A stretch of DNA of 40,280 bases from a virus: positions 1 to 40,280 of the IMG/VR virus record IMGVR_UViG_3300021957_000102; one strand, given 5' to 3'. Below are positions 1 to 40,280 of this stretch, piece after piece (position 1 is the first letter of the stretch; each line of letters opens with the position of its first letter). The position numbers were made by a program, and so were the translations under genes. The notes under the pieces were generated by a model. That model was given only the letters and a program-made list of their open reading frames with translations, did no database searches and was not told where the DNA came from.

Positions 1-432
1 GGTGACGGCGGGAAACTTTTTTCTGCAACAGTCTCTGGCACAACTCTTTCTTTTGATTCACCTATTACTTACGACACGGATGGCCCTTCTGAGTTGGGCG
101 GCATCGTTTTTGCCAGTGTTTCAAAGAAGGTAGCGTTAGCGTGGAAAGATTCTGGAAATTCTTCTAGGGGTACTGCATCTGTAGCACAGCTATCTGGATC
201 AGTCACAAACCTCACCTCAGAGAACTTCATAGGCATAACCCCAAGCGCATATCCTGATGGTGCAGGGGCAGAAATACAAACCAAAGGTGCTGTTAACGCA
301 GAGCAAAGCAGTCTTACAGCAGGGCAGTCCTACTTTGTGCAAACAGATGGAACGATAGGCTTAACGGCTGATGATCCTAGTGTCTTTGCAGGAACTGCAA
401 TTAGTGCAACAGAATTAGTAGTAAAGGCATAA
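1..432 (+). CDS. Tail fibre / minor structural protein, C-terminal part (truncated at window edge)
   Basis: The reading frame is open from the first base and stops at 432, so the start lies outside the window. About 143 residues are visible. They are small and polar, rich in Ser, Thr, Gly and Ala. The end, with 'GQSYFVQTDGTIGL' followed by 'AGTAISATELVVK', is a terminal motif I recognise from marine phage tail-fibre or minor structural proteins. A host-binding fibre role is inferred from this and from the virion genes that follow. The next gene starts 3 nt after the stop. Confidence 0.6.
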   Translation, partial: GDGGKLFSATVSGTTLSFDSPITYDTDGPSELGGIVFASVSKKVALAWKDSGNSSRGTASVAQLSGSVTNLTSENFIGITPSAYPDGAGAEIQTKGAVNAEQSSLTAGQSYFVQTDGTIGLTADDPSVFAGTAISATELVVKA

Positions 433-435
433 TCT

Positions 436-690
436 ATGTCTAATATTAACTTAACACCAGAAGAGTTAGAAGCTATGCTAGATCGTGCGGCTAGACGTGG
501 AGCTAAACATGCTCTTAGTTCTATAGGTTTATTAGATGATGATGCCCATAAAGACATAACAGAAATGCGTAGCTTAATAGAGGCATGGCGTGATACACGT
601 AAAGCTTTCTGGAATACAGCAGTAAAAGTATCTACAGTCGCAGTGCTTACATTTATAGCTGGTGCAGTGTGGATGACATTTGATAAATAG
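436..690 (+). CDS. Small single-pass membrane protein (DUF6127-like)
   Basis: 84 aa. The N-terminal half is charged and helical ('TPEELEAMLDRAARRGAKHALSSIGL', residues 7-32). The C-terminal ~20 residues form one hydrophobic span ending in a short DK tail. The order 'eLeamLdRAArrGAkhAL..iGL....dI.emRsLieaWR..rkafW' resembles phage proteins of family DUF6127, which often sit near virion or lysis genes. The function is unknown. It is tightly packed between the fibre-like gene and another small membrane protein. Confidence 0.65.
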   Translation: MSNINLTPEELEAMLDRAARRGAKHALSSIGLLDDDAHKDITEMRSLIEAWRDTRKAFWNTAVKVSTVAVLTFIAGAVWMTFDK

Positions 691-697
691 GTGATCT

Positions 698-1159
698 ATG
701 ATTGATCCTATAACTGCTATCGCAGGTGCAACAGCCGCATTTAATGCACTAAAGAAAGGCATACAGGTAGGCAAAGACTTACAAGACATGGGTGGTCAAC
801 TATCTCAGTGGGCAGGCGCAATGTCAGACATAGACTTTGTAGACAAACGTAATCAAAAACCTAGTGTGTTTAAAATATTAGGTGGTGGTGTTGAGTCAGA
901 GGCCATGCAAATATTCGCAGCTAAGAAAAAACGTGACTCAATGAGAGCCGAACTTAAAGATTTTATTTCTGTAGTGTATGGACCTTCTCATTGGGAAGAG
1001 TTACTTAAAATAGAAGCAGAGATACGTGTTCAGAAAAAAGAAAACGAATACAGAAGACTAGAGTTAAAACAAACTATAATAGAATGGAGTGCAGGTATTG
1101 CCATATTCTTTATACTTACAGGTAGTTTGTTTGGCTTTATATGGATAGGAACTAGATAA
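698..1159 (+). CDS. Hypothetical virion-region protein with C-terminal membrane span
   Basis: 153 aa. An Ala/Gly-rich N-terminus (IAGATAAFNALKKGIQVGKDL) is followed by a charged helical region with coiled-coil character (about residues 85-128) and one strong C-terminal transmembrane segment (about 130-150). Its stop overlaps the next start by one base (TAATG), so it is co-translated with the large virion gene. I recognise no named family. Position between fibre and internal virion genes suggests a morphogenesis or minor virion protein. Confidence 0.6.
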   Translation: MIDPITAIAGATAAFNALKKGIQVGKDLQDMGGQLSQWAGAMSDIDFVDKRNQKPSVFKILGGGVESEAMQIFAAKKKRDSMRAELKDFISVVYGPSHWEELLKIEAEIRVQKKENEYRRLELKQTIIEWSAGIAIFFILTGSLFGFIWIGTR

Positions 1160-4100
1160 TGAAACAATTTAAAGGATTTAAACCTGAAGCTATGCAACGT
1201 ATTGCTGGTACTCTAGGGTATCAAGGAGATATGCAGGGGTTTAACGAATACTTAAATCAAAATCCTGACAAGATGCAACAGATGGGTATGTATCAACAGA
1301 AAGCACTTGAGATGGTTAATGGTGGCATGGTGCAAAACTTTGCTAATGGTGGTGATGTTGACTATTCACAATACTTTGATCCAGAAGGTAAATTAAGAAA
1401 CAGTGATGGTAGTTTAGTTCCTACCTTTAGTCAGACACAACCTGACGCAACTACACCTTCAAGTACACCACCGCAAATGGGAACAGGCGATCCTCAAAGT
1501 GATACCTATCAAGCTAGTTTAGGGCCAGCAGGTACTTCAGATGGCACAGGAGTTAGTCAACAACCTGTTACAGGTATGGCTGATCCTAGAGAGACAACAA
1601 TAAAAGTATTACCTACACAAACTCGTGTTGATACACTAGCAGGTGCAAAAGCTAAAGAAACAAAGTACACTACAGGACAAGAAGCATTTAAACCTGTAGA
1701 TACTACAACTACTACACCTGTAGATACAGCAATTACTCCTGCAGTAGAACAAGAAAAAGAACCAGACTACAGTACATTTTTTGATGATGCAGGTAATGAA
1801 AGAAATATGGATGGTAGCCTTGTAACAGAAGGTAAAGAATTTAGAAAAATTACTACGTACCCAACTGTATTTAATACAGCAGATAACTCTTACTCTTTGT
1901 CATCATACGATTCTGGTACAGATGATGGTATTATTTATACATTAAAAGATAGTACAGGTAGACCTCTTGAAACAGAATTTAAAGGTATGCAAGAACTGCT
2001 TAATTGGGCAAAAGCTAATAATGCTACTGGATATGATCCTAAGCAAGGCGCACCTAAAATGGCAAAGGATGTAGTTGAACCTGTTAAGGATGAATCTATC
2101 TTTGATGCTGAAGCCTACATGGATGCTAATCCTGATGTTAGAGCGTCATACGAAGATGGTGGCAGAACACCTTATGAGAGTTATGTAAGGTATGGTAAAG
2201 ATCAAGGTAAAGAATTTCCTATTGATGAAGTTAAACTTAAAGAATTATATCCAGAATATGCAACTGCAAAAAAAGCATTTGAAAGTAATCAAGATACATA
2301 TCGTAAATATATTACTGATGAAACTACAAAAGGTGTAACTTCAGATATAGAAAATATTGAAGTAGAATATAAAAAAGCTACAGAAGGTGTGGCACAAAAG
2401 AAAATAGAACTTAATAGATTAAAAAAATTAGCTGAAAATAATCCTGATAATACATATTATGCAGAACTTGTAGATGAAAAAGTAGAAGAACTAGCTGATG
2501 ACATGGAACGTGTGGAAGATTTACAGCCCACATATATAGGTACACAAAAGACTGTTAAAGATTTAACTACAGAAAGATTTGATAACCCTGCATCTGCCAT
2601 CACTGAAGAAGCTGGTACTAAAGTTATGGCTGATAAAATTAATGTGGAAGATAATCAGTTTATTAAAGAAGGTACAGGTCAGTTAGATAGTGTAGCACAA
2701 GGTGTTACTACAAAAGCTAAATCATTTGATGCTGATGCTCCTGATGTTGTATCAGAACAAACATATGATGGCAAAGAAATAACTGATACAGCAGAAGAAA
2801 AGTTAAAAAACTTAGAGGCACAGACACAAGATACTCTTACACGAGAAGTAGTAGGACAGACAGACACTATACGTGCAGAAGGACAAGCAGACGAAGCAAT
2901 TAAAGTAGCTGCAGATCGTATTGAACGTGCAGTTAATCCTATTGATTTAGAAGTTACAGCTAAACAAATTGCAGAAGTTAAAGGTAAAGATTTAAAAGCA
3001 ATAGAAGCTAATATTGCTGTGTCTGATAGATTAAAAAAGATTGTAGCTCAGACAAGTGTAGTTGATCCTAAAGAATTACCACCACCTGCTAAAATCTCAG
3101 ACAGTATAATGAGAAGTGTACAGGCAATGAAAGAAACTGACACTGGTTTGTCAGGTGAAACTACAGATTACATAGCTGCAAAGATGGAAGCATTTACTGT
3201 TTCTAGTGGTACACTTGCCGTAGCTATGCAGGGTGACGTTACTGCACAGGCAACTGTACAAGGTCAACTATCTAGCCTTATGAAGAGCTTTGATAATGGC
3301 ACTCCTGCGTGGGCTGCAGGAGCCATACGTGCGGCTAATGAGGCTATGCTATCTCGTGGTATGGCAGCGTCCTCTATGGCTGCTGCAGCTATCGTACAGG
3401 CCGCTATGGAAAGTGCCTTACCTATTGCCCAACAAGATGCTCAAGTGTATGCAGCAATGGGCATGGCTAACTTAGACAACCAACAAAAGGTATCACTTGC
3501 TAATGCTGCTGCACAACAAGGTTTATCTTTACAGAATCTGAGTAACGAACAACAGATGAACTTGCAAAATAGTGTGCAAGCATTTGACCTACAGAAAGTT
3601 AACTTATCTAATAGGCAGTCTGTAGAACTAGCTAATGCACAACTAAGAGCTACACTACAAGGTAAAGTGTTAGATAATACACAACAGTCTAACATAATAA
3701 CTGCAGCTAGGTATGCTGAACAAGCTAACATAAACTTGAGTAACAAACAACAAGCAGTGTTGCAAGATAATGTAGGTGCATTACAAACTAACCTAGCTGA
3801 TGCTAGTGCAAAACAACAGTCTTATATTACTAGTGCTAATCTTGCATCTGCCTTGCAAGGTCAAGTATTAACTAACGATCAACAGGTAGCAATCAATACT
3901 GCTGCACGTTACTCTGATGCAGCTAATCTTAACTTTACTTCTGATCAACAAGAAATATTACATAACTCATCCTTGATGCAGTCTATTGGACTAGCAGAAC
4001 TGAGTACTAAACAAGCCGCTACCCTACAGAATGCAGCTAACTTTGCAGCTATGGATATGGCTGAACTGTCTAATGCTCAACAGGCACAAGTTCTTAATGC

Positions 4101-4758
4101 ACAGAACTTTTTACAACTTGACTTAGCTAATCTAAGTAACGAACAACAGGTAGCTATATTTAAAGCACAAGCTGTACAGCAAACCTTACTGTCTGATCAG
4201 GCATCTGTAAATGCATCTGAACAATTTAATGCTACCTCAGAAATGCAAGTAGATCAGTTTAATGCTAACTTAAAAACACAGGTAGATCAGTTTAATAAGG
4301 CACAACAGACAGCTATATCACAGTTTAATTCTGGACAAGACAATGCTATGGAACAGTTTAATGTAGCACAGTCTAATGCTACTGACCAGTTTAATGCACA
4401 GAACGAACTTGTAATTTCACAGTCTAATGCTACGTGGCGTAGAGAAGTAGCAACTTCAGATACTGCAGCACAGAATAGATCAAATGAAATTAATGCTAAG
4501 AATACTCTTGACATTAAGAACCAAGCATACGATAATATGTGGCAACATTACGGTGATCAAATGGATAATGCATATAAGTCTGCTGAAAATGAAGCAGATC
4601 GTGCAGGTAACTATGCCATAGCTCAACTAGGTGCAGATTCTAAAGCTAATGAAGCTGCTGCTCTTCGTGATGCAGGTGCTTCTGCTTCATTAGGTCAGCT
4701 TGCTGGAACATTACTTACAAGCGATTTGTCAGGTGGAATACTTGGTGGCATATTTTAA
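1159..4758 (+). CDS. Large repeat-rich virion protein (1199 aa)
   Basis: Very long, Gln/Asn/Ala-rich protein in the virion block. The N-terminal third is disordered and Thr/Pro-rich, and has a duplicated motif DYS-x2-FD-x2-G-x2-RN-x-DGSLV near residues 68 and 203. Residues ~314-352 (AYMDANPDV, then Y-x-RYGK) match the short 'NPDV...YG' module found in some phage and secreted proteins. Residues ~400-500 look coiled coil. Residues ~769-1005 hold about ten imperfect 22-24-residue repeats around L-S-N-x-Q-Q. Residues 1022-1090 hold seven exact 11-residue repeats starting QFN (the last QSN). I infer a fibrous or internal virion (ejection) protein. Confidence 0.65.
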   Translation: MKQFKGFKPEAMQRIAGTLGYQGDMQGFNEYLNQNPDKMQQMGMYQQKALEMVNGGMVQNFANGGDVDYSQYFDPEGKLRNSDGSLVPTFSQTQPDATTPSSTPPQMGTGDPQSDTYQASLGPAGTSDGTGVSQQPVTGMADPRETTIKVLPTQTRVDTLAGAKAKETKYTTGQEAFKPVDTTTTTPVDTAITPAVEQEKEPDYSTFFDDAGNERNMDGSLVTEGKEFRKITTYPTVFNTADNSYSLSSYDSGTDDGIIYTLKDSTGRPLETEFKGMQELLNWAKANNATGYDPKQGAPKMAKDVVEPVKDESIFDAEAYMDANPDVRASYEDGGRTPYESYVRYGKDQGKEFPIDEVKLKELYPEYATAKKAFESNQDTYRKYITDETTKGVTSDIENIEVEYKKATEGVAQKKIELNRLKKLAENNPDNTYYAELVDEKVEELADDMERVEDLQPTYIGTQKTVKDLTTERFDNPASAITEEAGTKVMADKINVEDNQFIKEGTGQLDSVAQGVTTKAKSFDADAPDVVSEQTYDGKEITDTAEEKLKNLEAQTQDTLTREVVGQTDTIRAEGQADEAIKVAADRIERAVNPIDLEVTAKQIAEVKGKDLKAIEANIAVSDRLKKIVAQTSVVDPKELPPPAKISDSIMRSVQAMKETDTGLSGETTDYIAAKMEAFTVSSGTLAVAMQGDVTAQATVQGQLSSLMKSFDNGTPAWAAGAIRAANEAMLSRGMAASSMAAAAIVQAAMESALPIAQQDAQVYAAMGMANLDNQQKVSLANAAAQQGLSLQNLSNEQQMNLQNSVQAFDLQKVNLSNRQSVELANAQLRATLQGKVLDNTQQSNIITAARYAEQANINLSNKQQAVLQDNVGALQTNLADASAKQQSYITSANLASALQGQVLTNDQQVAINTAARYSDAANLNFTSDQQEILHNSSLMQSIGLAELSTKQAATLQNAANFAAMDMAELSNAQQAQVLNAQNFLQLDLANLSNEQQVAIFKAQAVQQTLLSDQASVNASEQFNATSEMQVDQFNANLKTQVDQFNKAQQTAISQFNSGQDNAMEQFNVAQSNATDQFNAQNELVISQSNATWRREVATSDTAAQNRSNEINAKNTLDIKNQAYDNMWQHYGDQMDNAYKSAENEADRAGNYAIAQLGADSKANEAAALRDAGASASLGQLAGTLLTSDLSGGILGGIF

Positions 4759-4771
4759 TTAGGAGAATACA

Positions 4772-4984
4772 ATGCAAACTAATCCTGCTGGAACAGCATA
4801 TGCAAAATACATGAAGAACAGAACTGCTATTAAACCTGTAGAGCCAGTTAGTACTGGTCTTATGGGTATGATGCGTAAAAAACCTGAGCAAAAAAAGAAA
4901 ACATTAGAACCTGCCGAAAGAGCACAGGAAATGTTTAATCAAGTACGTGATCAAAGAAAGAAACTGTATGATGGAAGAGCCTAA
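4772..4984 (+). CDS. Small basic hypothetical protein in virion operon
   Basis: 70 aa, Lys-rich (RKKPEQKKK near residues 35-43), with no membrane segment. AGGAGA lies 6 nt before the ATG, a good ribosome binding site. Its end overlaps the next gene out of frame (4968-4984), as in translationally coupled phage genes. Not recognised beyond being a small virion-operon protein. Confidence 0.65.
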   Translation: MQTNPAGTAYAKYMKNRTAIKPVEPVSTGLMGMMRKKPEQKKKTLEPAERAQEMFNQVRDQRKKLYDGRA

Positions 4985-5489
4985 CTTTGAAAGACATATC
5001 CCAGGCCAGAGCTTAACTAGTAAACTAGGTCAGTACCCTTGGCAAAGACCTGCACAGTACACTAATGTAGATGACGCTATGCAGTTCTATGCTGAACGTA
5101 TAATGAACCCATTGTTTCGTGATCAGATAGCAGAGACTATGGAACTAGGTGTGCCACTTACATCTATAGCCAATGCCCTACAAGGTAATGGTGTTATGAT
5201 GGGCAAGCATACTATTGACGTAGGTGTTCTCATACTACCAGTAATCATGGAGATGTTAGCTTACGTAGGTGATGAAGAAGGTGTTGACTATGTTATGGGT
5301 ACAGAACTAGAAGACCCTGATGAAGATAAGTTCAGAGATTCAACTATAGCTGTAGCTATGAAGAAAGTTAAGGCTAAGATGGAAGCTGCAGGTGATGCAC
5401 CTGTAGAGGACACAGAGCCTATGATGAAAGAAGAACCTGCAGAGGCTAGTGAGCCACTAGCTACAGGACTAATGGCAAGGAGAGCTTAA
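4968..5489 (+). CDS. Hypothetical virion-associated protein
   Basis: 173 aa from the ATG at 4968 (MMEEPNFERH). An upstream GTG at 4947 in the same frame is open but has no ribosome binding site. The preceding sequence AAAGAAAC is purine-rich. A central helical part (AMQFYAERIMNPLFRDQIAETMELGVPL) is followed by an acidic, Glu-rich C-terminus ending GLMARRA. The preceding 70-aa protein has a similar 'TGLMGMMRK' motif. I recognise the type from marine phage virion operons but know no function. Confidence 0.6.
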   Translation: MMEEPNFERHIPGQSLTSKLGQYPWQRPAQYTNVDDAMQFYAERIMNPLFRDQIAETMELGVPLTSIANALQGNGVMMGKHTIDVGVLILPVIMEMLAYVGDEEGVDYVMGTELEDPDEDKFRDSTIAVAMKKVKAKMEAAGDAPVEDTEPMMKEEPAEASEPLATGLMARRA

Positions 5490-5490
5490 T

Positions 5491-6672
5491 ATGGCATTTA
5501 ATTTTATGCAGTTTGCAGGTGGGTTTGCAGATGTTATTGTAGATAAAGTAAAGGCTGAAGAAGCTCAAGCTCGTGAAGATGAGTCATGGGATAGACGATT
5601 TAATAAACAACAAGATGCTATTGATAGTAGAACTCGTGGTGATAAAAGACGTGCAACAGAAGAAGAGGCAGCTAAGTTAGCTGAATCTTTAGCATTACAC
5701 TATACACCAGATCAAGTAACTAGTATTATGTCTAAAGGGAATGCTGCAGGAAAGTATGCAGTAACTTATGCTGAAGGTTTAGATGCTCAAGGATTAGATG
5801 CATCTACTGCTTATACAATGCCAAAGTCTAATGTACAAAGTAAATATACTTTTGATATAAACGACCCTAGAGGATCACAACAAAGTCCTGCAATTGCAGC
5901 TAAAGAAGCAGCTAGTGTAATAGAAGATATAAAATTAGAAGAATCACAACCGTTTACTTCACGATTTACAAAACCTACCAAGAAAAAACAAAGTAAAGCT
6001 ACTACTTATCAAGCACGTTTACTTGAGTTAGAATTACAAATGTCTAATGCAGATGGATCAGATGAACTTGCTGAATTACAAAGTGCTTGGGATAATACTT
6101 ACAAAAATTATTCAGAGTTTACAAATGAAAAAGATAAAGATGGCAAAAAACCTTTGTATGATTGGTCAAAACAAACTAGAGAAAAACTAATACAAGTTAG
6201 AATGAGTTCTATTTTAAAGGATCAATCGTTTGTTGTAAAAAATTTAGCAGAAGATAGAATTGATATAAAATCAGGCAACGAAGGTAATACTTTTATACTA
6301 CAAAACAAAGCTGTAAATAATTTAAGTGTTGACTATGCAGATGTAATAAAAGAAGATACAACATTTTCTAATTTAGTTAGCACAGAAAAAGAACAATTAA
6401 AATTTAAAATACAAGGTTTTAAAAATAAACGAAATCAAAACTGGTCAACTTCTGTAGGTAGATTAGATAATGGTCAACCCGATAATTATGAACCGCAGAA
6501 TTTAGGCAAGGCAAAACACTATCCTTATAACCCTTCTTCCCCAATAAAAAAAGAAGATTTAGCTAGTGGAAACTACAGCAATAATTCTACTGTTCAATAT
6601 GAAACAGTAGATAAAGATGGTGCTAGAGTTCTAAAAATAGCTATAATTACTAACTACGGAGTTATATATTAA
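5491..6672 (+). CDS. Hypothetical virion protein (393 aa)
   Basis: Starts 1 nt after the previous stop, with AAGGAGAG ahead of the ATG. The N-terminal ~25 residues are mildly hydrophobic (FNFMQFAGGFADVIVDKV), followed by a strongly charged helical stretch (residues ~25-70) and then a polar, Lys/Asn-rich body. The DNA in the second half is very AT-rich. There are no catalytic motifs. Placed between the two giant virion genes, it could be a third internal (ejection-type) protein; that role is inferred from position only. Confidence 0.55.
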   Translation: MAFNFMQFAGGFADVIVDKVKAEEAQAREDESWDRRFNKQQDAIDSRTRGDKRRATEEEAAKLAESLALHYTPDQVTSIMSKGNAAGKYAVTYAEGLDAQGLDASTAYTMPKSNVQSKYTFDINDPRGSQQSPAIAAKEAASVIEDIKLEESQPFTSRFTKPTKKKQSKATTYQARLLELELQMSNADGSDELAELQSAWDNTYKNYSEFTNEKDKDGKKPLYDWSKQTREKLIQVRMSSILKDQSFVVKNLAEDRIDIKSGNEGNTFILQNKAVNNLSVDYADVIKEDTTFSNLVSTEKEQLKFKIQGFKNKRNQNWSTSVGRLDNGQPDNYEPQNLGKAKHYPYNPSSPIKKEDLASGNYSNNSTVQYETVDKDGARVLKIAIITNYGVIY

Positions 6673-6673
6673 T

Positions 6674-9600
6674 ATGGAAAATGATTTATCTTTTTCGTTA
6701 GATGAGGACGAAGATGAAGCTATAGTAACAGAAGATGTAAATCTTTCTCCTATTGTAACTAGCAATGATGATATGTCTTTTACTATAGATGAAGATGATA
6801 CGGAAGAAGAAGAAGAAACTATTGACATGGGTTCTTTTGAAACAAGTACTCCTGTTGTACAAACAGAAACACAAGAGGCTTTAACTCCTTCTACTTCTGA
6901 AAGTTTGCCAGAAATAGCTACAGAACTAGACTCACGTATTAGTTCTAAGTATTCTATGTTGGAAGATGGACTAGTAGATAAAGCTATGGCTAGACTAGAA
7001 GATAGTAGTGCATCATGGGAAAGATATGATGCTATGGTTGAAGTTGCCAGAAAAGAAGATGAGGTAACAGGTGGGCAAAGAGCTTTAATGGTCCCTAAAC
7101 CACAGTCAGAAAGATTTACTCAACAGTCAATAGAAGCAATGGAGAACAACAAAAAAGAATTACGTGATAACGTACAAGAGATGTTAAATGATCCTAATCC
7201 TATTAGGGCAGAGGCTGTAGATAAACTGCTTGATACAGGTATGTCACTAGAACAGATTAACTTTATTGTAAGAGGTGCTGACTTTGCTCCTGTAACTGGT
7301 GCTGTATTAGGTGTAACAGACATACCAGAAAATATACGTGAAGCAAGGGCTTTGTGGGGAGAAGGTAGGTATGGTTCAGCAGCAAGTTTAGTAGGTATAA
7401 GTCTTGCCGAGATTGGATTTGCTGCAGTAGGAACTAAGGCAGTAGTAGCTCCTGTGCTTTCTAAAGTAAAGAAAAGCATGAAGGTTACTAAAACTATGGA
7501 GCAGATAAAAACTGCAGATGCAACTGCTGTTGCTGCTAAAAGAGAAGTTGCTGCAAGGGTAGCTAAAGAAAACAGTGAACTTGGACAACAATTAATAAAT
7601 GAGTTTGAACTTAATACAGGCAAAACTATTTCAACAACAAGTGATAAAGGTGTTAAAACATTAGATGGTCAACTTGCACGTACTGCAGGATTAGAAATAG
7701 CACAAGATGTATCTAATTTACAAGACGCTCGTGCTGTTGCATTTATGAAAGACCCAACTAAGGCTAAAGAAGAGTTTAAAGATACAGCAAAAGCATCTCT
7801 ATCTGAAGAAGTAGTGGTACAAGACTTAACAGAAAATATAGAAAAAATTGTTAATCCTTTATTAGTGCCAGAGAAATTTGATGCTATTGTAGCTATTGCT
7901 AGTGACTTTCAAAAAGCTAATCCTAAAGCATTTCCTAAAGATAAATCTGTCATAGATAGTTTATTTGACTACACGGTAAGTGATGACTTATCAGGCAGTG
8001 AGGAACTTGCTAGTATGTTGTCAAAGTATGGTCTTACTTTTGATGATTATGTACTGACTGTTGTAGGATCAGGATCAGAAGCTGGTAAAATAATGAACAA
8101 GCTGTCTCAAATACGTAGGGCAGGTTCTTTAGAGTCATTGACAAGGAAGAAAAACCTTGCAAAGGATATAAGCCAGAATAAATTATTACAAGCGTGGCGT
8201 AGGATAGAGAACATTCGTAGGGGTGGTATGGTTTCTATGGTTAAAACAGCGTCACGTAACCTTACCAGTGCCACTATACGTGCGCCATTAGAGGCATTAG
8301 AGAATGTATTTGATACTACACTTTACAATATGTCAGATGAGTGGGCTGCACGTAAAGATATAGGTAGCTTGAGAGCATTTGTTAACGCTAGTTCTAAAGG
8401 TATTACGTCAACTATATCACCTAAAAACTGGAAAGATAGTACAAAAGCCTTACAAAGAACGTATCTTAATCCTATACTAGCTAAAGATATAACAGAGTTT
8501 ATACTTAAACGACCTGAGTTTGATCAGCAATACACATCTATGTTTGATCTTGTAAACGAATATCAAACTAACATTGGCAGAGGAAAGTCAACTACTAAAG
8601 TAGGTAAAGTTGTAGATGGAACATTGTCTGCACTTGAAGATGGTGTAGCATTACTCAACACACCTAACAGGATACAGGAATTTATTATTCGTCGTGGTGC
8701 TTTTATGGGCGAGATGGAACGTTTAGTAAGCAGAGAATACGGAAAAGATTTAATGACTCTGCTTAAAGAGGGTAAGCTACAAGACCTGATAGGCAATTCT
8801 AATACCGTTAGACCAAAGGGAGCACGTCCTTTTGAAGAAATCATAGAAGATAGTACTCGTAGAGCTTTAGATGTTACTTATGCTAAAGCACCAGATGTTC
8901 CTATCTTTAATGACATAAGTAACTTCTTAACACGTACAGGTTTAACTGCAGTAACCACATCGTTCCCTCGTTTTATGTTCAACAGCCTAGAACTAATGGG
9001 TCAGTACTCTGCAGGTGCATTTAATCCTGCTATTAAACGTGCCTTTGGTAATAAGAAAGGTCCACTAGATGCAAAAGATAGACAGAATATATCTCGTAAC
9101 ATTAGTGGGCTTGTAGGTATTACAGCAGCATACCAGTACAGGAACTCAGAGGACGCACCAGCAGACTATAAACTAATTAATACAGATGAAGGTACTGTTA
9201 TGGATACTACATCACAGTATCCTTTAAGACAAGCTCTATGGATAGCTGAAGCTATAAAACGATTATCTCCTGATGCACAAAAATACATACCATTAGCTAG
9301 AGGTGTTACTGGATTATCCGAAATACTAGGATCAGAAAAACGTGAAGGAGATGGTACGTTTAATAGTTGGTTTGATATAAAAGATGCACAAGAAGTATTT
9401 CTAGGTACAGCAGCACGTACTGGTGCTGGTAATGTTTACGTAGAAGAGTTGAGCAAGATACTTGCAGGTGGTGAAGACGTAACCAAAACGGAAAGATTTC
9501 AAAGAACTGCAGCTAGACAAGTAGCAGACTATCTTAGAACATGGGGCGTGGCTTTGACGCAAGTTGTAGAGTTACAAAGAGTAACTGGTGATAGACCTGC

Positions 9601-10297
9601 AGCATACTCAGACGCAGCAACAGATGAGCAGACTCTTGGTATTAGTTTTTCTGAACAATTAAGGTTGGAACTTGAACGTACAGGAAGACAAACAGGATTG
9701 AGTAATATATTTAATCCTTCTGAGGAAGCTAAGATGCCTACTCGTGTGTCTATATTTTCAGATGCTAAAGAGCGTAAGGGTCTAGCTGCTAGTATAGCTG
9801 GTGGTATAACACAGTTTACACGTAACTCTGCTGATGCTGAGTACTTAGAGAACTTAGGCTACAGTGAGTTTGAGTTAAGCAGTAAAGAACGTATACCATC
9901 CATACGTAGAACAGAGAATGAGTTCTTCTTAGAAGCATTGCCTAACATTGTTGCTGAGTTAAAAGCCTTAGAAACAGGCTGGCGTAAAGAATATATGAAA
10001 GCTAAACCCAATAGTGCCATTAAAAAAAGTAAAACTTTGCAGCAGTATATTATTACTGAAGCCAAGTCAGAATTAGATAGGCAAAGGCAGTATTACAAAG
10101 ACCAAGACAAAGACTTTAAAACTATGAATACAGACGATTTGTTATTAAATAACAGAAAGTTTAGAAAACTACGTCCTAATACACGTAAGTTAACTATACA
10201 AAGATTTATAAAAGAAGAGGATAGAAATCCTAACTTTTCTGATATAGATGATATGGATTGGTTACTCACAGAAGGTAGTTTCATACAGAAGAAATAA
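6674..10297 (+). CDS. Giant virion protein, probable internal/ejection protein (1207 aa)
   Basis: Starts 1 nt after the previous gene. Residues 1-60 are very acidic (DEDEDE, DDTEEEEET). A Gly/Ala-rich hydrophobic stretch lies at ~202-262 (PVTGAVLGVTDIPENIREA, then SLAEIGFAAVG), and the remainder is long and helical. There is no lysozyme or peptidase motif that I can see. Size, amphipathic segment and place as last gene of the virion operon are like the large internal core proteins of T7-type podoviruses, which enter the cell with the DNA; this analogy is inference. A strong terminator follows at once. Confidence 0.6.
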   Translation: MENDLSFSLDEDEDEAIVTEDVNLSPIVTSNDDMSFTIDEDDTEEEEETIDMGSFETSTPVVQTETQEALTPSTSESLPEIATELDSRISSKYSMLEDGLVDKAMARLEDSSASWERYDAMVEVARKEDEVTGGQRALMVPKPQSERFTQQSIEAMENNKKELRDNVQEMLNDPNPIRAEAVDKLLDTGMSLEQINFIVRGADFAPVTGAVLGVTDIPENIREARALWGEGRYGSAASLVGISLAEIGFAAVGTKAVVAPVLSKVKKSMKVTKTMEQIKTADATAVAAKREVAARVAKENSELGQQLINEFELNTGKTISTTSDKGVKTLDGQLARTAGLEIAQDVSNLQDARAVAFMKDPTKAKEEFKDTAKASLSEEVVVQDLTENIEKIVNPLLVPEKFDAIVAIASDFQKANPKAFPKDKSVIDSLFDYTVSDDLSGSEELASMLSKYGLTFDDYVLTVVGSGSEAGKIMNKLSQIRRAGSLESLTRKKNLAKDISQNKLLQAWRRIENIRRGGMVSMVKTASRNLTSATIRAPLEALENVFDTTLYNMSDEWAARKDIGSLRAFVNASSKGITSTISPKNWKDSTKALQRTYLNPILAKDITEFILKRPEFDQQYTSMFDLVNEYQTNIGRGKSTTKVGKVVDGTLSALEDGVALLNTPNRIQEFIIRRGAFMGEMERLVSREYGKDLMTLLKEGKLQDLIGNSNTVRPKGARPFEEIIEDSTRRALDVTYAKAPDVPIFNDISNFLTRTGLTAVTTSFPRFMFNSLELMGQYSAGAFNPAIKRAFGNKKGPLDAKDRQNISRNISGLVGITAAYQYRNSEDAPADYKLINTDEGTVMDTTSQYPLRQALWIAEAIKRLSPDAQKYIPLARGVTGLSEILGSEKREGDGTFNSWFDIKDAQEVFLGTAARTGAGNVYVEELSKILAGGEDVTKTERFQRTAARQVADYLRTWGVALTQVVELQRVTGDRPAAYSDAATDEQTLGISFSEQLRLELERTGRQTGLSNIFNPSEEAKMPTRVSIFSDAKERKGLAASIAGGITQFTRNSADAEYLENLGYSEFELSSKERIPSIRRTENEFFLEALPNIVAELKALETGWRKEYMKAKPNSAIKKSKTLQQYIITEAKSELDRQRQYYKDQDKDFKTMNTDDLLLNNRKFRKLRPNTRKLTIQRFIKEEDRNPNFSDIDDMDWLLTEGSFIQKK

Positions 10298-10300
10298 AGC

Positions 10301-10327
10301 GAGGGGCAATTAAGCCCCTCTTTTTTT
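10301..10327 (+). terminator. Rho-independent terminator at the convergent junction
   Basis: Perfect 7-bp GC-rich stem GAGGGGC / GCCCCTC with a 6-nt loop (AATTAA), followed by seven T residues (10321-10327). It begins 4 nt after the stop of the 1207-aa gene and abuts the end of the opposing mazG gene. It ends the rightward virion operon and could also impede leftward transcription, although the T run on that side is poor. Confidence 0.9.
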
Positions 10328-10655
10328 ATCTAGTGTCACCACTTCCACCAATTGTACCTGCATCTTTTCTAGCTATGAGCTTCTTCTCATTCTGTGCAGC
10401 TATCATACCCAAGGTAAGATTAAGGTCAGTAGCTAGTGCGGCACAGTACCAGAGTACATCACCTATCTCACTGGCTATGTCCTCTCTCCATGTCTCAGGT
10501 CTGTTCTCTGGCCCATCACGTATAAGTTTCTTGACCTTGTTGGCTACCTCTCCTGCCTCACCAGCTAACCCTAACGCAGGGTATAGTATCTTGTGCTGGT
10601 CAGGATAGATTGCAGTACGTGATGCACTCCTTTGATACGCATTAAAGTCAGACAT
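10326..10655 (-). CDS. mazG: MazG-like nucleotide pyrophosphohydrolase
   Basis: 109 aa. It has the all-alpha NTP pyrophosphohydrolase pattern: EAGE in the first acidic helix, then EIGD about 30 residues later (metal-binding E-x2-E...E-x2-D). MazG enzymes hydrolyse (d)NTPs to NMP and PPi; in marine phages they are thought to alter the nucleotide or alarmone pool. I chose the ATG at 10655 (MSDFNAYQRSAS) because AAAGGAG precedes it, it overlaps the upstream stop by only 8 nt, and homologues start there. A second ATG at 10706, also with AAGGAG, would add 17 residues. Last gene of the leftward cluster. Confidence 0.88.
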   Translation of the reverse strand: MSDFNAYQRSASRTAIYPDQHKILYPALGLAGEAGEVANKVKKLIRDGPENRPETWREDIASEIGDVLWYCAALATDLNLTLGMIAAQNEKKLIARKDAGTIGGSGDTR

Positions 10656-10911
10656 GCTGTACTTCTCCTTTAGGAACTGATCTGCTTCTGCCTGTAGTTC
10701 GTTCATACTCCTTCACCCTTTTAAGTTGATCGAAGTAGGCTTTGTTAAACCCACGCTCCCATTCACGATGTTGCATCGTATCCTTATCGAATGGGCTTGT
10801 TAGGTTACTACCATTTTTAAATGATGAGTAACCCATTTGATATTGCACTCTTAGTGGTGCATCGTATTTACCCAAGCCACGTGAGGCTCTGCTTTTAGTA
10901 TTGTTCTTCAT
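10648..10911 (-). CDS. Small basic protein with RMF/CrpP-like motif
   Basis: 87 aa, basic. Residues 27-60 follow GY-x2-F-x2-G-x5-PF-x7-(H)RE-W-x2-GF-x2-AYF. The spacing and residues resemble ribosome modulation factor and the related CrpP fold (G-Y-x2-G...P-Y...W-x2-GW-x2-A in E. coli Rmf). By analogy it could bind the ribosome or another host target, but this rests on a short motif and is unproven. The start at 10911 has AAGGAGAATACTT ahead of it. Its end overlaps mazG. Confidence 0.7.
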   Translation of the reverse strand: MKNNTKSRASRGLGKYDAPLRVQYQMGYSSFKNGSNLTSPFDKDTMQHREWERGFNKAYFDQLKRVKEYERTTGRSRSVPKGEVQHV

Positions 10912-10922
10912 AAGTATTCTCC

Positions 10923-11402
10923 TTATGCTATTTTAAGTTTGTGTTCTGCGTGTTCTTGTAGAAAAGATAAAGGTAGTATTGTCATTAGATCACCTCTGGT
11001 AGGACGTGTATGTAATCCAAACTCGCCTCTGTAATAATCTTTACATTTTTCATTGATCTTGTCAATAACTCTTTCTGGTTTAACTAAGAAAAAGTATTCG
11101 TCAGTTTTAATTGCAATGTACCTATCAATACCATTAGGTACTCCCCAACCTTTTGCTGACTCATTATTGGGTGGACGCTTAACTGTTTTTAGTTCCCACC
11201 AAATAGTATTATCGACAGGACCATTACGATACTTACGTTTAGCTGCCTTGACATCTACCCTACCAAACTCTTTGTCTAAGACATCCCAATGTTCATTAAC
11301 GTTTTCATTCCAGTTAGCTTCACGCACAACATTATCACCTCGTAGTGCAATAAACTCTTGCTCTGCTTCTGTTCCTTCTCTGTAAGATTTTGTTCTCTGC
11401 AT
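10923..11402 (-). CDS. Putative PD-(D/E)XK-fold endonuclease
   Basis: 159 aa. An acidic/Glu helix near the N-terminus (EGTEAEQEF) is followed by 'EHWDVLDKEFGRVDVKAAKR', in which D...(V)DVK resembles the D-(x)n-(E/D)-x-K active site of the restriction-endonuclease fold, then a beta-strand 'WWELKTV'. A DNA-processing nuclease is plausible beside dNTP genes, which would fit host-DNA breakdown feeding nucleotide synthesis. The family is not certain. The start is preceded by GGAGTATTCTT. Confidence 0.6.
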   Translation of the reverse strand: MQRTKSYREGTEAEQEFIALRGDNVVREANWNENVNEHWDVLDKEFGRVDVKAAKRKYRNGPVDNTIWWELKTVKRPPNNESAKGWGVPNGIDRYIAIKTDEYFFLVKPERVIDKINEKCKDYYRGEFGLHTRPTRGDLMTILPLSFLQEHAEHKLKIA

Positions 11403-11421
11403 AAGAATACTCCGATTCTGT

Positions 11422-11607
11422 TTAAGTTTCTAGTGATTTCTTTATCTTGTCAATAAGAATGTCATTAGTAACATTCAAGCTGGCAAGCTGATACTTCAGT
11501 TGTGTAACTAGTTTATTACAGTAGGATAACTCACCAAGGAATTTGTTTTGTTCCTCAGTAAAGTTATCTGTATCGTATTCTGTTTCACCTATGGTGACGG
11601 TAGCCAT
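11422..11607 (-). CDS. DUF6447-like small phage protein
   Basis: 61 aa. Begins MATVTIGETEYDTDNFTEEQ, then has an amphipathic helix with a short coiled coil (LVTQLKYQLASLNVTNDIL). This order (short beta hairpin 'v.i.g.eYd.d.l', then helix) is the usual form of DUF6447 proteins in marine phages. Function unknown. AAGGAGATATAAAC precedes the ATG, and nrdJ lies 12 nt upstream in the operon. Confidence 0.7.
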   Translation of the reverse strand: MATVTIGETEYDTDNFTEEQNKFLGELSYCNKLVTQLKYQLASLNVTNDILIDKIKKSLET

Positions 11608-11619
11608 GTTTATATCTCC

Positions 11620-13527
11620 TTATACTAAGTCTACTACTTCACATACGTCACCAGAGCAAGCCATAGTTTGCATTGCAACAGTGTTATCGTCTTTCTCGTA
11701 CTCAGACAGCCCAGCCCAATCAATTCGATCAGGCATAACTGACAATAACATATTGTAATCATGTTTGCCAACCTCTTGATAGGGTGCTTGCTGATATGTA
11801 TGATCTGAGTGTGGCAAAAATGACACACCTGACATCTCATCAAAGTGTTCATATACAAATGCACCTACTGACATCCACTCATCATCTCGTACAGTGCAGG
11901 TTATGCTTGGCTTGTGTTCACACCATGATCGTTGATACACTAGCCATGTCTCAAGCTGTTCAATAGCTGACAGATCGTTGCGTGTCACTGACTTGTGTGG
12001 TGACTTAACAGGGAAGCTGAACACTGTAGTAGCATCAGGCTTCATTACATCAGGCTCATTAGGTACGCCTTGATCTGCCATGAACTTAGTCAAGGGGTCT
12101 TTGTTGTCACCTCTGACGGTTCTAATATAGTAGTCTGAATGTCTAGCATGGATTCCAGAGGCTGAATCAACAAGTTGGGAGACTGTTCCAGATGGTTTAA
12201 CACAGGTGATGGCTGTCGAGGCTGGAATACCCAAACGAACAGCCCAAGTATTATTAGTAGCAACAGCATGTTCACGTAATGTTTCAAGTGTTTTCTCCAG
12301 TTTTGTGTTAGCCGTGGTCATTAGTGGATTATCCATTATCCCTGTGAGAGACACACCGAGCAATCGTTCTTCTTCTGTATTTCGCTGCCACACCTTTCGC
12401 AAGTATGGGAACTTTGTAAATGCGCTTTGGATTGTCCCAAGTATTGTGGCACATCTGACCTTTCGCTCCAAGTCTTCAAGCGTGTCAGTGGCTCGTACCA
12501 CAACCTCTGTAAGATTGCAGAACTGATACGGCCTAAGTATGATTTCGCTGCATGGATTAGTTCCGAACTCGTGGTTAGGATCACGCCTACCATACTTAGC
12601 AGCTTGGTTCTGACTAGCTTTCCTATTGAATACACCTCGTTCTCCTGACTTGCTTTCTACTAATGCCAGCCACTCACGCATAAATGTTTCTGAATCTGGC
12701 TTTTCTGTATAACAAACACTATTGTTTGCCAACGCTCTATGTGATGCATTATCCCACCACTGTCCTGACTTAGCATGACGCATACGATCATCAGATAAGT
12801 TAGACAAGCTAATCATAGCTGACCTACGTACACCACCCACTACAACTACCTCACCAATTTTACACATAAGATCGTGACACTCAATACTATTTAGCTTACG
12901 TCCTTGTGCATTCTTGAAGGTAGTAATAGCAAAGTTAAACAGATCGACTAAAGGTGCAGGGCCACTGGCTCTACCACCAAAGGTCTTTAGTCTTGCGCCT
13001 GCAGGACGTATGCGAGATACATCCCACTGAGGTATCTCTCCAGCCCATAAGAGAGCAAGCACTTGTCTGAACCCCTTAGCCCAACCCTCTTTACTATCCT
13101 TAACAACGACAGTAGTATCACTGTAGAACAACTCAGGAACTTCAGGGAGCTTGGTAATAAACTGCCTCTCAACACTGAACCCAACACCAGTACCACACAA
13201 CAGGATGAACATAGCCTCATCGAAGGACTTAGGGTCATCTACGGCTAGGTAGCTGCAGTTGTAACCAGAAGTGTTGTCACGCTCTAAGGCAGGGCCAGCG
13301 GTCATCATGGCTCTCATACTAGGCATGACCTCTAGGTTAAGTATAGCATCTTGTATTTCATCTCCTATGTTAGGGTTGTTTGAATCAAGAGTTGGTGCAA
13401 CTACATTTTCCATGTATCGGTCTACTGTTTCTGACCATGACTCTCTACGTTTCTCTGTGTCTAACCACCTAGCATAACGTGACTTGTGTATAAATCCTTG
13501 GTAGTCTGTTGGTATATAATTATCCAT
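11620..13527 (-). CDS. nrdJ: Adenosylcobalamin-dependent (class II) ribonucleotide reductase
   Basis: 635 aa, monomeric type (somewhat shorter than the ~740 aa Lactobacillus enzyme). It reduces ribonucleotides to deoxyribonucleotides with a B12-derived radical. Visible: C91 (GYNCSY) and C337 (QFCNLT) as the redox pair, N324-P-C326-S-E328 as thiyl-radical site and neighbours, CVKPSGT phosphate-binding loop, and a C-terminal swinging-arm pair C624/C629 (MACSGDVC). No class I NrdB or class III activase is in the window, consistent with class II. It needs host or environmental cobalamin. GGAG lies 7 nt before the ATG. It acts with ThyX and MazG in dNTP supply. Confidence 0.95.
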   Translation of the reverse strand: MDNYIPTDYQGFIHKSRYARWLDTEKRRESWSETVDRYMENVVAPTLDSNNPNIGDEIQDAILNLEVMPSMRAMMTAGPALERDNTSGYNCSYLAVDDPKSFDEAMFILLCGTGVGFSVERQFITKLPEVPELFYSDTTVVVKDSKEGWAKGFRQVLALLWAGEIPQWDVSRIRPAGARLKTFGGRASGPAPLVDLFNFAITTFKNAQGRKLNSIECHDLMCKIGEVVVVGGVRRSAMISLSNLSDDRMRHAKSGQWWDNASHRALANNSVCYTEKPDSETFMREWLALVESKSGERGVFNRKASQNQAAKYGRRDPNHEFGTNPCSEIILRPYQFCNLTEVVVRATDTLEDLERKVRCATILGTIQSAFTKFPYLRKVWQRNTEEERLLGVSLTGIMDNPLMTTANTKLEKTLETLREHAVATNNTWAVRLGIPASTAITCVKPSGTVSQLVDSASGIHARHSDYYIRTVRGDNKDPLTKFMADQGVPNEPDVMKPDATTVFSFPVKSPHKSVTRNDLSAIEQLETWLVYQRSWCEHKPSITCTVRDDEWMSVGAFVYEHFDEMSGVSFLPHSDHTYQQAPYQEVGKHDYNMLLSVMPDRIDWAGLSEYEKDDNTVAMQTMACSGDVCEVVDLV

Positions 13528-13531
13528 ATGC

Positions 13532-13690
13532 TTACTCCGATATTGTTTTAATTGATTTAATGTCTATACCATCTATGTCATAGAGGTATTCATGTAACGA
13601 TTGTTCTATCTCACTTCCGATTTGCCCATCAGCAGGTGTGGGGTACTCGTCTTCATCCACCTCAAGGGTTATGTAAAGTCTAACCTGCAT
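13532..13690 (-). CDS. Small acidic hypothetical protein (52 aa)
   Basis: 52 aa, MQVRLYITLEVDEDEYPTP..., ending IKTISE. It fills the gap between the DUF3310 gene and nrdJ exactly. It overlaps the DUF3310 stop by 11 nt, starts after a purine-rich GAAGAAGAAG, and its stop is 4 nt before the nrdJ ATG. The beginning looks like a beta strand with acidic residues and the end like a helix. Not recognised. Gap-filling, coupling and codon content make it likely to be a real gene. Confidence 0.65.
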   Translation of the reverse strand: MQVRLYITLEVDEDEYPTPADGQIGSEIEQSLHEYLYDIDGIDIKSIKTISE

Positions 13691-13955
13691 CTTCTTCTTC
13701 AATCAATTGGTTGAGATACCACTGAGCTTTCTGTAAATCCTCAATGCCATTCTTGTAACGATACCGCCACAGGTATTTCATAATGTTACCTTGTAGGTAG
13801 TATGCAAATCCATCTTGTCCTGTTGCTGCACGTATAGCGTCAATGCATTCTATGCCAGCAAAGTTGTAGTGATCAGGAGAGTTTACATTGTCAGACTGTG
13901 TAGTATCTCCAATAGTAATTGACTCTCCATTTAATGTTAATGTACTGTCCATCAT
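13680..13955 (-). CDS. DUF3310 protein (T7 gp1.7-like nucleotide kinase family)
   Basis: 91 aa. It contains the full DUF3310 signature: VNSPDHY, then GIECIDAIRA, then GF-x2-YLQGNIMKYLWRYRYKNG, then EDLQKAQWYLNQLI. Phage T7 gp1.7, a nucleotide kinase, shares this domain, so a role in the nucleotide pool is likely but not certain for this protein. AAGGAGAACAC precedes the start. A second Met (residue 2) could also start it. Confidence 0.88.
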   Translation of the reverse strand: MMDSTLTLNGESITIGDTTQSDNVNSPDHYNFAGIECIDAIRAATGQDGFAYYLQGNIMKYLWRYRYKNGIEDLQKAQWYLNQLIEEEDAG

Positions 13956-13964
13956 GTGTTCTCC

Positions 13965-14294
13965 TTACTTAAAGTTTACATTTATTACGTTACCATCAAT
14001 GCTCTCAAGTCTACGCTTGGGAGCTTCTTCTTTATCTTCTAACACACCTTTGGCATGTTTGTAAAGAGTCTCTCTAACACTATCGTCTTGTTCCATAGCA
14101 GGTATAGCAGCTAGTAACATGTGTGTTAGTTGCATAAGATTAACATAGTCTCCATCACTTAGTGTGTTCTCATCTGTAGTACAACTACCTACTTGTAGTT
14201 CTCCTGTCCAAGCACCGTCCTTGTCTACAAAAGGACTTATACGTATTATGTAATCATTAGGGCTAAAGTCTAAAAATATTTTATCATCTGACAT
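13965..14294 (-). CDS. Hypothetical protein of the replication cluster
   Basis: 109 aa, acidic, soluble. The pattern 'DYIIRISPFVDKDGAWTGELQVG' near the N-terminus looks like beta strands. A helical middle (YVNLMQLTHMLLAAIPAMEQ) follows. The C-terminus is charged and ends NVINVNFK. I have seen similar proteins in marine phage replication modules but know no function. It starts 2 nt after the endonuclease I gene ends. Confidence 0.65.
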   Translation of the reverse strand: MSDDKIFLDFSPNDYIIRISPFVDKDGAWTGELQVGSCTTDENTLSDGDYVNLMQLTHMLLAAIPAMEQDDSVRETLYKHAKGVLEDKEEAPKRRLESIDGNVINVNFK

Positions 14295-14295
14295 A

Positions 14296-14760
14296 CTACT
14301 TCCTCTTCACTTTTTTTAAGGGGAACGGCACTAAATCAGGGTGCATGTCCTTACCTTTCTCATACAACCAATCTTCAGGTATGATCCTGTCATGGTACAT
14401 AAACTTGTTTCTATCACACCACTGACCATAAGATGTCTTAGCACCCTTACTCAGCTTACGCCTACTACTTTCAAACACAAACCTAATGTCTAGCTTTGGA
14501 TGCTGTAGTTTTATAAAAGCATGTTTACGTCTGTCATCTGCTGTAAACCTGCCCTTAGTCTCAACTATGATACCATTAGGTAGTACAAAGTCAGGGGTAT
14601 AGATGCGGTACATGAGGTCTTCCCATTCTATCTTGAGTTCCTCGTACTTAACCTTGATACCTTTCTCAATCAAGAAGTCTTTGTTCTTTATCTCAAGACC
14701 ACTTCTATACCCATGCCTCAATGCATTAGCAAATTGCCTACCATACACTAGAACTTCCAT
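14296..14760 (-). CDS. T7 endonuclease I homologue (Holliday-junction resolvase)
   Basis: 154 aa from the ATG at 14760; the upstream TTG at 14766 has no better site. The core YTPDFVLPNG-IIVETKGRFTADDRRKH matches T7 gp3, with catalytic D57, E67 and K69 and an N-terminal Glu (E23). LDIRFVF and GAKTSYGQWC also match. The enzyme resolves branched DNA and helps degrade host DNA. It overlaps the upstream coiled-coil gene by 13 nt. Length equals the T7 family (about 150 aa). Confidence 0.93.
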   Translation of the reverse strand: MEVLVYGRQFANALRHGYRSGLEIKNKDFLIEKGIKVKYEELKIEWEDLMYRIYTPDFVLPNGIIVETKGRFTADDRRKHAFIKLQHPKLDIRFVFESSRRKLSKGAKTSYGQWCDRNKFMYHDRIIPEDWLYEKGKDMHPDLVPFPLKKVKRK

Positions 14761-14975
14761 TCCCAATTTAGTGGCATGTGAGGTATGTTAAGACCAGAAC
14801 ACCCTAAAGCCTTTAGCTCTAGTTTGATGGCTTCTTCTGCCTCTTTCTTAGCTTGCATAGCACTGTGCAGTCCTTGATACTTAGCCTTATGCAACTGCTT
14901 CTTACGCTCTGACAATTCTTTTTCCATAGCCTGTATCTGCTCATGCATTTCTTTTATTTCATCATCACCTAACAT
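14748..14975 (-). CDS. Short coiled-coil hypothetical protein
   Basis: 75 aa. Residues ~5-55 are almost entirely helical and charged (EIKEMHEQIQAMEKELSERK), predicting a coiled coil. The C-terminal 20 residues are non-helical and end NWEWKF. Good ribosome binding site AAAGGAGAAC ahead of the start. The end overlaps endonuclease I by 13 nt. Not recognised; a dimerising partner of neighbouring replication proteins is conceivable. Confidence 0.6.
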   Translation of the reverse strand: MLGDDEIKEMHEQIQAMEKELSERKKQLHKAKYQGLHSAMQAKKEAEEAIKLELKALGCSGLNIPHMPLNWEWKF

Positions 14976-14989
14976 ATAGTTCTCCTTTC

Positions 14990-15832
14990 TTATATAACAT
15001 ACTGAACAATAGGTTTGTTCCTAGCTTGTGATACCTTAGACGGTAGCTCTTCTAGTGTAGGAAAGCACTCGTGTCGATAGTCACAGAACTTACAGTTACT
15101 ATTTAATATTGTATTTCCAGTAGCTTTACCCCTAAACGTTTCGGGTACAGGGTTAAAGCATCTTTCAAACACATTATCGTTTACGGTAGCAACCGTATCA
15201 TTTAACTTAGTAACTTCTGAATCAATGTCAAGACCATTAGCAGCAACATATTTAATGTTACCGTTAGCTTTATTGACTACCCACCATCCACCAGCTTTCT
15301 TACCTGATGCTTTAGCGTAGCCAGCAAGCTGACCCACATAACCAAATGGATCACTGGCATTTAACGTTTCGTAGGACTCGAACTTATTCCTATATGACCA
15401 ATCACTAGCAGACTTAACGTCATCTACTGCGTCATTGATTACAAGATCATATGATCCTTTGATAGTTGTATCTTCTAACTCTAGTTCAACGTAGTTATCT
15501 TTGTCTTCATACTTAACACCTGCCTCTTTGAGTATACCTTTGAATGCAGCTTCAACTATATCTCCTAGCAACATGTTCATTACAAAGGTTGTTGGTTTGG
15601 GCAACGCTTTCTCTGGCATATTCTTTTGAAACCAAAGCTGACAAGTAGGCTTACCTATGTTAGACATACGTAAACGAAACTCGTCACGCTTGTTGCCCCC
15701 ACCAAACTGACGTTTAACTGCATCCATTACATCTGCACCAATCTGTTTGATTGTTTCATCTGACATAGTTGACTTGCCAGATGTAGCATTCTCTAGATAC
15801 TGATTAATCGCCAGTTCAGCAGGATGGTTCAT
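14990..15832 (-). CDS. RecB/Cas4-like PD-(D/E)XK exonuclease with Fe-S cysteines
   Basis: 280 aa. Motifs in order: C near residue 63 (PTCQLWF), GDIVEAAFKGIL, KGSYDLVINDAVDDVKSAS (D...D-V-K catalytic core), YVGQLAGYAKASG (QxxxY-like helix), and C-x2-C-x5-C (CKFCDYRHEC) at ~254-263. One N-terminal plus three C-terminal Cys is the AddB/Cas4-type 4Fe-4S layout. This probably replaces T7 gp6 exonuclease in recombination and host-DNA breakdown. It overlaps the next gene upstream by one base (TAATG). Confidence 0.85.
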   Translation of the reverse strand: MNHPAELAINQYLENATSGKSTMSDETIKQIGADVMDAVKRQFGGGNKRDEFRLRMSNIGKPTCQLWFQKNMPEKALPKPTTFVMNMLLGDIVEAAFKGILKEAGVKYEDKDNYVELELEDTTIKGSYDLVINDAVDDVKSASDWSYRNKFESYETLNASDPFGYVGQLAGYAKASGKKAGGWWVVNKANGNIKYVAANGLDIDSEVTKLNDTVATVNDNVFERCFNPVPETFRGKATGNTILNSNCKFCDYRHECFPTLEELPSKVSQARNKPIVQYVI

Positions 15833-16725
15833 TAGACAAAATCCTCTGCAGATATATCCACAAACTCTTCCACCGTATTCATGTCTACCTCTTCATTCTT
15901 GTGCATGTTTTCATCCCATGCATTAAGAATGTAGGTATTGTAGTTCTCAATCCACGCTATGAAGTTAGCAAAGTTTTCCTGTGCATCATTGTCCATGTCT
16001 AATGTATTGTTAAGATCAAGACTAGCAGTAGGAATGTAGAAGCTGCTACCATTAGGTAGTGGTACTTCTTTGGACTCAAGCTCAATGAAGTGCTGCGGCG
16101 GTAGTCTACGCATCTTGTTGTACTTGGAGAACATGTCACCCATGATTTTGAATGCATCACGATTGTCAATCTCCCATATAAATGCGGTAGTGTCCACGTC
16201 CACAGGACTACCACCTTCATCTGTAGGATTGACCATCTCTACAGTACCAAACAAGGCACGTACTCGTTTGATAGATTTGATTAGGTCTTTCATTGAGTCA
16301 GGCAATGCAGCCCAATCTTTGATGTACCCTGCAGGTTTACCACAGTTGAACCCACCGTTGTTGTCTTTCATGTCACTGTTAAGATCATTAGCCATGACAG
16401 TTTTGACAAACCTGTTAGGTGTATTGTCGTTACCCTTGATGAACTTCTTGTACATGAACCGTTGCAAGAATGGACGTACCGATACCTTATCTGCATAGTA
16501 GGTAGGGCCATCAGGTATCTCTAGCTTGTAGCTACCACCAGCCACAACCTCTACGTTCTTCATCTTACCAGCAATCTCTTGCTGACCCATCAGTGGGGTA
16601 TGTTGGATACGCAGTCGTGCTAGTGTACTAGCCTTGCTGCTTTCTTTGGGTTGGTCTGCACCCATACCCATTGCTACAGCCATAGTTGCGAAGTTGTTAG
16701 TGTCGATTGTTGTTACGTTACTCAT
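15832..16725 (-). CDS. Putative ssDNA-binding / replication accessory protein
   Basis: 297 aa, no enzyme motif. It sits between polA and the exonuclease, where T7-like phages carry their ssDNA-binding protein. The middle is beta-rich (GSYKLEIPDGPTYYADKVSV). The last ~25 residues are acidic and end in an aromatic (EEVDMNTVEEF..., ending EDFV), like the acidic tails of SSB and T7 gp2.5 that contact the polymerase and helicase. Function is inferred from position and tail, not homology. A GGAGACTTACCA site precedes the start. Confidence 0.6.
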   Translation of the reverse strand: MSNVTTIDTNNFATMAVAMGMGADQPKESSKASTLARLRIQHTPLMGQQEIAGKMKNVEVVAGGSYKLEIPDGPTYYADKVSVRPFLQRFMYKKFIKGNDNTPNRFVKTVMANDLNSDMKDNNGGFNCGKPAGYIKDWAALPDSMKDLIKSIKRVRALFGTVEMVNPTDEGGSPVDVDTTAFIWEIDNRDAFKIMGDMFSKYNKMRRLPPQHFIELESKEVPLPNGSSFYIPTASLDLNNTLDMDNDAQENFANFIAWIENYNTYILNAWDENMHKNEEVDMNTVEEFVDISAEDFV

Positions 16726-16765
16726 TGGTAAGTCTCCTTTTTCATTTAAACAGACGGTAGTTATA

Positions 16766-18808
16766 TCATGCTACGTCTTTTGTGTCAAGCCAATTCGGGC
16801 CTATCTTTGCTTCTAATAACAGTGGAATATTGAAGTCAATACCCCACCGTTTATTGATGATCTCAATCAGCTTACAGTTAGCTGCTGAGATTACTTGTAA
16901 TACTTTGTCCTTCTCTTGTGGATGCACGTCTATTACAATTGAATCATGCACCGTGTTGACTACGCAACTGCGTAGCTTGTTTGCTGTTAGTAACTTGTCT
17001 ATGTATATCAGAGATATAGGTACTATGTCAGCAGTTGCAAACGATTGTACAGGATAATTTTTTATCTGTGTGAAAAATGTCACACCTCCATACCTACGCC
17101 TAGTAACATCTGGGAATGAGAACTCACGTCCAGATGGTGTTGTGATCTTGCTAGTGTTGAGTGCCTCTTTAGCTAAGGACTCGTGCCACTTGGCAATACC
17201 ATGATACTTCTTGGTGAACTGTTGGTAGTATGCAGCTTCTGCTTTTGACCTACCAAAGCCACTGGCTCCATACAAGGGAGCAAATGTGTGTGCCTTAGCG
17301 TCCTGTCTGGATATAGGTTGACCTGCATCAGAGATAACCTTGGCAGTGTAACTGTGTACGTCAAAGCCTGTAGTTACTTCGTCAATAGCAGTCGTGTCTT
17401 GTGACAAGTATGCTGCAACTCTGAACTCAAGCTGGGCAAAGTCAGCTTCCATAACTGATCCACCTTCCCATCGTGAGATGAATACTTTCTTGACAGGGAA
17501 TGTACCACCACGAGGCATGTTCTGCATGTTAGGGTCAGCACCTGACAACCTGCCTGTACCAGTGCGGTGTTGCAGTAACCTAACGTGTAGCTTACCGTCA
17601 CCCTTAACATGCGTTGCTATGCCCTCTACGAAGCTGCTGAGGTATGTCTCTACTGCTGATAGCCTACGCACCTTTTGTAGGAAGGACTCAGCCTCACTCA
17701 TACCTTTGGATCGTGCTATGCCCTCAAGGAATGTTAGGTTCTCTTTGCCAGTACCAAAGCCATTGGCACTAACCCACTTAGCTGTAGGTGGGAAGAACTT
17801 GAGGCCAGCAACCTGCTGTTTGTTCTCATACAAGAAGCCATGTGCAGCACATGTAGTACACTTGCTAGGTCTAGCAAAAGGTGTACCATCTTTCTTGGTA
17901 CGGTACACTTTGCCAGCACCATTACAGTCATGGCATTGATATGCTTTCTGCTTGTACAACTTAGTACTGTATAGATTGACAGTACCTCTGTAATCGTTGT
18001 CAGACATACGATCATCAAACAGGTCAGCCCATACCTTCTTGTCATCAGGCTTACGGCTATAGATAACCCAAGACAATTGCTCTGGGCTGTTGAGGTTGAT
18101 AGGTCTGTCACCCATGAGATCAGCTACCTGTTCCTCAAGGGCAATGGTGAGTGTCCTACGCTCTGACTCAAACTCGTCACGCACTTGCATTAATGCGTTC
18201 ATGTCTACCTGAAAGCCACGCTGATAGATACGTGCCAAGTGTATAGCCAGTTGGTTAGTCAGCTTGAGCGTTCCTTCCAGTGAACTGCATTCCTCGTATG
18301 ATGTCATCAAAACATTGTACAGTTGTTGGGTAGCATGTAAGTCATGCGACAGATACTCTGATAGTTCTGCATGAGGTATGTCTCTGGTAGATATACCCTT
18401 GCTGAAGTATTCTTTCAGTGTGTCTTGCTTCTTAGTGTCAAGCTCGTAGCGTTCTGCACATGCCTCAAGGGATAGTGGTTGCTTCTGTCCACGTTGCAAT
18501 ACATACTCGCCTAGCATGGTGTCGAATATTTCACCAGCATAGGTGAAGCCTGACTCCCATAGCCATAGCAAGTCATGCGGTGCATTGTGTGCAACAAGAA
18601 GATGGGCAGCGTCTAATGCGTCTTGTACTATACGCCGCCCATCTGTGGTGGGTTGTTGCTCTGAGTGATCGAATGTTACAATGTCTTCATGTCCATGATC
18701 ATCTAGCATACCCACCATAACTAATGTATTGGTTGGTTCAAACGGATCAAGATGCATCTTGCCGTTGCGTTTGGTTACTGTGTTTTCTACGTCAAGGGTC
18801 AGTATCAT
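16766..18808 (-). CDS. polA: Family A DNA polymerase with 3'-5' exonuclease and DnaJ-like zinc-finger insert
   Basis: 680 aa replicative polymerase. Exonuclease: D6-x-E8 (LDVE), H74-N...D79, D156 (LSHDLHA). Residues ~291-323 carry C292-x2-C295 (CHDCNGAGK, exactly CxxCxGxG) and C317-x2-C320, a DnaJ-type zinc-binding pair placed before the palm. Such a partial DnaJ domain is known from HMO-2011-type phage polymerases. Polymerase: motif A with D456 (EADFAQLE), motif B R501-x3-K505-x3-F509-x3-Y513, motif C H621-D622-S. F509 equals E. coli position 762. T7 has Tyr there. It lies upstream of the putative SSB gene. Confidence 0.95.
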   Translation of the reverse strand: MILTLDVENTVTKRNGKMHLDPFEPTNTLVMVGMLDDHGHEDIVTFDHSEQQPTTDGRRIVQDALDAAHLLVAHNAPHDLLWLWESGFTYAGEIFDTMLGEYVLQRGQKQPLSLEACAERYELDTKKQDTLKEYFSKGISTRDIPHAELSEYLSHDLHATQQLYNVLMTSYEECSSLEGTLKLTNQLAIHLARIYQRGFQVDMNALMQVRDEFESERRTLTIALEEQVADLMGDRPINLNSPEQLSWVIYSRKPDDKKVWADLFDDRMSDNDYRGTVNLYSTKLYKQKAYQCHDCNGAGKVYRTKKDGTPFARPSKCTTCAAHGFLYENKQQVAGLKFFPPTAKWVSANGFGTGKENLTFLEGIARSKGMSEAESFLQKVRRLSAVETYLSSFVEGIATHVKGDGKLHVRLLQHRTGTGRLSGADPNMQNMPRGGTFPVKKVFISRWEGGSVMEADFAQLEFRVAAYLSQDTTAIDEVTTGFDVHSYTAKVISDAGQPISRQDAKAHTFAPLYGASGFGRSKAEAAYYQQFTKKYHGIAKWHESLAKEALNTSKITTPSGREFSFPDVTRRRYGGVTFFTQIKNYPVQSFATADIVPISLIYIDKLLTANKLRSCVVNTVHDSIVIDVHPQEKDKVLQVISAANCKLIEIINKRWGIDFNIPLLLEAKIGPNWLDTKDVA

Positions 18809-18816
18809 GTAGTCTC

Positions 18817-18993
18817 CTATTCTTTGTTGCCAAGGTAGGTATTATATAGGTCTGCCTCGAACTGTTTGTTGTTAGTGTACGCATCTATTGCCTCAAGTAC
18901 TTCATCTACTGTGAGATTATTCTTCTGCATAGCCTTAGTAATCTTTGCTTGTATTGTAAAGTCTTTATTATCAGGTACTATCCATTTAGCCAT
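18817..18993 (-). CDS. Small hypothetical protein between thyX and polA
   Basis: 58 aa from the ATG at 18993 (MAKWIVPDNK). An ATG two codons earlier (18999) touches the Shine-Dalgarno sequence AAGGAG and is less likely. Helical, with 'NLTVDEVLEAIDAYTNNKQFEADLYN'. It overlaps thyX by 8 nt and ends 8 nt before polA. Not recognised; it may be a small polymerase-associated or regulatory protein, which is a guess from position. Confidence 0.65.
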   Translation of the reverse strand: MAKWIVPDNKDFTIQAKITKAMQKNNLTVDEVLEAIDAYTNNKQFEADLYNTYLGNKE

Positions 18994-19663
18994 TGTCATC
19001 TCCTTCCATCAGTGCTTGCCATGACACAGGGTATATGTCTTCAAGGTACTCTGCTATCCTAGCTGCAACTACTTGTGTTTCATATTGTGTATCAGCCTTC
19101 AGCCTAAGATGACACATATCAGTAAATGCGTCAAGACTACCTGACCAATACCATTCTGTCATGGTGCTTTGTGGCAACACCATACGTGCTTGCTCTGGGC
19201 ATACACCTTGTCTTAACAATTCTCTGTAACATTCTAAGGCACTCCACTCTGCCCTACCTACAGGTACACTACCACCTACATTAACTACACCAGTACTACC
19301 CTGCTTGGCAGACACACTGCGTCCTCTCCACTCGTCAGGGCAAAAGAACTCAGGTGGGTTATCAACATACCTACGACTGATCTCATTCCAACGTAGGAAC
19401 TTATGCTTCACTAGCTGCCTAGCTACAAAGATAGGAGCCTTGACATGGAACGACACAAAGCAATGACCAAAAGGTGACATATGCCTGTGCTTGGCTAGGT
19501 AATTAATTAACCTTACATCACCATCAGCTAATATAGGACGCATGACTCCACCTTCTGCACCAGTGTAGCCAAGGGCTTCCTTCTGTTTACCAAAGGATAC
19601 CCTAGCTGCATTGACTACAGTTAGGTCACTACCCATGTGATCTATACAAGTAACTTCAATCAT
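18986..19663 (-). CDS. thyX: Flavin-dependent thymidylate synthase
   Basis: 225 aa. It makes dTMP from dUMP using FAD, NADPH and methylene-tetrahydrofolate. Family features: N-terminal VVNAARVSFGK, HMSPFGHCFVSFHVKAPIFVARQLVKHKFLR split by the ThyX signature region, here K-H-K-F-L-R-W-N-E-I-S-R-R-Y (usual RHR-x2-S-x-NE-x-S-x-R), ARMVLPQSTMTEWYWSG, and FTDMCHLRL. The signature differs from consensus in the first Arg and the Ser, but NE-x-S-x-R is intact. Both ends overlap neighbours (4 nt ATGA upstream, 8 nt downstream). Confidence 0.94.
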   Translation of the reverse strand: MIEVTCIDHMGSDLTVVNAARVSFGKQKEALGYTGAEGGVMRPILADGDVRLINYLAKHRHMSPFGHCFVSFHVKAPIFVARQLVKHKFLRWNEISRRYVDNPPEFFCPDEWRGRSVSAKQGSTGVVNVGGSVPVGRAEWSALECYRELLRQGVCPEQARMVLPQSTMTEWYWSGSLDAFTDMCHLRLKADTQYETQVVAARIAEYLEDIYPVSWQALMEGDDNG

Positions 19664-19761
19664 TTCATCTCTCCAAATAGTAATCTTTCTAGTAGTGCTA
19701 ATCTTTTTTCAAGACTCTCTACTCTCTTGGACAGTTCCTCTATATGATAATTGTTATTCAT
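19660..19761 (-). CDS. 33-residue leucine-zipper-like micro-protein
   Basis: 33 aa, MNNNYHIEELSKRVESLEKR...ERLLFGEMK. It is joined by ATGA overlaps on both sides: its start overlaps the stop of the GIY-YIG gene and its stop overlaps the thyX start. Heptad spacing of Leu/Val (L10, V14, L17, L21, L24, L27/28) predicts a short coiled coil. No homologue known to me. The double coupling fills exactly the gap between two real genes, which argues for translation. Confidence 0.6.
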   Translation of the reverse strand: MNNNYHIEELSKRVESLEKRLALLERLLFGEMK

Positions 19762-20327
19762 TGTGCAATCTCCATCTCTTCTGACACTGCTTGTTCTATA
19801 ACTACTACAGCATCTTCATTACTTATCTTGAACCACTCGTTACGTTTATCCCCCAGCTTACCTGCCAGTACATGTGCTTGTCTCTCAGCTACATTACGAT
19901 CATCTGAGTAGGCATAGTGTATCAAAGTGTAGTCACGTAGTGGTGAGCTAGTCTGGTACGAACTTAACCTGTCCTCTGCATCAACTGCCTTACCTATCTT
20001 GATCCACTCAGGCCACGCCGCATTACCCATAGCATAGACATGACCAGAGGTAGTGGTATTGTAGTTAGTTAAAGAACTAAAGGCAGCGTCATCAAATGTT
20101 TTGTACACACCTGCCTTGTACAGTGGGTGTGACGTTGGTACGTATTTACCATTTACATACATACGTTTTGAATTTTGTATACGTTTCACATCACCTTTCG
20201 GGGAATAGTATCTACTTTTAATTATACGGCAGTCTTCACATAGATAATGTCTTTGTGCCGCACAATACTCCTTCCAATTTTCACCTAAAGTTAAGAGGAC
20301 TCCACACTTTATACAGGTACGAGTCAT
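19758..20327 (-). CDS. GIY-YIG-type nuclease (T5orf172/MUG113-like) with zinc ribbon
   Basis: 189 aa. N-terminal zinc ribbon C5-x2-C8 ... C-x2-C (YLCEDC). The C-terminal domain begins GHVYAMGN, then WIKIGKAVDAEDRLSSYQTSSPLRDYTLIHYAYS, then AERQAHVLAGKLGDKRNEWFKIS. This is the GIY-YIG core in its T5orf172 form (GhVY...KIG....R....t..p......E...h......EWF). Such stand-alone nucleases in phages often behave as homing endonucleases. ATGA overlaps on both sides show it is integrated into the replication operon between helicase and thyX. Confidence 0.82.
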   Translation of the reverse strand: MTRTCIKCGVLLTLGENWKEYCAAQRHYLCEDCRIIKSRYYSPKGDVKRIQNSKRMYVNGKYVPTSHPLYKAGVYKTFDDAAFSSLTNYNTTTSGHVYAMGNAAWPEWIKIGKAVDAEDRLSSYQTSSPLRDYTLIHYAYSDDRNVAERQAHVLAGKLGDKRNEWFKISNEDAVVVIEQAVSEEMEIAQ

Positions 20328-21547
20328 GCTACGTACCTTGCTATTTTGTACTCAAGATCAGTGTGAACAATACCATGCCACCCTGACAGTTTATTCTTAA
20401 CGACATTGATATGTCGCTGGTTGTCTTCTTCCTCTTGACCCTCAACAGTAGGGTTCTTAGAGATCATCAGCATGAGGTCAGCTTCTGCTGCCTTACCAGT
20501 ACGGCTACCTTCCATCATAGCTTGGTTGAGTACCACCTTACCTTCTGCCTCTGCTGATAGTTGAGACATGTAGAACATGGCACACTCTTGCTGCTTGGCT
20601 ATCTGTCTAGCCTGTATTGCGTTAGCCTTGAGTGCTTCATCAGGTCTAGCAAAGCCAGCAGTACGTGCAAACTTGTCACCCATGTCTAGTATAACTACGT
20701 CAGGCTTGTATGATTTACATACAGACTCAACCCAATTCATGTCACGTCCTGTTGCATCTTTGAACATGATCTTATCACGTATCTTATTGAAGATACTCAT
20801 AGCCTCTGACTTACGCTTGACTATCTCGTGCTTGTCCATGCCAGTAGCTGCCGTAATGTAACGATGGGCAACACGATGGTAGCCTTCCTCATTACATAGA
20901 ACAATTACTCTAGCACCCTGCCATGCAAAACCATTAGGCCCAGCCACAAGTGAGGCATGAAAGGAAGTCTTACCTGTGTTAGGTCTAGCACCTACCTCAA
21001 TCAAGTGACCAGCATTGATGCCCTCAACCTTACGTGTCAACGTAGGTATGTTGAATGTCCACTGTGACTCAAGGTCAGTCATGGCAAGGATAGTATCAAT
21101 GTCTATGTCTTCCCAATCAATGCGAAGGTTAGGGGTGAAGTCATCACCGTATAGCTCAAGCATATTACGTAGTGGCTCAAGGCTAGTCTTGTCACCGTTT
21201 ACGTAGTCAAAGCCAAGGTTGGCTATGTCTTCACCTACTACCTGTTGGAACAGTTTGGATAGCACCTCTTGTGCTACGTCACTGCCCATAGGTACTTGCT
21301 TAGTTACTTGTACAAACAGGTGACTGTATGCTTGCTTCTGTGCAGTAGTAAGAGTAGGGTTGTTCGCAATGAACAGTGCCTCTATCTCTGCTGGTGTAAC
21401 AGTACGCTCGTAACGATCCATAGCTGTATCAATAGCTTTCTTGATCTTACGAACATCCTTGCTGAATAGTCTGTCAGGACAACGTGCGCCACGATGTTCA
21501 TCGTAGAAGTCTTTGTCCATAAGGCTACGTATCAATGATAGTTCCAT
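20324..21547 (-). CDS. Replicative DNA helicase (DnaB/T7 gp4-type, RecA fold)
   Basis: 407 aa. An N-terminal helical DnaB-N-like part (residues 1-140), then Walker A GARPNTGKTS at 186-195, a second acidic residue after VIVLCNEE, Walker B VVILDMGD near 275, and sensor/loop motifs (FYMSQLSAEAEGK, MMEGSRTGKAAEADLML). It unwinds DNA at the phage fork. The zinc and primase parts are in the separate gene just upstream, so the T7 gp4 functions are split. AGGAGAATAACAT precedes the start. Confidence 0.93.
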   Translation of the reverse strand: MELSLIRSLMDKDFYDEHRGARCPDRLFSKDVRKIKKAIDTAMDRYERTVTPAEIEALFIANNPTLTTAQKQAYSHLFVQVTKQVPMGSDVAQEVLSKLFQQVVGEDIANLGFDYVNGDKTSLEPLRNMLELYGDDFTPNLRIDWEDIDIDTILAMTDLESQWTFNIPTLTRKVEGINAGHLIEVGARPNTGKTSFHASLVAGPNGFAWQGARVIVLCNEEGYHRVAHRYITAATGMDKHEIVKRKSEAMSIFNKIRDKIMFKDATGRDMNWVESVCKSYKPDVVILDMGDKFARTAGFARPDEALKANAIQARQIAKQQECAMFYMSQLSAEAEGKVVLNQAMMEGSRTGKAAEADLMLMISKNPTVEGQEEEDNQRHINVVKNKLSGWHGIVHTDLEYKIARYVA

Positions 21548-21550
21548 ATG

Positions 21551-22315
21551 TTATTCTCCTAGTGTTGTTAAGTTGTGTAAGTCGGTAGGGTTTCTGTATT
21601 TTAAATCGTCACGCAGATACATAACCTTAACTGTGTCCACGTATGTTCTCATCTCTCTTGCGAATAGCAGTGTCTTCTGTAGGGCATCGGGGTCTAACGC
21701 AATTATAACTGTTGAGAACTGCGATAAGTACCTCTTATGTCCATCGGACAATGATGTACCCAACACTGCGACCCCGACATATACACCACCGTCACCTATA
21801 ACAGCAGCACTTATGCAGTCCTCAACAACTACAGCAGTTTTACCATGTCCATAAGTGTATGGCAAGCACGAATTTCCATACCTCTTCCATTTAGGTAGTC
21901 GCTTTCCCAAAGCCCTACCTGTGGCATCTACTGTAGTACCGCCATGTATAACAGGGAAGACCACACGATCTTCTTTCACGTCATACAATAGCCCTAAGTC
22001 TTGTGGGTCTAACTCCCACTCATTACAGAAACCTGTGAGCTTCTTGTAGTCACGCACCAACCACTCTGGTTTAGAGAAAGTTGATACGTGTGTCTCTTCT
22101 GCAACACTACCCAATGACTTGCGTATGTCAGCAGCAGTCAATGTTGTACGTGTGCCACCTGACACAGGACAACTGGCTTTGTAACAATTCCATACGATAC
22201 TACCCATGTTGTTAGTGATAGTAAATGTGTTCTTAGTCTTACAACTAGGACATGTCATACGTTTACTCTCACCATTAGCTAGTGATAGATCACTTATAAT
22301 ATCTTGTATGTTCAT
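21551..22315 (-). CDS. DNA primase (zinc ribbon plus TOPRIM)
   Basis: 254 aa. N-terminal zinc ribbon C22-x2-C25 (CPSC) and C44...C49 (NCYKASC), then a T7 gp4-like primase core with TOPRIM motifs VVVEDCISA (catalytic Glu) and IIALDPDA (DxD). It makes RNA primers for lagging-strand synthesis. The length equals the primase half of T7 gp4 without the helicase. It ends 3 nt before the helicase start. Confidence 0.92.
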   Translation of the reverse strand: MNIQDIISDLSLANGESKRMTCPSCKTKNTFTITNNMGSIVWNCYKASCPVSGGTRTTLTAADIRKSLGSVAEETHVSTFSKPEWLVRDYKKLTGFCNEWELDPQDLGLLYDVKEDRVVFPVIHGGTTVDATGRALGKRLPKWKRYGNSCLPYTYGHGKTAVVVEDCISAAVIGDGGVYVGVAVLGTSLSDGHKRYLSQFSTVIIALDPDALQKTLLFAREMRTYVDTVKVMYLRDDLKYRNPTDLHNLTTLGE

Positions 22316-22332
22316 ACTACTAACCTTTCATA

Positions 22333-23439
22333 TTATTCGTTAGCACTCAAGGATACACTTACATCTCTCTGTGTCAAGGCATTATTTGCACTAGTGTAAG
22401 TATGTTTCATATATGGTTTCACAGAAGCCACATGATTGTGTCCTGTCACTGACATAACTTGTGGCAAAGGTACACCCTTGTCTATCATTTGGGTTACACC
22501 AGTTCTACGTAAGTCCATAAGCCGTAGTTCTTCTGGTAGTTTAGCTAGTCGCATGACACGTCTACCTACTTTAGACAGACGTTCCATAGTGTACGGCATA
22601 AACATACCTTGCACTGGTCTTGTCGGATGAGGTGCAACAAATAGCTGAAAGCCAAAGTCATTCTTCTGTTCCTTTAACATGTGCAACAGGCTATCAGAGA
22701 TAGGTAGACTGACCTCTGCCCTACGCTTGCTCTGTTCTAACTCTAGTTTACCATAGGTAAAGTCTATGTTATCCCATGTGAGCATACGCATGTCACCTAA
22801 TCGCTGACACCACTCGTATGCCATGTGTACGATCAAGCCAAGGCTTCTGTACTCAAAGTCAGTGTACGCAGTGTCAAGGAACTTGATCACCTCACCATGT
22901 GACCACACCATCTTACGTTGAGGCGCAGCCTTACGCTTGATGTTAGCCCAAGGATTTTGTGTGGCGTACTCCATTTGAATAGCGTAGTTGTATATCCTAC
23001 TGGCACAAGTAGCAGCATGATTGGCAAAAGGTATACCTCGCTTGACCCATTCTTCATAGGCTTGCTTTGCAACCTTAGAGGTAACGTTGAGGTACTTACG
23101 TGTACCCATAGACTGATGTAGTACTGTAAGAAAGTACCTATAGTCTACCTTAGTTGTATCACGTAACATATTGAAATCATTAGATTGATAGTAATAGTTG
23201 ATCAAGTCTGTGACCTTGCTGCCTTTGTACAGCTTTGCAATCTGTAGTTGTTCCTCACGCCAAAGGTCAATGGTATCATTGTGTTGTTTAACTAACTTAC
23301 GAACTTGCTTTAAGTTTGTGCCGTAAGTCTCTCGTTTTACTACACCTTCATCGACCAGTATCTGTGGTGGATTAAAGCGGTACGAGATGTCACCAGAAGA
23401 TGACACTCGTTCCTGTACATACCGTGGTAGCCTAGCCAT
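22333..23439 (-). CDS. int: Tyrosine recombinase / integrase
   Basis: 368 aa. N-terminal arm-binding and core-binding (SAM-like) regions up to ~175, then the catalytic domain: R213 (CQRLGD), K238 (EQSKRR), box II M308-D-L-R311 (RRTG), H334 (TGHNH), and Tyr343 (KPYMKH) as nucleophile. The usual His of H-x-x-R is Met here, a change tolerated in some phage integrases. It implies site-specific integration, so the phage may be temperate, or the gene may be a relic. No tRNA-like attP is visible beside it. It overlaps DUF932 by one base (TAATG). Confidence 0.92.
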   Translation of the reverse strand: MARLPRYVQERVSSSGDISYRFNPPQILVDEGVVKRETYGTNLKQVRKLVKQHNDTIDLWREEQLQIAKLYKGSKVTDLINYYYQSNDFNMLRDTTKVDYRYFLTVLHQSMGTRKYLNVTSKVAKQAYEEWVKRGIPFANHAATCASRIYNYAIQMEYATQNPWANIKRKAAPQRKMVWSHGEVIKFLDTAYTDFEYRSLGLIVHMAYEWCQRLGDMRMLTWDNIDFTYGKLELEQSKRRAEVSLPISDSLLHMLKEQKNDFGFQLFVAPHPTRPVQGMFMPYTMERLSKVGRRVMRLAKLPEELRLMDLRRTGVTQMIDKGVPLPQVMSVTGHNHVASVKPYMKHTYTSANNALTQRDVSVSLSANE

Positions 23440-24269
23440 TAAGCAGCAGCCAGTTCAATGAACTTCTTATCACTGACCCACTTAGTTACCTCTTGCTCAC
23501 GTGACCACATGCTAATAGCCTGTGTGTCGTTGCCTGTGTTCTTGAGGTTGAACCCATTACGTTCATCAGCATAGCTGGCATAGTTGGTAAAGGCAGAGTA
23601 CAATGCCCACTTGTTATGTCCACGGTTAGCAGCCTCATGCATGTACAAGCCATACATTTTCTCTGCCTTACGCTTAGATGTAATCAGTTCTTCTAGCAAG
23701 CTAGACACATCGACATACTTGAGGTCTGTCTCTGCCCACACTTGCATCTTTGCTGCCCTTTCATAGAAGCTATCTCGTGCCTTGTTCAGTTCGTAGATGA
23801 AACTTTCCAAGGTAAAGTTAGATGTATTCTTACGGCGTATCTTGTCGTAAGACCCCACTATAGAGCCATTGGTACAGAAGAAGTCTATCTCTCCAAAGAA
23901 TGCCTGATTGCTACATGAACCATCTACACCATGCAAAGATATGATACGGTTTGCAAGCTCTGTCTCATGCTTGTCGGTATGCACCTTGGCTTTCATGTTA
24001 GGCAAAGTAATGTCGAGCATAGTCCATGCACCATTACGTGCAGTACTGAACTTGTAGTCAGCGTCAGCTATCTCATACGTAGCTAGTTCTTCTGTAACTG
24101 TATCAACTACGTTGGTATAGAAGTCCTTGTGTGATACACAGGTAAACCCATTACCTACAATACCAAGGTACTCACCTGTCTTGGCATTGAGTACATACTT
24201 TTTGTCACGCATCTTTGTTGGTTCAAAGTCTACGTCAAAGTCGATGTGTTGTGGAAAATCAAATGGCAT
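23439..24269 (-). CDS. DUF932 family protein
   Basis: 276 aa. Family pattern: YVLNAKTGEYLGIVGNGFTCVSHKDFY near the start, 'TMLDITLPN' in the middle, then GSCSNQAFFGEIDFFCTNGSIVG, and a helical C-terminal half with AAANRGHNKWALYSAFTNYASY. DUF932 proteins are common in phages and plasmids and are thought to act in DNA metabolism or recombination; the reaction is unknown. It follows a good GGAGAAAAATAAT site and overlaps the integrase by one base. Confidence 0.85.
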   Translation of the reverse strand: MPFDFPQHIDFDVDFEPTKMRDKKYVLNAKTGEYLGIVGNGFTCVSHKDFYTNVVDTVTEELATYEIADADYKFSTARNGAWTMLDITLPNMKAKVHTDKHETELANRIISLHGVDGSCSNQAFFGEIDFFCTNGSIVGSYDKIRRKNTSNFTLESFIYELNKARDSFYERAAKMQVWAETDLKYVDVSSLLEELITSKRKAEKMYGLYMHEAANRGHNKWALYSAFTNYASYADERNGFNLKNTGNDTQAISMWSREQEVTKWVSDKKFIELAAA

Positions 24270-24270
24270 A

Positions 24271-24402
24271 TTATTTTTCTCCTTCTATTATTCTGATTAG
24301 TCTTGCAATATCTAAGGCTGTTTCTGTCCACTCAGCCACGTTCAAGTCTGGTATAAGTGTTGTCTTAACCCAGCTTATAAACTCTTTATCACTATCAGTC
24401 AT
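24271..24402 (-). CDS. Small hypothetical protein (43 aa)
   Basis: 43 aa, MTDSDKEFISWVKTTLIPDL..., ending RLIRIIEGEK. Amphipathic helical, without membrane segment. AAGGAG lies 8 nt before the ATG, and the stop is 1 nt before the DUF932 start. No family known. Strong initiation context and exact fit between genes make it likely to be real. Confidence 0.65.
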   Translation of the reverse strand: MTDSDKEFISWVKTTLIPDLNVAEWTETALDIARLIRIIEGEK

Positions 24403-24481
24403 ACTATTTCTCCTTGTGTTAAGTATGAGGCAACTCTGCCCTAGTTATATAGTCTTGTCTACCTATTATAGTAACGGTAAA
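24403..24481 (-). promoter_or_regulatory. Gap with possible internal leftward promoter
   Basis: 79 bp without a gene in an otherwise overlapping cluster. On the minus strand it holds a perfect -10-like TATAAT at 24470-24465. A matching -35 box at normal distance (TTCTAC, 17 nt upstream) is poor. It could start extra transcription of the 43-aa gene, DUF932, integrase and the replication genes. Low certainty. Confidence 0.25.
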
Positions 24482-24877
24482 CTACTTGTAGAATATGTGT
24501 GACCCATAAGACACAGTTCGTGTCAGCTTCTTAGCCCATATAGGTTTCACGTAGTTGGCATGGTAGTGTGTAGCTCCATGAGATACATCATCAACTGTGC
24601 CTCTTAGTATATCATCAGCTACCAGTACAGCCATAGCCCATGATCTGTCCTCTTGTGGTCTGTCACTCTTACCATCGCAGTACCAACTGAACTGGCACTT
24701 ATAACTGTCCTTACGGTAGCCATCTTTGACTACGGCACATACATTGTTAGGCCACCTGTCATCTTGAACTCTGTTGATGACCACACTGGCTACGGCATAC
24801 ATACCATTCATAGTCTCATTACGTGCCTCGTGATACACATTGAGTGCCAAGCATGTTATTGCTGCTGTCATTATCAT
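24482..24877 (-). CDS. SleB-like cell-wall hydrolase (endolysin-type)
   Basis: 131 aa, Hydrolase_2/SleB catalytic domain only: LALNVYHEARNE with catalytic E17, GMYAVASVVINRV, RWPNNVCAVV, CQFSWYCDG, GATHYHANYVKPIWA, and final GSHIFYK. Such enzymes cleave peptidoglycan glycan strands. The first ~12 residues are hydrophobic (MIMTAAITCLAL) and may help export or membrane attachment. It lies among early genes rather than in the lysis module at 35-37 kb, which has its own M15 lysin. TAATG overlap with the upstream gene. Confidence 0.9.
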   Translation of the reverse strand: MIMTAAITCLALNVYHEARNETMNGMYAVASVVINRVQDDRWPNNVCAVVKDGYRKDSYKCQFSWYCDGKSDRPQEDRSWAMAVLVADDILRGTVDDVSHGATHYHANYVKPIWAKKLTRTVSYGSHIFYK

Positions 24878-25002
24878 TAAGCTGCTTCCTCCTCTTCTTC
24901 ATCTATTTTAAATGTTACACAAATATAACCAAACTCATCTGTAGCTTCGTACTTATGGGTCGGGCAAGTGGCAAGCCACTCCCAAAACTCTTCACGGCTC
25001 AT
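24877..25002 (-). CDS. Small acidic hypothetical protein (41 aa)
   Basis: 41 aa, MSREEFWEWLATCPTHKYEA..., ending with five Glu and AA. The 'EFWEWLATCPTH' start with an acidic tail is a type I recognise from marine phage early regions, function unknown. It is coupled by TAATG one-base overlaps to both neighbours (25002 and 24877), so it is almost certainly translated in the operon. Confidence 0.7.
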   Translation of the reverse strand: MSREEFWEWLATCPTHKYEATDEFGYICVTFKIDEEEEEAA

Positions 25003-25349
25003 TACGCTGCATCCTCTTCTACTGGTCTGTATACTTGTATAAAGATACGTGTACCATCACCGTCACTTTCACTATCAGAGTACAGTGACACAATATCACC
25101 TGCATCTGCATACTTCTTTAGCTTCTGTATACTAATACGTTTGTCTCCACGTTTACTACGGTAAAAGTTTATGTTGACTTCTTCACCATCAATGTACTCG
25201 CCATAAACAGTGAGCTTACACCCAATATCAAAGAAATGATCGGTGTATTCCATACCAAAGTCTTCAAGTAGAAACTTTTGCACAGTTTTGTTGGCATCTA
25301 TAATGCTTTTATCAAGCATAGTTTTAGTCAGTTTGATCTTGGCTCTCAT
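25002..25349 (-). CDS. Hypothetical early protein (115 aa)
   Basis: 115 aa, mixed alpha/beta, acidic end (VYRPVEEDAA). A helical start (KTMLDKSIIDANKTVQKFLLE) precedes a beta-rich middle (HFFDIGCKLTVYGEYIDGEE). AGGAGAGATTACC precedes the ATG. No family recognised. Part of the small early-gene run that may serve host takeover. Confidence 0.65.
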   Translation of the reverse strand: MRAKIKLTKTMLDKSIIDANKTVQKFLLEDFGMEYTDHFFDIGCKLTVYGEYIDGEEVNINFYRSKRGDKRISIQKLKKYADAGDIVSLYSDSESDGDGTRIFIQVYRPVEEDAA

Positions 25350-25360
25350 GGTAATCTCTC

Positions 25361-25501
25361 CTAATCCGTTTGATCACAAGCTAGTATCTCATATTCACAA
25401 AACATTTCTAATATTTGTTCATAAGATTTAGCGTATACATACAAATATCTTTGTGCATTATCTATGTATTGCTCTTTGTATTCTACATAATATCTATACA
25501 T
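25361..25501 (-). CDS. Small Tyr-rich hypothetical protein (46 aa)
   Basis: 46 aa, MYRYYVEYKEQYIDNAQRYL..., nine Tyr residues, acidic C-terminus. AAGGAG lies 5 nt before the ATG. It fits between two genes with the next SD (AGGAGAG) directly after its stop. The beta-strand-then-helix pattern (YYVEYKEQY, then SYEQILEMF) is compatible with a small folded protein. Not recognised. Confidence 0.65.
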   Translation of the reverse strand: MYRYYVEYKEQYIDNAQRYLYVYAKSYEQILEMFCEYEILACDQTD

Positions 25502-25510
25502 GTTTTCTCC

Positions 25511-25744
25511 TTACTGCACCGCCATTGGTGCTTCATATATGTAATCGTATTGGTCATACTCTTCTGCAGGGTATTCCTCGCAAGAGATAAACTCTACTTC
25601 ACTGGCAGGATGCATGTGCTTTGCCATAAGCACCGCCATGCTACTTGCCTTTGCCCATGTATCAATGGCAGGAAAGGTATCATCTAATGTGATACAACTC
25701 TCCTGACCATCAACAGATACAAGTATCTCGTACCTATTAATCAT
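25511..25744 (-). CDS. Hypothetical early protein (77 aa)
   Basis: Start taken at the ATG at 25744 (MINRYEILVSVDGQE), which overlaps the upstream stop by 8 nt. A GTG seven codons earlier (25765) is the alternative. A beta-rich N-terminus is followed by a helix (AIDTWAKASSMAVLMAKHM) and an acidic, Tyr-rich tail (EEYDQYDYIYEA). Soluble and not recognised. Confidence 0.6.
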   Translation of the reverse strand: MINRYEILVSVDGQESCITLDDTFPAIDTWAKASSMAVLMAKHMHPASEVEFISCEEYPAEEYDQYDYIYEAPMAVQ

Positions 25745-25994
25745 CACAGATACACTTTGGTACACACAACTCAGGGAATGCTTGCCGCATCTTCCACTCA
25801 GCTTTACTGATAGCCCTGCAATCTTCTATTGTTATGTCAAACATTTCCTGCATACTGAACTCAGTGCTTTGTATGGTATTCCATGCAAGTTCTATTGCCT
25901 TGCGTTGTTGTTCAGACAATGCCTTAGCATTCTCATTCTTTACACGGTCAGCTTCGTCACGTTCTTTCTGCCAATCTTCTGCTGTATTACTCAT
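25737..25994 (-). CDS. Hypothetical early protein (85 aa)
   Basis: 85 aa, charged helical N-terminal half (DWQKERDEADRVKNENAKAL), then helices up to a Cys pair near the end (CVPKCICDD). Overlaps neighbours by 8 nt on each side. No known family. The C-terminal C-x3-C-x-C could bind metal, but that is speculative. Confidence 0.62.
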   Translation of the reverse strand: MSNTAEDWQKERDEADRVKNENAKALSEQQRKAIELAWNTIQSTEFSMQEMFDITIEDCRAISKAEWKMRQAFPELCVPKCICDD

Positions 25995-26355
25995 GTGTAT
26001 ATGCTCCTATTTTTGGTTTCACATTTGGTTCTTTCCATAGTACAGCTAGATCACTAGCATGTATTGGTTCATCAGTCAATGCCTCTACAAAGGTAGAGTA
26101 TTTATATGGATTGTATGTAACTCTTTTGCCTTTGTCATGGTAAGGTAGCCAAGCCATAGTCACACCTAGCCACTCGCCTCTTACAAAGGCATGAACATTC
26201 TTCTTGCCTTCACGTAGTACCTTGGCTCTACCAGCAGGACGTACTACGTACTCTGCATCTTTGATAACAGCCATCTTTGTATGTTGTATTACTCTGCCCT
26301 TGTGACGGACAGAGAATACATTTTTGTGAAGGTTGTAATACACTTCAACTCGCAT
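25987..26355 (-). CDS. Hypothetical early protein (122 aa)
   Basis: 122 aa, basic, beta-rich: VEVYYNLHKNVFSVRHKGRV, then AEYVVRPAGRAKVLREGKKNVHAFVRGEW, then RVTYNPYKYSTFV. I recognise the type from marine phage early regions ('lhk..fSvr.kGrVi.h...v.l.da.f.VrpaGr..Vl.e.kknVHAfv.G'). Function unknown. AAGGAGCTAACACA precedes the start. Confidence 0.68.
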   Translation of the reverse strand: MRVEVYYNLHKNVFSVRHKGRVIQHTKMAVIKDAEYVVRPAGRAKVLREGKKNVHAFVRGEWLGVTMAWLPYHDKGKRVTYNPYKYSTFVEALTDEPIHASDLAVLWKEPNVKPKIGAYTHE

Positions 26356-26367
26356 TGTGTTAGCTCC

Positions 26368-26766
26368 TTATGCTGCTAGGTTATCTAGCTCTGCGTTGAC
26401 ATCTTTCAACTGTGCTTCAAGCATACGCTTGGTTTTTAACAGTTGCATTTTGCCAGTGTTACGCTTGGCTTTGATCAAGCCGAGTGCTTGCAACACTTGA
26501 ACACGATAGGTGATACGGTGCTTGTACTCATTCATAGCTTGAGCTATCTCATTGACAGTCATATCGGCATAGTTCTCCAACAGTACCGTATCAATTACCA
26601 CATAATTGTAGGTATAGTTCACGGCTTTCTGCATGTGATACGTGTGATTGGCATACAACTCAGGGTGAAGTGTCTGTACAGTTGTGATTGTTGAATTTGT
26701 CATAGTGTTAGCTCCTTCGCTAGTTGGGGTTTGTGTAGATGTAGTTGTGTTGGTTTGAGTAGACAT
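26368..26766 (-). CDS. Putative winged-helix transcriptional regulator
   Basis: 132 aa from 26766. An in-frame ATG at 26703 (MTNSTITTVQ) has a better AAGGAG at 8 nt and would drop a 21-residue Thr/Gln-rich leader. Residues ~62-110 have a helix-turn-helix layout (ENYADMTVNEIAQAMN...ITYRVQVLQALGLIKAK) resembling ArsR/MarR-like winged helices: 'lt..eiA..l......tyrv..L...Glika'. A coiled coil (LLKTKRMLEAQLKDVNAEL) follows. It is the only clear HTH candidate in the early cluster, next to the palindromic repeats. Confidence 0.6.
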   Translation of the reverse strand: MSTQTNTTTSTQTPTSEGANTMTNSTITTVQTLHPELYANHTYHMQKAVNYTYNYVVIDTVLLENYADMTVNEIAQAMNEYKHRITYRVQVLQALGLIKAKRNTGKMQLLKTKRMLEAQLKDVNAELDNLAA

Positions 26767-26767
26767 G

Positions 26768-26911
26768 CTATGCTACCTTTCTTGCTTGTAGTTTCTGTTT
26801 ACGTGCTAACTTACGTTCACGTTTCCAATCATCATTATGTTTTTTATTAGCCCCAACGTTGGGGTTAGTTTTCTTGGTGAACTTAACGTAGTTCTGCATC
26901 TCGTAGCGCAT
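26768..26911 (-). CDS. Small basic protein carrying palindromic repeat copy 1 in frame (47 aa)
   Basis: 47 aa from the ATG at 26911 (MRYEMQNYVKFTKK), with AAGGAG 8 nt upstream. Upstream in-frame sequence is open only to a TTG. Residues 15-22 (TNPNVGAN) are encoded by the repeated palindrome. The rest is Lys/Arg-rich (WKRERKLARKQKLQARK), suggesting nucleic-acid binding. It overlaps the preceding 53-aa gene by 29 nt out of frame. Confidence 0.55.
   Translation of the reverse strand: MRYEMQNYVKFTKKTNPNVGANKKHNDDWKRERKLARKQKLQARKVA
26847..26869 (-). repeat. Palindromic element, copy 1 (in gene)
   Basis: 23-bp repeat with core CCCCAACGTTGGGG at 26851-26864, flanked by TTAG on the left and TTAGT on the right (+ strand). 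Lies inside the 47-aa gene, read as TNPNVGA(N) on the minus strand. Confidence 0.9.
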
Positions 26912-27044
26912 CTCTGAACTCCTTCTTACGGTTACGTTTGGCTTTGTTGCCCTTCTTTGGAAGGACAACCTGTGGTGATTTACGTTCCTGTAGCATTGCC
27001 TTTGCTACAGGGTTAACAATTCCTATTGTCGATTTAATTTTCAT
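26883..27044 (-). CDS. Small basic hypothetical protein (53 aa)
   Basis: 53 aa, MKIKSTIGIVNPVAKAMLQE..., with a strongly basic second half (PKKGNKAKRNRKKEFRDALRD). AAAGGA lies ~9 nt before the ATG. Many small phage proteins begin this way ('I.npVAkamlq.r...qvvp.KKGk.a'), and I recognise the type. Function unknown; nucleic-acid or ribosome binding is conceivable. Its end overlaps the next small gene by 29 nt. Confidence 0.7.
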   Translation of the reverse strand: MKIKSTIGIVNPVAKAMLQERKSPQVVLPKKGNKAKRNRKKEFRDALRDAELR

Positions 27045-27061
27045 TTAACTATTCCTTTTGA

Positions 27062-27787
27062 CTAGTCAATCACAAATCCACTTGTATCTTTCTTGGCACG
27101 TCCTTTGGCATACAAGCTGACCACTACGTTAGTAGGATCAAGGAACCTAAGATCGTCTGCATCACCAGATATAACTGGACGGTCAAGAAAGGTATCTGGG
27201 ATACACTCAATGTTACGCCATACAACTGCCATGTTCATACCTTTTGCTAAAGCAATGTCAACTTGTGGCTTGTAGCGTACATCAGCTTCGCTGTAGCTGA
27301 AGGTTAGATAATAATTATCAATATGTTCAACCTTACGGTTGGCAATCTTGGTGTAGTCGTAGAACTGAATATCAGGATAAGCTGCGAATATATTCTCATA
27401 TGTTACGTCATCCTTGACCACTGGTATACGTTCCCAACGTATGTCACTAGTGCCATTCAATCGTATGACAGGCTTGACAGATTGCTTTGCACAATACTTG
27501 GCAAACTTGCCACAGTCTACAACCATTGCCGCCATGAAGCCAACACGATCTGTTGCAAACCATTCGGTTTTCCTAGCACGTGATTGCTGTACTGTGTTCA
27601 TTGCACCACGTCCAGCGGTGAATAGGCAACCGTCAATGCAACCTGCTATCTCAGCATTGGCACAAACATTTATACCAGATGATTTCCAAGGCATCATATA
27701 CATGATTGCAGTTTCATACTTGTCACCATTGCCCTTGATTGTTTTGGCATCAGCACCACTAGCGATTAATTTACCACGATAAGCCAT
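27062..27787 (-). CDS. Gp88/DUF7227-like phage protein
   Basis: 241 aa. 'NVCANAEIAGCIDGCLFTAGRG' (C42, C50, C54), then VQQSRARKTEWFATDRVGFMAAM, VIRLNGTSDIRWE, and FYDYTKI resemble the phage 'gene product 88' family. The cysteines may bind a metal or Fe-S cluster. Biochemical role unknown. The start at 27787 has only a weak SD. Palindrome copy 2 lies 17 nt upstream, and the frame is open through it without a start codon ATG. Confidence 0.72.
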   Translation of the reverse strand: MAYRGKLIASGADAKTIKGNGDKYETAIMYMMPWKSSGINVCANAEIAGCIDGCLFTAGRGAMNTVQQSRARKTEWFATDRVGFMAAMVVDCGKFAKYCAKQSVKPVIRLNGTSDIRWERIPVVKDDVTYENIFAAYPDIQFYDYTKIANRKVEHIDNYYLTFSYSEADVRYKPQVDIALAKGMNMAVVWRNIECIPDTFLDRPVISGDADDLRFLDPTNVVVSLYAKGRAKKDTSGFVID

Positions 27788-27803
27788 TGTATGTTTCTTT
27801 CTG

Positions 27804-27826
27804 TTAGCCCCAACGTTGGGGTTAGT
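27804..27826 (-). repeat. Palindromic element, copy 2 (upstream of gp88-like gene)
   Basis: Identical 23 bp, core CCCCAACGTTGGGG at 27808-27821. Intergenic, but in the same reading frame (ACT AAC CCC AAC GTT GGG GCT) as the gene that starts 17 nt downstream on the minus strand. Confidence 0.9.
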
Positions 27827-27839
27827 TTCAGTTTGATTA

Positions 27840-28004
27840 TTAAGCTGGAAGTGATCCAGCTTTTCTAAGAATATTTATTACGTCTAAACGTTTGTGTCCA
27901 GATAAAGCACAAACCTCATGTATAGCACTAGCTACAGGTGTTTGTGTTTCCATTTTATTTTCATAATGGTCAACTACCATTTGGTTTGTCCAAAGCTTAA
28001 ACAT
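27840..28004 (-). CDS. Small hypothetical protein (54 aa)
   Basis: 54 aa from the ATG at 28004 (MFKLWTNQMVVDHYENKM), chosen because AAAGGA lies 9 nt upstream. A longer frame to 28058 runs through the leader and has no SD. The second half (ASAIHEVCALSGHKRLDVINILRKAG) looks like a small helical, HTH-like unit. Ends with double stops TAATAA. Not recognised. Confidence 0.58.
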   Translation of the reverse strand: MFKLWTNQMVVDHYENKMETQTPVASAIHEVCALSGHKRLDVINILRKAGSLPA

Positions 28005-28040
28005 GTCGAAATCCTTTATTGTTGTTGTTAATGTATATAT

Positions 28041-28081
28041 GTTATATAACACTTTCACTAAAGTATCAAGTGTTATATAAC
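28041..28081 (-). repeat. Intergenic hairpin A (perfect 14-bp stem)
   Basis: Perfect inverted repeat GTTATATAACACTT (28041-28054) / AAGTGTTATATAAC (28068-28081), 13-nt loop. It lies between two early genes in the leader of the 54-aa gene. No T run follows, so it is not a standard terminator. Loop and inner stem resemble elements B and C (CTTTCA...CAAGT). Confidence 0.75.
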
Positions 28082-28090
28082 TATATACTA

Positions 28091-28219
28091 TTAAAATAAT
28101 GTATCATGTATCATTGGCATCATTGCCAATAGGAATACAAATGCTACCCAACTAACGGTAAGGCAAACCCAACCGATAGTCCTATTGCGATTGATGCGCC
28201 TTGCTTCACGTAGTGTCAT
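28091..28219 (-). CDS. Small membrane protein (42 aa)
   Basis: 42 aa. A basic N-terminus (MTLREARRINRNR) is followed by one hydrophobic span (TIGWVCLTVSWVAFVFLLAM) and a short tail. By the positive-inside rule the N-terminus would be cytoplasmic. The start overlaps the upstream stop as ATGA. An inner-membrane target in the host early in infection is a reasonable guess. No family known. Confidence 0.65.
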   Translation of the reverse strand: MTLREARRINRNRTIGWVCLTVSWVAFVFLLAMMPMIHDTLF

Positions 28220-28431
28220 GTTGTATACCATCCTGTATCTGTTACCAATGTTTGCTTGCCATCCATCATGCCAAGCTCTGTTTTGTTAGCCCCAACGTTG
28301 GGGTTAGTTTTAGCTTCCTTCGCACGTGAGAGCTTTTCTTGTAGCTCTTCACGCCGCTTACGGTCTTTGACCTCTGCTGTCATAGCATCTGCCCAAGCCA
28401 TAGTAAAACTATTATGTTGCTTATATTTCAT
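28216..28431 (-). CDS. Small hypothetical protein carrying palindrome copy 3 in frame (71 aa)
   Basis: 71 aa from the ATG at 28431, the third of three adjacent ATGs, best spaced after GGAG; 28437 and 28434 are alternatives. A charged helix (AEVKDRKRREELQEKLSRAK) precedes TNPNVGAN at residues 42-49, encoded by the repeat, and a short tail 'GMMDGKQTLVTDTGWYTT'. The inserted peptide separates the helix from the tail like a linker. Overlaps both neighbours. Confidence 0.58.
   Translation of the reverse strand: MKYKQHNSFTMAWADAMTAEVKDRKRREELQEKLSRAKEAKTNPNVGANKTELGMMDGKQTLVTDTGWYTT
28288..28310 (-). repeat. Palindromic element, copy 3 (in gene)
   Basis: Identical 23 bp, core at 28292-28305. In frame with the 71-aa gene, encoding TNPNVGAN. 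Confidence 0.9.
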
Positions 28432-28660
28432 CATCATCTCCAAACATATTTGTCCACTCCAAAGGAGTCATGCCTGTCATCAGGAACTCTCTTTGATCTG
28501 GTGACAAATCAGGCATTATATCCTGTATTAGACCACCACCTGTTAGCCAAAGATCAATCTTATCTTGACTAACAGGTAATTGCATGGAATTTACTTCTTC
28601 AGTAAACATAGATACCATAGTGACGTTAGTCAAGTTTTCTGCCATACGTTCAATTCTCAT
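28421..28660 (-). CDS. Hypothetical early protein (79 aa)
   Basis: 79 aa, acidic C-terminus (FGDDDEI). 'LPVSQDKIDLWLTGGGLIQDIMPDLSPDQREFLMTGMTPLEW' resembles the 'G.liQd.lp.Ls...REfl..G.....W' pattern that I associate with small phage proteins of unknown role. AAAGG precedes the start at ~12 nt. Its end overlaps the next gene by 11 nt. Confidence 0.68.
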   Translation of the reverse strand: MRIERMAENLTNVTMVSMFTEEVNSMQLPVSQDKIDLWLTGGGLIQDIMPDLSPDQREFLMTGMTPLEWTNMFGDDDEI

Positions 28661-28683
28661 AACATTTTACCTTTCTTATGTAT

Positions 28684-28748
28684 GTTATATATATTTATAC
28701 TTTCATAAATTCAAGTATAAATATAAATAACTACATTAAGTAGTTATT
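28684..28748 (-). repeat. Tandem intergenic hairpin element B
   Basis: Two adjacent stem-loops between early genes. Long stem: 19-nt arms 28684-28702 and 28713-28731, 18 of 19 paired, 10-nt loop. Second stem: AATAACTAC (28726-28734) / GTAGTTATT (28740-28748), 5-nt loop, reaching into the stop codon of the preceding gene. The 48-bp long hairpin differs from element C at one loop base only. Confidence 0.8.
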
Positions 28749-28983
28749 AAACCCATTGTGGGTGAATGTTAGCTTGCTCAAGCCACCGCATAGCAGTGTC
28801 TATATCTGGCGCACCATGATCCATACAAGCATTGATACTTTTATCCTCAATAGCACGTTCCTCTGCAAGTTGATTATTCAACTCACGTTGTAAGCTGTCT
28901 AGCAACTCAGTTGTTGGCACTATGCCTCGTGGCCTAAAGCCATAAACATCTTTGTAAAGATCACTAAAAAAATCATAATCCAT
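28747..28983 (-). CDS. Hypothetical early protein (78 aa)
   Basis: 78 aa, starts MDYDFFSDLYKDVYGFRPRG, a motif I recognise in small phage proteins next to early promoters ('D.yKdvyGfRPRg'), function unknown. The rest is helical (LLDSLQRELNNQLAEERAIE) with a final Trp-rich part (MRWLEQANIHPQWV). AAAGGAGATTCAAA is an excellent ribosome binding site. Flanked on both sides by hairpin elements B and C. Confidence 0.72.
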   Translation of the reverse strand: MDYDFFSDLYKDVYGFRPRGIVPTTELLDSLQRELNNQLAEERAIEDKSINACMDHGAPDIDTAMRWLEQANIHPQWV

Positions 28984-29003
28984 TTTGAATCTCCTTTATG
29001 TGT

Positions 29004-29069
29004 GTTATATATATTTATACTTTCACAAATTCAAGTATAAATATAAATAACCACAGTAATGTGTGGTTA
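29004..29069 (-). repeat. Tandem intergenic hairpin element C
   Basis: Same plan as element B. Long stem arms 29004-29022 and 29033-29051 (18 of 19 paired). Second stem TAACCACA (29048-29055) / TGTGGTTA (29062-29069). Relative to B the second stem changes AACTAC/GTAGTT to AACCAC/GTGGTT, a compensatory base-pair change. Confidence 0.8.
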
Positions 29070-29081
29070 ATTGGTAACAGC

Positions 29082-29714
29082 CTAAGCTGCTACCTTGAGT
29101 TCTTCTTTTTCAGAGACAGTATCAATCTCCATAAGAGCCTCTGCTATGTCAAGAAGATCGACGTTAGCATATGCAGCGGCCTTGACTATGCTTTGAACGA
29201 TTTCCTCTTTTGTTGGTGGTGCTGTATTAGCCCCAACGTTGGGGTTAGTTTCAGCGACAGTATCTTCTTGTACTGTCTCTTCGGGTGTGTCTTCATCTGA
29301 TGATGGAGTGTTTGCTTTAGCAGCTTGTTTCATTGCTCTCTGCAAAGCAGTAAGTGAGGTGAAACCTTTCTTTGAGGTTTGCATGAACTCTCTTGCTTCT
29401 TCTTCATTAAGAACGAACCAGAGAGCTTCGGAACGGCGTTGATCTGGAATATCTTTGATATGGCAATCGGCCAATCTGGAAGATTTAATACGCTCACCAC
29501 CTTCGGCTTTGAGTTCAACCATCAGATTGCCAAGGGCAAGAGTGAAACCAGAGATCGCTTTGACGAAAACAGAAGCACTTTCTTTTGGTGCTTTACGATC
29601 AAGTGATCTATTGAAGTTTCTCATATCAACTTTGTTGAAAGTGTCGAACCTTTCCGCTAAGGCTTTGCCTTGATCCTCAAGAGTAGTGATGTTTTGAATT
29701 TGGAGGTTTGCCAT
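29082..29714 (-). CDS. First gene of the leftward early operon; hypothetical, carries palindrome copy 4
   Basis: 210 aa. A helical N-terminal domain with 'LADCHIKDIPDQRRSEALWFVLNEEEAREFMQTSKKGFTSLTAL' at ~81-123 is joined by an acidic, low-complexity linker (~136-168) to a helical C-terminus (EEIVQSIVKAAAYANVDLLDIAEAL). TNPNVGAN at 156-163 in the linker is the repeat-encoded peptide. AAAGGA lies 7 nt before the start. It follows the presumed main promoter, so it is probably made first after infection. Not recognised. Confidence 0.7.
   Translation of the reverse strand: MANLQIQNITTLEDQGKALAERFDTFNKVDMRNFNRSLDRKAPKESASVFVKAISGFTLALGNLMVELKAEGGERIKSSRLADCHIKDIPDQRRSEALWFVLNEEEAREFMQTSKKGFTSLTALQRAMKQAAKANTPSSDEDTPEETVQEDTVAETNPNVGANTAPPTKEEIVQSIVKAAAYANVDLLDIAEALMEIDTVSEKEELKVAA
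29227..29249 (-). repeat. Palindromic element, copy 4 (in gene)
   Basis: Identical 23 bp, core at 29231-29244. In frame within the acidic linker of the 210-aa protein. Confidence 0.9.
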
Positions 29715-29752
29715 TTTTTCGTTCCTTTATGTATATTCTATTTATATAAGAG

Positions 29753-29787
29753 ATTATTACTCTCTCACAAAAAGTGAGAGTAATAAT
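29753..29787 (-). promoter_or_regulatory. 5'-leader hairpin D
   Basis: Perfect 12-bp stem ATTATTACTCTC (29753-29764) / GAGAGTAATAAT (29776-29787), 11-nt loop containing CAC...GTG. It would lie at the very 5' end of the leftward early transcript, just after the -10 box. A 5' stem-loop of this kind often stabilises phage mRNA; that use is inferred. Confidence 0.6.
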
Positions 29788-29790
29788 ATC

Positions 29791-29821
29791 GTTATAAATA
29801 TGAATATACTATAGTTGTCAA
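29791..29821 (-). promoter_or_regulatory. Probable leftward early promoter
   Basis: On the minus strand a perfect -35 box TTGACA (29821-29816) is followed 19 nt later by TATAAC (29796-29791), five of six to the sigma-70 -10 consensus; with 17 nt spacing the box would be TTTATA. It lies ~75 bp upstream of the first leftward gene with nothing else between. Host-polymerase recognition would fit a phage without its own RNA polymerase. Confidence 0.6.
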
Positions 29822-29963
29822 TCCACAAAATTTGCCTCGTGATCCTCTGCCCACGCCGTTTCCCACGCTACTGCAAAAATATATTTCATATATATTTTGA
29901 AGTTCGTGCGCTAAACTTGTGAGGCCAACCACTATCCAATCACCATAACTGTGACAAATATAT

Positions 29964-30265
29964 CACTATCAAAGATAGTGTTAGCCCCAACGTTGGGGTT
30001 AGTGATTTACATTGGCAGAGCTAATGCGGCTTGTAGGATCACATGATTGACCAATGGTATTGGTAAGAGGGGGTAGGGTTCTGTACAGCTTTGCTGTAAG
30101 GGTATCTATCAGCATAGCTGATGTAGTGGATAATATGCATCGGCATCACTACACATCTTCGATGTGAAAATCCCCCCTGTTTTTTCACTACTTGTAGTGG
30201 CAACTGATTGCATAACAGTTGTCGTAGACAAGTAACCTGTTGAAACTAAACGTATCTTCGATACG
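29964..30265. repeat. Array of short hairpins, mostly with 3-nt loops
   Basis: Perfect inverted repeats in order: CACTATC-AAA-GATAGTG (29964-29980), ACCAAT-GGT-ATTGGT (30050-30064), TACAGC-TTT-GCTGTA (30084-30098), ATCAGC-ATA-GCTGAT (30108-30122), GTAGTG/CACTAC enclosing ATGC/GCAT (30123-30152), CACATC-TTC-GATGTG (30152-30166), GTGAAAA/TTTTCAC (30164-30188), CACTAC-TT-GTAGTG (30186-30199), CAACTG/CAGTTG (30201-30221), CGTATC-TTC-GATACG (30251-30265). Stem sequences differ but stem length and loop size are nearly constant. Confidence 0.8.
29981..30003 (-). repeat. Palindromic element, copy 5 (control region)
   Basis: Identical 23 bp, core at 29985-29998. Not in any gene. It directly abuts a 7-bp hairpin (29964-29980). 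Confidence 0.9.
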
Positions 30266-30304
30266 GTGGTGAATGATGCTATCACATTTGCTTTCAACCT
30301 GCGT

Positions 30305-30366
30305 CATGGCCTTGCATTATGGGCGCAATTGCACGTTGAAGGTGGGTGGGCAGGGGCCATGCGCCC
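30305..30366. repeat. GC-rich patch with interlocking inverted repeats
   Basis: CATGGCC (30305-30311) pairs with GGCCATG (30355-30361), and GGGCGCA (30321-30327) pairs with TGCGCCC (30360-30366). The two right arms overlap by two bases, so the folds are alternatives. The patch is much richer in GC than the surrounding AT-rich DNA. Confidence 0.55.
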
Positions 30367-30595
30367 CCCTAGCGTTATATATGCATGAACTCCTACACAG
30401 ATCAGGAAAATGAGGTGTTAACCACATTACACATATAGTGGTTTACAGTATTATGTGATCACAAATATAGTGTTGTATATGTGCAACACAGCAACATTAA
30501 TAAATATAATGCTATCACAGTACGATTTACTATTGACATAATAATTAGAATGTGTAAAACTAAGTATAATAGTTAGGGTAGGGTCACTATAAGTG

Positions 30596-30682
30596 ATACA
30601 CGTACAGTAAAACACTTAAATACACACATACATAACTAAAATAACATATATCTATAAATACATATAAGTATACACGTACAGT
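30596..30682. repeat. Pair of 13-bp direct repeats
   Basis: ATACACGTACAGT occurs at 30596-30608 and again at 30670-30682, 74 bp apart, within very AT-rich DNA. The related sequence GATACAC is beside each copy. Possible binding sites of a regulator or initiator; no further copies seen. Confidence 0.6.
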
Positions 30683-30775
30683 GATACACTTTAAGTGAAG
30701 ATACATGTAGCTATATACGTAGATAATCGCTGTTAGGCGAGTATTTTTTGTATATATAAATAAAAAGTATTGACA

Positions 30776-30988
30776 ATGGTAAAGAAATCAGTAAAACTAA
30801 GGACAGACAATGTTCTTGAAGAGTTTTATAACCATGTATTAAGTGGTAATCTCGAAGAGTTACATATTCCCCACAGTGATGTATTCTATGTACGTGAAGC
30901 AGTGCAGAATCATTATGGTAAACCCTTTACTCTGGAACATGTAGAGTGGGCTATGCGTGAAGAAGGTTGGACTGATGGCAATTCCTGA
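30776..30988 (+). CDS. First rightward gene, small hypothetical (70 aa)
   Basis: 70 aa from the ATG at 30776 (MVKKSVKLRTDNVLEEFY); the TTG two codons earlier is part of a TTGACA sequence. No clear SD. 'NVLEEFYNHVLSGNLEELHIPHSDVFYVREAVQNHYGKPFTLEHVEWAMREEGW' is a helical pattern I recognise loosely from marine phages. Function unknown. It overlaps the next gene by 14 nt. Confidence 0.65.
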   Translation: MVKKSVKLRTDNVLEEFYNHVLSGNLEELHIPHSDVFYVREAVQNHYGKPFTLEHVEWAMREEGWTDGNS

Positions 30989-31268
30989 AAGAGTTAAGAC
31001 TAAAATGAAGGCAGAAGGTCTGTCTGGTATAAACAAACCTAAACGTACACCTAAACATCCTAAGAAGTCACACTGCGTAATGGCTAAAGAAGGTGACACT
31101 TATAAATTTATAAGGTTTGGACAGCAAGGCGTAAGTGGTGCTGGCAAAAACCCTTCAACTGCGAAAGACAAAGCTCGTAAGAAGAGCTATTATGCAAGAC
31201 ACAATGCACAAGACTCTAAGCCTAGTAAGCTCAGTGCTCGTTATTGGTCACACAAAGTTAAATGGTAA
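30975..31268 (+). CDS. Basic hypothetical protein, conserved type in marine phages (97 aa)
   Basis: 97 aa from the ATG at 30975 (MAIPERVKTKMKAEGLSGINKPKRTP), with GAAGG 8 nt before it. Very basic. The C-terminal part (KEGDTYKFIRFGQQGVSGAGKNPSTAKDKARKKSYYARH) is of a type I know from marine podoviruses and myoviruses, without known function. Small, basic and late-region: perhaps a DNA-binding virion component. Confidence 0.7.
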   Translation: MAIPERVKTKMKAEGLSGINKPKRTPKHPKKSHCVMAKEGDTYKFIRFGQQGVSGAGKNPSTAKDKARKKSYYARHNAQDSKPSKLSARYWSHKVKW

Positions 31269-31281
31269 TGGAGATATACCA

Positions 31282-31884
31282 ATGAGTAAGTTAAAATTTT
31301 TAAAACCTAAACCTAAAAAAGAAATAACTGAAGCAGATAAAAAAATTGCTAGAGAAAAAGCAAAGAATGCAGCAGAAGCTAAAATAACACCTAAACGAGG
31401 CAACAAAGGTAAAGGTCAACCTATTAGTGAAACAGCTATTAAAGAAGCTAAATCTGCTAATGCACTAGATGCTATGCAAAGACGTATTGATGATTTGCCA
31501 AAAGGTGTAATGAAAAAAGCTATGCAAAGAATGTTAGATGCACAGCGTACTAAATTTGAAAGTGGACAGGCTGCTGATGTAGATAGAGCAGCTAGGGCTT
31601 CAACACAAGCTAATCGTGATCGTAAGATGAAAGATAAGGTTACATTAGGTCAAAGTTTTGAGGGCTTTAAACGAGATAAAGATTTTGAAAAAGCAGAATA
31701 TGAATATGATGCTAATAAAGAAAAAGGTATGAATAAAGGTAGCCTTGTACAACCTAAAGAAGGTCAAACTGGTTTAAAGAAATTACCATCAAAGGTACGT
31801 AACAAGATGGGTTACATGAATCGTGGTGGTTTAACTAAGTCAGGAAGTACAGACATGCGTAAAGGCGGCATGTTTTATAAGTAA
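31282..31884 (+). CDS. Basic helical hypothetical protein (200 aa)
   Basis: 200 aa from the ATG at 31282 (MSKLKFLKPKPKKE) with GGAG 9 nt upstream; the same frame is open further left inside the preceding gene but has no SD. Rich in Lys, Ala and Asp; helical middle (LDAMQRRIDDLPKGVMKKAM); C-terminus 'GYMNRGGLTKSGSTDMRKGGMFYK' has the 'RGG..' type of tail seen in other proteins of this region. Not recognised. Confidence 0.6.
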   Translation: MSKLKFLKPKPKKEITEADKKIAREKAKNAAEAKITPKRGNKGKGQPISETAIKEAKSANALDAMQRRIDDLPKGVMKKAMQRMLDAQRTKFESGQAADVDRAARASTQANRDRKMKDKVTLGQSFEGFKRDKDFEKAEYEYDANKEKGMNKGSLVQPKEGQTGLKKLPSKVRNKMGYMNRGGLTKSGSTDMRKGGMFYK

Positions 31885-31889
31885 GATAG

Positions 31890-31918
31890 TTGACAGGTAT
31901 ATTTTCATATGATAGAGT
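31890..31918 (+). promoter_or_regulatory. Probable rightward sigma-70-type promoter
   Basis: TTGACA at 31890-31895, exactly 17 nt, then TAGAGT at 31913-31918 (four of six). It lies in the 59-bp gap just before the 225-aa gene, giving a leader of about 20 nt that contains AAAAGGA. Confidence 0.5.
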
Positions 31919-31943
31919 ACGGTATATATAAAAGGAATATTAT

Positions 31944-32621
31944 ATGCCGTATCTACAAAGTAACATACCACATTTTAAAGCATGGGTAAGAAGAGAATAT
32001 ACAAAGAATCTAGAAGAATATCACGGAGAGTTTCTGCACTGCATGGTAATAGCAGTAACGACAATGCCGAACAGAACTCTGAGCTTCCAAGTTATCTTTA
32101 CAGGATGCGAGTCAGACGAGTTGGAAGAAGAGCACAACATACACGGAGGTGCAATGTGGGCAAGGATGCCTCTGACAGCCCTTGTAGCTGACACACCGTA
32201 TGAACAATGGCCTGAAGCCCTGCCACCTTACTTAGCCCAGCCTTGGGATTGTATGTCACACTATCACAGTGTTTACAAACTAGAACGTGCAAGTCCTGCT
32301 CCTTGGATAGCTAAAGTAGATGGAGAGTTTTACCCAGCTAAGTACTATTTCACAGTTGACTATACAGATAGTGAAGTAGCAGATGATCCTGCCCAGCATA
32401 AACAATCACACGTATTAGAATTGTTAGATGCAGGAGAATACACAGGTAACATGGTTGCGTTACCCAACAACAGAGTGAGAGTAACTCACCCAGCGTGGTT
32501 TGAGACAGGACAAGGTGCTCCTGACTTTAGACCTAATCAGAACATATTTCACTCAAAGGAAGATGTAGAGTACATCTGGGATACGCAACGAGTGTTTGAC
32601 AATTTATATCAGGAGAATTAA
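31944..32621 (+). CDS. Hypothetical protein (225 aa), conserved type in marine phages
   Basis: 225 aa, soluble, rich in aromatic residues. 'ARMPLTALVADTPYEQWPEALPPYLAQPWDCMSHYHSVY' at ~75-113 and 'PAWIAKVDGEFYPAKYYFTVDYTDSEVADD' resemble a hypothetical family of marine phage genomes. There is no catalytic motif that I recognise. It has its own probable promoter and SD AAAAGGA, so it may be expressed separately from its neighbours. Confidence 0.68.
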   Translation: MPYLQSNIPHFKAWVRREYTKNLEEYHGEFLHCMVIAVTTMPNRTLSFQVIFTGCESDELEEEHNIHGGAMWARMPLTALVADTPYEQWPEALPPYLAQPWDCMSHYHSVYKLERASPAPWIAKVDGEFYPAKYYFTVDYTDSEVADDPAQHKQSHVLELLDAGEYTGNMVALPNNRVRVTHPAWFETGQGAPDFRPNQNIFHSKEDVEYIWDTQRVFDNLYQEN

Positions 32622-32623
32622 CA

Positions 32624-32860
32624 ATGGCATCAAAACAAAATACGTCAAAAAAATCAGACTTTAATAAAATGATAAGGCTATTAGGGTTAACTAAATCTGA
32701 AGTAGCAGATATGCTAGGACTTAGTAAACGTGATACTGCTGGCGTAAAAAGAAGTATGGCACGAGGTGGTACACTTAAAAAGAAAAAAGGCATGGCTCGT
32801 GGAGGAATGAAGAAAAAAACTATGGCTCGTGGTGGGGCTATGGCTATGAAGAAAAAATAA
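32624..32860 (+). CDS. Small HTH-like protein with basic MARGG repeats (78 aa)
   Basis: 78 aa. Residues ~16-43 (MIRLLGLTKSEVADMLGLSKRDTAGVKR) have a helix-turn-helix look. The tail repeats 'MARGG' three times between Lys runs (KKKKG, KKKT, KKK). CAGGAGAATTAAC precedes the start. The basic tail suggests DNA binding or packing in the virion. Family unknown. Confidence 0.62.
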   Translation: MASKQNTSKKSDFNKMIRLLGLTKSEVADMLGLSKRDTAGVKRSMARGGTLKKKKGMARGGMKKKTMARGGAMAMKKK

Positions 32861-32926
32861 AAAACTATAAGTGGTCAACCCACACTCTGCCAAGCAACGT
32901 GGTAACACCACAGGAGGATTTTTAAA

Positions 32927-33508
32927 ATGGCAACAACAACTTTTACAAAAGGTATTGAGGCTTACGAAGATAACGTAACTTTCGGTACAGGAATAACAGG
33001 CACAGGTCTGTTACATTCATTCGGCACACGTAAGATACAAACGTTTGTAGGATCACTAGCAGCTACAGATACTGCCTCTGCTTATGCAGATGGAGACTGT
33101 CTTGTAGAGTTAGGTACATTAGATACCAATACTCCATCAACTATTGTAACACCTACTAAGTTCTTTATTCATCGTGCATTAGTATTTATTACTACTGTCG
33201 CAGGACCGACACTTGTAGGTGGTCTAGCACTTAACCCTACTTCTGGCATTGCTACTAATGCTGCTGTAGTATCATCAGGTACTGAAATTGTAGGTGCAGG
33301 AGTGGCATCCTTTAATCCACGTATTTCTGCTACTGACTCAGTAACTGAGATAGACCTTGATTTAGATGCAGCAGGGTATCATGTATTTGACCCACTAGTA
33401 CAAGCACCTATTGCAAACACGAGTTTGTACGTATTTTCTACTACTACTCTTAACGGTGATGCATCTGCAGGTAGATTTACTGTTGAACTAGAATACTCAG
33501 TACATTAA
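32927..33508 (+). CDS. Beta-rich virion protein (193 aa)
   Basis: 193 aa, Thr/Ala/Gly/Val-rich, hardly any helix, no Lys-rich part: typical of head-decoration or fibre proteins. It ends 'GDASAGRFTVELEYSVH'. A very strong SD (AGGAGG) precedes the start, which fits a structural protein made in quantity. The next gene follows after 14 nt and has the same character. Exact role unknown. Confidence 0.65.
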   Translation: MATTTFTKGIEAYEDNVTFGTGITGTGLLHSFGTRKIQTFVGSLAATDTASAYADGDCLVELGTLDTNTPSTIVTPTKFFIHRALVFITTVAGPTLVGGLALNPTSGIATNAAVVSSGTEIVGAGVASFNPRISATDSVTEIDLDLDAAGYHVFDPLVQAPIANTSLYVFSTTTLNGDASAGRFTVELEYSVH

Positions 33509-33522
33509 GGGAGGAATGATAA

Positions 33523-33834
33523 ATGTCAACTTCCGTAGGCACATTCCAACCTAATACGTTACAATGGAGTGTACAAACAAAAGTAACGGTAGATAATACT
33601 GCAGGTAACACTGCACATTTTACCTGCACTGGCTTTAGAGTTGTACACCTTCACTCTGACCAAGAGTTTCTAATTAACTTTGGTGCTGCAGAGGCAAACT
33701 GTGGTGCTAACGATTTAGAACTAGAGGCAGGTAATTACACTCTTGCAATACCTGACGCTGTTGGTAACGCTGTTATAATGAATATATTAGCAGCAACCAG
33801 TGATAACGTAACTGTTAAAGTAGTACTCTCATAA
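33523..33834 (+). CDS. Small beta-rich virion protein (103 aa)
   Basis: 103 aa, beta-strand pattern throughout (VGTFQPNTLQWSVQTKVTVD, then VVHLHSDQEFLINFG, then NYTLAIPDAVG). GGGAGG precedes the start. With the preceding protein it forms a two-gene unit closed by a hairpin. A capsid decoration or stabilising role is inferred. Confidence 0.62.
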   Translation: MSTSVGTFQPNTLQWSVQTKVTVDNTAGNTAHFTCTGFRVVHLHSDQEFLINFGAAEANCGANDLELEAGNYTLAIPDAVGNAVIMNILAATSDNVTVKVVLS

Positions 33835-33840
33835 AAAAAG

Positions 33841-33874
33841 TGTAACCCTGATATAATTGCATATCGGGGTTGCA
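33841..33874 (+). terminator. Hairpin terminator after the beta-rich structural pair
   Basis: 14-bp stem TGTAACCCTGATAT (33841-33854) / ATATCGGGGTTGCA (33861-33874) with two G-U pairs and a 6-nt loop. The downstream side is AT-rich (TTATTATC) rather than a pure T run; the upstream side has seven As, which would serve a leftward terminator better. Confidence 0.6.
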
Positions 33875-33944
33875 TTATTATCTATAGTATGGTATAACTA
33901 GATATGTTATAACTATCTCTGGTACAACAAAAAGGAGATAGTAC

Positions 33945-34088
33945 ATGTTTACAAAGTTAATAAAATTTATTCAAGAAGGCCAACAACGCAAAGTAGCGTA
34001 TTGGCAATTGCATAATATGAATGATCACGAATTAAAAGACATAGGAGTAAGTCGCAGTGAAATCTATCAGAAAGTCTACGGTCAATAA
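33945..34088 (+). CDS. DUF1127 family small protein (47 aa)
   Basis: 47 aa. A basic amphipathic N-terminal helix (MFTKLIKFIQEGQQRKVAYW) is followed by the DUF1127 signature 'LHNMNDHELKDIGVSRSEIY' (usual L..l.d.eLkDiGisRsdI). DUF1127 proteins are typical of alphaproteobacteria, where some act in RNA-linked or stress and phosphate regulation. AAAGGAGATAGTAC is a strong ribosome binding site. Probably taken from a host and possibly used to modulate it. The end overlaps the next gene by 32 nt. Confidence 0.82.
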   Translation: MFTKLIKFIQEGQQRKVAYWQLHNMNDHELKDIGVSRSEIYQKVYGQ

Positions 34089-34239
34089 AGCTGGTAACTA
34101 CACTAAACCTACAATGAGAAAAAGCATGTTTAATAGGATTAAAGCAGGTTCTAAAGGTGGGGGTGCAGGTCAATGGTCTGCACGTAAGGCGCAGCTATTG
34201 GCCTCTCAATATAAGAAAAAAGGTGGAGGATACACATAA
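34057..34239 (+). CDS. Small basic protein, conserved type in marine phages (60 aa)
   Basis: 60 aa, start GTG at 34057. 'MKSIRKSTVNKAGNYTKPTMRK' followed by 'FNRIKAGSKGGGAGQWSARKAQLLASQYKKKGGGYT' is a form I know well from marine phage genomes, usually upstream of lysis and packaging genes. Highly basic, probably binds nucleic acid; function unknown. TAATG coupling to the next gene. Confidence 0.75.
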   Translation: MKSIRKSTVNKAGNYTKPTMRKSMFNRIKAGSKGGGAGQWSARKAQLLASQYKKKGGGYT

Positions 34240-34961
34240 TGACTATTCAACGCAAACCGACAATGCCAGCTATGAAAAAAAGAGGTGGTATAGGAAGTAT
34301 GGGAAGTGGTAAACCTACAGCTAGACCAAAGGCTACAGGAAGAACTGTATATAAATCCAGAACAACTATACCAACAAGACGTGTAGCTAAACCTACACAA
34401 ACACCCAGACAAAAAGCAATAGCAGGAGCAAAAGCTAGAGGTCAAGCAAAAATAGCAGCAATAAAAAACAGATATAATTCTTTAACACCAGCACAAAAAA
34501 CAGCAATGAAGCAAAAACAACAGGCAAAAGCACTTTCATTTAAACAAAGGCAAGCTACTAATAAAGCTACACCAACTAAAACAACTGGCACTCTTGGTAA
34601 TCCTACTTCAACACAAAAAAAAATAAATAATACTAATATGCAAAAAGCTTATCCTGAAGTTAAACAGCTTTCTGCTCCACAAAAACAAATGCCTAGAACA
34701 ACCTCTTCTGTACCTGATAGATTAAAAAAGATAGTAGGTTCTACAGTAGCTAGACGTAGAAAAGCAATAGCAGTAGCAAAAGCTAGAAGTCAAGCAAAAA
34801 TAGCAGCAGCAATCGCTAGTAGACCTAGAGGAAGAACACCGTATCAAAATGCTGCGTTAAAACATCTCGCGAGTTTACGTAAAAAAACTGTACGTAGACC
34901 TACAGGAAGAACTGTATATAAATCCAGAACAACTATACCAACAAGGCGTAGGAGAAAGTAA
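34239..34961 (+). CDS. Extremely basic repetitive protein (240 aa)
   Basis: 240 aa, about a quarter Lys and Arg, few acidic residues. Internal duplications in mirror order: GRTVYKSRTTIPTRR near residues 34 and 222, and (R/Q)KAIA-x-AKAR-x-QAKIAA near 58 and 175. Composition is like a histone-like or DNA-condensing protein; a virion DNA-binding role is inferred. Coupled by TAATG overlaps at both ends. The gene itself contains a 46-bp perfect direct repeat. Confidence 0.65.
   Translation: MTIQRKPTMPAMKKRGGIGSMGSGKPTARPKATGRTVYKSRTTIPTRRVAKPTQTPRQKAIAGAKARGQAKIAAIKNRYNSLTPAQKTAMKQKQQAKALSFKQRQATNKATPTKTTGTLGNPTSTQKKINNTNMQKAYPEVKQLSAPQKQMPRTTSSVPDRLKKIVGSTVARRRKAIAVAKARSQAKIAAAIASRPRGRTPYQNAALKHLASLRKKTVRRPTGRTVYKSRTTIPTRRRRK
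34333..34378 (+). repeat. 46-bp perfect direct repeat, left copy
   Basis: Identical to 34900-34945, 567 bp further on. Encodes TGRTVYKSRTTIPTR in frame in both places of the basic protein gene. Confidence 0.9.
34900..34945 (+). repeat. 46-bp perfect direct repeat, right copy
   Basis: Identical at DNA level to 34333-34378, including all third codon positions, so the duplication or conversion is recent. Confidence 0.9.
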
Positions 34962-35035
34962 TGAAAAGATATTTAAAAAGATTGTGGTGTGCGCTTACTA
35001 ATAGGAAGTGTCACGAAGACTGCAATTGTTGCTGA
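34961..35035 (+). CDS. 24-residue Cys-rich micro-protein
   Basis: 24 aa, MKRYLKRLWCALTNRKCHED then CNCC. GGAG lies 7 nt before the ATG, and the start overlaps the preceding stop as TAATG. Five Cys including C-x-C-C at the end, and a basic N-terminal half. It fills the gap before the next gene, whose GTG follows after 1 nt. Could bind a metal. Short, so uncertain. Confidence 0.5.
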   Translation: MKRYLKRLWCALTNRKCHEDCNCC

Positions 35036-35036
35036 C

Positions 35037-35300
35037 GTGGCAAAAGCTAAGTCACAACAAAGCCTAACTAACTGGACAAAACAGAAGTGGCGTACTAAAA
35101 GTGGGAAACCTAGTGCCAAAACAGGAGAACGTTATCTCCCTGCTGCTGCTATTAAGTCTCTCAGTGCTTCTGAGTATGCAGCTACTTCAAGAGCCAAACG
35201 ACAAGGCACGAAGACAGGTAAGCAGTTTGTGGCTCAACCTAAAAGTATTGCAAAGAAAACCAAACGATTTAGAGCCGCTAGGGGTGGCATGGTAGGATAA
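35037..35300 (+). CDS. DUF5872-like basic protein (87 aa)
   Basis: Start taken as GTG at 35037 (MAKAKSQQSLTNWTKQKWRTKSG), where similar proteins begin; the frame is open further left to 34989, without SD. 'NWTKQKWRTKSGKPSAKTGERYLPAAAIKSLSASEYAATSRAKR' followed by 'AKKTKRFRA' is the typical form of this small family in marine viruses. Function unknown; basic, perhaps DNA-associated. Ends AARGGMVG, like other RGG-ended proteins here. Confidence 0.75.
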   Translation: MAKAKSQQSLTNWTKQKWRTKSGKPSAKTGERYLPAAAIKSLSASEYAATSRAKRQGTKTGKQFVAQPKSIAKKTKRFRAARGGMVG

Positions 35301-35303
35301 AGT

Positions 35304-35522
35304 ATGGCGCATAGTATTATTGATGACTATAAAATATTTCCAAGACTGATGATGTTAGTAGTTACTATATTAACATATCAATCTGTACATTGGTACATGG
35401 CTTTGCCTGATCCTTCTAATGGACAAGCAGGACTTGTATCTGTATGCATGGGTGCATTAACAGGTTGCTTTGGTATTTGGATGAACAAAGAAGCAAAAAC
35501 TGACAGAGGTGGTGTTAAGTAA
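35304..35522 (+). CDS. Small two-pass membrane protein, possible holin (72 aa)
   Basis: 72 aa with two hydrophobic segments (RLMMLVVTILTYQSVHWYMAL at ~14-34; GLVSVCMGALTGCFGIWM at ~43-60) and a short charged tail (NKEAKTDRGGVK). I know closely similar proteins from marine podoviruses, placed before lysis genes. Holin or antiholin function is inferred from topology and neighbourhood. Confidence 0.72.
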   Translation: MAHSIIDDYKIFPRLMMLVVTILTYQSVHWYMALPDPSNGQAGLVSVCMGALTGCFGIWMNKEAKTDRGGVK

Positions 35523-35523
35523 T

Positions 35524-35742
35524 GTCATGGTTATGGCATTTTTATTAATGATTATGTTTGAAGGTCAAGAACATAATACACAAAACATGTACTTTAGAGA
35601 CATAAACCGTTGTAATTATTTTGCTGAACAAATAGAAAAAGGGAATCGCCTACATTATGGTAGGTATACGTATAGGACAAACAGAATAGATGCATACTGT
35701 TTACCTAAAATGGTTCCTAAGAATACGGAGTTCTGGGATTAA
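35524..35742 (+). CDS. Small protein with N-terminal membrane/signal segment (72 aa)
   Basis: Start taken at 35524 (MVMAFLLMIMFEGQEHN). A short hydrophobic N-terminus precedes a polar domain with one Cys pair (RCNYF and AYCLPK). It could be an exported or membrane-anchored periplasmic protein, as in lysis cassettes, although no lipobox for a spanin is visible. Ends TAATG with the next gene. Confidence 0.62.
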   Translation, partial: VMVMAFLLMIMFEGQEHNTQNMYFRDINRCNYFAEQIEKGNRLHYGRYTYRTNRIDAYCLPKMVPKNTEFWD

Positions 35743-35951
35743 TGTATGTTATAGTACTAGTATTAATACAACTAGGGCAGCACAAAGTAGCCTCAGATCA
35801 AGTATTGTATCCAACAATGGATGCATGTGAAATAAGTAGAATATTACTAGCACAAAGACTAGAAGACAGTAAACCAACAAAAGACTCATTTACATTCTCT
35901 AAATGCACAATGATCTCTTTTGAAGAAAACAAATCAAAGGTAACATTATGA
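35742..35951 (+). CDS. Small protein with N-terminal signal-like segment (69 aa)
   Basis: 69 aa, MYVIVLVLIQLGQHK at the N-terminus, then a polar domain with two Cys (DACEIS, SKCTMIS). Same layout as the previous gene, so the two may be diverged paralogues or partners in the periplasm. It is coupled at both ends (TAATG, ATGA). Function unknown; lysis-linked by location. Confidence 0.62.
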   Translation: MYVIVLVLIQLGQHKVASDQVLYPTMDACEISRILLAQRLEDSKPTKDSFTFSKCTMISFEENKSKVTL

Positions 35952-36406
35952 TTACATTACTTGGCAGTTTATTAGGATTTGGTACTTCTTTCTTACCTGA
36001 GATATTAAATTACTTTAAGGCAGGGCAAGATCACAAACATAACCTTGAGCGTATGTCGCTTGAGATGGATATGATGGCAAAGCGTAATGAGCTAAAGCTA
36101 AACATAATAGATAAGCAAGCAGAGATAAAAGAAACAGAAGGACTGTATAAACATGATAGTATGGATGCAGGAGGTTTTATCAACGCACTACGAGGCAGTG
36201 TCCGTCCTGTCATCACTTATGTTTTCTTTGGCCTTTTTGTTGCCATCAAAGTAACAGCACTTATATCTCTTATGGATGCAGGTAATGATCTTGGTAGGTC
36301 ACTGTCTCTTATATGGGATGATGCTACAAGCGGATTGTTTGCAGCTATAATTAGTTTTTGGTTTGGTGGCAGAGCAGTATCCAAGTATGTAAAGACACCA
36401 GTATAA
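35948..36406 (+). CDS. GTA-type three-TM holin
   Basis: 152 aa. N-terminal hydrophobic segment (ITLLGSLLGFGTSFLPEIL), a charged coiled coil (~25-65), and two later transmembrane segments (PVITYVFFGLFVAIKVTALI; SGLFAAIISFWFGGRAVSK). The order and final 'FWFGGRAVSK' match the 'Holin of 3TMs' family first described in gene transfer agents. It would permeabilise the inner membrane so that the M15 endopeptidase just downstream reaches the wall. Confidence 0.85.
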   Translation: MITLLGSLLGFGTSFLPEILNYFKAGQDHKHNLERMSLEMDMMAKRNELKLNIIDKQAEIKETEGLYKHDSMDAGGFINALRGSVRPVITYVFFGLFVAIKVTALISLMDAGNDLGRSLSLIWDDATSGLFAAIISFWFGGRAVSKYVKTPV

Positions 36407-36415
36407 GGAAATAAA

Positions 36416-36868
36416 ATGGGATTTAAACTAAGCGCAAGAAGTATTGGCAAACTAGAAGGTGTAGAGAAAGACCTTGTAAATGTAGTACTAGAAGCTATTA
36501 AGTTGACTAAGGTAGACTTTGGTGTTACTTATGGTATGCGTACTTTAGAGGAACAGCAGAAGCTATACGACTCAGGTAGATCACAGACTATGAAAAGTAA
36601 ACATCTTGACGGTAGGGCTGTAGACCTTGTTGCATACTTTGGTTCAGATATATCTTGGGAGTTAAACGTATACGATGATATATGTGACGCAATGGCTGAA
36701 GCAGCTAGACGTAACACTGTTGCTATTAAGTGGGGCGCAGCTTGGTCTGAAGGAGACATAAGAATGTACAGTGGTTCTGCTGAAGATTCTATGAATGCAT
36801 ATATAGACCTACGTAGGTCAGAAGGGCGTAGACCATTTATTGATGCCCCACATTTTGAGATGATGTAA
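36416..36868 (+). CDS. M15-type L-alanyl-D-glutamate endopeptidase (endolysin)
   Basis: 150 aa. Zinc site S61-K-H63-x2-G-x-A-x-D70 (SKHLDGRAVDL) and H146 near the end (DAPHFE) are intact, with VTYGMRTLEEQQKLYDSGRS before them: the classical T5-endolysin/VanY-like peptidase M15 layout. It cleaves peptide cross-links in peptidoglycan at lysis. It lies 9 nt after the holin, with AAGGAAAT as SD. A second, different lysin is encoded at 24.5 kb. Confidence 0.92.
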   Translation: MGFKLSARSIGKLEGVEKDLVNVVLEAIKLTKVDFGVTYGMRTLEEQQKLYDSGRSQTMKSKHLDGRAVDLVAYFGSDISWELNVYDDICDAMAEAARRNTVAIKWGAAWSEGDIRMYSGSAEDSMNAYIDLRRSEGRRPFIDAPHFEMM

Positions 36869-36879
36869 GGAAAATTAAA

Positions 36880-37275
36880 ATGACAAAATCAACAGAAAAA
36901 CCAAAGAAAAAACCACTGACTCTTAAAGAACGTGCAGCAAAAAGAAAAAAAGAAAAAGCTGCTAGAGAGTATCACAAAGCTAAAAAAAGAAAAACACCAA
37001 CTACACCTAAAATTAAAAAAGACCCTGATACTCCTATTTTTGCAACTCGTCTTGAACGTCAAATATCAACCCCTGGAAGAATTCAAGTGGGTTCAAAATT
37101 AGGCATTGGTAATCCTGGTATGGGTGGTACAAAAGTTGGATATGCCCGAACAGGATTATATGATGGTGCAGATACACAAATAAATTTAGATAAAGGTAAG
37201 TCTAAAGGTAAAAATTACGCACAGTTTGGTACAAAATCTATTAAGGATAACCGAAAAAAAGGTTTAGTTAAATAA
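36880..37275 (+). CDS. Basic hypothetical protein before TerS (131 aa)
   Basis: 131 aa. Strongly basic N-terminal half (TEKPKKKPLTLKERAAKRKK and further Lys runs), then a Gly-rich part (GSKLGIGNPGMGGTKVGYARTG). Coupled to the next gene by TAATG. No family known. Small basic proteins beside terminase genes may assist DNA packaging; inference only. Confidence 0.6.
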   Translation: MTKSTEKPKKKPLTLKERAAKRKKEKAAREYHKAKKRKTPTTPKIKKDPDTPIFATRLERQISTPGRIQVGSKLGIGNPGMGGTKVGYARTGLYDGADTQINLDKGKSKGKNYAQFGTKSIKDNRKKGLVK

Positions 37276-37649
37276 TGGCTAGAGAATTAACAGAACGTCA
37301 ACAAAAGTTTCTTGATGTCCTTATGGATGAAGCTGGTGGTAATATTACTACAGCTAAAAAACTTGCAGGGTACTCACCTAATACACCTAACCGTGAGATT
37401 ACTAGCAGTTTAAAAGAAGAGATAATTGACGTAACACACAACTACTTAGCACGTAATGTGCCAAAGGCAGCTATGGCTATGGTCAGTGCTTTAAACGATC
37501 CTACTGAGTTAGGTATACGTGATAAGATGGCAGCAGCTAAAGAACTACTAGATCGTACAGGTCTTGTAAAAACAGAGAAGATGCAAGTAGAAGCAAAAGG
37601 TGGTGTTATGTTAATGCCAGCTAAACAAGCACAGGACGATGATGACTAA
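37275..37649 (+). CDS. Terminase small-subunit-like protein
   Basis: 124 aa. 'LTERQQKFLDVLMDEAGGNITTAKKLAGYSPNTPNREI' matches the N-terminal DNA-binding HTH of terminase small subunits (lt.kQ..Fvd.y....g..t.Aa..AGYs). The rest is helical (VPKAAMAMVSALNDPTELGI), with an acidic end (DDDD). TerS recognises the packaging site and loads the large subunit. It stands two genes before terL. Confidence 0.75.
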   Translation: MARELTERQQKFLDVLMDEAGGNITTAKKLAGYSPNTPNREITSSLKEEIIDVTHNYLARNVPKAAMAMVSALNDPTELGIRDKMAAAKELLDRTGLVKTEKMQVEAKGGVMLMPAKQAQDDDD

Positions 37650-38064
37650 ATCTGTAGGTCAATGGAAACTCCCTCAACCAACCGACATTAAAGAAGACAA
37701 CGAGTGGGTTCCTATACCACGTATATCAAGAACAATACCATATGGCTATGAGCTAGACCCTAATGATAATTTTATTCTCTTGCCTATAGATATAGAACTT
37801 GATATGCTTGAGAAAGCAAAGAAGTATTTAAAACAGTACTCATATCGTGAAGTATCTAACTGGCTAACAACAAACACAGGCAGAGAAATATCTCACGTAG
37901 GATTAAAGAAACGGTTGGATAATGAGCGAAGACGCAAAAACAAAGCTGGAAGCCTACGCAAATGGGCAGACTATGCGAAAAAGGCAGTCGCCAAAGCGGA
38001 AGAAATCGAACGCACCAGACTCGGTGCAAAAGAAAACAACAACACGCAAGAAGACGCAGCCTAA
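37639..38064 (+). CDS. HTH-type protein overlapping the terminase gene (141 aa)
   Basis: 141 aa. N-terminal 'WVPIPRISRTIPYGYELDPNDNFILLPI', then an HTH-like part (YSYREVSNWLTTNTGREISHVGLKKRLDNERR) and a basic helix (KNKAGSLRKWADYAKKAVAKAEEIERTR). I know this type directly upstream of TerL in marine podoviruses; it may act with packaging. Its last 143 nt overlap terL in another frame, and both frames look coding there. Confidence 0.72.
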   Translation: MMTKSVGQWKLPQPTDIKEDNEWVPIPRISRTIPYGYELDPNDNFILLPIDIELDMLEKAKKYLKQYSYREVSNWLTTNTGREISHVGLKKRLDNERRRKNKAGSLRKWADYAKKAVAKAEEIERTRLGAKENNNTQEDAA

Positions 38065-39502
38065 TACAGAGCCTACTATTACGTACACTGCACCAGTTGA
38101 AGAACAACATAACATTATCTTCAAACCGAATGCTGGCCCCCAGACAGACTTCCTAGCTGCAGGTGAACGTGAGGTACTATTTGGAGGCAGTGCAGGTGGT
38201 GGAAAGAGCTACGCCATGCTTGCTGACCCACTACGCTTTATGGGCCATCCAGCCTTCTCAGGATTGCTCCTACGGCATACTACGGAAGAACTAAGGGAAC
38301 TTATCTTTAAGTCACAGGAAATGTACCCTAAGATATGGCCTGGAATTAAATGGTCAGAACGTAAGATGCAGTGGACTGCGCCCTCTGGTGCGAGGTTGTG
38401 GATGTCCTACCTAGACAGGGAAGATGATGTCCTGCGCTACCAAGGTCTAGCGTTTAGTTGGATAGGCTTTGACGAGTTAACTCAATGGCCCACACCCTTT
38501 GCGTGGAACTATATGAGATCACGTCTACGGTCCACTGCACCCGACTTGCCTGTGTATATGAGAGCTACTACTAACCCAGGAGGTAGAGGTCATCATTGGG
38601 TTAAAAAAATGTTTATTGACCCTGCTGCATACGGAGTAGCTTTTGAGGCAACAGATATTGAAACAAGTGAAGTACTACGTTACCCTGCTGGACACGCCAA
38701 AGCTGGCAAACATTTATTCAAACGTAGGTTTATACCTGCCCGTCTTTCCGACAATCCTTACCTAGCAGAACAAGGTGACTATGAAGCAATGCTTCTGTCA
38801 TTACCAGAGCAACAAAGAAGACAGTTACTAGACGGTGATTGGGATATTAAAGAAGGTGCTGCCTTTACTGAGTTTGATAGAAAAGTACATGTAGTAGAAC
38901 CATATGACATACCTAGCAACTGGGTAAAGTTTAGAGCATGTGACTATGGATACGGAAGTAAGTCTGGTGTAATTTGGTTTGCTGTATCTCCTGATGAAAA
39001 GTTAATTGTGTACAGAGAACTATATGTAAGTAAAGTTTTAGCCACAGACTTAGCTGACATGGTATTAGAGTTAGAGGCTGGTGATGGAAACATTAAGTAC
39101 GGAGTTCTGGACTCTAGTTTGTGGCATAAACGTGGGGATACTGGTCCTAGTCTTGCAGAACAAATGATTATGAGGGGATGTAGGTGGCGTCCATCTGATA
39201 GGTCAAGAGGATCAAGAGTATCAGGAAAGAATGAAGTACACAGGCGTTTACAGATAGATGAGTTTACAGAAGAACCTAGATTAGTATTTTTTGAAAACTG
39301 TACAAATCTAATTTCTCAACTACCTGCACTACCAATAGATAAAAGAAATCCAGAGGATATAGACACTACATCAGAAGATCACTTGTACGATGCTTTACGA
39401 TATGGTATCATGTCAAGACCAAGATTTAGCATATTTGATTATGATCCTATGGGTCCACCTAAAAGAAGTATGCAGGTTGCAGACTCAACGTTTGGTTATT
39501 AA
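37922..39502 (+). CDS. terL: Terminase large subunit
   Basis: 526 aa packaging motor. A basic, disordered N-terminus (~1-55) lies in the overlap with the previous gene. Walker A GGSAGGGKS at 88-96, Walker B IGFDEL at 181-186, coupling motif 'RATTNPGG', then the RNase H-like nuclease domain with acidic residues in ACDYGYGSKSG, VLDSSLW and EDHLYDALRYG. A later start at 37973 (MRKRQ) is possible; neither has a strong SD. The portal gene follows 10 nt on, the usual order. Confidence 0.95.
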   Translation: MSEDAKTKLEAYANGQTMRKRQSPKRKKSNAPDSVQKKTTTRKKTQPNTEPTITYTAPVEEQHNIIFKPNAGPQTDFLAAGEREVLFGGSAGGGKSYAMLADPLRFMGHPAFSGLLLRHTTEELRELIFKSQEMYPKIWPGIKWSERKMQWTAPSGARLWMSYLDREDDVLRYQGLAFSWIGFDELTQWPTPFAWNYMRSRLRSTAPDLPVYMRATTNPGGRGHHWVKKMFIDPAAYGVAFEATDIETSEVLRYPAGHAKAGKHLFKRRFIPARLSDNPYLAEQGDYEAMLLSLPEQQRRQLLDGDWDIKEGAAFTEFDRKVHVVEPYDIPSNWVKFRACDYGYGSKSGVIWFAVSPDEKLIVYRELYVSKVLATDLADMVLELEAGDGNIKYGVLDSSLWHKRGDTGPSLAEQMIMRGCRWRPSDRSRGSRVSGKNEVHRRLQIDEFTEEPRLVFFENCTNLISQLPALPIDKRNPEDIDTTSEDHLYDALRYGIMSRPRFSIFDYDPMGPPKRSMQVADSTFGY

Positions 39503-39512
39503 GGAAAAATAA

Positions 39513-40280
39513 ATGGCAGAAGATAACGAAGGTTTTATTGAAGATGATTCTATTGTTTTAGAAGACAGTGATAACTCTGACGTAGAAGACGTAAACACAT
39601 TAAAAATTATTCCATTTGTTATGGATAGGTACAAACGTGCAGAAGATCACAGACAACAAGATGAACACAGATGGTTACGTTCTTACAGAAACTATCGTGG
39701 TTTGTATGGTCCTGATGTACAGTTTACAGAAGCTGAGAAGTCAAGAGTATTTATTAAAGTAACTAAAACAAAAACACTTGCAGCTTATGGACAGATTGTT
39801 GACGTACTATTTGCTAGTCAAAAGTTTCCATTAACAGTAGACCCAACAGAATTACCTGACGGTGTAGTTGCAGATGTACACTTTGATCCTAAAGAACCAG
39901 AGCAACTAAAAGACTCTGATATGGACAAAGAAGTAAATCCGTATGGCTTTAAAGGTGATGGTAAAGAATTACCTAAAGGTGCTACAGCAGCAACACTAGC
40001 AGATAGCCTTGGCCCACTATCAGAAAAGTTAAGTGGTATAGATAATCTACGTCAAGGTGTAGGTAAGACACCTACTGCAATTACATTTAGTCCAGCTATG
40101 GTAGCTGCTAAGACAATGCAAAAGAAAATACATGATCAACTAGAAGAGTCTAGTGCAAGTAAACATTTACGTAGTACAGCGTTTGAGATGGCATTGTTTG
40201 GTACAGGTGTAATGAAAGGTCCGTTTGCTGTAGACAAAGAGTATCCTAATTGGGGAGAAGACGGTGAGTATAACCCTGTT
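39513..40280 (+). CDS. Portal protein, N-terminal part (truncated at window edge)
   Basis: Open from the ATG at 39513 (MAEDNEGFIEDDSIVLEDSD) to the end of the window, 256 codons. Acidic N-terminus, then 'FVMDRYKRAEDHRQQDEHRWLRSYRNYRGLYGPDVQFTEAEKSRVFIKVTKTKTLAAYGQIVDVLFA', the usual start of a marine podovirus portal protein, and 'STAFEMALFGTGVMKGPF'. The portal forms the DNA channel at the capsid vertex. AAGGAAAAATAA is the ribosome binding site. Position after terL supports the call. Confidence 0.85.
   Translation, partial: MAEDNEGFIEDDSIVLEDSDNSDVEDVNTLKIIPFVMDRYKRAEDHRQQDEHRWLRSYRNYRGLYGPDVQFTEAEKSRVFIKVTKTKTLAAYGQIVDVLFASQKFPLTVDPTELPDGVVADVHFDPKEPEQLKDSDMDKEVNPYGFKGDGKELPKGATAATLADSLGPLSEKLSGIDNLRQGVGKTPTAITFSPAMVAAKTMQKKIHDQLEESSASKHLRSTAFEMALFGTGVMKGPFAVDKEYPNWGEDGEYNPV

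Follow-up and report, generated by a model that had tools for sequence, protein, structure and literature searches.

In phage lambda, the N protein is encoded by the first early gene and forms phage-specific pairs with nut sites, which lie shortly below the early promoters and act in the RNA. Rickettsia palindromic elements are long mobile repeats, scattered in many unrelated genes and read in frame. The cluster A mycobacteriophages, including L5, Bxb1 and TipsytheTRex, encode a repressor with many sites known as stoperators, some of which are outside promoters, and the bound sites stop elongation (PMC6550527, PMC9283540). In RK2, the palindromic operators of a single regulator, KorB or KorA, are found along the replicon, with some located away from promoters (PMC11790492, PMC4889941).

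The window examined here is a stretch of 40,280 nucleotides of viral DNA (IMG/VR record IMGVR_UViG_3300021957_000102) belonging to an HMO-2011-type phage, with a DNA polymerase 68–80% identical to those of CRP-345, CRP-1 and HMO-2011 and a common gene order. Phages of the HMO-2011 type have been reported to be dominant and widely distributed in the ocean (PMC9038755). Five identical copies of a 23 bp sequence, TTAGCCCCAACGTTGGGGTTAGT, all in the same orientation, were found between bases 26847 and 30003, and each includes the 14 bp palindrome CCCCAACGTTGGGG (starting at 26851, 27808, 28290, 29231 and 29985). No further match to the 14-mer was found in the window, even when three mismatches were allowed; the chance level estimated from shuffles was 0.41, and five copies were reached in none of 100 shuffles. 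These searches bear out the first-pass annotation, which had reported five identical palindromic copies in one orientation and none elsewhere in the window, and four of its coordinates stand, while the third copy starts at 28286 and not 28288. An Rfam scan of the whole window gave no match.

Site 1 (29981–30003) is intergenic and lies upstream of a gene encoding a 210 aa protein (29082–29714, minus strand), here called gp01, that is the first gene of a leftward early operon. A hairpin-rich non-coding stretch adjoins this site. Site 2 (29227–29249) is inside gp01, site 3 (28286–28308) inside an ORF of 75 aa (28216–28443) and site 5 (26847–26869) inside a small basic ORF (26768–26968), and all three ORFs are on the minus strand and read the site as TNPNVGAN; the sites themselves were assigned no strand. 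Site 4 (27804–27826) is found between a conserved promoter-like element, TTGATACTTTAGTGAAAGTGTTATATAAC (28041–28069, minus strand), and a GP88-type gene, with one small ORF (27840–28058) separating the element from the site. It is in frame with the gene at 27062–27787 but is 5′ of the ATG of that gene. The in-frame readings, including that of the copy upstream of a gene, had been correctly described, and the suggestion of selection at the level of the nucleic acid, with the peptide being tolerated, was judged right. That the copies had been inserted is an interpretation only, since relatives carry a site at equivalent places.

A sigma-70-like promoter, TTGACA-N17-TTTATA (29793–29821, minus strand), is located between site 1 and gp01, and a second promoter-like element, TTGTGA-N18-TATAAA (29741–29770, minus strand), precedes gp01, both recognised purely by their match to the consensus. 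The motif represented by TTGATACTTTAGTGAAAGTGTTATATAAC was matched 70 times in 90 contigs, compared with no matches to the reversed motif. In 56 of 69 cases, a site was found 18–19 or 28–34 bp below the conserved promoter-like element, and the distance was approximately 190–280 bp where one gene intervenes. Site 1 is well above the predicted gp01 promoter and the intragenic sites are far from any promoter, and simple occlusion of promoters is therefore insufficient to account for all of the sites.

An exact 22-mer search of IMG/VR retrieved only one near-identical contig, a result that on its own would suggest a private repeat, and it was only on inspection of relatives that symmetric variants emerged. 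Near-perfect 14 bp palindromes were found in about 90 phages, with 3–8 copies of one palindrome per genome, at homologous places and uniform in most genomes. Their letters vary symmetrically between phages (GTCC-A-A..T-T-GGAC, GTCC-G-A..T-C-GGAC, CCCC-A-A.. or CCCC-G-A..) and change together within a genome. Nearly all of the sites have a YR step at the centre, and the main centres form a set closed under reverse complement. Relative to gp01, about 400 sites fall between −500 and +3500, none were found in 356 kb upstream of −500, and a few lie beyond +3500. One of the sites is approximately 290 bp above gp01. An upstream site is present in 73 of 89 gp01 loci, and HMO-2011 carries both gp01 and the sites, with a palindrome 289 bp above its gp01 homologue. 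An internal site is found in 84 of the 89 gp01 homologues and all 85 internal sites share one frame. In a DUF932-anchored sample, gp01 and the sites occur together in 22 of 22 cases, and neither gp01 nor a repeated palindrome family was found in the examined stretches of CRP-207, CRP-603, CRP-2, HTVC033P and CRP-3.

When the sites were grouped by their inner base, residue 122 of gp01 was T in 60 of 61 phages with A (A-class) and S in all 16 with G (G-class), reaching 0.84 of the class information. Residues 122, 126 and 129, which form one face of a helix predicted by AlphaFold2 (residues 121–134; codons at 29313–29354, minus strand; T122, R126 and K129 in the window), are the top-ranked covarying columns, leaving aside the column inside the palindrome. 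They follow at least seven independent switches of class. In seven independent pairs, placed on well-supported branches of a tree built without these three columns, they agree with class in 6.5–6.9 of 7 and oppose it in none. Residue 91 tracks the outer bases, being K or R in 83 of 83 GT-class proteins and D, D and S in the three CC-class proteins, and is Asp in the window (codon at 29442–29444, minus strand). No comparable covarying column was found in the other early genes. In one phage (L012), gp01 is 96% identical, yet the helix and all five sites have changed, and in another (L191) the other DNA is 90–98% identical but a different gp01 is present and the matching sites have been exactly replaced. 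These comparisons strongly support gp01 as the putative protein that binds the palindromes.

We therefore consider that the palindromes are probably operators of gp01, and that gp01 would be an autoregulatory DNA-binding protein, acting as a dimer, by which early transcription is repressed or roadblocked. The well-supported parts of this proposal are the sites themselves, the way in which they change in concert, and the coevolution between them and gp01. The operator core would be N-N-CC-R-A-nn-T-Y-GG-N-N, read by gp01 with two-fold symmetry, each half-site by helix 121–134, in which residues 122, 126 and 129 are directed to the inner base pair; the reading of the outer two would be influenced by residue 91. 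Made early in infection, gp01 may occupy the upstream site and the one in its own gene, as well as those just below internal early promoters and in downstream genes, and would thereby repress or block early transcription, including its own. The sites in genes appear to be kept mostly in one frame, where they encode a small hydrophilic peptide (xNVG or xDVG), which in gp01 would sit in a flexible linker (residues 137–164, 29223–29306, minus strand; predicted disordered, pLDDT <50) that carries site 2 in frame. Counting against the operator reading, gp01 has no recognisable DNA-binding fold. The window protein had no match in Pfam, PHROG or PDB sequences, Foldseek searches of the PDB with two AlphaFold2 models gave no match at E ≤0.001, and the sole match in BFVD passing that threshold was S4S2E1, a viral protein without a name. 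No homologues were found in bacterial genomes or prophages.

The first-pass annotation had listed operators of a dimeric phage regulator among its options and had named a winged-helix protein (26368–26766) as the candidate binder. The kind of explanation holds up but the choice of protein does not. This protein adjoins site 5 and has a weak MarR-like match. Its covariation with class was first suggested by its presence in four of four A-class phages and failed in a larger sample, in which it showed no clean covarying column, the best reaching 0.59 of the class information. It is present in some G-class phages but in three others (L013, L017 and L019) an unrelated 76 aa protein is found instead, and we regard it as very unlikely to be the binder. 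Still less credible is another option raised there, a small mobile element spreading in frame, even though the elements share with the Rickettsia elements a palindrome read in frame within proteins, and are exchanged between close relatives with exact boundaries of about 22–24 bp. Here the repeat is 23 bp, confined to one operon, and its 14 bp sites are at conserved places in the early region and change in step with gp01; there is no long palindrome and there are no scattered copies.

The same pair of gp01 and sites could instead serve partition, as ParB/KorB-like centromere sites, or the organisation of replication, and not control of transcription; replication or partition sites were the remaining option of the first-pass annotation. 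Scattered palindromes read by one protein are known in plasmid systems such as that of RK2 KorB (PMC11790492), and the hairpin-rich stretch beside site 1 would fit. This seems improbable, as gp01 did not match ParB, KorB or any other family, the N-terminal CTPase and HTH domains of ParB-type clamps such as KorB were not found in it, no ParA was recognised in the ten early genes scanned, and the sites have a fixed spacing after promoter-like elements. An RNA-level reading is also unlikely. Here the palindromes would form hairpins in the early transcript, with a 5 bp stem and an ANNU loop, and gp01 would bind RNA as an antiterminator or a regulator of leaders, with phage-specific pairs. As with lambda N and nut, the protein is encoded by the first early gene and many sites follow promoter-like elements in a nutL/nutR-like layout, though the basic KRRR motif of gp01 is in mid-protein, where a helix begins, and not in an N-terminal arginine-rich peptide. 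Hybrid sites are nearly all G..T (25, compared with two A..C), a G-U wobble in RNA, and at downstream sites without an ORF TG centres outnumber CA (68 to 14). A symmetric DNA site predicts no orientation preference, and both biases hence count against operators, though shared ancestry or strand-biased mutation could be the cause. Site 1, however, is located upstream of the predicted promoters of gp01 and has little orientation preference (TG 29, CA 22), TG and CA centres are interchanged at the homologous site 5 of L017 and L019 despite the differing RNA loops, and the A6/T9 symmetry and YR centre characterise a DNA dyad and not a tetraloop. The upstream site and these dyad features favour DNA as the probable target of gp01. 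It is unlikely that gp01 is the founding member of a new system of antitermination or RNA-leader control, in which a protein of unknown fold would read transcript hairpins whose specificity has switched repeatedly and in concert across marine phages.

Among the systems most like this one is that of cluster A, where one phage protein also has many short sites, including some outside promoters, and where the protein and the motif of its sites have diverged in parallel into specificity classes, as found for gp01. The cluster A sites are asymmetric, 13 bp long, bound by a monomer and number 20–30 genome-wide, whereas those described here are near-perfect 14 bp palindromes, as expected for a dimer, and number 3–8, in the early region, with several of them within genes. 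The cluster A repressor has HTH and stoperator domains and is encoded at a lysogeny locus, whereas gp01, the first early gene, is unrelated in sequence. No published description of the palindromes, in HMO-2011 or elsewhere, was found, and the literature examined on HMO-2011-type phages does not mention a regulator. For these phages gp01 is a candidate for an early regulator, and it belongs to a protein family that has no known relatives. Putative operators are kept inside coding sequence, one of them in the regulator's own gene. The recurrent concerted switching suggests an immunity-like conflict among phages, in which the gp01 of one phage would be kept off the operators of another. The pairing of T122 with A, of S122-K126 with G and of residue 91 with the outer pair would amount to an explicit recognition code, a rare case in which standing variation may reveal the route by which a multi-site regulatory network changes specificity, and in which natural proteins could serve to test it. 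Natural intermediates are available, as helices with S122 and R or K at 126 and 129 are mostly found with hybrid sites of the form GTCCGA..TTGGAC.

The window, a 40-kb virus record of HMO-2011 type, shares its gene order with Roseobacter phages CRP-345 and CRP-1 and with HMO-2011, and its DNA polymerase is 80, 78 and 68% identical to theirs, respectively. Five exact copies of TTAGCCCCAACGTTGGGGTTAGT were found at 26847, 27804, 28286, 29227 and 29981 (sites 5 to 1), in a leftward operon, early to judge from its position and gene order, whose first gene is gp01 (29082–29714, minus strand). No further match to the 14-bp palindrome was found in the window, even allowing three mismatches, and shuffled sequence gave a mean of 0.41 matches and never reached five. 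The first-pass annotation had reported five identical copies and an in-frame TNPNVGAN reading inside three genes; both were confirmed, the latter in minus-strand ORFs 26768–26968, 28216–28443 and 29082–29714, and only the position of the third copy, placed at 28288, was in error among the observed points.

Most of approximately 150 IMG/VR loci, some derived from the same contigs, carried 3–8 copies of the palindrome family (core CC-R-A-nn-T-Y-GG), with a single set of letters in most genomes. CRP-1 has GTCCAACGTTGGAC in place of the window's CCCCAACGTTGGGG, other relatives have GTCCGATGTCGGAC, and L012, a locus with a gp01 96% identical to that of the window, has CCCCGATGTCGGGG five times in the same places. 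HMO-2011 contains five copies of a diverged version, one 289 bp above gp74, its gp01 homologue, and another directly after the gp74 stop. Approximately 400 sites lay between −500 and +3500 relative to gp01, and none in the 356 kb upstream of −500. A site was present upstream in 73 of 89 gp01 loci and within gp01 in 84, all 85 such sites sharing one frame. Many of these contigs are fragments, and E-values of the loci are relative to candidates only. With a different, downstream gene (DUF932) as anchor, gp01 and at least three sites occurred together in all 22 contigs that extended far enough upstream, some overlapping the earlier ones; in the stretches examined of five isolates of the group, neither was found. 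The integrase genes of CRP-1 (L008, 6868) and CRP-345 (L009, 7079) contain GTCCAAGGTTGGAC, also found in a similar far-downstream place in relatives and absent from the window's integrase.

Site letters were tracked by gp01 residues. A gp01 helix reads GFTSLTALQxAM[RK] in most phages whose half-site has A as its inner base, and SLSALQKAM, followed mostly by a residue other than R or K, in most of those with G. At position 122, T occurs in 60 of the 61 A-class proteins and S in all 16 G-class proteins (Fisher p = 1e-15, uncorrected for ancestry). For an ancestry-corrected test, a gp01 tree was built from which columns 122, 126 and 129 and the codons of the palindrome were omitted; on it, the class switched at least 10 times, and in seven independent well-supported pairs, residues 122, 126 and 129 agreed with class in 6.6, 6.9 and 6.5 and opposed it in 0 (sign test, about 0.016–0.03). 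Within a predicted helix (121–134) the three residues occupy positions i, i+4 and i+7, AlphaFold2 confidence for gp01 being moderate (pTM 0.50 and 0.54). Column 159, high in the covariation ranking, lies inside the palindrome and was excluded as circular. For the outer bases, all 83 GT-class proteins have K or R at residue 91, and the three CC-class proteins have D, D and S; as the CC class arose only twice, a link here can be suggested but not firmly claimed. Flanks beyond the 14 bp are variable in the GT class; in the CC class (window 26847–30003, L012, L133) the 4-bp flanks, CTAA...CTAA, are mostly conserved as well; the two lineages concerned are unrelated, and the orientation is the same. 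Ten further genes from this region had no covarying column as clean as those of gp01, though one, GP88, was represented by only nine sequences; they include the winged-helix gene at 26368–26766, previously put forward as possibly encoding the regulator. The gene after the site-5 gene encodes either this protein or an unrelated 76-aa protein (L013, L017, L019).

Natural replacements were also found. L012 differs from the window by T122S, R126K and K129A in the helix and by the inner pair in all five sites. L191, from a 58.6-kb contig 90–98% identical to the window across most of 20 kb, has a gp01 with approximately 40% protein identity, unlike its surrounding DNA, and at sites 1, 4 and 5 the element is swapped for GTCCGACGTTGGAC with different flanking bases, the DNA being nearly unchanged on at least one side. 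Where S122 is combined with R or K at 126 and 129, most phages have hybrid sites (one G half, one A half), plausibly intermediates of relaxed specificity.

A promoter-like element, TTGATACTTTAGTGAAAGTGTTATATAAC, searched for with up to 8 mismatches, occurred 70 times in 90 contigs and its reversed control 0 times. The next palindrome starts 28–34 bp (38 cases) or 18–19 bp (18 cases) downstream of it, or approximately 190–280 bp where a single small gene lies in between, which is the case in the window. Such sites presumably sit just below the transcription start, and a protein bound at this position would block escape or elongation. We favour gp01 as an autoregulatory repressor or roadblock, the direction of regulation being inferred. 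For site 1, which is 284 bp upstream of the gp01 start codon and above two promoter-like sequences, looping or some other role has to be assumed. Two near-identical AT-rich inverted repeats (28684–28731 and 29004–29051) precede small early genes and resemble the promoter-like element at 28041–28069.

The main rival is that the palindromes act as hairpins in the transcript, in a layout resembling that of lambda N/nut, rather than as a duplex dyad. Recognition as DNA is favoured by the main centres (TG, CA, CG, CC, GG), which as a set are unchanged by reverse complementation, by roughly equal numbers of TG and CA at site 1 and by their exchange at homologous sites. Against it, TG centres exceed CA by 68 to 14 at downstream sites without an ORF, and hybrid sites are 25 G..T to 2 A..C. 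Related phages enter such counts repeatedly, so DNA is taken as the more probable reading and RNA is retained as the chief alternative.

In how it works, the closest known system is the repressor of cluster A mycobacteriophages and its stoperators, where protein and motif diverge together (PMC6550527), as do gp01 and the palindromes. However, cluster A sites are asymmetric and monomer-bound (PMC9283540), and protein, site symmetry and site number all differ. Searches with gp01 gave no match among PDB sequences and folds and no consistent Pfam family, and a single member matched one PHROG without annotated function. The HMO-2011 literature examined mentions neither a repressor nor a palindrome. 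Phage CRP-3 integrates (PMC6918029), yet gp01 is absent from the 6 kb examined, and gp01 is therefore not simply the lysogeny repressor of the group.

The non-coding, hairpin-rich stretch 30003–30770, between leftward early and rightward genes, is a possible origin or divergent control region; approximately 70 bp just above site 1, containing ACCAATaccATTGGT, are almost identical in the window, L191 and L012. An internal duplication at 34239–34961 includes 49- and 50-bp repeats (34412/34760 and 34333/34900) that are 96–98% identical.

Follow-up and report, generated by a model that had tools for sequence, protein, structure and literature searches.

Long Hairpins with Constant Loop Ends Precede Early Genes in HMO-2011-Type Marine Phages

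Results

Organization of the Leftward Early Region

The window, meaning the whole stretch of DNA that was analyzed, is a 40,280-base virus record whose nearest sequenced relatives, judged by DNA polymerase identity, are the Roseobacter phages CRP-345 (80%) and CRP-1 (78%), followed by HMO-2011 (68%). Its early region, which holds the four hairpin elements A, B, C, and D, is a run of small genes that all point leftward; the genes and hairpins described here lie on the minus strand. In leftward order, the region comprises a TTGACA-containing stretch, element D (29750-29790), gp01 (29082-29714), element C (29004-29051), gene C (28747-28983; 78 aa), element B (28684-28731), gene B (28421-28660; 79 aa, phrog_20898, of unknown function), two small ORFs that have no hairpin, element A (28041-28081), and a further small gene (27840-28004) with its ATG at 28004, a similar sequence being found after the hairpin of CRP-345. 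The TTGACA upstream of D (29816-29821, minus strand) is a putative promoter −35 hexamer, accompanied by a −10-like sequence at about 29791-29798, and was not among the output of a default consensus promoter scan.

The 210-aa product of gp01 is the conserved first early protein, with homologs in 79 collected loci, gp74 of HMO-2011 among them. It has no Pfam match and no PDB match below an E value of 0.001, and the window copy has no PHROG match. An AlphaFold model, based on an alignment of 47 sequences from which three rows from annotated phage records were left out, is all-helical and of moderate confidence (mean pLDDT 68.6). The idea that gp01 is itself a loop-binding protein found no support in this alignment, in the model, or in the family and fold searches.

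The early region, and only this region, also carries five copies of the palindrome CCCCAACGTTGGGG, with 14-bp cores at 26851, 27808, 28290, 29231, and 29985, one of which lies within gp01; in gp01 relatives the palindrome encodes the motif SNVGQ. The palindrome differs by phage (GTCCAAYGTTGGAC in CRP-1 and CRP-345, AGTCCGACAGCGGACT-like in HMO-2011, where there are five copies, and CCCCGATGTCGGGG in locus L038) and is often placed between a hairpin and the ribosome-binding site. Such palindromes could be phage-specific operators. The rightward genes of the window also hold repeats of 49-50 nt in two near-identical pairs (34333-34460 and 34760-34949; 96% and 98%).

Predicted Folds of Elements A to D

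The main hairpin of element B closes on the loop GAATTTATGA and that of element C on GAATTTGTGA, and each can be extended outward over one bulged base, by 28679-28682/28732-28735 in B and 28999-29002/29052-29055 in C. Element A, with the loop GATACTTTAGTGA and an outer stem spanning approximately 28028-28094, is near-identical in CRP-345 and CRP-1. Element D, a leader hairpin ahead of gp01, has a divergent loop, ACTTTTTGTGA, and is set within a wider inverted repeat (29731-29809). When the leftward strand is folded as RNA, B reaches −21.8 kcal/mol (z −5.8) and C −20.7 kcal/mol (z −4.5), energies that none of 200 shuffles matched for either element, and A and D also fold far below their shuffles (z −5.4 and −6.2, respectively). 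Model R1 scores A at 71.5 bits, B at 42.8 bits (E 2e-5), and C at 46.2 bits (E 3.6e-6), these scores being self-included, as all three elements sit in the model's own alignment. Elements A, B, and C each combine a long covarying stem with a loop of the form GA-N(3-9)-UGA or CGA, the two features by which the family is defined here. The loop of D, in contrast to the GA start of the other three, has the ends AC...UGA, and because of this D, which is probably a family member, is counted as a divergent one by its position and 3′ loop end only.

A Covarying Base Common to Two Competing Helices

The first-pass annotation had singled out B and C as a repeated pair of hairpins on the leftward mRNA. 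Their near-identity is confirmed, 28684-28731 and 29004-29051 agreeing at 47 of 48 positions with the sole difference in the loop, and the strand assignment is borne out by the neighboring genes, all of which are leftward. A second, smaller hairpin had been described as starting at the stop codon of the preceding gene. This is accurate for B, where the small 5′ hairpin (28729-28745) lies at the stop codon 28747-28749, but not for C, where it (29049-29068) begins 13 nt past the stop at 29082. In plus-strand coordinates, its arms are AACTAC (28729-28734) and GTAGTT (28740-28745) in B and AACCAC(A) (29049-29055) and (T)GTGGTT (29062-29068) in C, and the compensatory U-A to C-G change proposed for it is present, T28732-A28742 in B corresponding to C29052-G29065 in C.

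To speak of a single covarying pair is, however, incomplete, since the changed base, 28732/29052, serves two helices. It also pairs with 28682/29002 in the extended main hairpin, with one base bulged, where TGTA (28679-28682) faces TACA (28732-28735) in B and TGTG (28999-29002) faces CACA (29052-29055) in C, and three columns therefore covary (A,T,A to G,C,G). The small hairpin and the extension cannot coexist, and RNAfold favors the extension in both B and C. The bulge and extension recur in A-type copies elsewhere, for example in CRP-345 as TACA-GTTAT...ATAAC-A-TGTA. The small hairpin is confined to one subclade, consisting of B and C of the window and the loci L009 and L038, the last retaining it by way of a G·U pair, and it therefore rests on very few sequences. 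Partial termination, one of the uses suggested earlier, is disfavored: the main hairpins of A to D are not flagged as intrinsic terminators and have no U tract after them, and the one hairpin that is flagged, as weakly terminator-like, is the small one of C.

A Family of Hairpins across HMO-2011-Type Phages

B and C, together with A, belong to a family that is spread over HMO-2011-type marine phages and is far larger than these two copies, its most informative part being the conserved loop. With window positions 27000-30400 as the blastn query, element A was recovered from both CRP-345 and CRP-1. A pattern made of the loop and a −10-like sequence matched no fewer than 119 viral contigs, some by chance. 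In all, approximately 73 distinct hairpins and more than 100 metagenomic loci were collected, and one locus retrieved by protein similarity only (L015) also carries the element. The helix has a median length of 26 bp (range 15-30) among 47 distinct aligned sequences, and the stems vary (AACACTT/AAGTGTT, TATACTT/AAGTATA, AACACCT/AGGTGTT, AAGAGTT/AACTCTT, and AAGCTAT/ATAGCTT). HMO-2011 has three copies, at record positions 7-39, 1207-1239, and ~54,100, the last with a G+C-rich stem (GGGATAACCCCTT-GAACATAGTGA-AAGGGGATTATCCC). CRP-1 and CRP-345 have one copy each plus a D-like leader hairpin, and model R1 found no additional copy in the rest of these three genomes. No copy was found in the first 8-10 kb of CRP-207, CRP-603, CRP-2, CRP-3, CRP-212, CRP-235, CRP-738, and HTVC033P, and thus the element is not universal in HMO-2011-type phages. 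A strict A-type pattern had no exact match in 84,980 prokaryote genomes; since this pattern misses the other stem types, the absence of prophage or host copies covers the A subtype only.

The Loop Ends Are Constant while the Stems Differ

Because the first pattern had demanded the loop, a second scan kept the stem fixed and left 6-26 loop bases open. Loops of the form GA...TGA were recovered in 57 of its 58 matches, and these include 23 different loops with variable interiors. The collected loci contain 54 distinct GA..TGA hairpins with at least 11 of 12 pairs, a partly ascertained set, as most loci were fetched by patterns containing the loop or stem, compared with 0-2 hairpins for each of eleven motifs of the same composition. 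When hairpins before gp01, gene B, and gene C homologs were chosen by pairing alone, and the genes by protein similarity, a YGA loop end was present in 38 of 43 distinct hairpins, as against 14 of 110 controls; some of these loci also came from the loop-pattern search, and the least confounded part of the comparison is the gp01 subset, at 10 of 12. Moreover, one 12-nt loop, GAGUUCUUACGA (also GAGTTCTTACGA), is identical on at least eight different stems, several of which were not demanded by the query, and a second recurring loop, CCMTTTATGGGTAAA, is borne in these phages by three long stems that are unrelated to one another (L053:4789, L105:11397, and L110:8022).

These data bear on one alternative, namely that the hairpins are plain T7-type RNase III sites, in which only the long double helix matters, the cut is made by host RNase III, and no loop-binding factor is involved. 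The helices, at about two turns or more, are long enough for such sites, the hairpins lie between a stop codon and the next ribosome-binding site, and the stem sequence is free to vary. A literature search on phage RNase III sites returned nothing useful. To our knowledge, bacterial RNase III needs no defined loop. In this family, however, conservation is strongest at the loop ends and one 12-nt loop is carried by unrelated stems, and we regard cleavage sites of this plain kind as unlikely.

Two further sets of hairpins were noted. The G+C-rich contig L282 carries a GAGTTCTTACGA or GAAATCTTACGA loop twice (144 and 3639) on one stem, GATGGGTT/AACCCATC; this pair has no clear downstream gene and is possibly an unrelated dispersed repeat. 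In L017, L018, and L019, a hairpin with a different loop, AAGTCCCTT-TACGWAGTG-AAGGGACT, lies ~70 nt upstream of a distant gene B homolog.

Placement, Polarity, and Exchange of Neighboring Genes

Every one of the 69 testable elements (69/69) is followed within 150 nt by an ORF in the sense direction with a ribosome-binding-like sequence, whereas the antisense equivalent applies to 9 of 69 and random positions give ~34%. In most copies the start codon is located 20-90 nt past the inner stem. This spacing weighs on the possibility of a translational operator, at which a phage protein bound to the loop would turn the early genes off in the manner of the T4 gene 43 operator. Although a conserved loop upstream of a start codon is what such an operator would present, and in the L048 type the ribosome-binding site does fall within the 3′ arm, most copies have that site outside the inner stem with the start codon well beyond it, and we think it improbable that the family acts in this way.

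Similarly improbable is an element that works at the level of DNA, be it a σ70 promoter (TTGAWA in the loop and TATAAC in the 3′ arm), an operator, or a replication or recombination hairpin. The A type does read TTGATA-N17-TATAAC, the inner stem is almost perfectly Watson–Crick, and genes have been gained or lost beside near-identical hairpins. However, the −10 hexamer is missing from several stem types (L048:6456, the third HMO-2011 copy, and L105:12587), such that −35 and −10 hexamers separated by 16-18 nt are not common to all members, and the promoter reading was rejected. In addition, the conserved 3′ UGA falls outside any promoter, the stem lacks the sequence conservation expected of a protein-binding site, the polarity of the loop motif follows the sense strand, and promoter-like matches in the region number 16 versus 16.4 expected from shuffles. 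Hairpin promoters of the N4 type were also set aside, the stems here being far longer and no RNA polymerase being found among the proteins scanned.

Before gp01 homologs, ~25 loci have a TTGAC-type hexamer located 40-53 nt ahead of the loop, while most internal copies have none, a few A-type copies (e.g., L054, L103, L168, and L172) having one 28-29 nt upstream. From this distribution we infer that D would stand at the head of the operon and that the other copies would be intercistronic. The association of hairpins with particular genes is itself variable. L038 and L009 have no gene C at the corresponding place, and their gp01-gene B interval holds a B-type hairpin in L038 and a C-type hairpin in L009. 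Elsewhere, gene C homologs are preceded by A-type hairpins, and gene B homologs by at least four stem types (B-type, C-type, A-type, and GAGTTCTTACGA hairpins). As the same genes are found behind different hairpins, hairpin and gene are partly independent modules.

Covariation in the Stems

The alignment of 47 distinct elements was not fitted to the structure, although its sequences had been chosen for inner pairing, and in it paired cells amount to 81%, compared with 71.8 ± 0.7 in shuffles. Two-sided changes occur in 19 of 27 pairs, and the covariation score is 0.229, against 0.102 ± 0.008 for shuffled alignments, none of which reached it, and 0.03-0.12 for slid structures. Relatives in which the two arms had changed independently, with loss of pairing, were looked for as a case against selected structure, and none was found in the inner stem. 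G·U pairs are present in the outer stem, while one-sided changes to G·U are nearly absent in the inner 14 pairs. The rarity of G·U in the inner stem calls for caution: RNA helices do not usually show it, and template-switch repair of a DNA palindrome would likewise yield paired changes with no intermediates.

Taken further, the same observation could mean that there is no RNA function at all, and that these are inverted repeats kept perfect by template switching in replication and spread by duplication along with adjoining genes. Such a history would fit both the near-absence of one-sided inner-stem changes and the near-identity of B and C, but it leaves unexplained the constant loop ends, the invariable sense-strand placement, and the occurrence of the same loop on unrelated stems, and we consider it very improbable. 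The covariation of the stems, the conservation of the loop independently of the stem, and the fixed place on the sense strand before gene starts uphold the original proposal of selection for structured RNA on the early mRNA.

Discussion

The present study indicates with good confidence that these hairpins are RNA elements with a selected loop. As to the specific mechanism, we lean toward leader and intercistronic mRNA hairpins whose recognized loop would protect or process the early transcripts, and processing or stabilization is a plausible role. More broadly, the account best supported is that of an mRNA element whose recognized loop would influence transcript stability, processing, or the translation of early genes. 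Specifically, A, B, C, and probably D would be cis-acting hairpins of the early transcript, located in its leader and between its cistrons. Their loop ends may pair as tandem sheared G·A and form the recognition site for a phage or host RNA-binding protein, and the long helix would shield every early cistron at its 5′ end or direct cleavage there. As an outcome, each small early gene would be expressed as a separately stabilized unit, with D, behind the promoter-like TTGACA, acting at the operon head and C, B, and A acting inside the operon. A more far-reaching model, which we put forward only tentatively, is that of a loop-coded regulon, in which one RNA-binding factor reads the GA...YGA loop and co-controls several early genes while stems and genes swap between phages.

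Phages of the HMO-2011 type rank with the dominant phage groups of the sea (PMC9038755); when the text of this genome paper was searched for promoters, terminators, hairpins, and RNA polymerase, none of them was mentioned. A common RNA element before early genes would be a handle on host takeover by these phages, and because the conserved signature consists of the loop ends rather than the stem, the search for a binding factor is direct. The element also offers a marker for early regulated genes in metagenomic phages.

No Rfam family was found at its gathering threshold in the window or in 12 related loci. The best subthreshold matches were to DUF2815 RNA (RF03084; 24.5 versus a gathering score of 41.2) and caiA RNA (RF02934; 26 versus 55.5 bits), with which the only shared trait is a hairpin just before a ribosome-binding site and ATG. 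Matches of L048 to microRNA precursors, which were many and weak, were set aside, as any long hairpin would give them.

Several known systems resemble parts of the pattern. In the early region of T7, long RNase III-site hairpins lie between early genes, just ahead of the next ribosome-binding site; the placement is alike, and the differences are that the loop is conserved in the family described here, in which cleavage is only putative, whereas we know of no conserved loop at the T7 sites. Tandem sheared G·A pairs are a feature of k-turns and K-loops, and the GA...UGA ends are compatible with such pairs. A k-turn or K-loop has GA on one side and U-GA on the other, beside a helix, which matches the loop ends here (PMC5061560), although in our family the length and sequence of the interior vary, and the likeness is one of sequence alone, with no L7Ae-type protein identified. 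The extended start-associated sequences (ESAS) of cluster K mycobacteriophages are imperfect inverted repeats with a variable spacer, of unknown function, that precede several start codons and, as here, lie just upstream of them and ahead of different gene families (PMC3203893). ESAS arms, however, are 17 bp long, follow a within-genome consensus, and go together with a 13-bp SAS sequence (PMC3203893), whereas our family has arms with no common sequence, those of A, B/C, and D differing within one genome, and shares its loop ends; when the sequence downstream of A, B, C, and D was read by eye, the SAS GGGATAGGAGCCC was not found. The gene 43 RNA operator of T4 and RB69 is a hairpin upstream of the gene; its loop bases are conserved, its lower stem diverges, and a phage protein binds it (PMC3014915). 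It differs in serving one gene with a short stem, while the present family serves several genes per phage with stems of ~26 bp and a binder that is only postulated. Thus, intercistronic RNase III sites in T7, repeats of the ESAS kind (PMC3203893), and a conserved-loop hairpin at T4 gene 43 (PMC3014915) are already known. The papers and RNA families searched held no example of a stem free in sequence joined to a constant loop and repeated ahead of several early genes throughout a major marine phage group. This pattern suggests an RNA control element, so far undescribed, that would be recognized by something.

Follow-up and report, generated by a model that had tools for sequence, protein, structure and literature searches.

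Small hairpins of fixed size and changing sequence in the early control region of an HMO-2011-type phage and its relatives

Why should a few hundred bases of phage DNA carry many small hairpins that share one geometry and differ in sequence? The question is raised by positions 29964-30265 of IMG/VR virus record IMGVR_UViG_3300021957_000102, whose 40,280 bases (the window) were analysed as a whole. The window is a fragment, 40 kb long, of a phage of the HMO-2011 type, a group said to be dominant and widely distributed in the ocean (PMC9038755). Its gene order is that of the group, with a terminase and a leftward early module containing integrase, primase, helicase and DNA polymerase, and its control region matches those of the Roseobacter phages CRP-345 and CRP-1 and the Puniceispirillum phage HMO-2011. 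As complete relatives measure 54-55 kb, about 14 kb is absent from the window. The hairpins are situated in a divergent non-coding region (29715-30775) between the leftward gene 1 and a rightward gene for a 70-aa protein (Table 1), and the genome paper of the group that was searched makes no mention of them. An earlier note, made from the letters of this stretch, had proposed that constant geometry with changing sequence reflects recognition of shape, in single-stranded DNA or in RNA.

The 302 bp of the leader contain at least ten perfect inverted repeats, as that note had counted: six with 3-nt loops (AAA, GGT, TTT, ATA, TTC and TTC), all found where it had placed them, and four further ones. 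The array is non-random. Triloop hairpins in which the stem has 6 bp or more number six, whereas 2000 dinucleotide shuffles of this stretch gave a mean of 0.10 and never more than 2, so that six was reached in 0 of 2000; in the same 302 bp such stems are never combined with loops of 4-8 nt. Both strands also fold better than shuffled sequences, the early-sense strand more so. Since the window's own gene 1 lacks triloops of this kind, the window's array is confined to the leader.

Table 1. Coordinates of the features in and around the hairpin array of the window
Feature	Position	Strand	Remarks
Tyrosine integrase gene	22333-23439		
22-bp palindrome, copy 1	26847..26868	+	
22-bp palindrome, copy 2	27804..27825	+	
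22-bp palindrome, copy 3	28286..28307	+	inside early ORF
Gene 1, 210 aa	29082..29714	-	first leftward early gene; bears many hairpins in relatives; co-occurs with array
22-bp palindrome, copy 4	29227..29248	+	inside gene 1; encodes NPNVGAN
CACTATC-AAA-GATAGTG	29964..29980	.	7-bp stem, 3-nt loop
22-bp palindrome TTAGCCCCAACGTTGGGGTTAG, leader copy	29981..30002	+	core GTCCAA..TTGGAC conserved in relatives
CCCCA-ACGT-TGGGG	29985		perfect inverted repeat
CATTGGC-AGA-GCTAATG	30010..30026	.	imperfect, one G-T; seventh triloop; read directly from sequence
ACCAAT-GGT-ATTGGT	30050..30064	.	relatives: ATCAAT-GGT-ATTGAT, ACCATC-ACA-GATGGT
TACAGC-TTT-GCTGTA	30084..30098	.	loop AAA in relatives L020, L021, L026
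ATCAGC-ATA-GCTGAT	30108..30122	.	6-bp stem, 3-nt loop
CACATC-TTC-GATGTG	30152..30166	.	site A
CACTA-CTTG-TAGTG	30186..30199	.	site B; 5-bp stem, 4-nt loop
CAACTG-ATTGCATAA-CAGTTG	30201..30221	.	N9 loop; inside block GGCAACTGATTNCATAACAGTTG; near-invariant in relatives
TTGTC-GTA-GACAA	30219..30231	.	site D; compensated form TTGGC-GAA-GCCAA in L077
CGTATC-TTC-GATACG	30251..30265	.	site E, right-hand end of array; relatives: CATATC-TTT-GATATG, TATATC-TAC-GATATA
Most conserved non-coding block right of array	30390..30447	.	inverted repeat TGTTAACCAC (30416-30425) / GTGGTTTACA (30438-30447)
70-aa gene	30776..30988	+	first gene of rightward operon; query used to find relatives

A search with the 70-aa protein recovered 80 IMG/VR loci, and further loci were gathered by means of the conserved block GGCAACTGATTNNATAACAGTTG; 63 non-redundant sequences were then anchored on this block (anchor at window position 30200), around which the alignment is almost free of gaps. 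The note had named conservation of stems in relatives as a check, and the outcome favours it: the same places form hairpins while both of their arms are altered, so that position and pairing are conserved. At the site of the 29964 hairpin relatives show CACAGT-ATA-ACTGTG, CACATC-AAA-GATGTG or CATATAC-TTC-GTATATG, and other sequences that form hairpins at conserved places include CACATC-TTC-GATGTG, CACACC-TTC-GGTGTG, CACACT-AAG-AGTGTG and CACAAC-CTT-GTTGTG. Of the 41 distinct aligned forms of site A, 19 are hairpins, and their changes affect both arms. Given that some relatives have no hairpin at the same register, individual units appear to be dispensable.

Across the 63 relatives perfect hairpins with loops of 3-5 nt exceed expectation about 10-30-fold over a stretch that leads out of the control region into gene 1, the first early gene. 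For stems of at least 6 bp with loops of 3, 4 or 5 nt the enrichment spans about -1250 to +75 of the anchor and is strongest at 3 and 4 nt (in the bin at -750, 122 triloop hairpins against 3.8 expected). Hairpins number ~17.7 per 1.33 kb, versus 2.3 on the right side. The excess declines leftward over ~3.5 kb and has a sharp right edge near 30275, counts on the right side being close to expectation; it is absent from the late genes and restricted to the early side of the control region. Its extent had been understated by the earlier reading, as in relatives it runs leftward across the first early gene. Part of the excess at 4-nt loops in the early genes belongs to a separate family of 14-bp palindromes discussed below.

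The units are also fixed in size. Leader triloops have stems of 6 bp in 124 cases (10 expected), of 7 bp in 17 and of 8 bp in one, the corresponding figures for the gene 1 region being 262, 47 and 2, and for loops of 6-8 nt the excess is small and scattered. Of 68 distinct leader triloops, 53 close the loop with C-G, 14 with T-A, one with G-C and none with A-T, so that the closing pair is pyrimidine-purine in 67. The arms follow a weak consensus, CACAYC-NNN-GRTGTG. On the early-sense strand the loops are A-rich and of GNA type in 43 of 182, versus 13 of 182 on the opposite strand; with both strands counted, GNA is found in a minority of the distinct leader loops (20 of 68). Nearest-neighbour energies did not discriminate between DNA and RNA, and the energy tables leave the closing-pair preference unexplained. 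Spacing is irregular, with no 10.5-bp period.

Pyrimidine-purine closure and GNA loops are features that the promoter hairpins of phage N4, to which the earlier note had drawn a parallel, are reported to require for extrusion (PMC4496689). The likeness holds for the 5-7-bp stem with its 3-nt loop, for the closing pair and for the over-representation of GNA, and it fails for the mechanism. The N4 virion RNA polymerase (vRNAP) family, phrog_2206, is absent from the window, in agreement with the note, and from HMO-2011, CRP-345 and CRP-1, with N4 itself scoring as positive control. Profile, phmmer and motif searches gave no RNA polymerase match among the large proteins; in a search with PF00940 the controls gave no signal. 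Closing pairs are mostly C-G, but the accompanying GNA loop is usually missing, and the array comprises dozens of units, some of them intragenic. That the hairpins are N4-like promoters for a virion or other single-subunit RNA polymerase is therefore largely refuted, and we regard it as the least probable of the explanations considered here.

The hairpins in gene 1 are independent of what the gene encodes. In 62 distinct sequences it contains 241 triloops, whereas permutation of synonymous codons within the gene leaves 28 (maximum 34), which indicates that the excess is no by-product of the protein sequence. The codon in the loop varies (KANGF, KAKGF, KATGF, KASGF, KARGF) and the stem is retained. 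The early genes of HMO-2011 likewise exceed synonymous permutation at loops of 3, 4 and 5 nt, and those of CRP-345 do so clearly at 3 and 5, with loop 4 equalling the permutation maximum (7 versus a mean of 2.7 and a maximum of 7); the late genes of both phages show no excess at loops of 3-5 nt.

Among isolates the array is strong in HMO-2011 and clear in CRP-1, where it lies mainly within gene 1, both phages having little DNA similarity to the window; CRP-345 possesses gene 1 but its array is weak. No array was found in the parts examined of CRP-2, CRP-3, CRP-207, CRP-212, CRP-235 and CRP-603 (the first 9 kb for CRP-2, CRP-3 and CRP-207). Homologues of gene 1 among 50,697 phage records are limited to HMO-2011, CRP-345 and CRP-1. 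Array and gene 1 are thus both present (window, HMO-2011, CRP-1, CRP-345) or both absent (six isolates, three of them partly read), a correlation that covers few independent lineages. The gene 1 protein is predicted to be all-helical (mean pLDDT 69) and has no family match, no PDB match and no fold suggesting DNA binding; that it might be the binding partner of the hairpins is a guess.

Whether the units act as DNA or as RNA can be approached through the kinds of pair that they tolerate. Changes are paired: at five aligned sites, counting forms with at most one mismatch, 348 base pairs are Watson-Crick, 4 G-T, 2 A-C and 8 other, and compensated changes in the leader comprise 128 transversion swaps versus 143 transitions. 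A first mismatch scan that did not use the alignment was overwhelmed by background. Relative to expectation perfect stems are enriched 7-17-fold; for stems with a single internal mismatch, whether G-T or A-C, the ratio is 0.85-2-fold, neither type being consistently preferred. As internal G-T is no commoner than A-C, RNA structure is not supported. This pattern fits DNA, in which both mismatches would be harmful, or the copying of one arm from the other.

These counts bear directly on the possibility that the leftward mRNA carries short stem-loops, in its leader and first early genes, which protect the transcript or are bound by a protein. Such a role would suit an array that lies in the leader and 5' portion of what is presumably a leftward operon and becomes sparser along it, the A-rich, GNA-enriched loops of the early-sense strand, and the better folding of that strand. 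In the gene 1 region single-mismatch forms are also biased in the expected direction (+ strand G-T 9 and A-C 23, hence G-U 23 and A-C 9 on the early-sense strand), but strand-biased mutation could produce this, and in the leader the two are balanced (+ strand G-T 11 and A-C 14, hence G-U 14 and A-C 11). Furthermore, there is hardly any enrichment of hairpins with a single internal G-U in comparison with perfect ones, RNAalifold gives the early-sense strand no clear advantage, and Rfam yielded no match at the gathering threshold and chance-level matches alone in a relaxed search. We therefore consider a function in early RNA improbable. Of the idea of shape recognition in single-stranded DNA or RNA, the constant geometry with changing sequence stands, being common to relatives and kept by paired changes, while the RNA alternative loses ground. 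The data support the view that sequence counts for less than shape, or than a process that generates it.

A shape-making process is in fact a serious rival. Template switching is known to homogenise the arms of quasi-palindromes and to invert their spacers (PMC8604942, PMC8794818), it is associated with transcription in yeast (PMC3820800), and similarly all-or-none palindromes occur in the coding sequences of nematomorph mitochondria (PMC6649704). If quasi-palindromes were made and corrected in this manner while a highly transcribed or single-stranded early region is replicated, mutation alone could drive the array and no function would be necessary. Homogenised arms and spacer inversions are indeed observed. 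At site B, where 20 of 21 hairpin forms are perfect, the loops TTTA and TAAA occur 7:7, and ACCACC-TTC-AGTGGT in L118 faces ACCACT-GAA-GGTGGT in L156. The near match of transversion pair swaps to transitions in the leader, the gradient falling off from the control region and the invasion of coding sequence by palindromes point the same way. Against this, the process sets no ceiling on arm length and favours no special loop size, whereas stems here are limited to 5-7 bp and loops to 3-5 nt, and the sites are fixed in position while their sequence turns over. Both arms are often new (CACTAC-TT-GTAGTG versus CACTCT-AA-AGAGTG), even between close relatives, e.g. CACTACTTGTAGTG in the window versus CACTCTAAAGAGTG in L022, which copying of one arm does not give, and six isolates of the same type do without the array. 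Divergence per nucleotide is equal at hairpin sites (0.066) and flanks (0.070), so that rate decides for neither selection nor mutation. On balance a purely mutational origin appears rather unlikely, although it ranks second among the readings, ahead of early RNA.

The palindromes first counted with the array were split from it on account of their sequence conservation within each genome. The 22-bp palindrome TTAGCCCCAACGTTGGGGTTAG has 5 exact copies in the window's early region, with 0 expected. In L022/L010, which is ~95% identical to the window, all five are altered in the same way: in L022 every copy carries the core CCCCGACATCGGGG instead of CCCCAACGTTGGGG, the leader copy being one further base short. 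These repeats belong to a family of 14-bp palindromes of the type GTCCRANNTYGGAC, of which most relatives with enough sequence have 3-7 copies, as a rule in one version per genome (L068 has two), and HMO-2011 has five copies of AGTCCG-N4-CGGACT. Sites near-identical within a genome thus change together between genomes, and such coordinated change at dispersed positions suggests recognition by one protein, as for the stoperators of mycobacteriophages (PMC6550527); the family looks like a candidate operator set. Its copy in gene 1 encodes SNVGQ or NPNVGAN. A short peptide module (NPNVGAN or SNVGQ ... GK.GLV.DTGW) that contains the 14-bp palindrome is common to window 28216-28437 and gene 1 of CRP-345 (L218:1-633), the proteins being otherwise different. 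A 132-aa early protein (26368-26766) has a sub-threshold MarR-like winged-helix match and would be a candidate regulator of the family.

The genuine operator-like family in the same region, together with the weak consensus of the arms, raises the possibility that the hairpins too are double-stranded operators, bound by a dimeric regulator of loose half-site specificity. Yet their stems differ between sites while the arms of each match, which binding to half-sites would not enforce, and helical phasing is lacking; this explanation is accordingly very unlikely.

The reading that we prefer, with a probability of roughly 0.4, is that DNA-level selection keeps an array of mini-hairpins across the leader and the first early genes in a single HMO-2011-type branch, and that the region represents one end of this array. 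We infer, in other words, that selection and not mutation maintains the hairpins. Negative supercoiling or strand opening at the start of early transcription or replication might allow the units to fold, either within the early-sense (non-template) strand or into small cruciforms, and the folded units might then serve as sequence-independent structural sites that stop the early control region from closing or are recognised by a structure-specific protein, for which the gene 1 product would be a candidate. Selection on DNA has to contend with the loop inversions and with sites hairpin-less at the same register, as a mutational process would give, and further with the irregular spacing, the minority of GNA loops, the weak array of CRP-345 and a gene 1 protein with no DNA-binding match. 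The more general proposition, that a marine lineage maintains, from its early control region across its first gene, a kilobase-scale, shape-defined and sequence-free hairpin array which serves to open, protect or mark this DNA, is put forward still more tentatively.

The surroundings of the array hold further elements. The conserved block to its right, with its inverted repeat, is a possible early promoter, operator or origin core. GTDB contigs contain no prophage copies of the conserved block. The earlier parallel to hairpin-based replication origins fits weakly, in position and in GC skew, whose cumulative curve has its minimum and turn near 29-30 kb of the window; as skew also tracks gene orientation, this is weak evidence for an origin. 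The tyrosine integrase gene prompted consideration of an attP site within the array, for which nothing positive was found; the window has no detectable tRNA genes. Just upstream of gene 1 lies a long imperfect inverted repeat (29731-29809, 34-nt arms, 74%) with a conserved CTCTCAC...GTGAGAG hairpin. Similar AT-rich modules (28020-28090, 28660-28745, 28983-29060) precede successive early genes and contain 9-bp inverted repeats such as TTTATACTT...AAGTATAAA; they are possibly repeated promoter or terminator units.

If the proposed reading is true, the array would be a type of cis-element whose only conserved property is the fold of its DNA. As a selected feature it would establish sequence-independent DNA secondary structure as a conserved trait outside N4, dense enough to override codon choice; as a mutational one it would be a naturally occurring hot zone for template switching, whose size limit calls for explanation. 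In both cases the question is open to direct test, thanks to the dozens of natural variants that can be aligned. The set of co-varying 14-bp palindromes, for its part, may point to a system of immunity or operators in phages whose lysogeny is uncertain.

Among known systems the array shares with template-switch palindromes (PMC6649704, PMC8794818, PMC8604942) near-binary arm identity, spacer inversion, spread into coding sequence and rapid turnover. The nematomorph arms reach hundreds of bp, in contrast to the 5-7-bp ceiling, 3-5-nt loops, fixed positions and single genomic region seen here. Like the early promoters of N4, the units combine a 5-7-bp stem, a 3-nt loop and a 5' C/3' G closing pair in an early region, with GNA over-represented on one strand and stem letters free so long as they pair. 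N4 has three such promoters and a vRNAP to read them, whereas the array has tens of units and no vRNAP, its loops are mostly non-GNA, those of 4-5 nt are also enriched, and units lie within coding genes. The 14-bp family, finally, resembles the stoperators of Cluster A mycobacteriophages in being dispersed along early genes, uniform within a genome and shifted between relatives; stoperators are asymmetric, 13-14 bp long and present in 20-30 copies, while this family is palindromic and present in 3-7.
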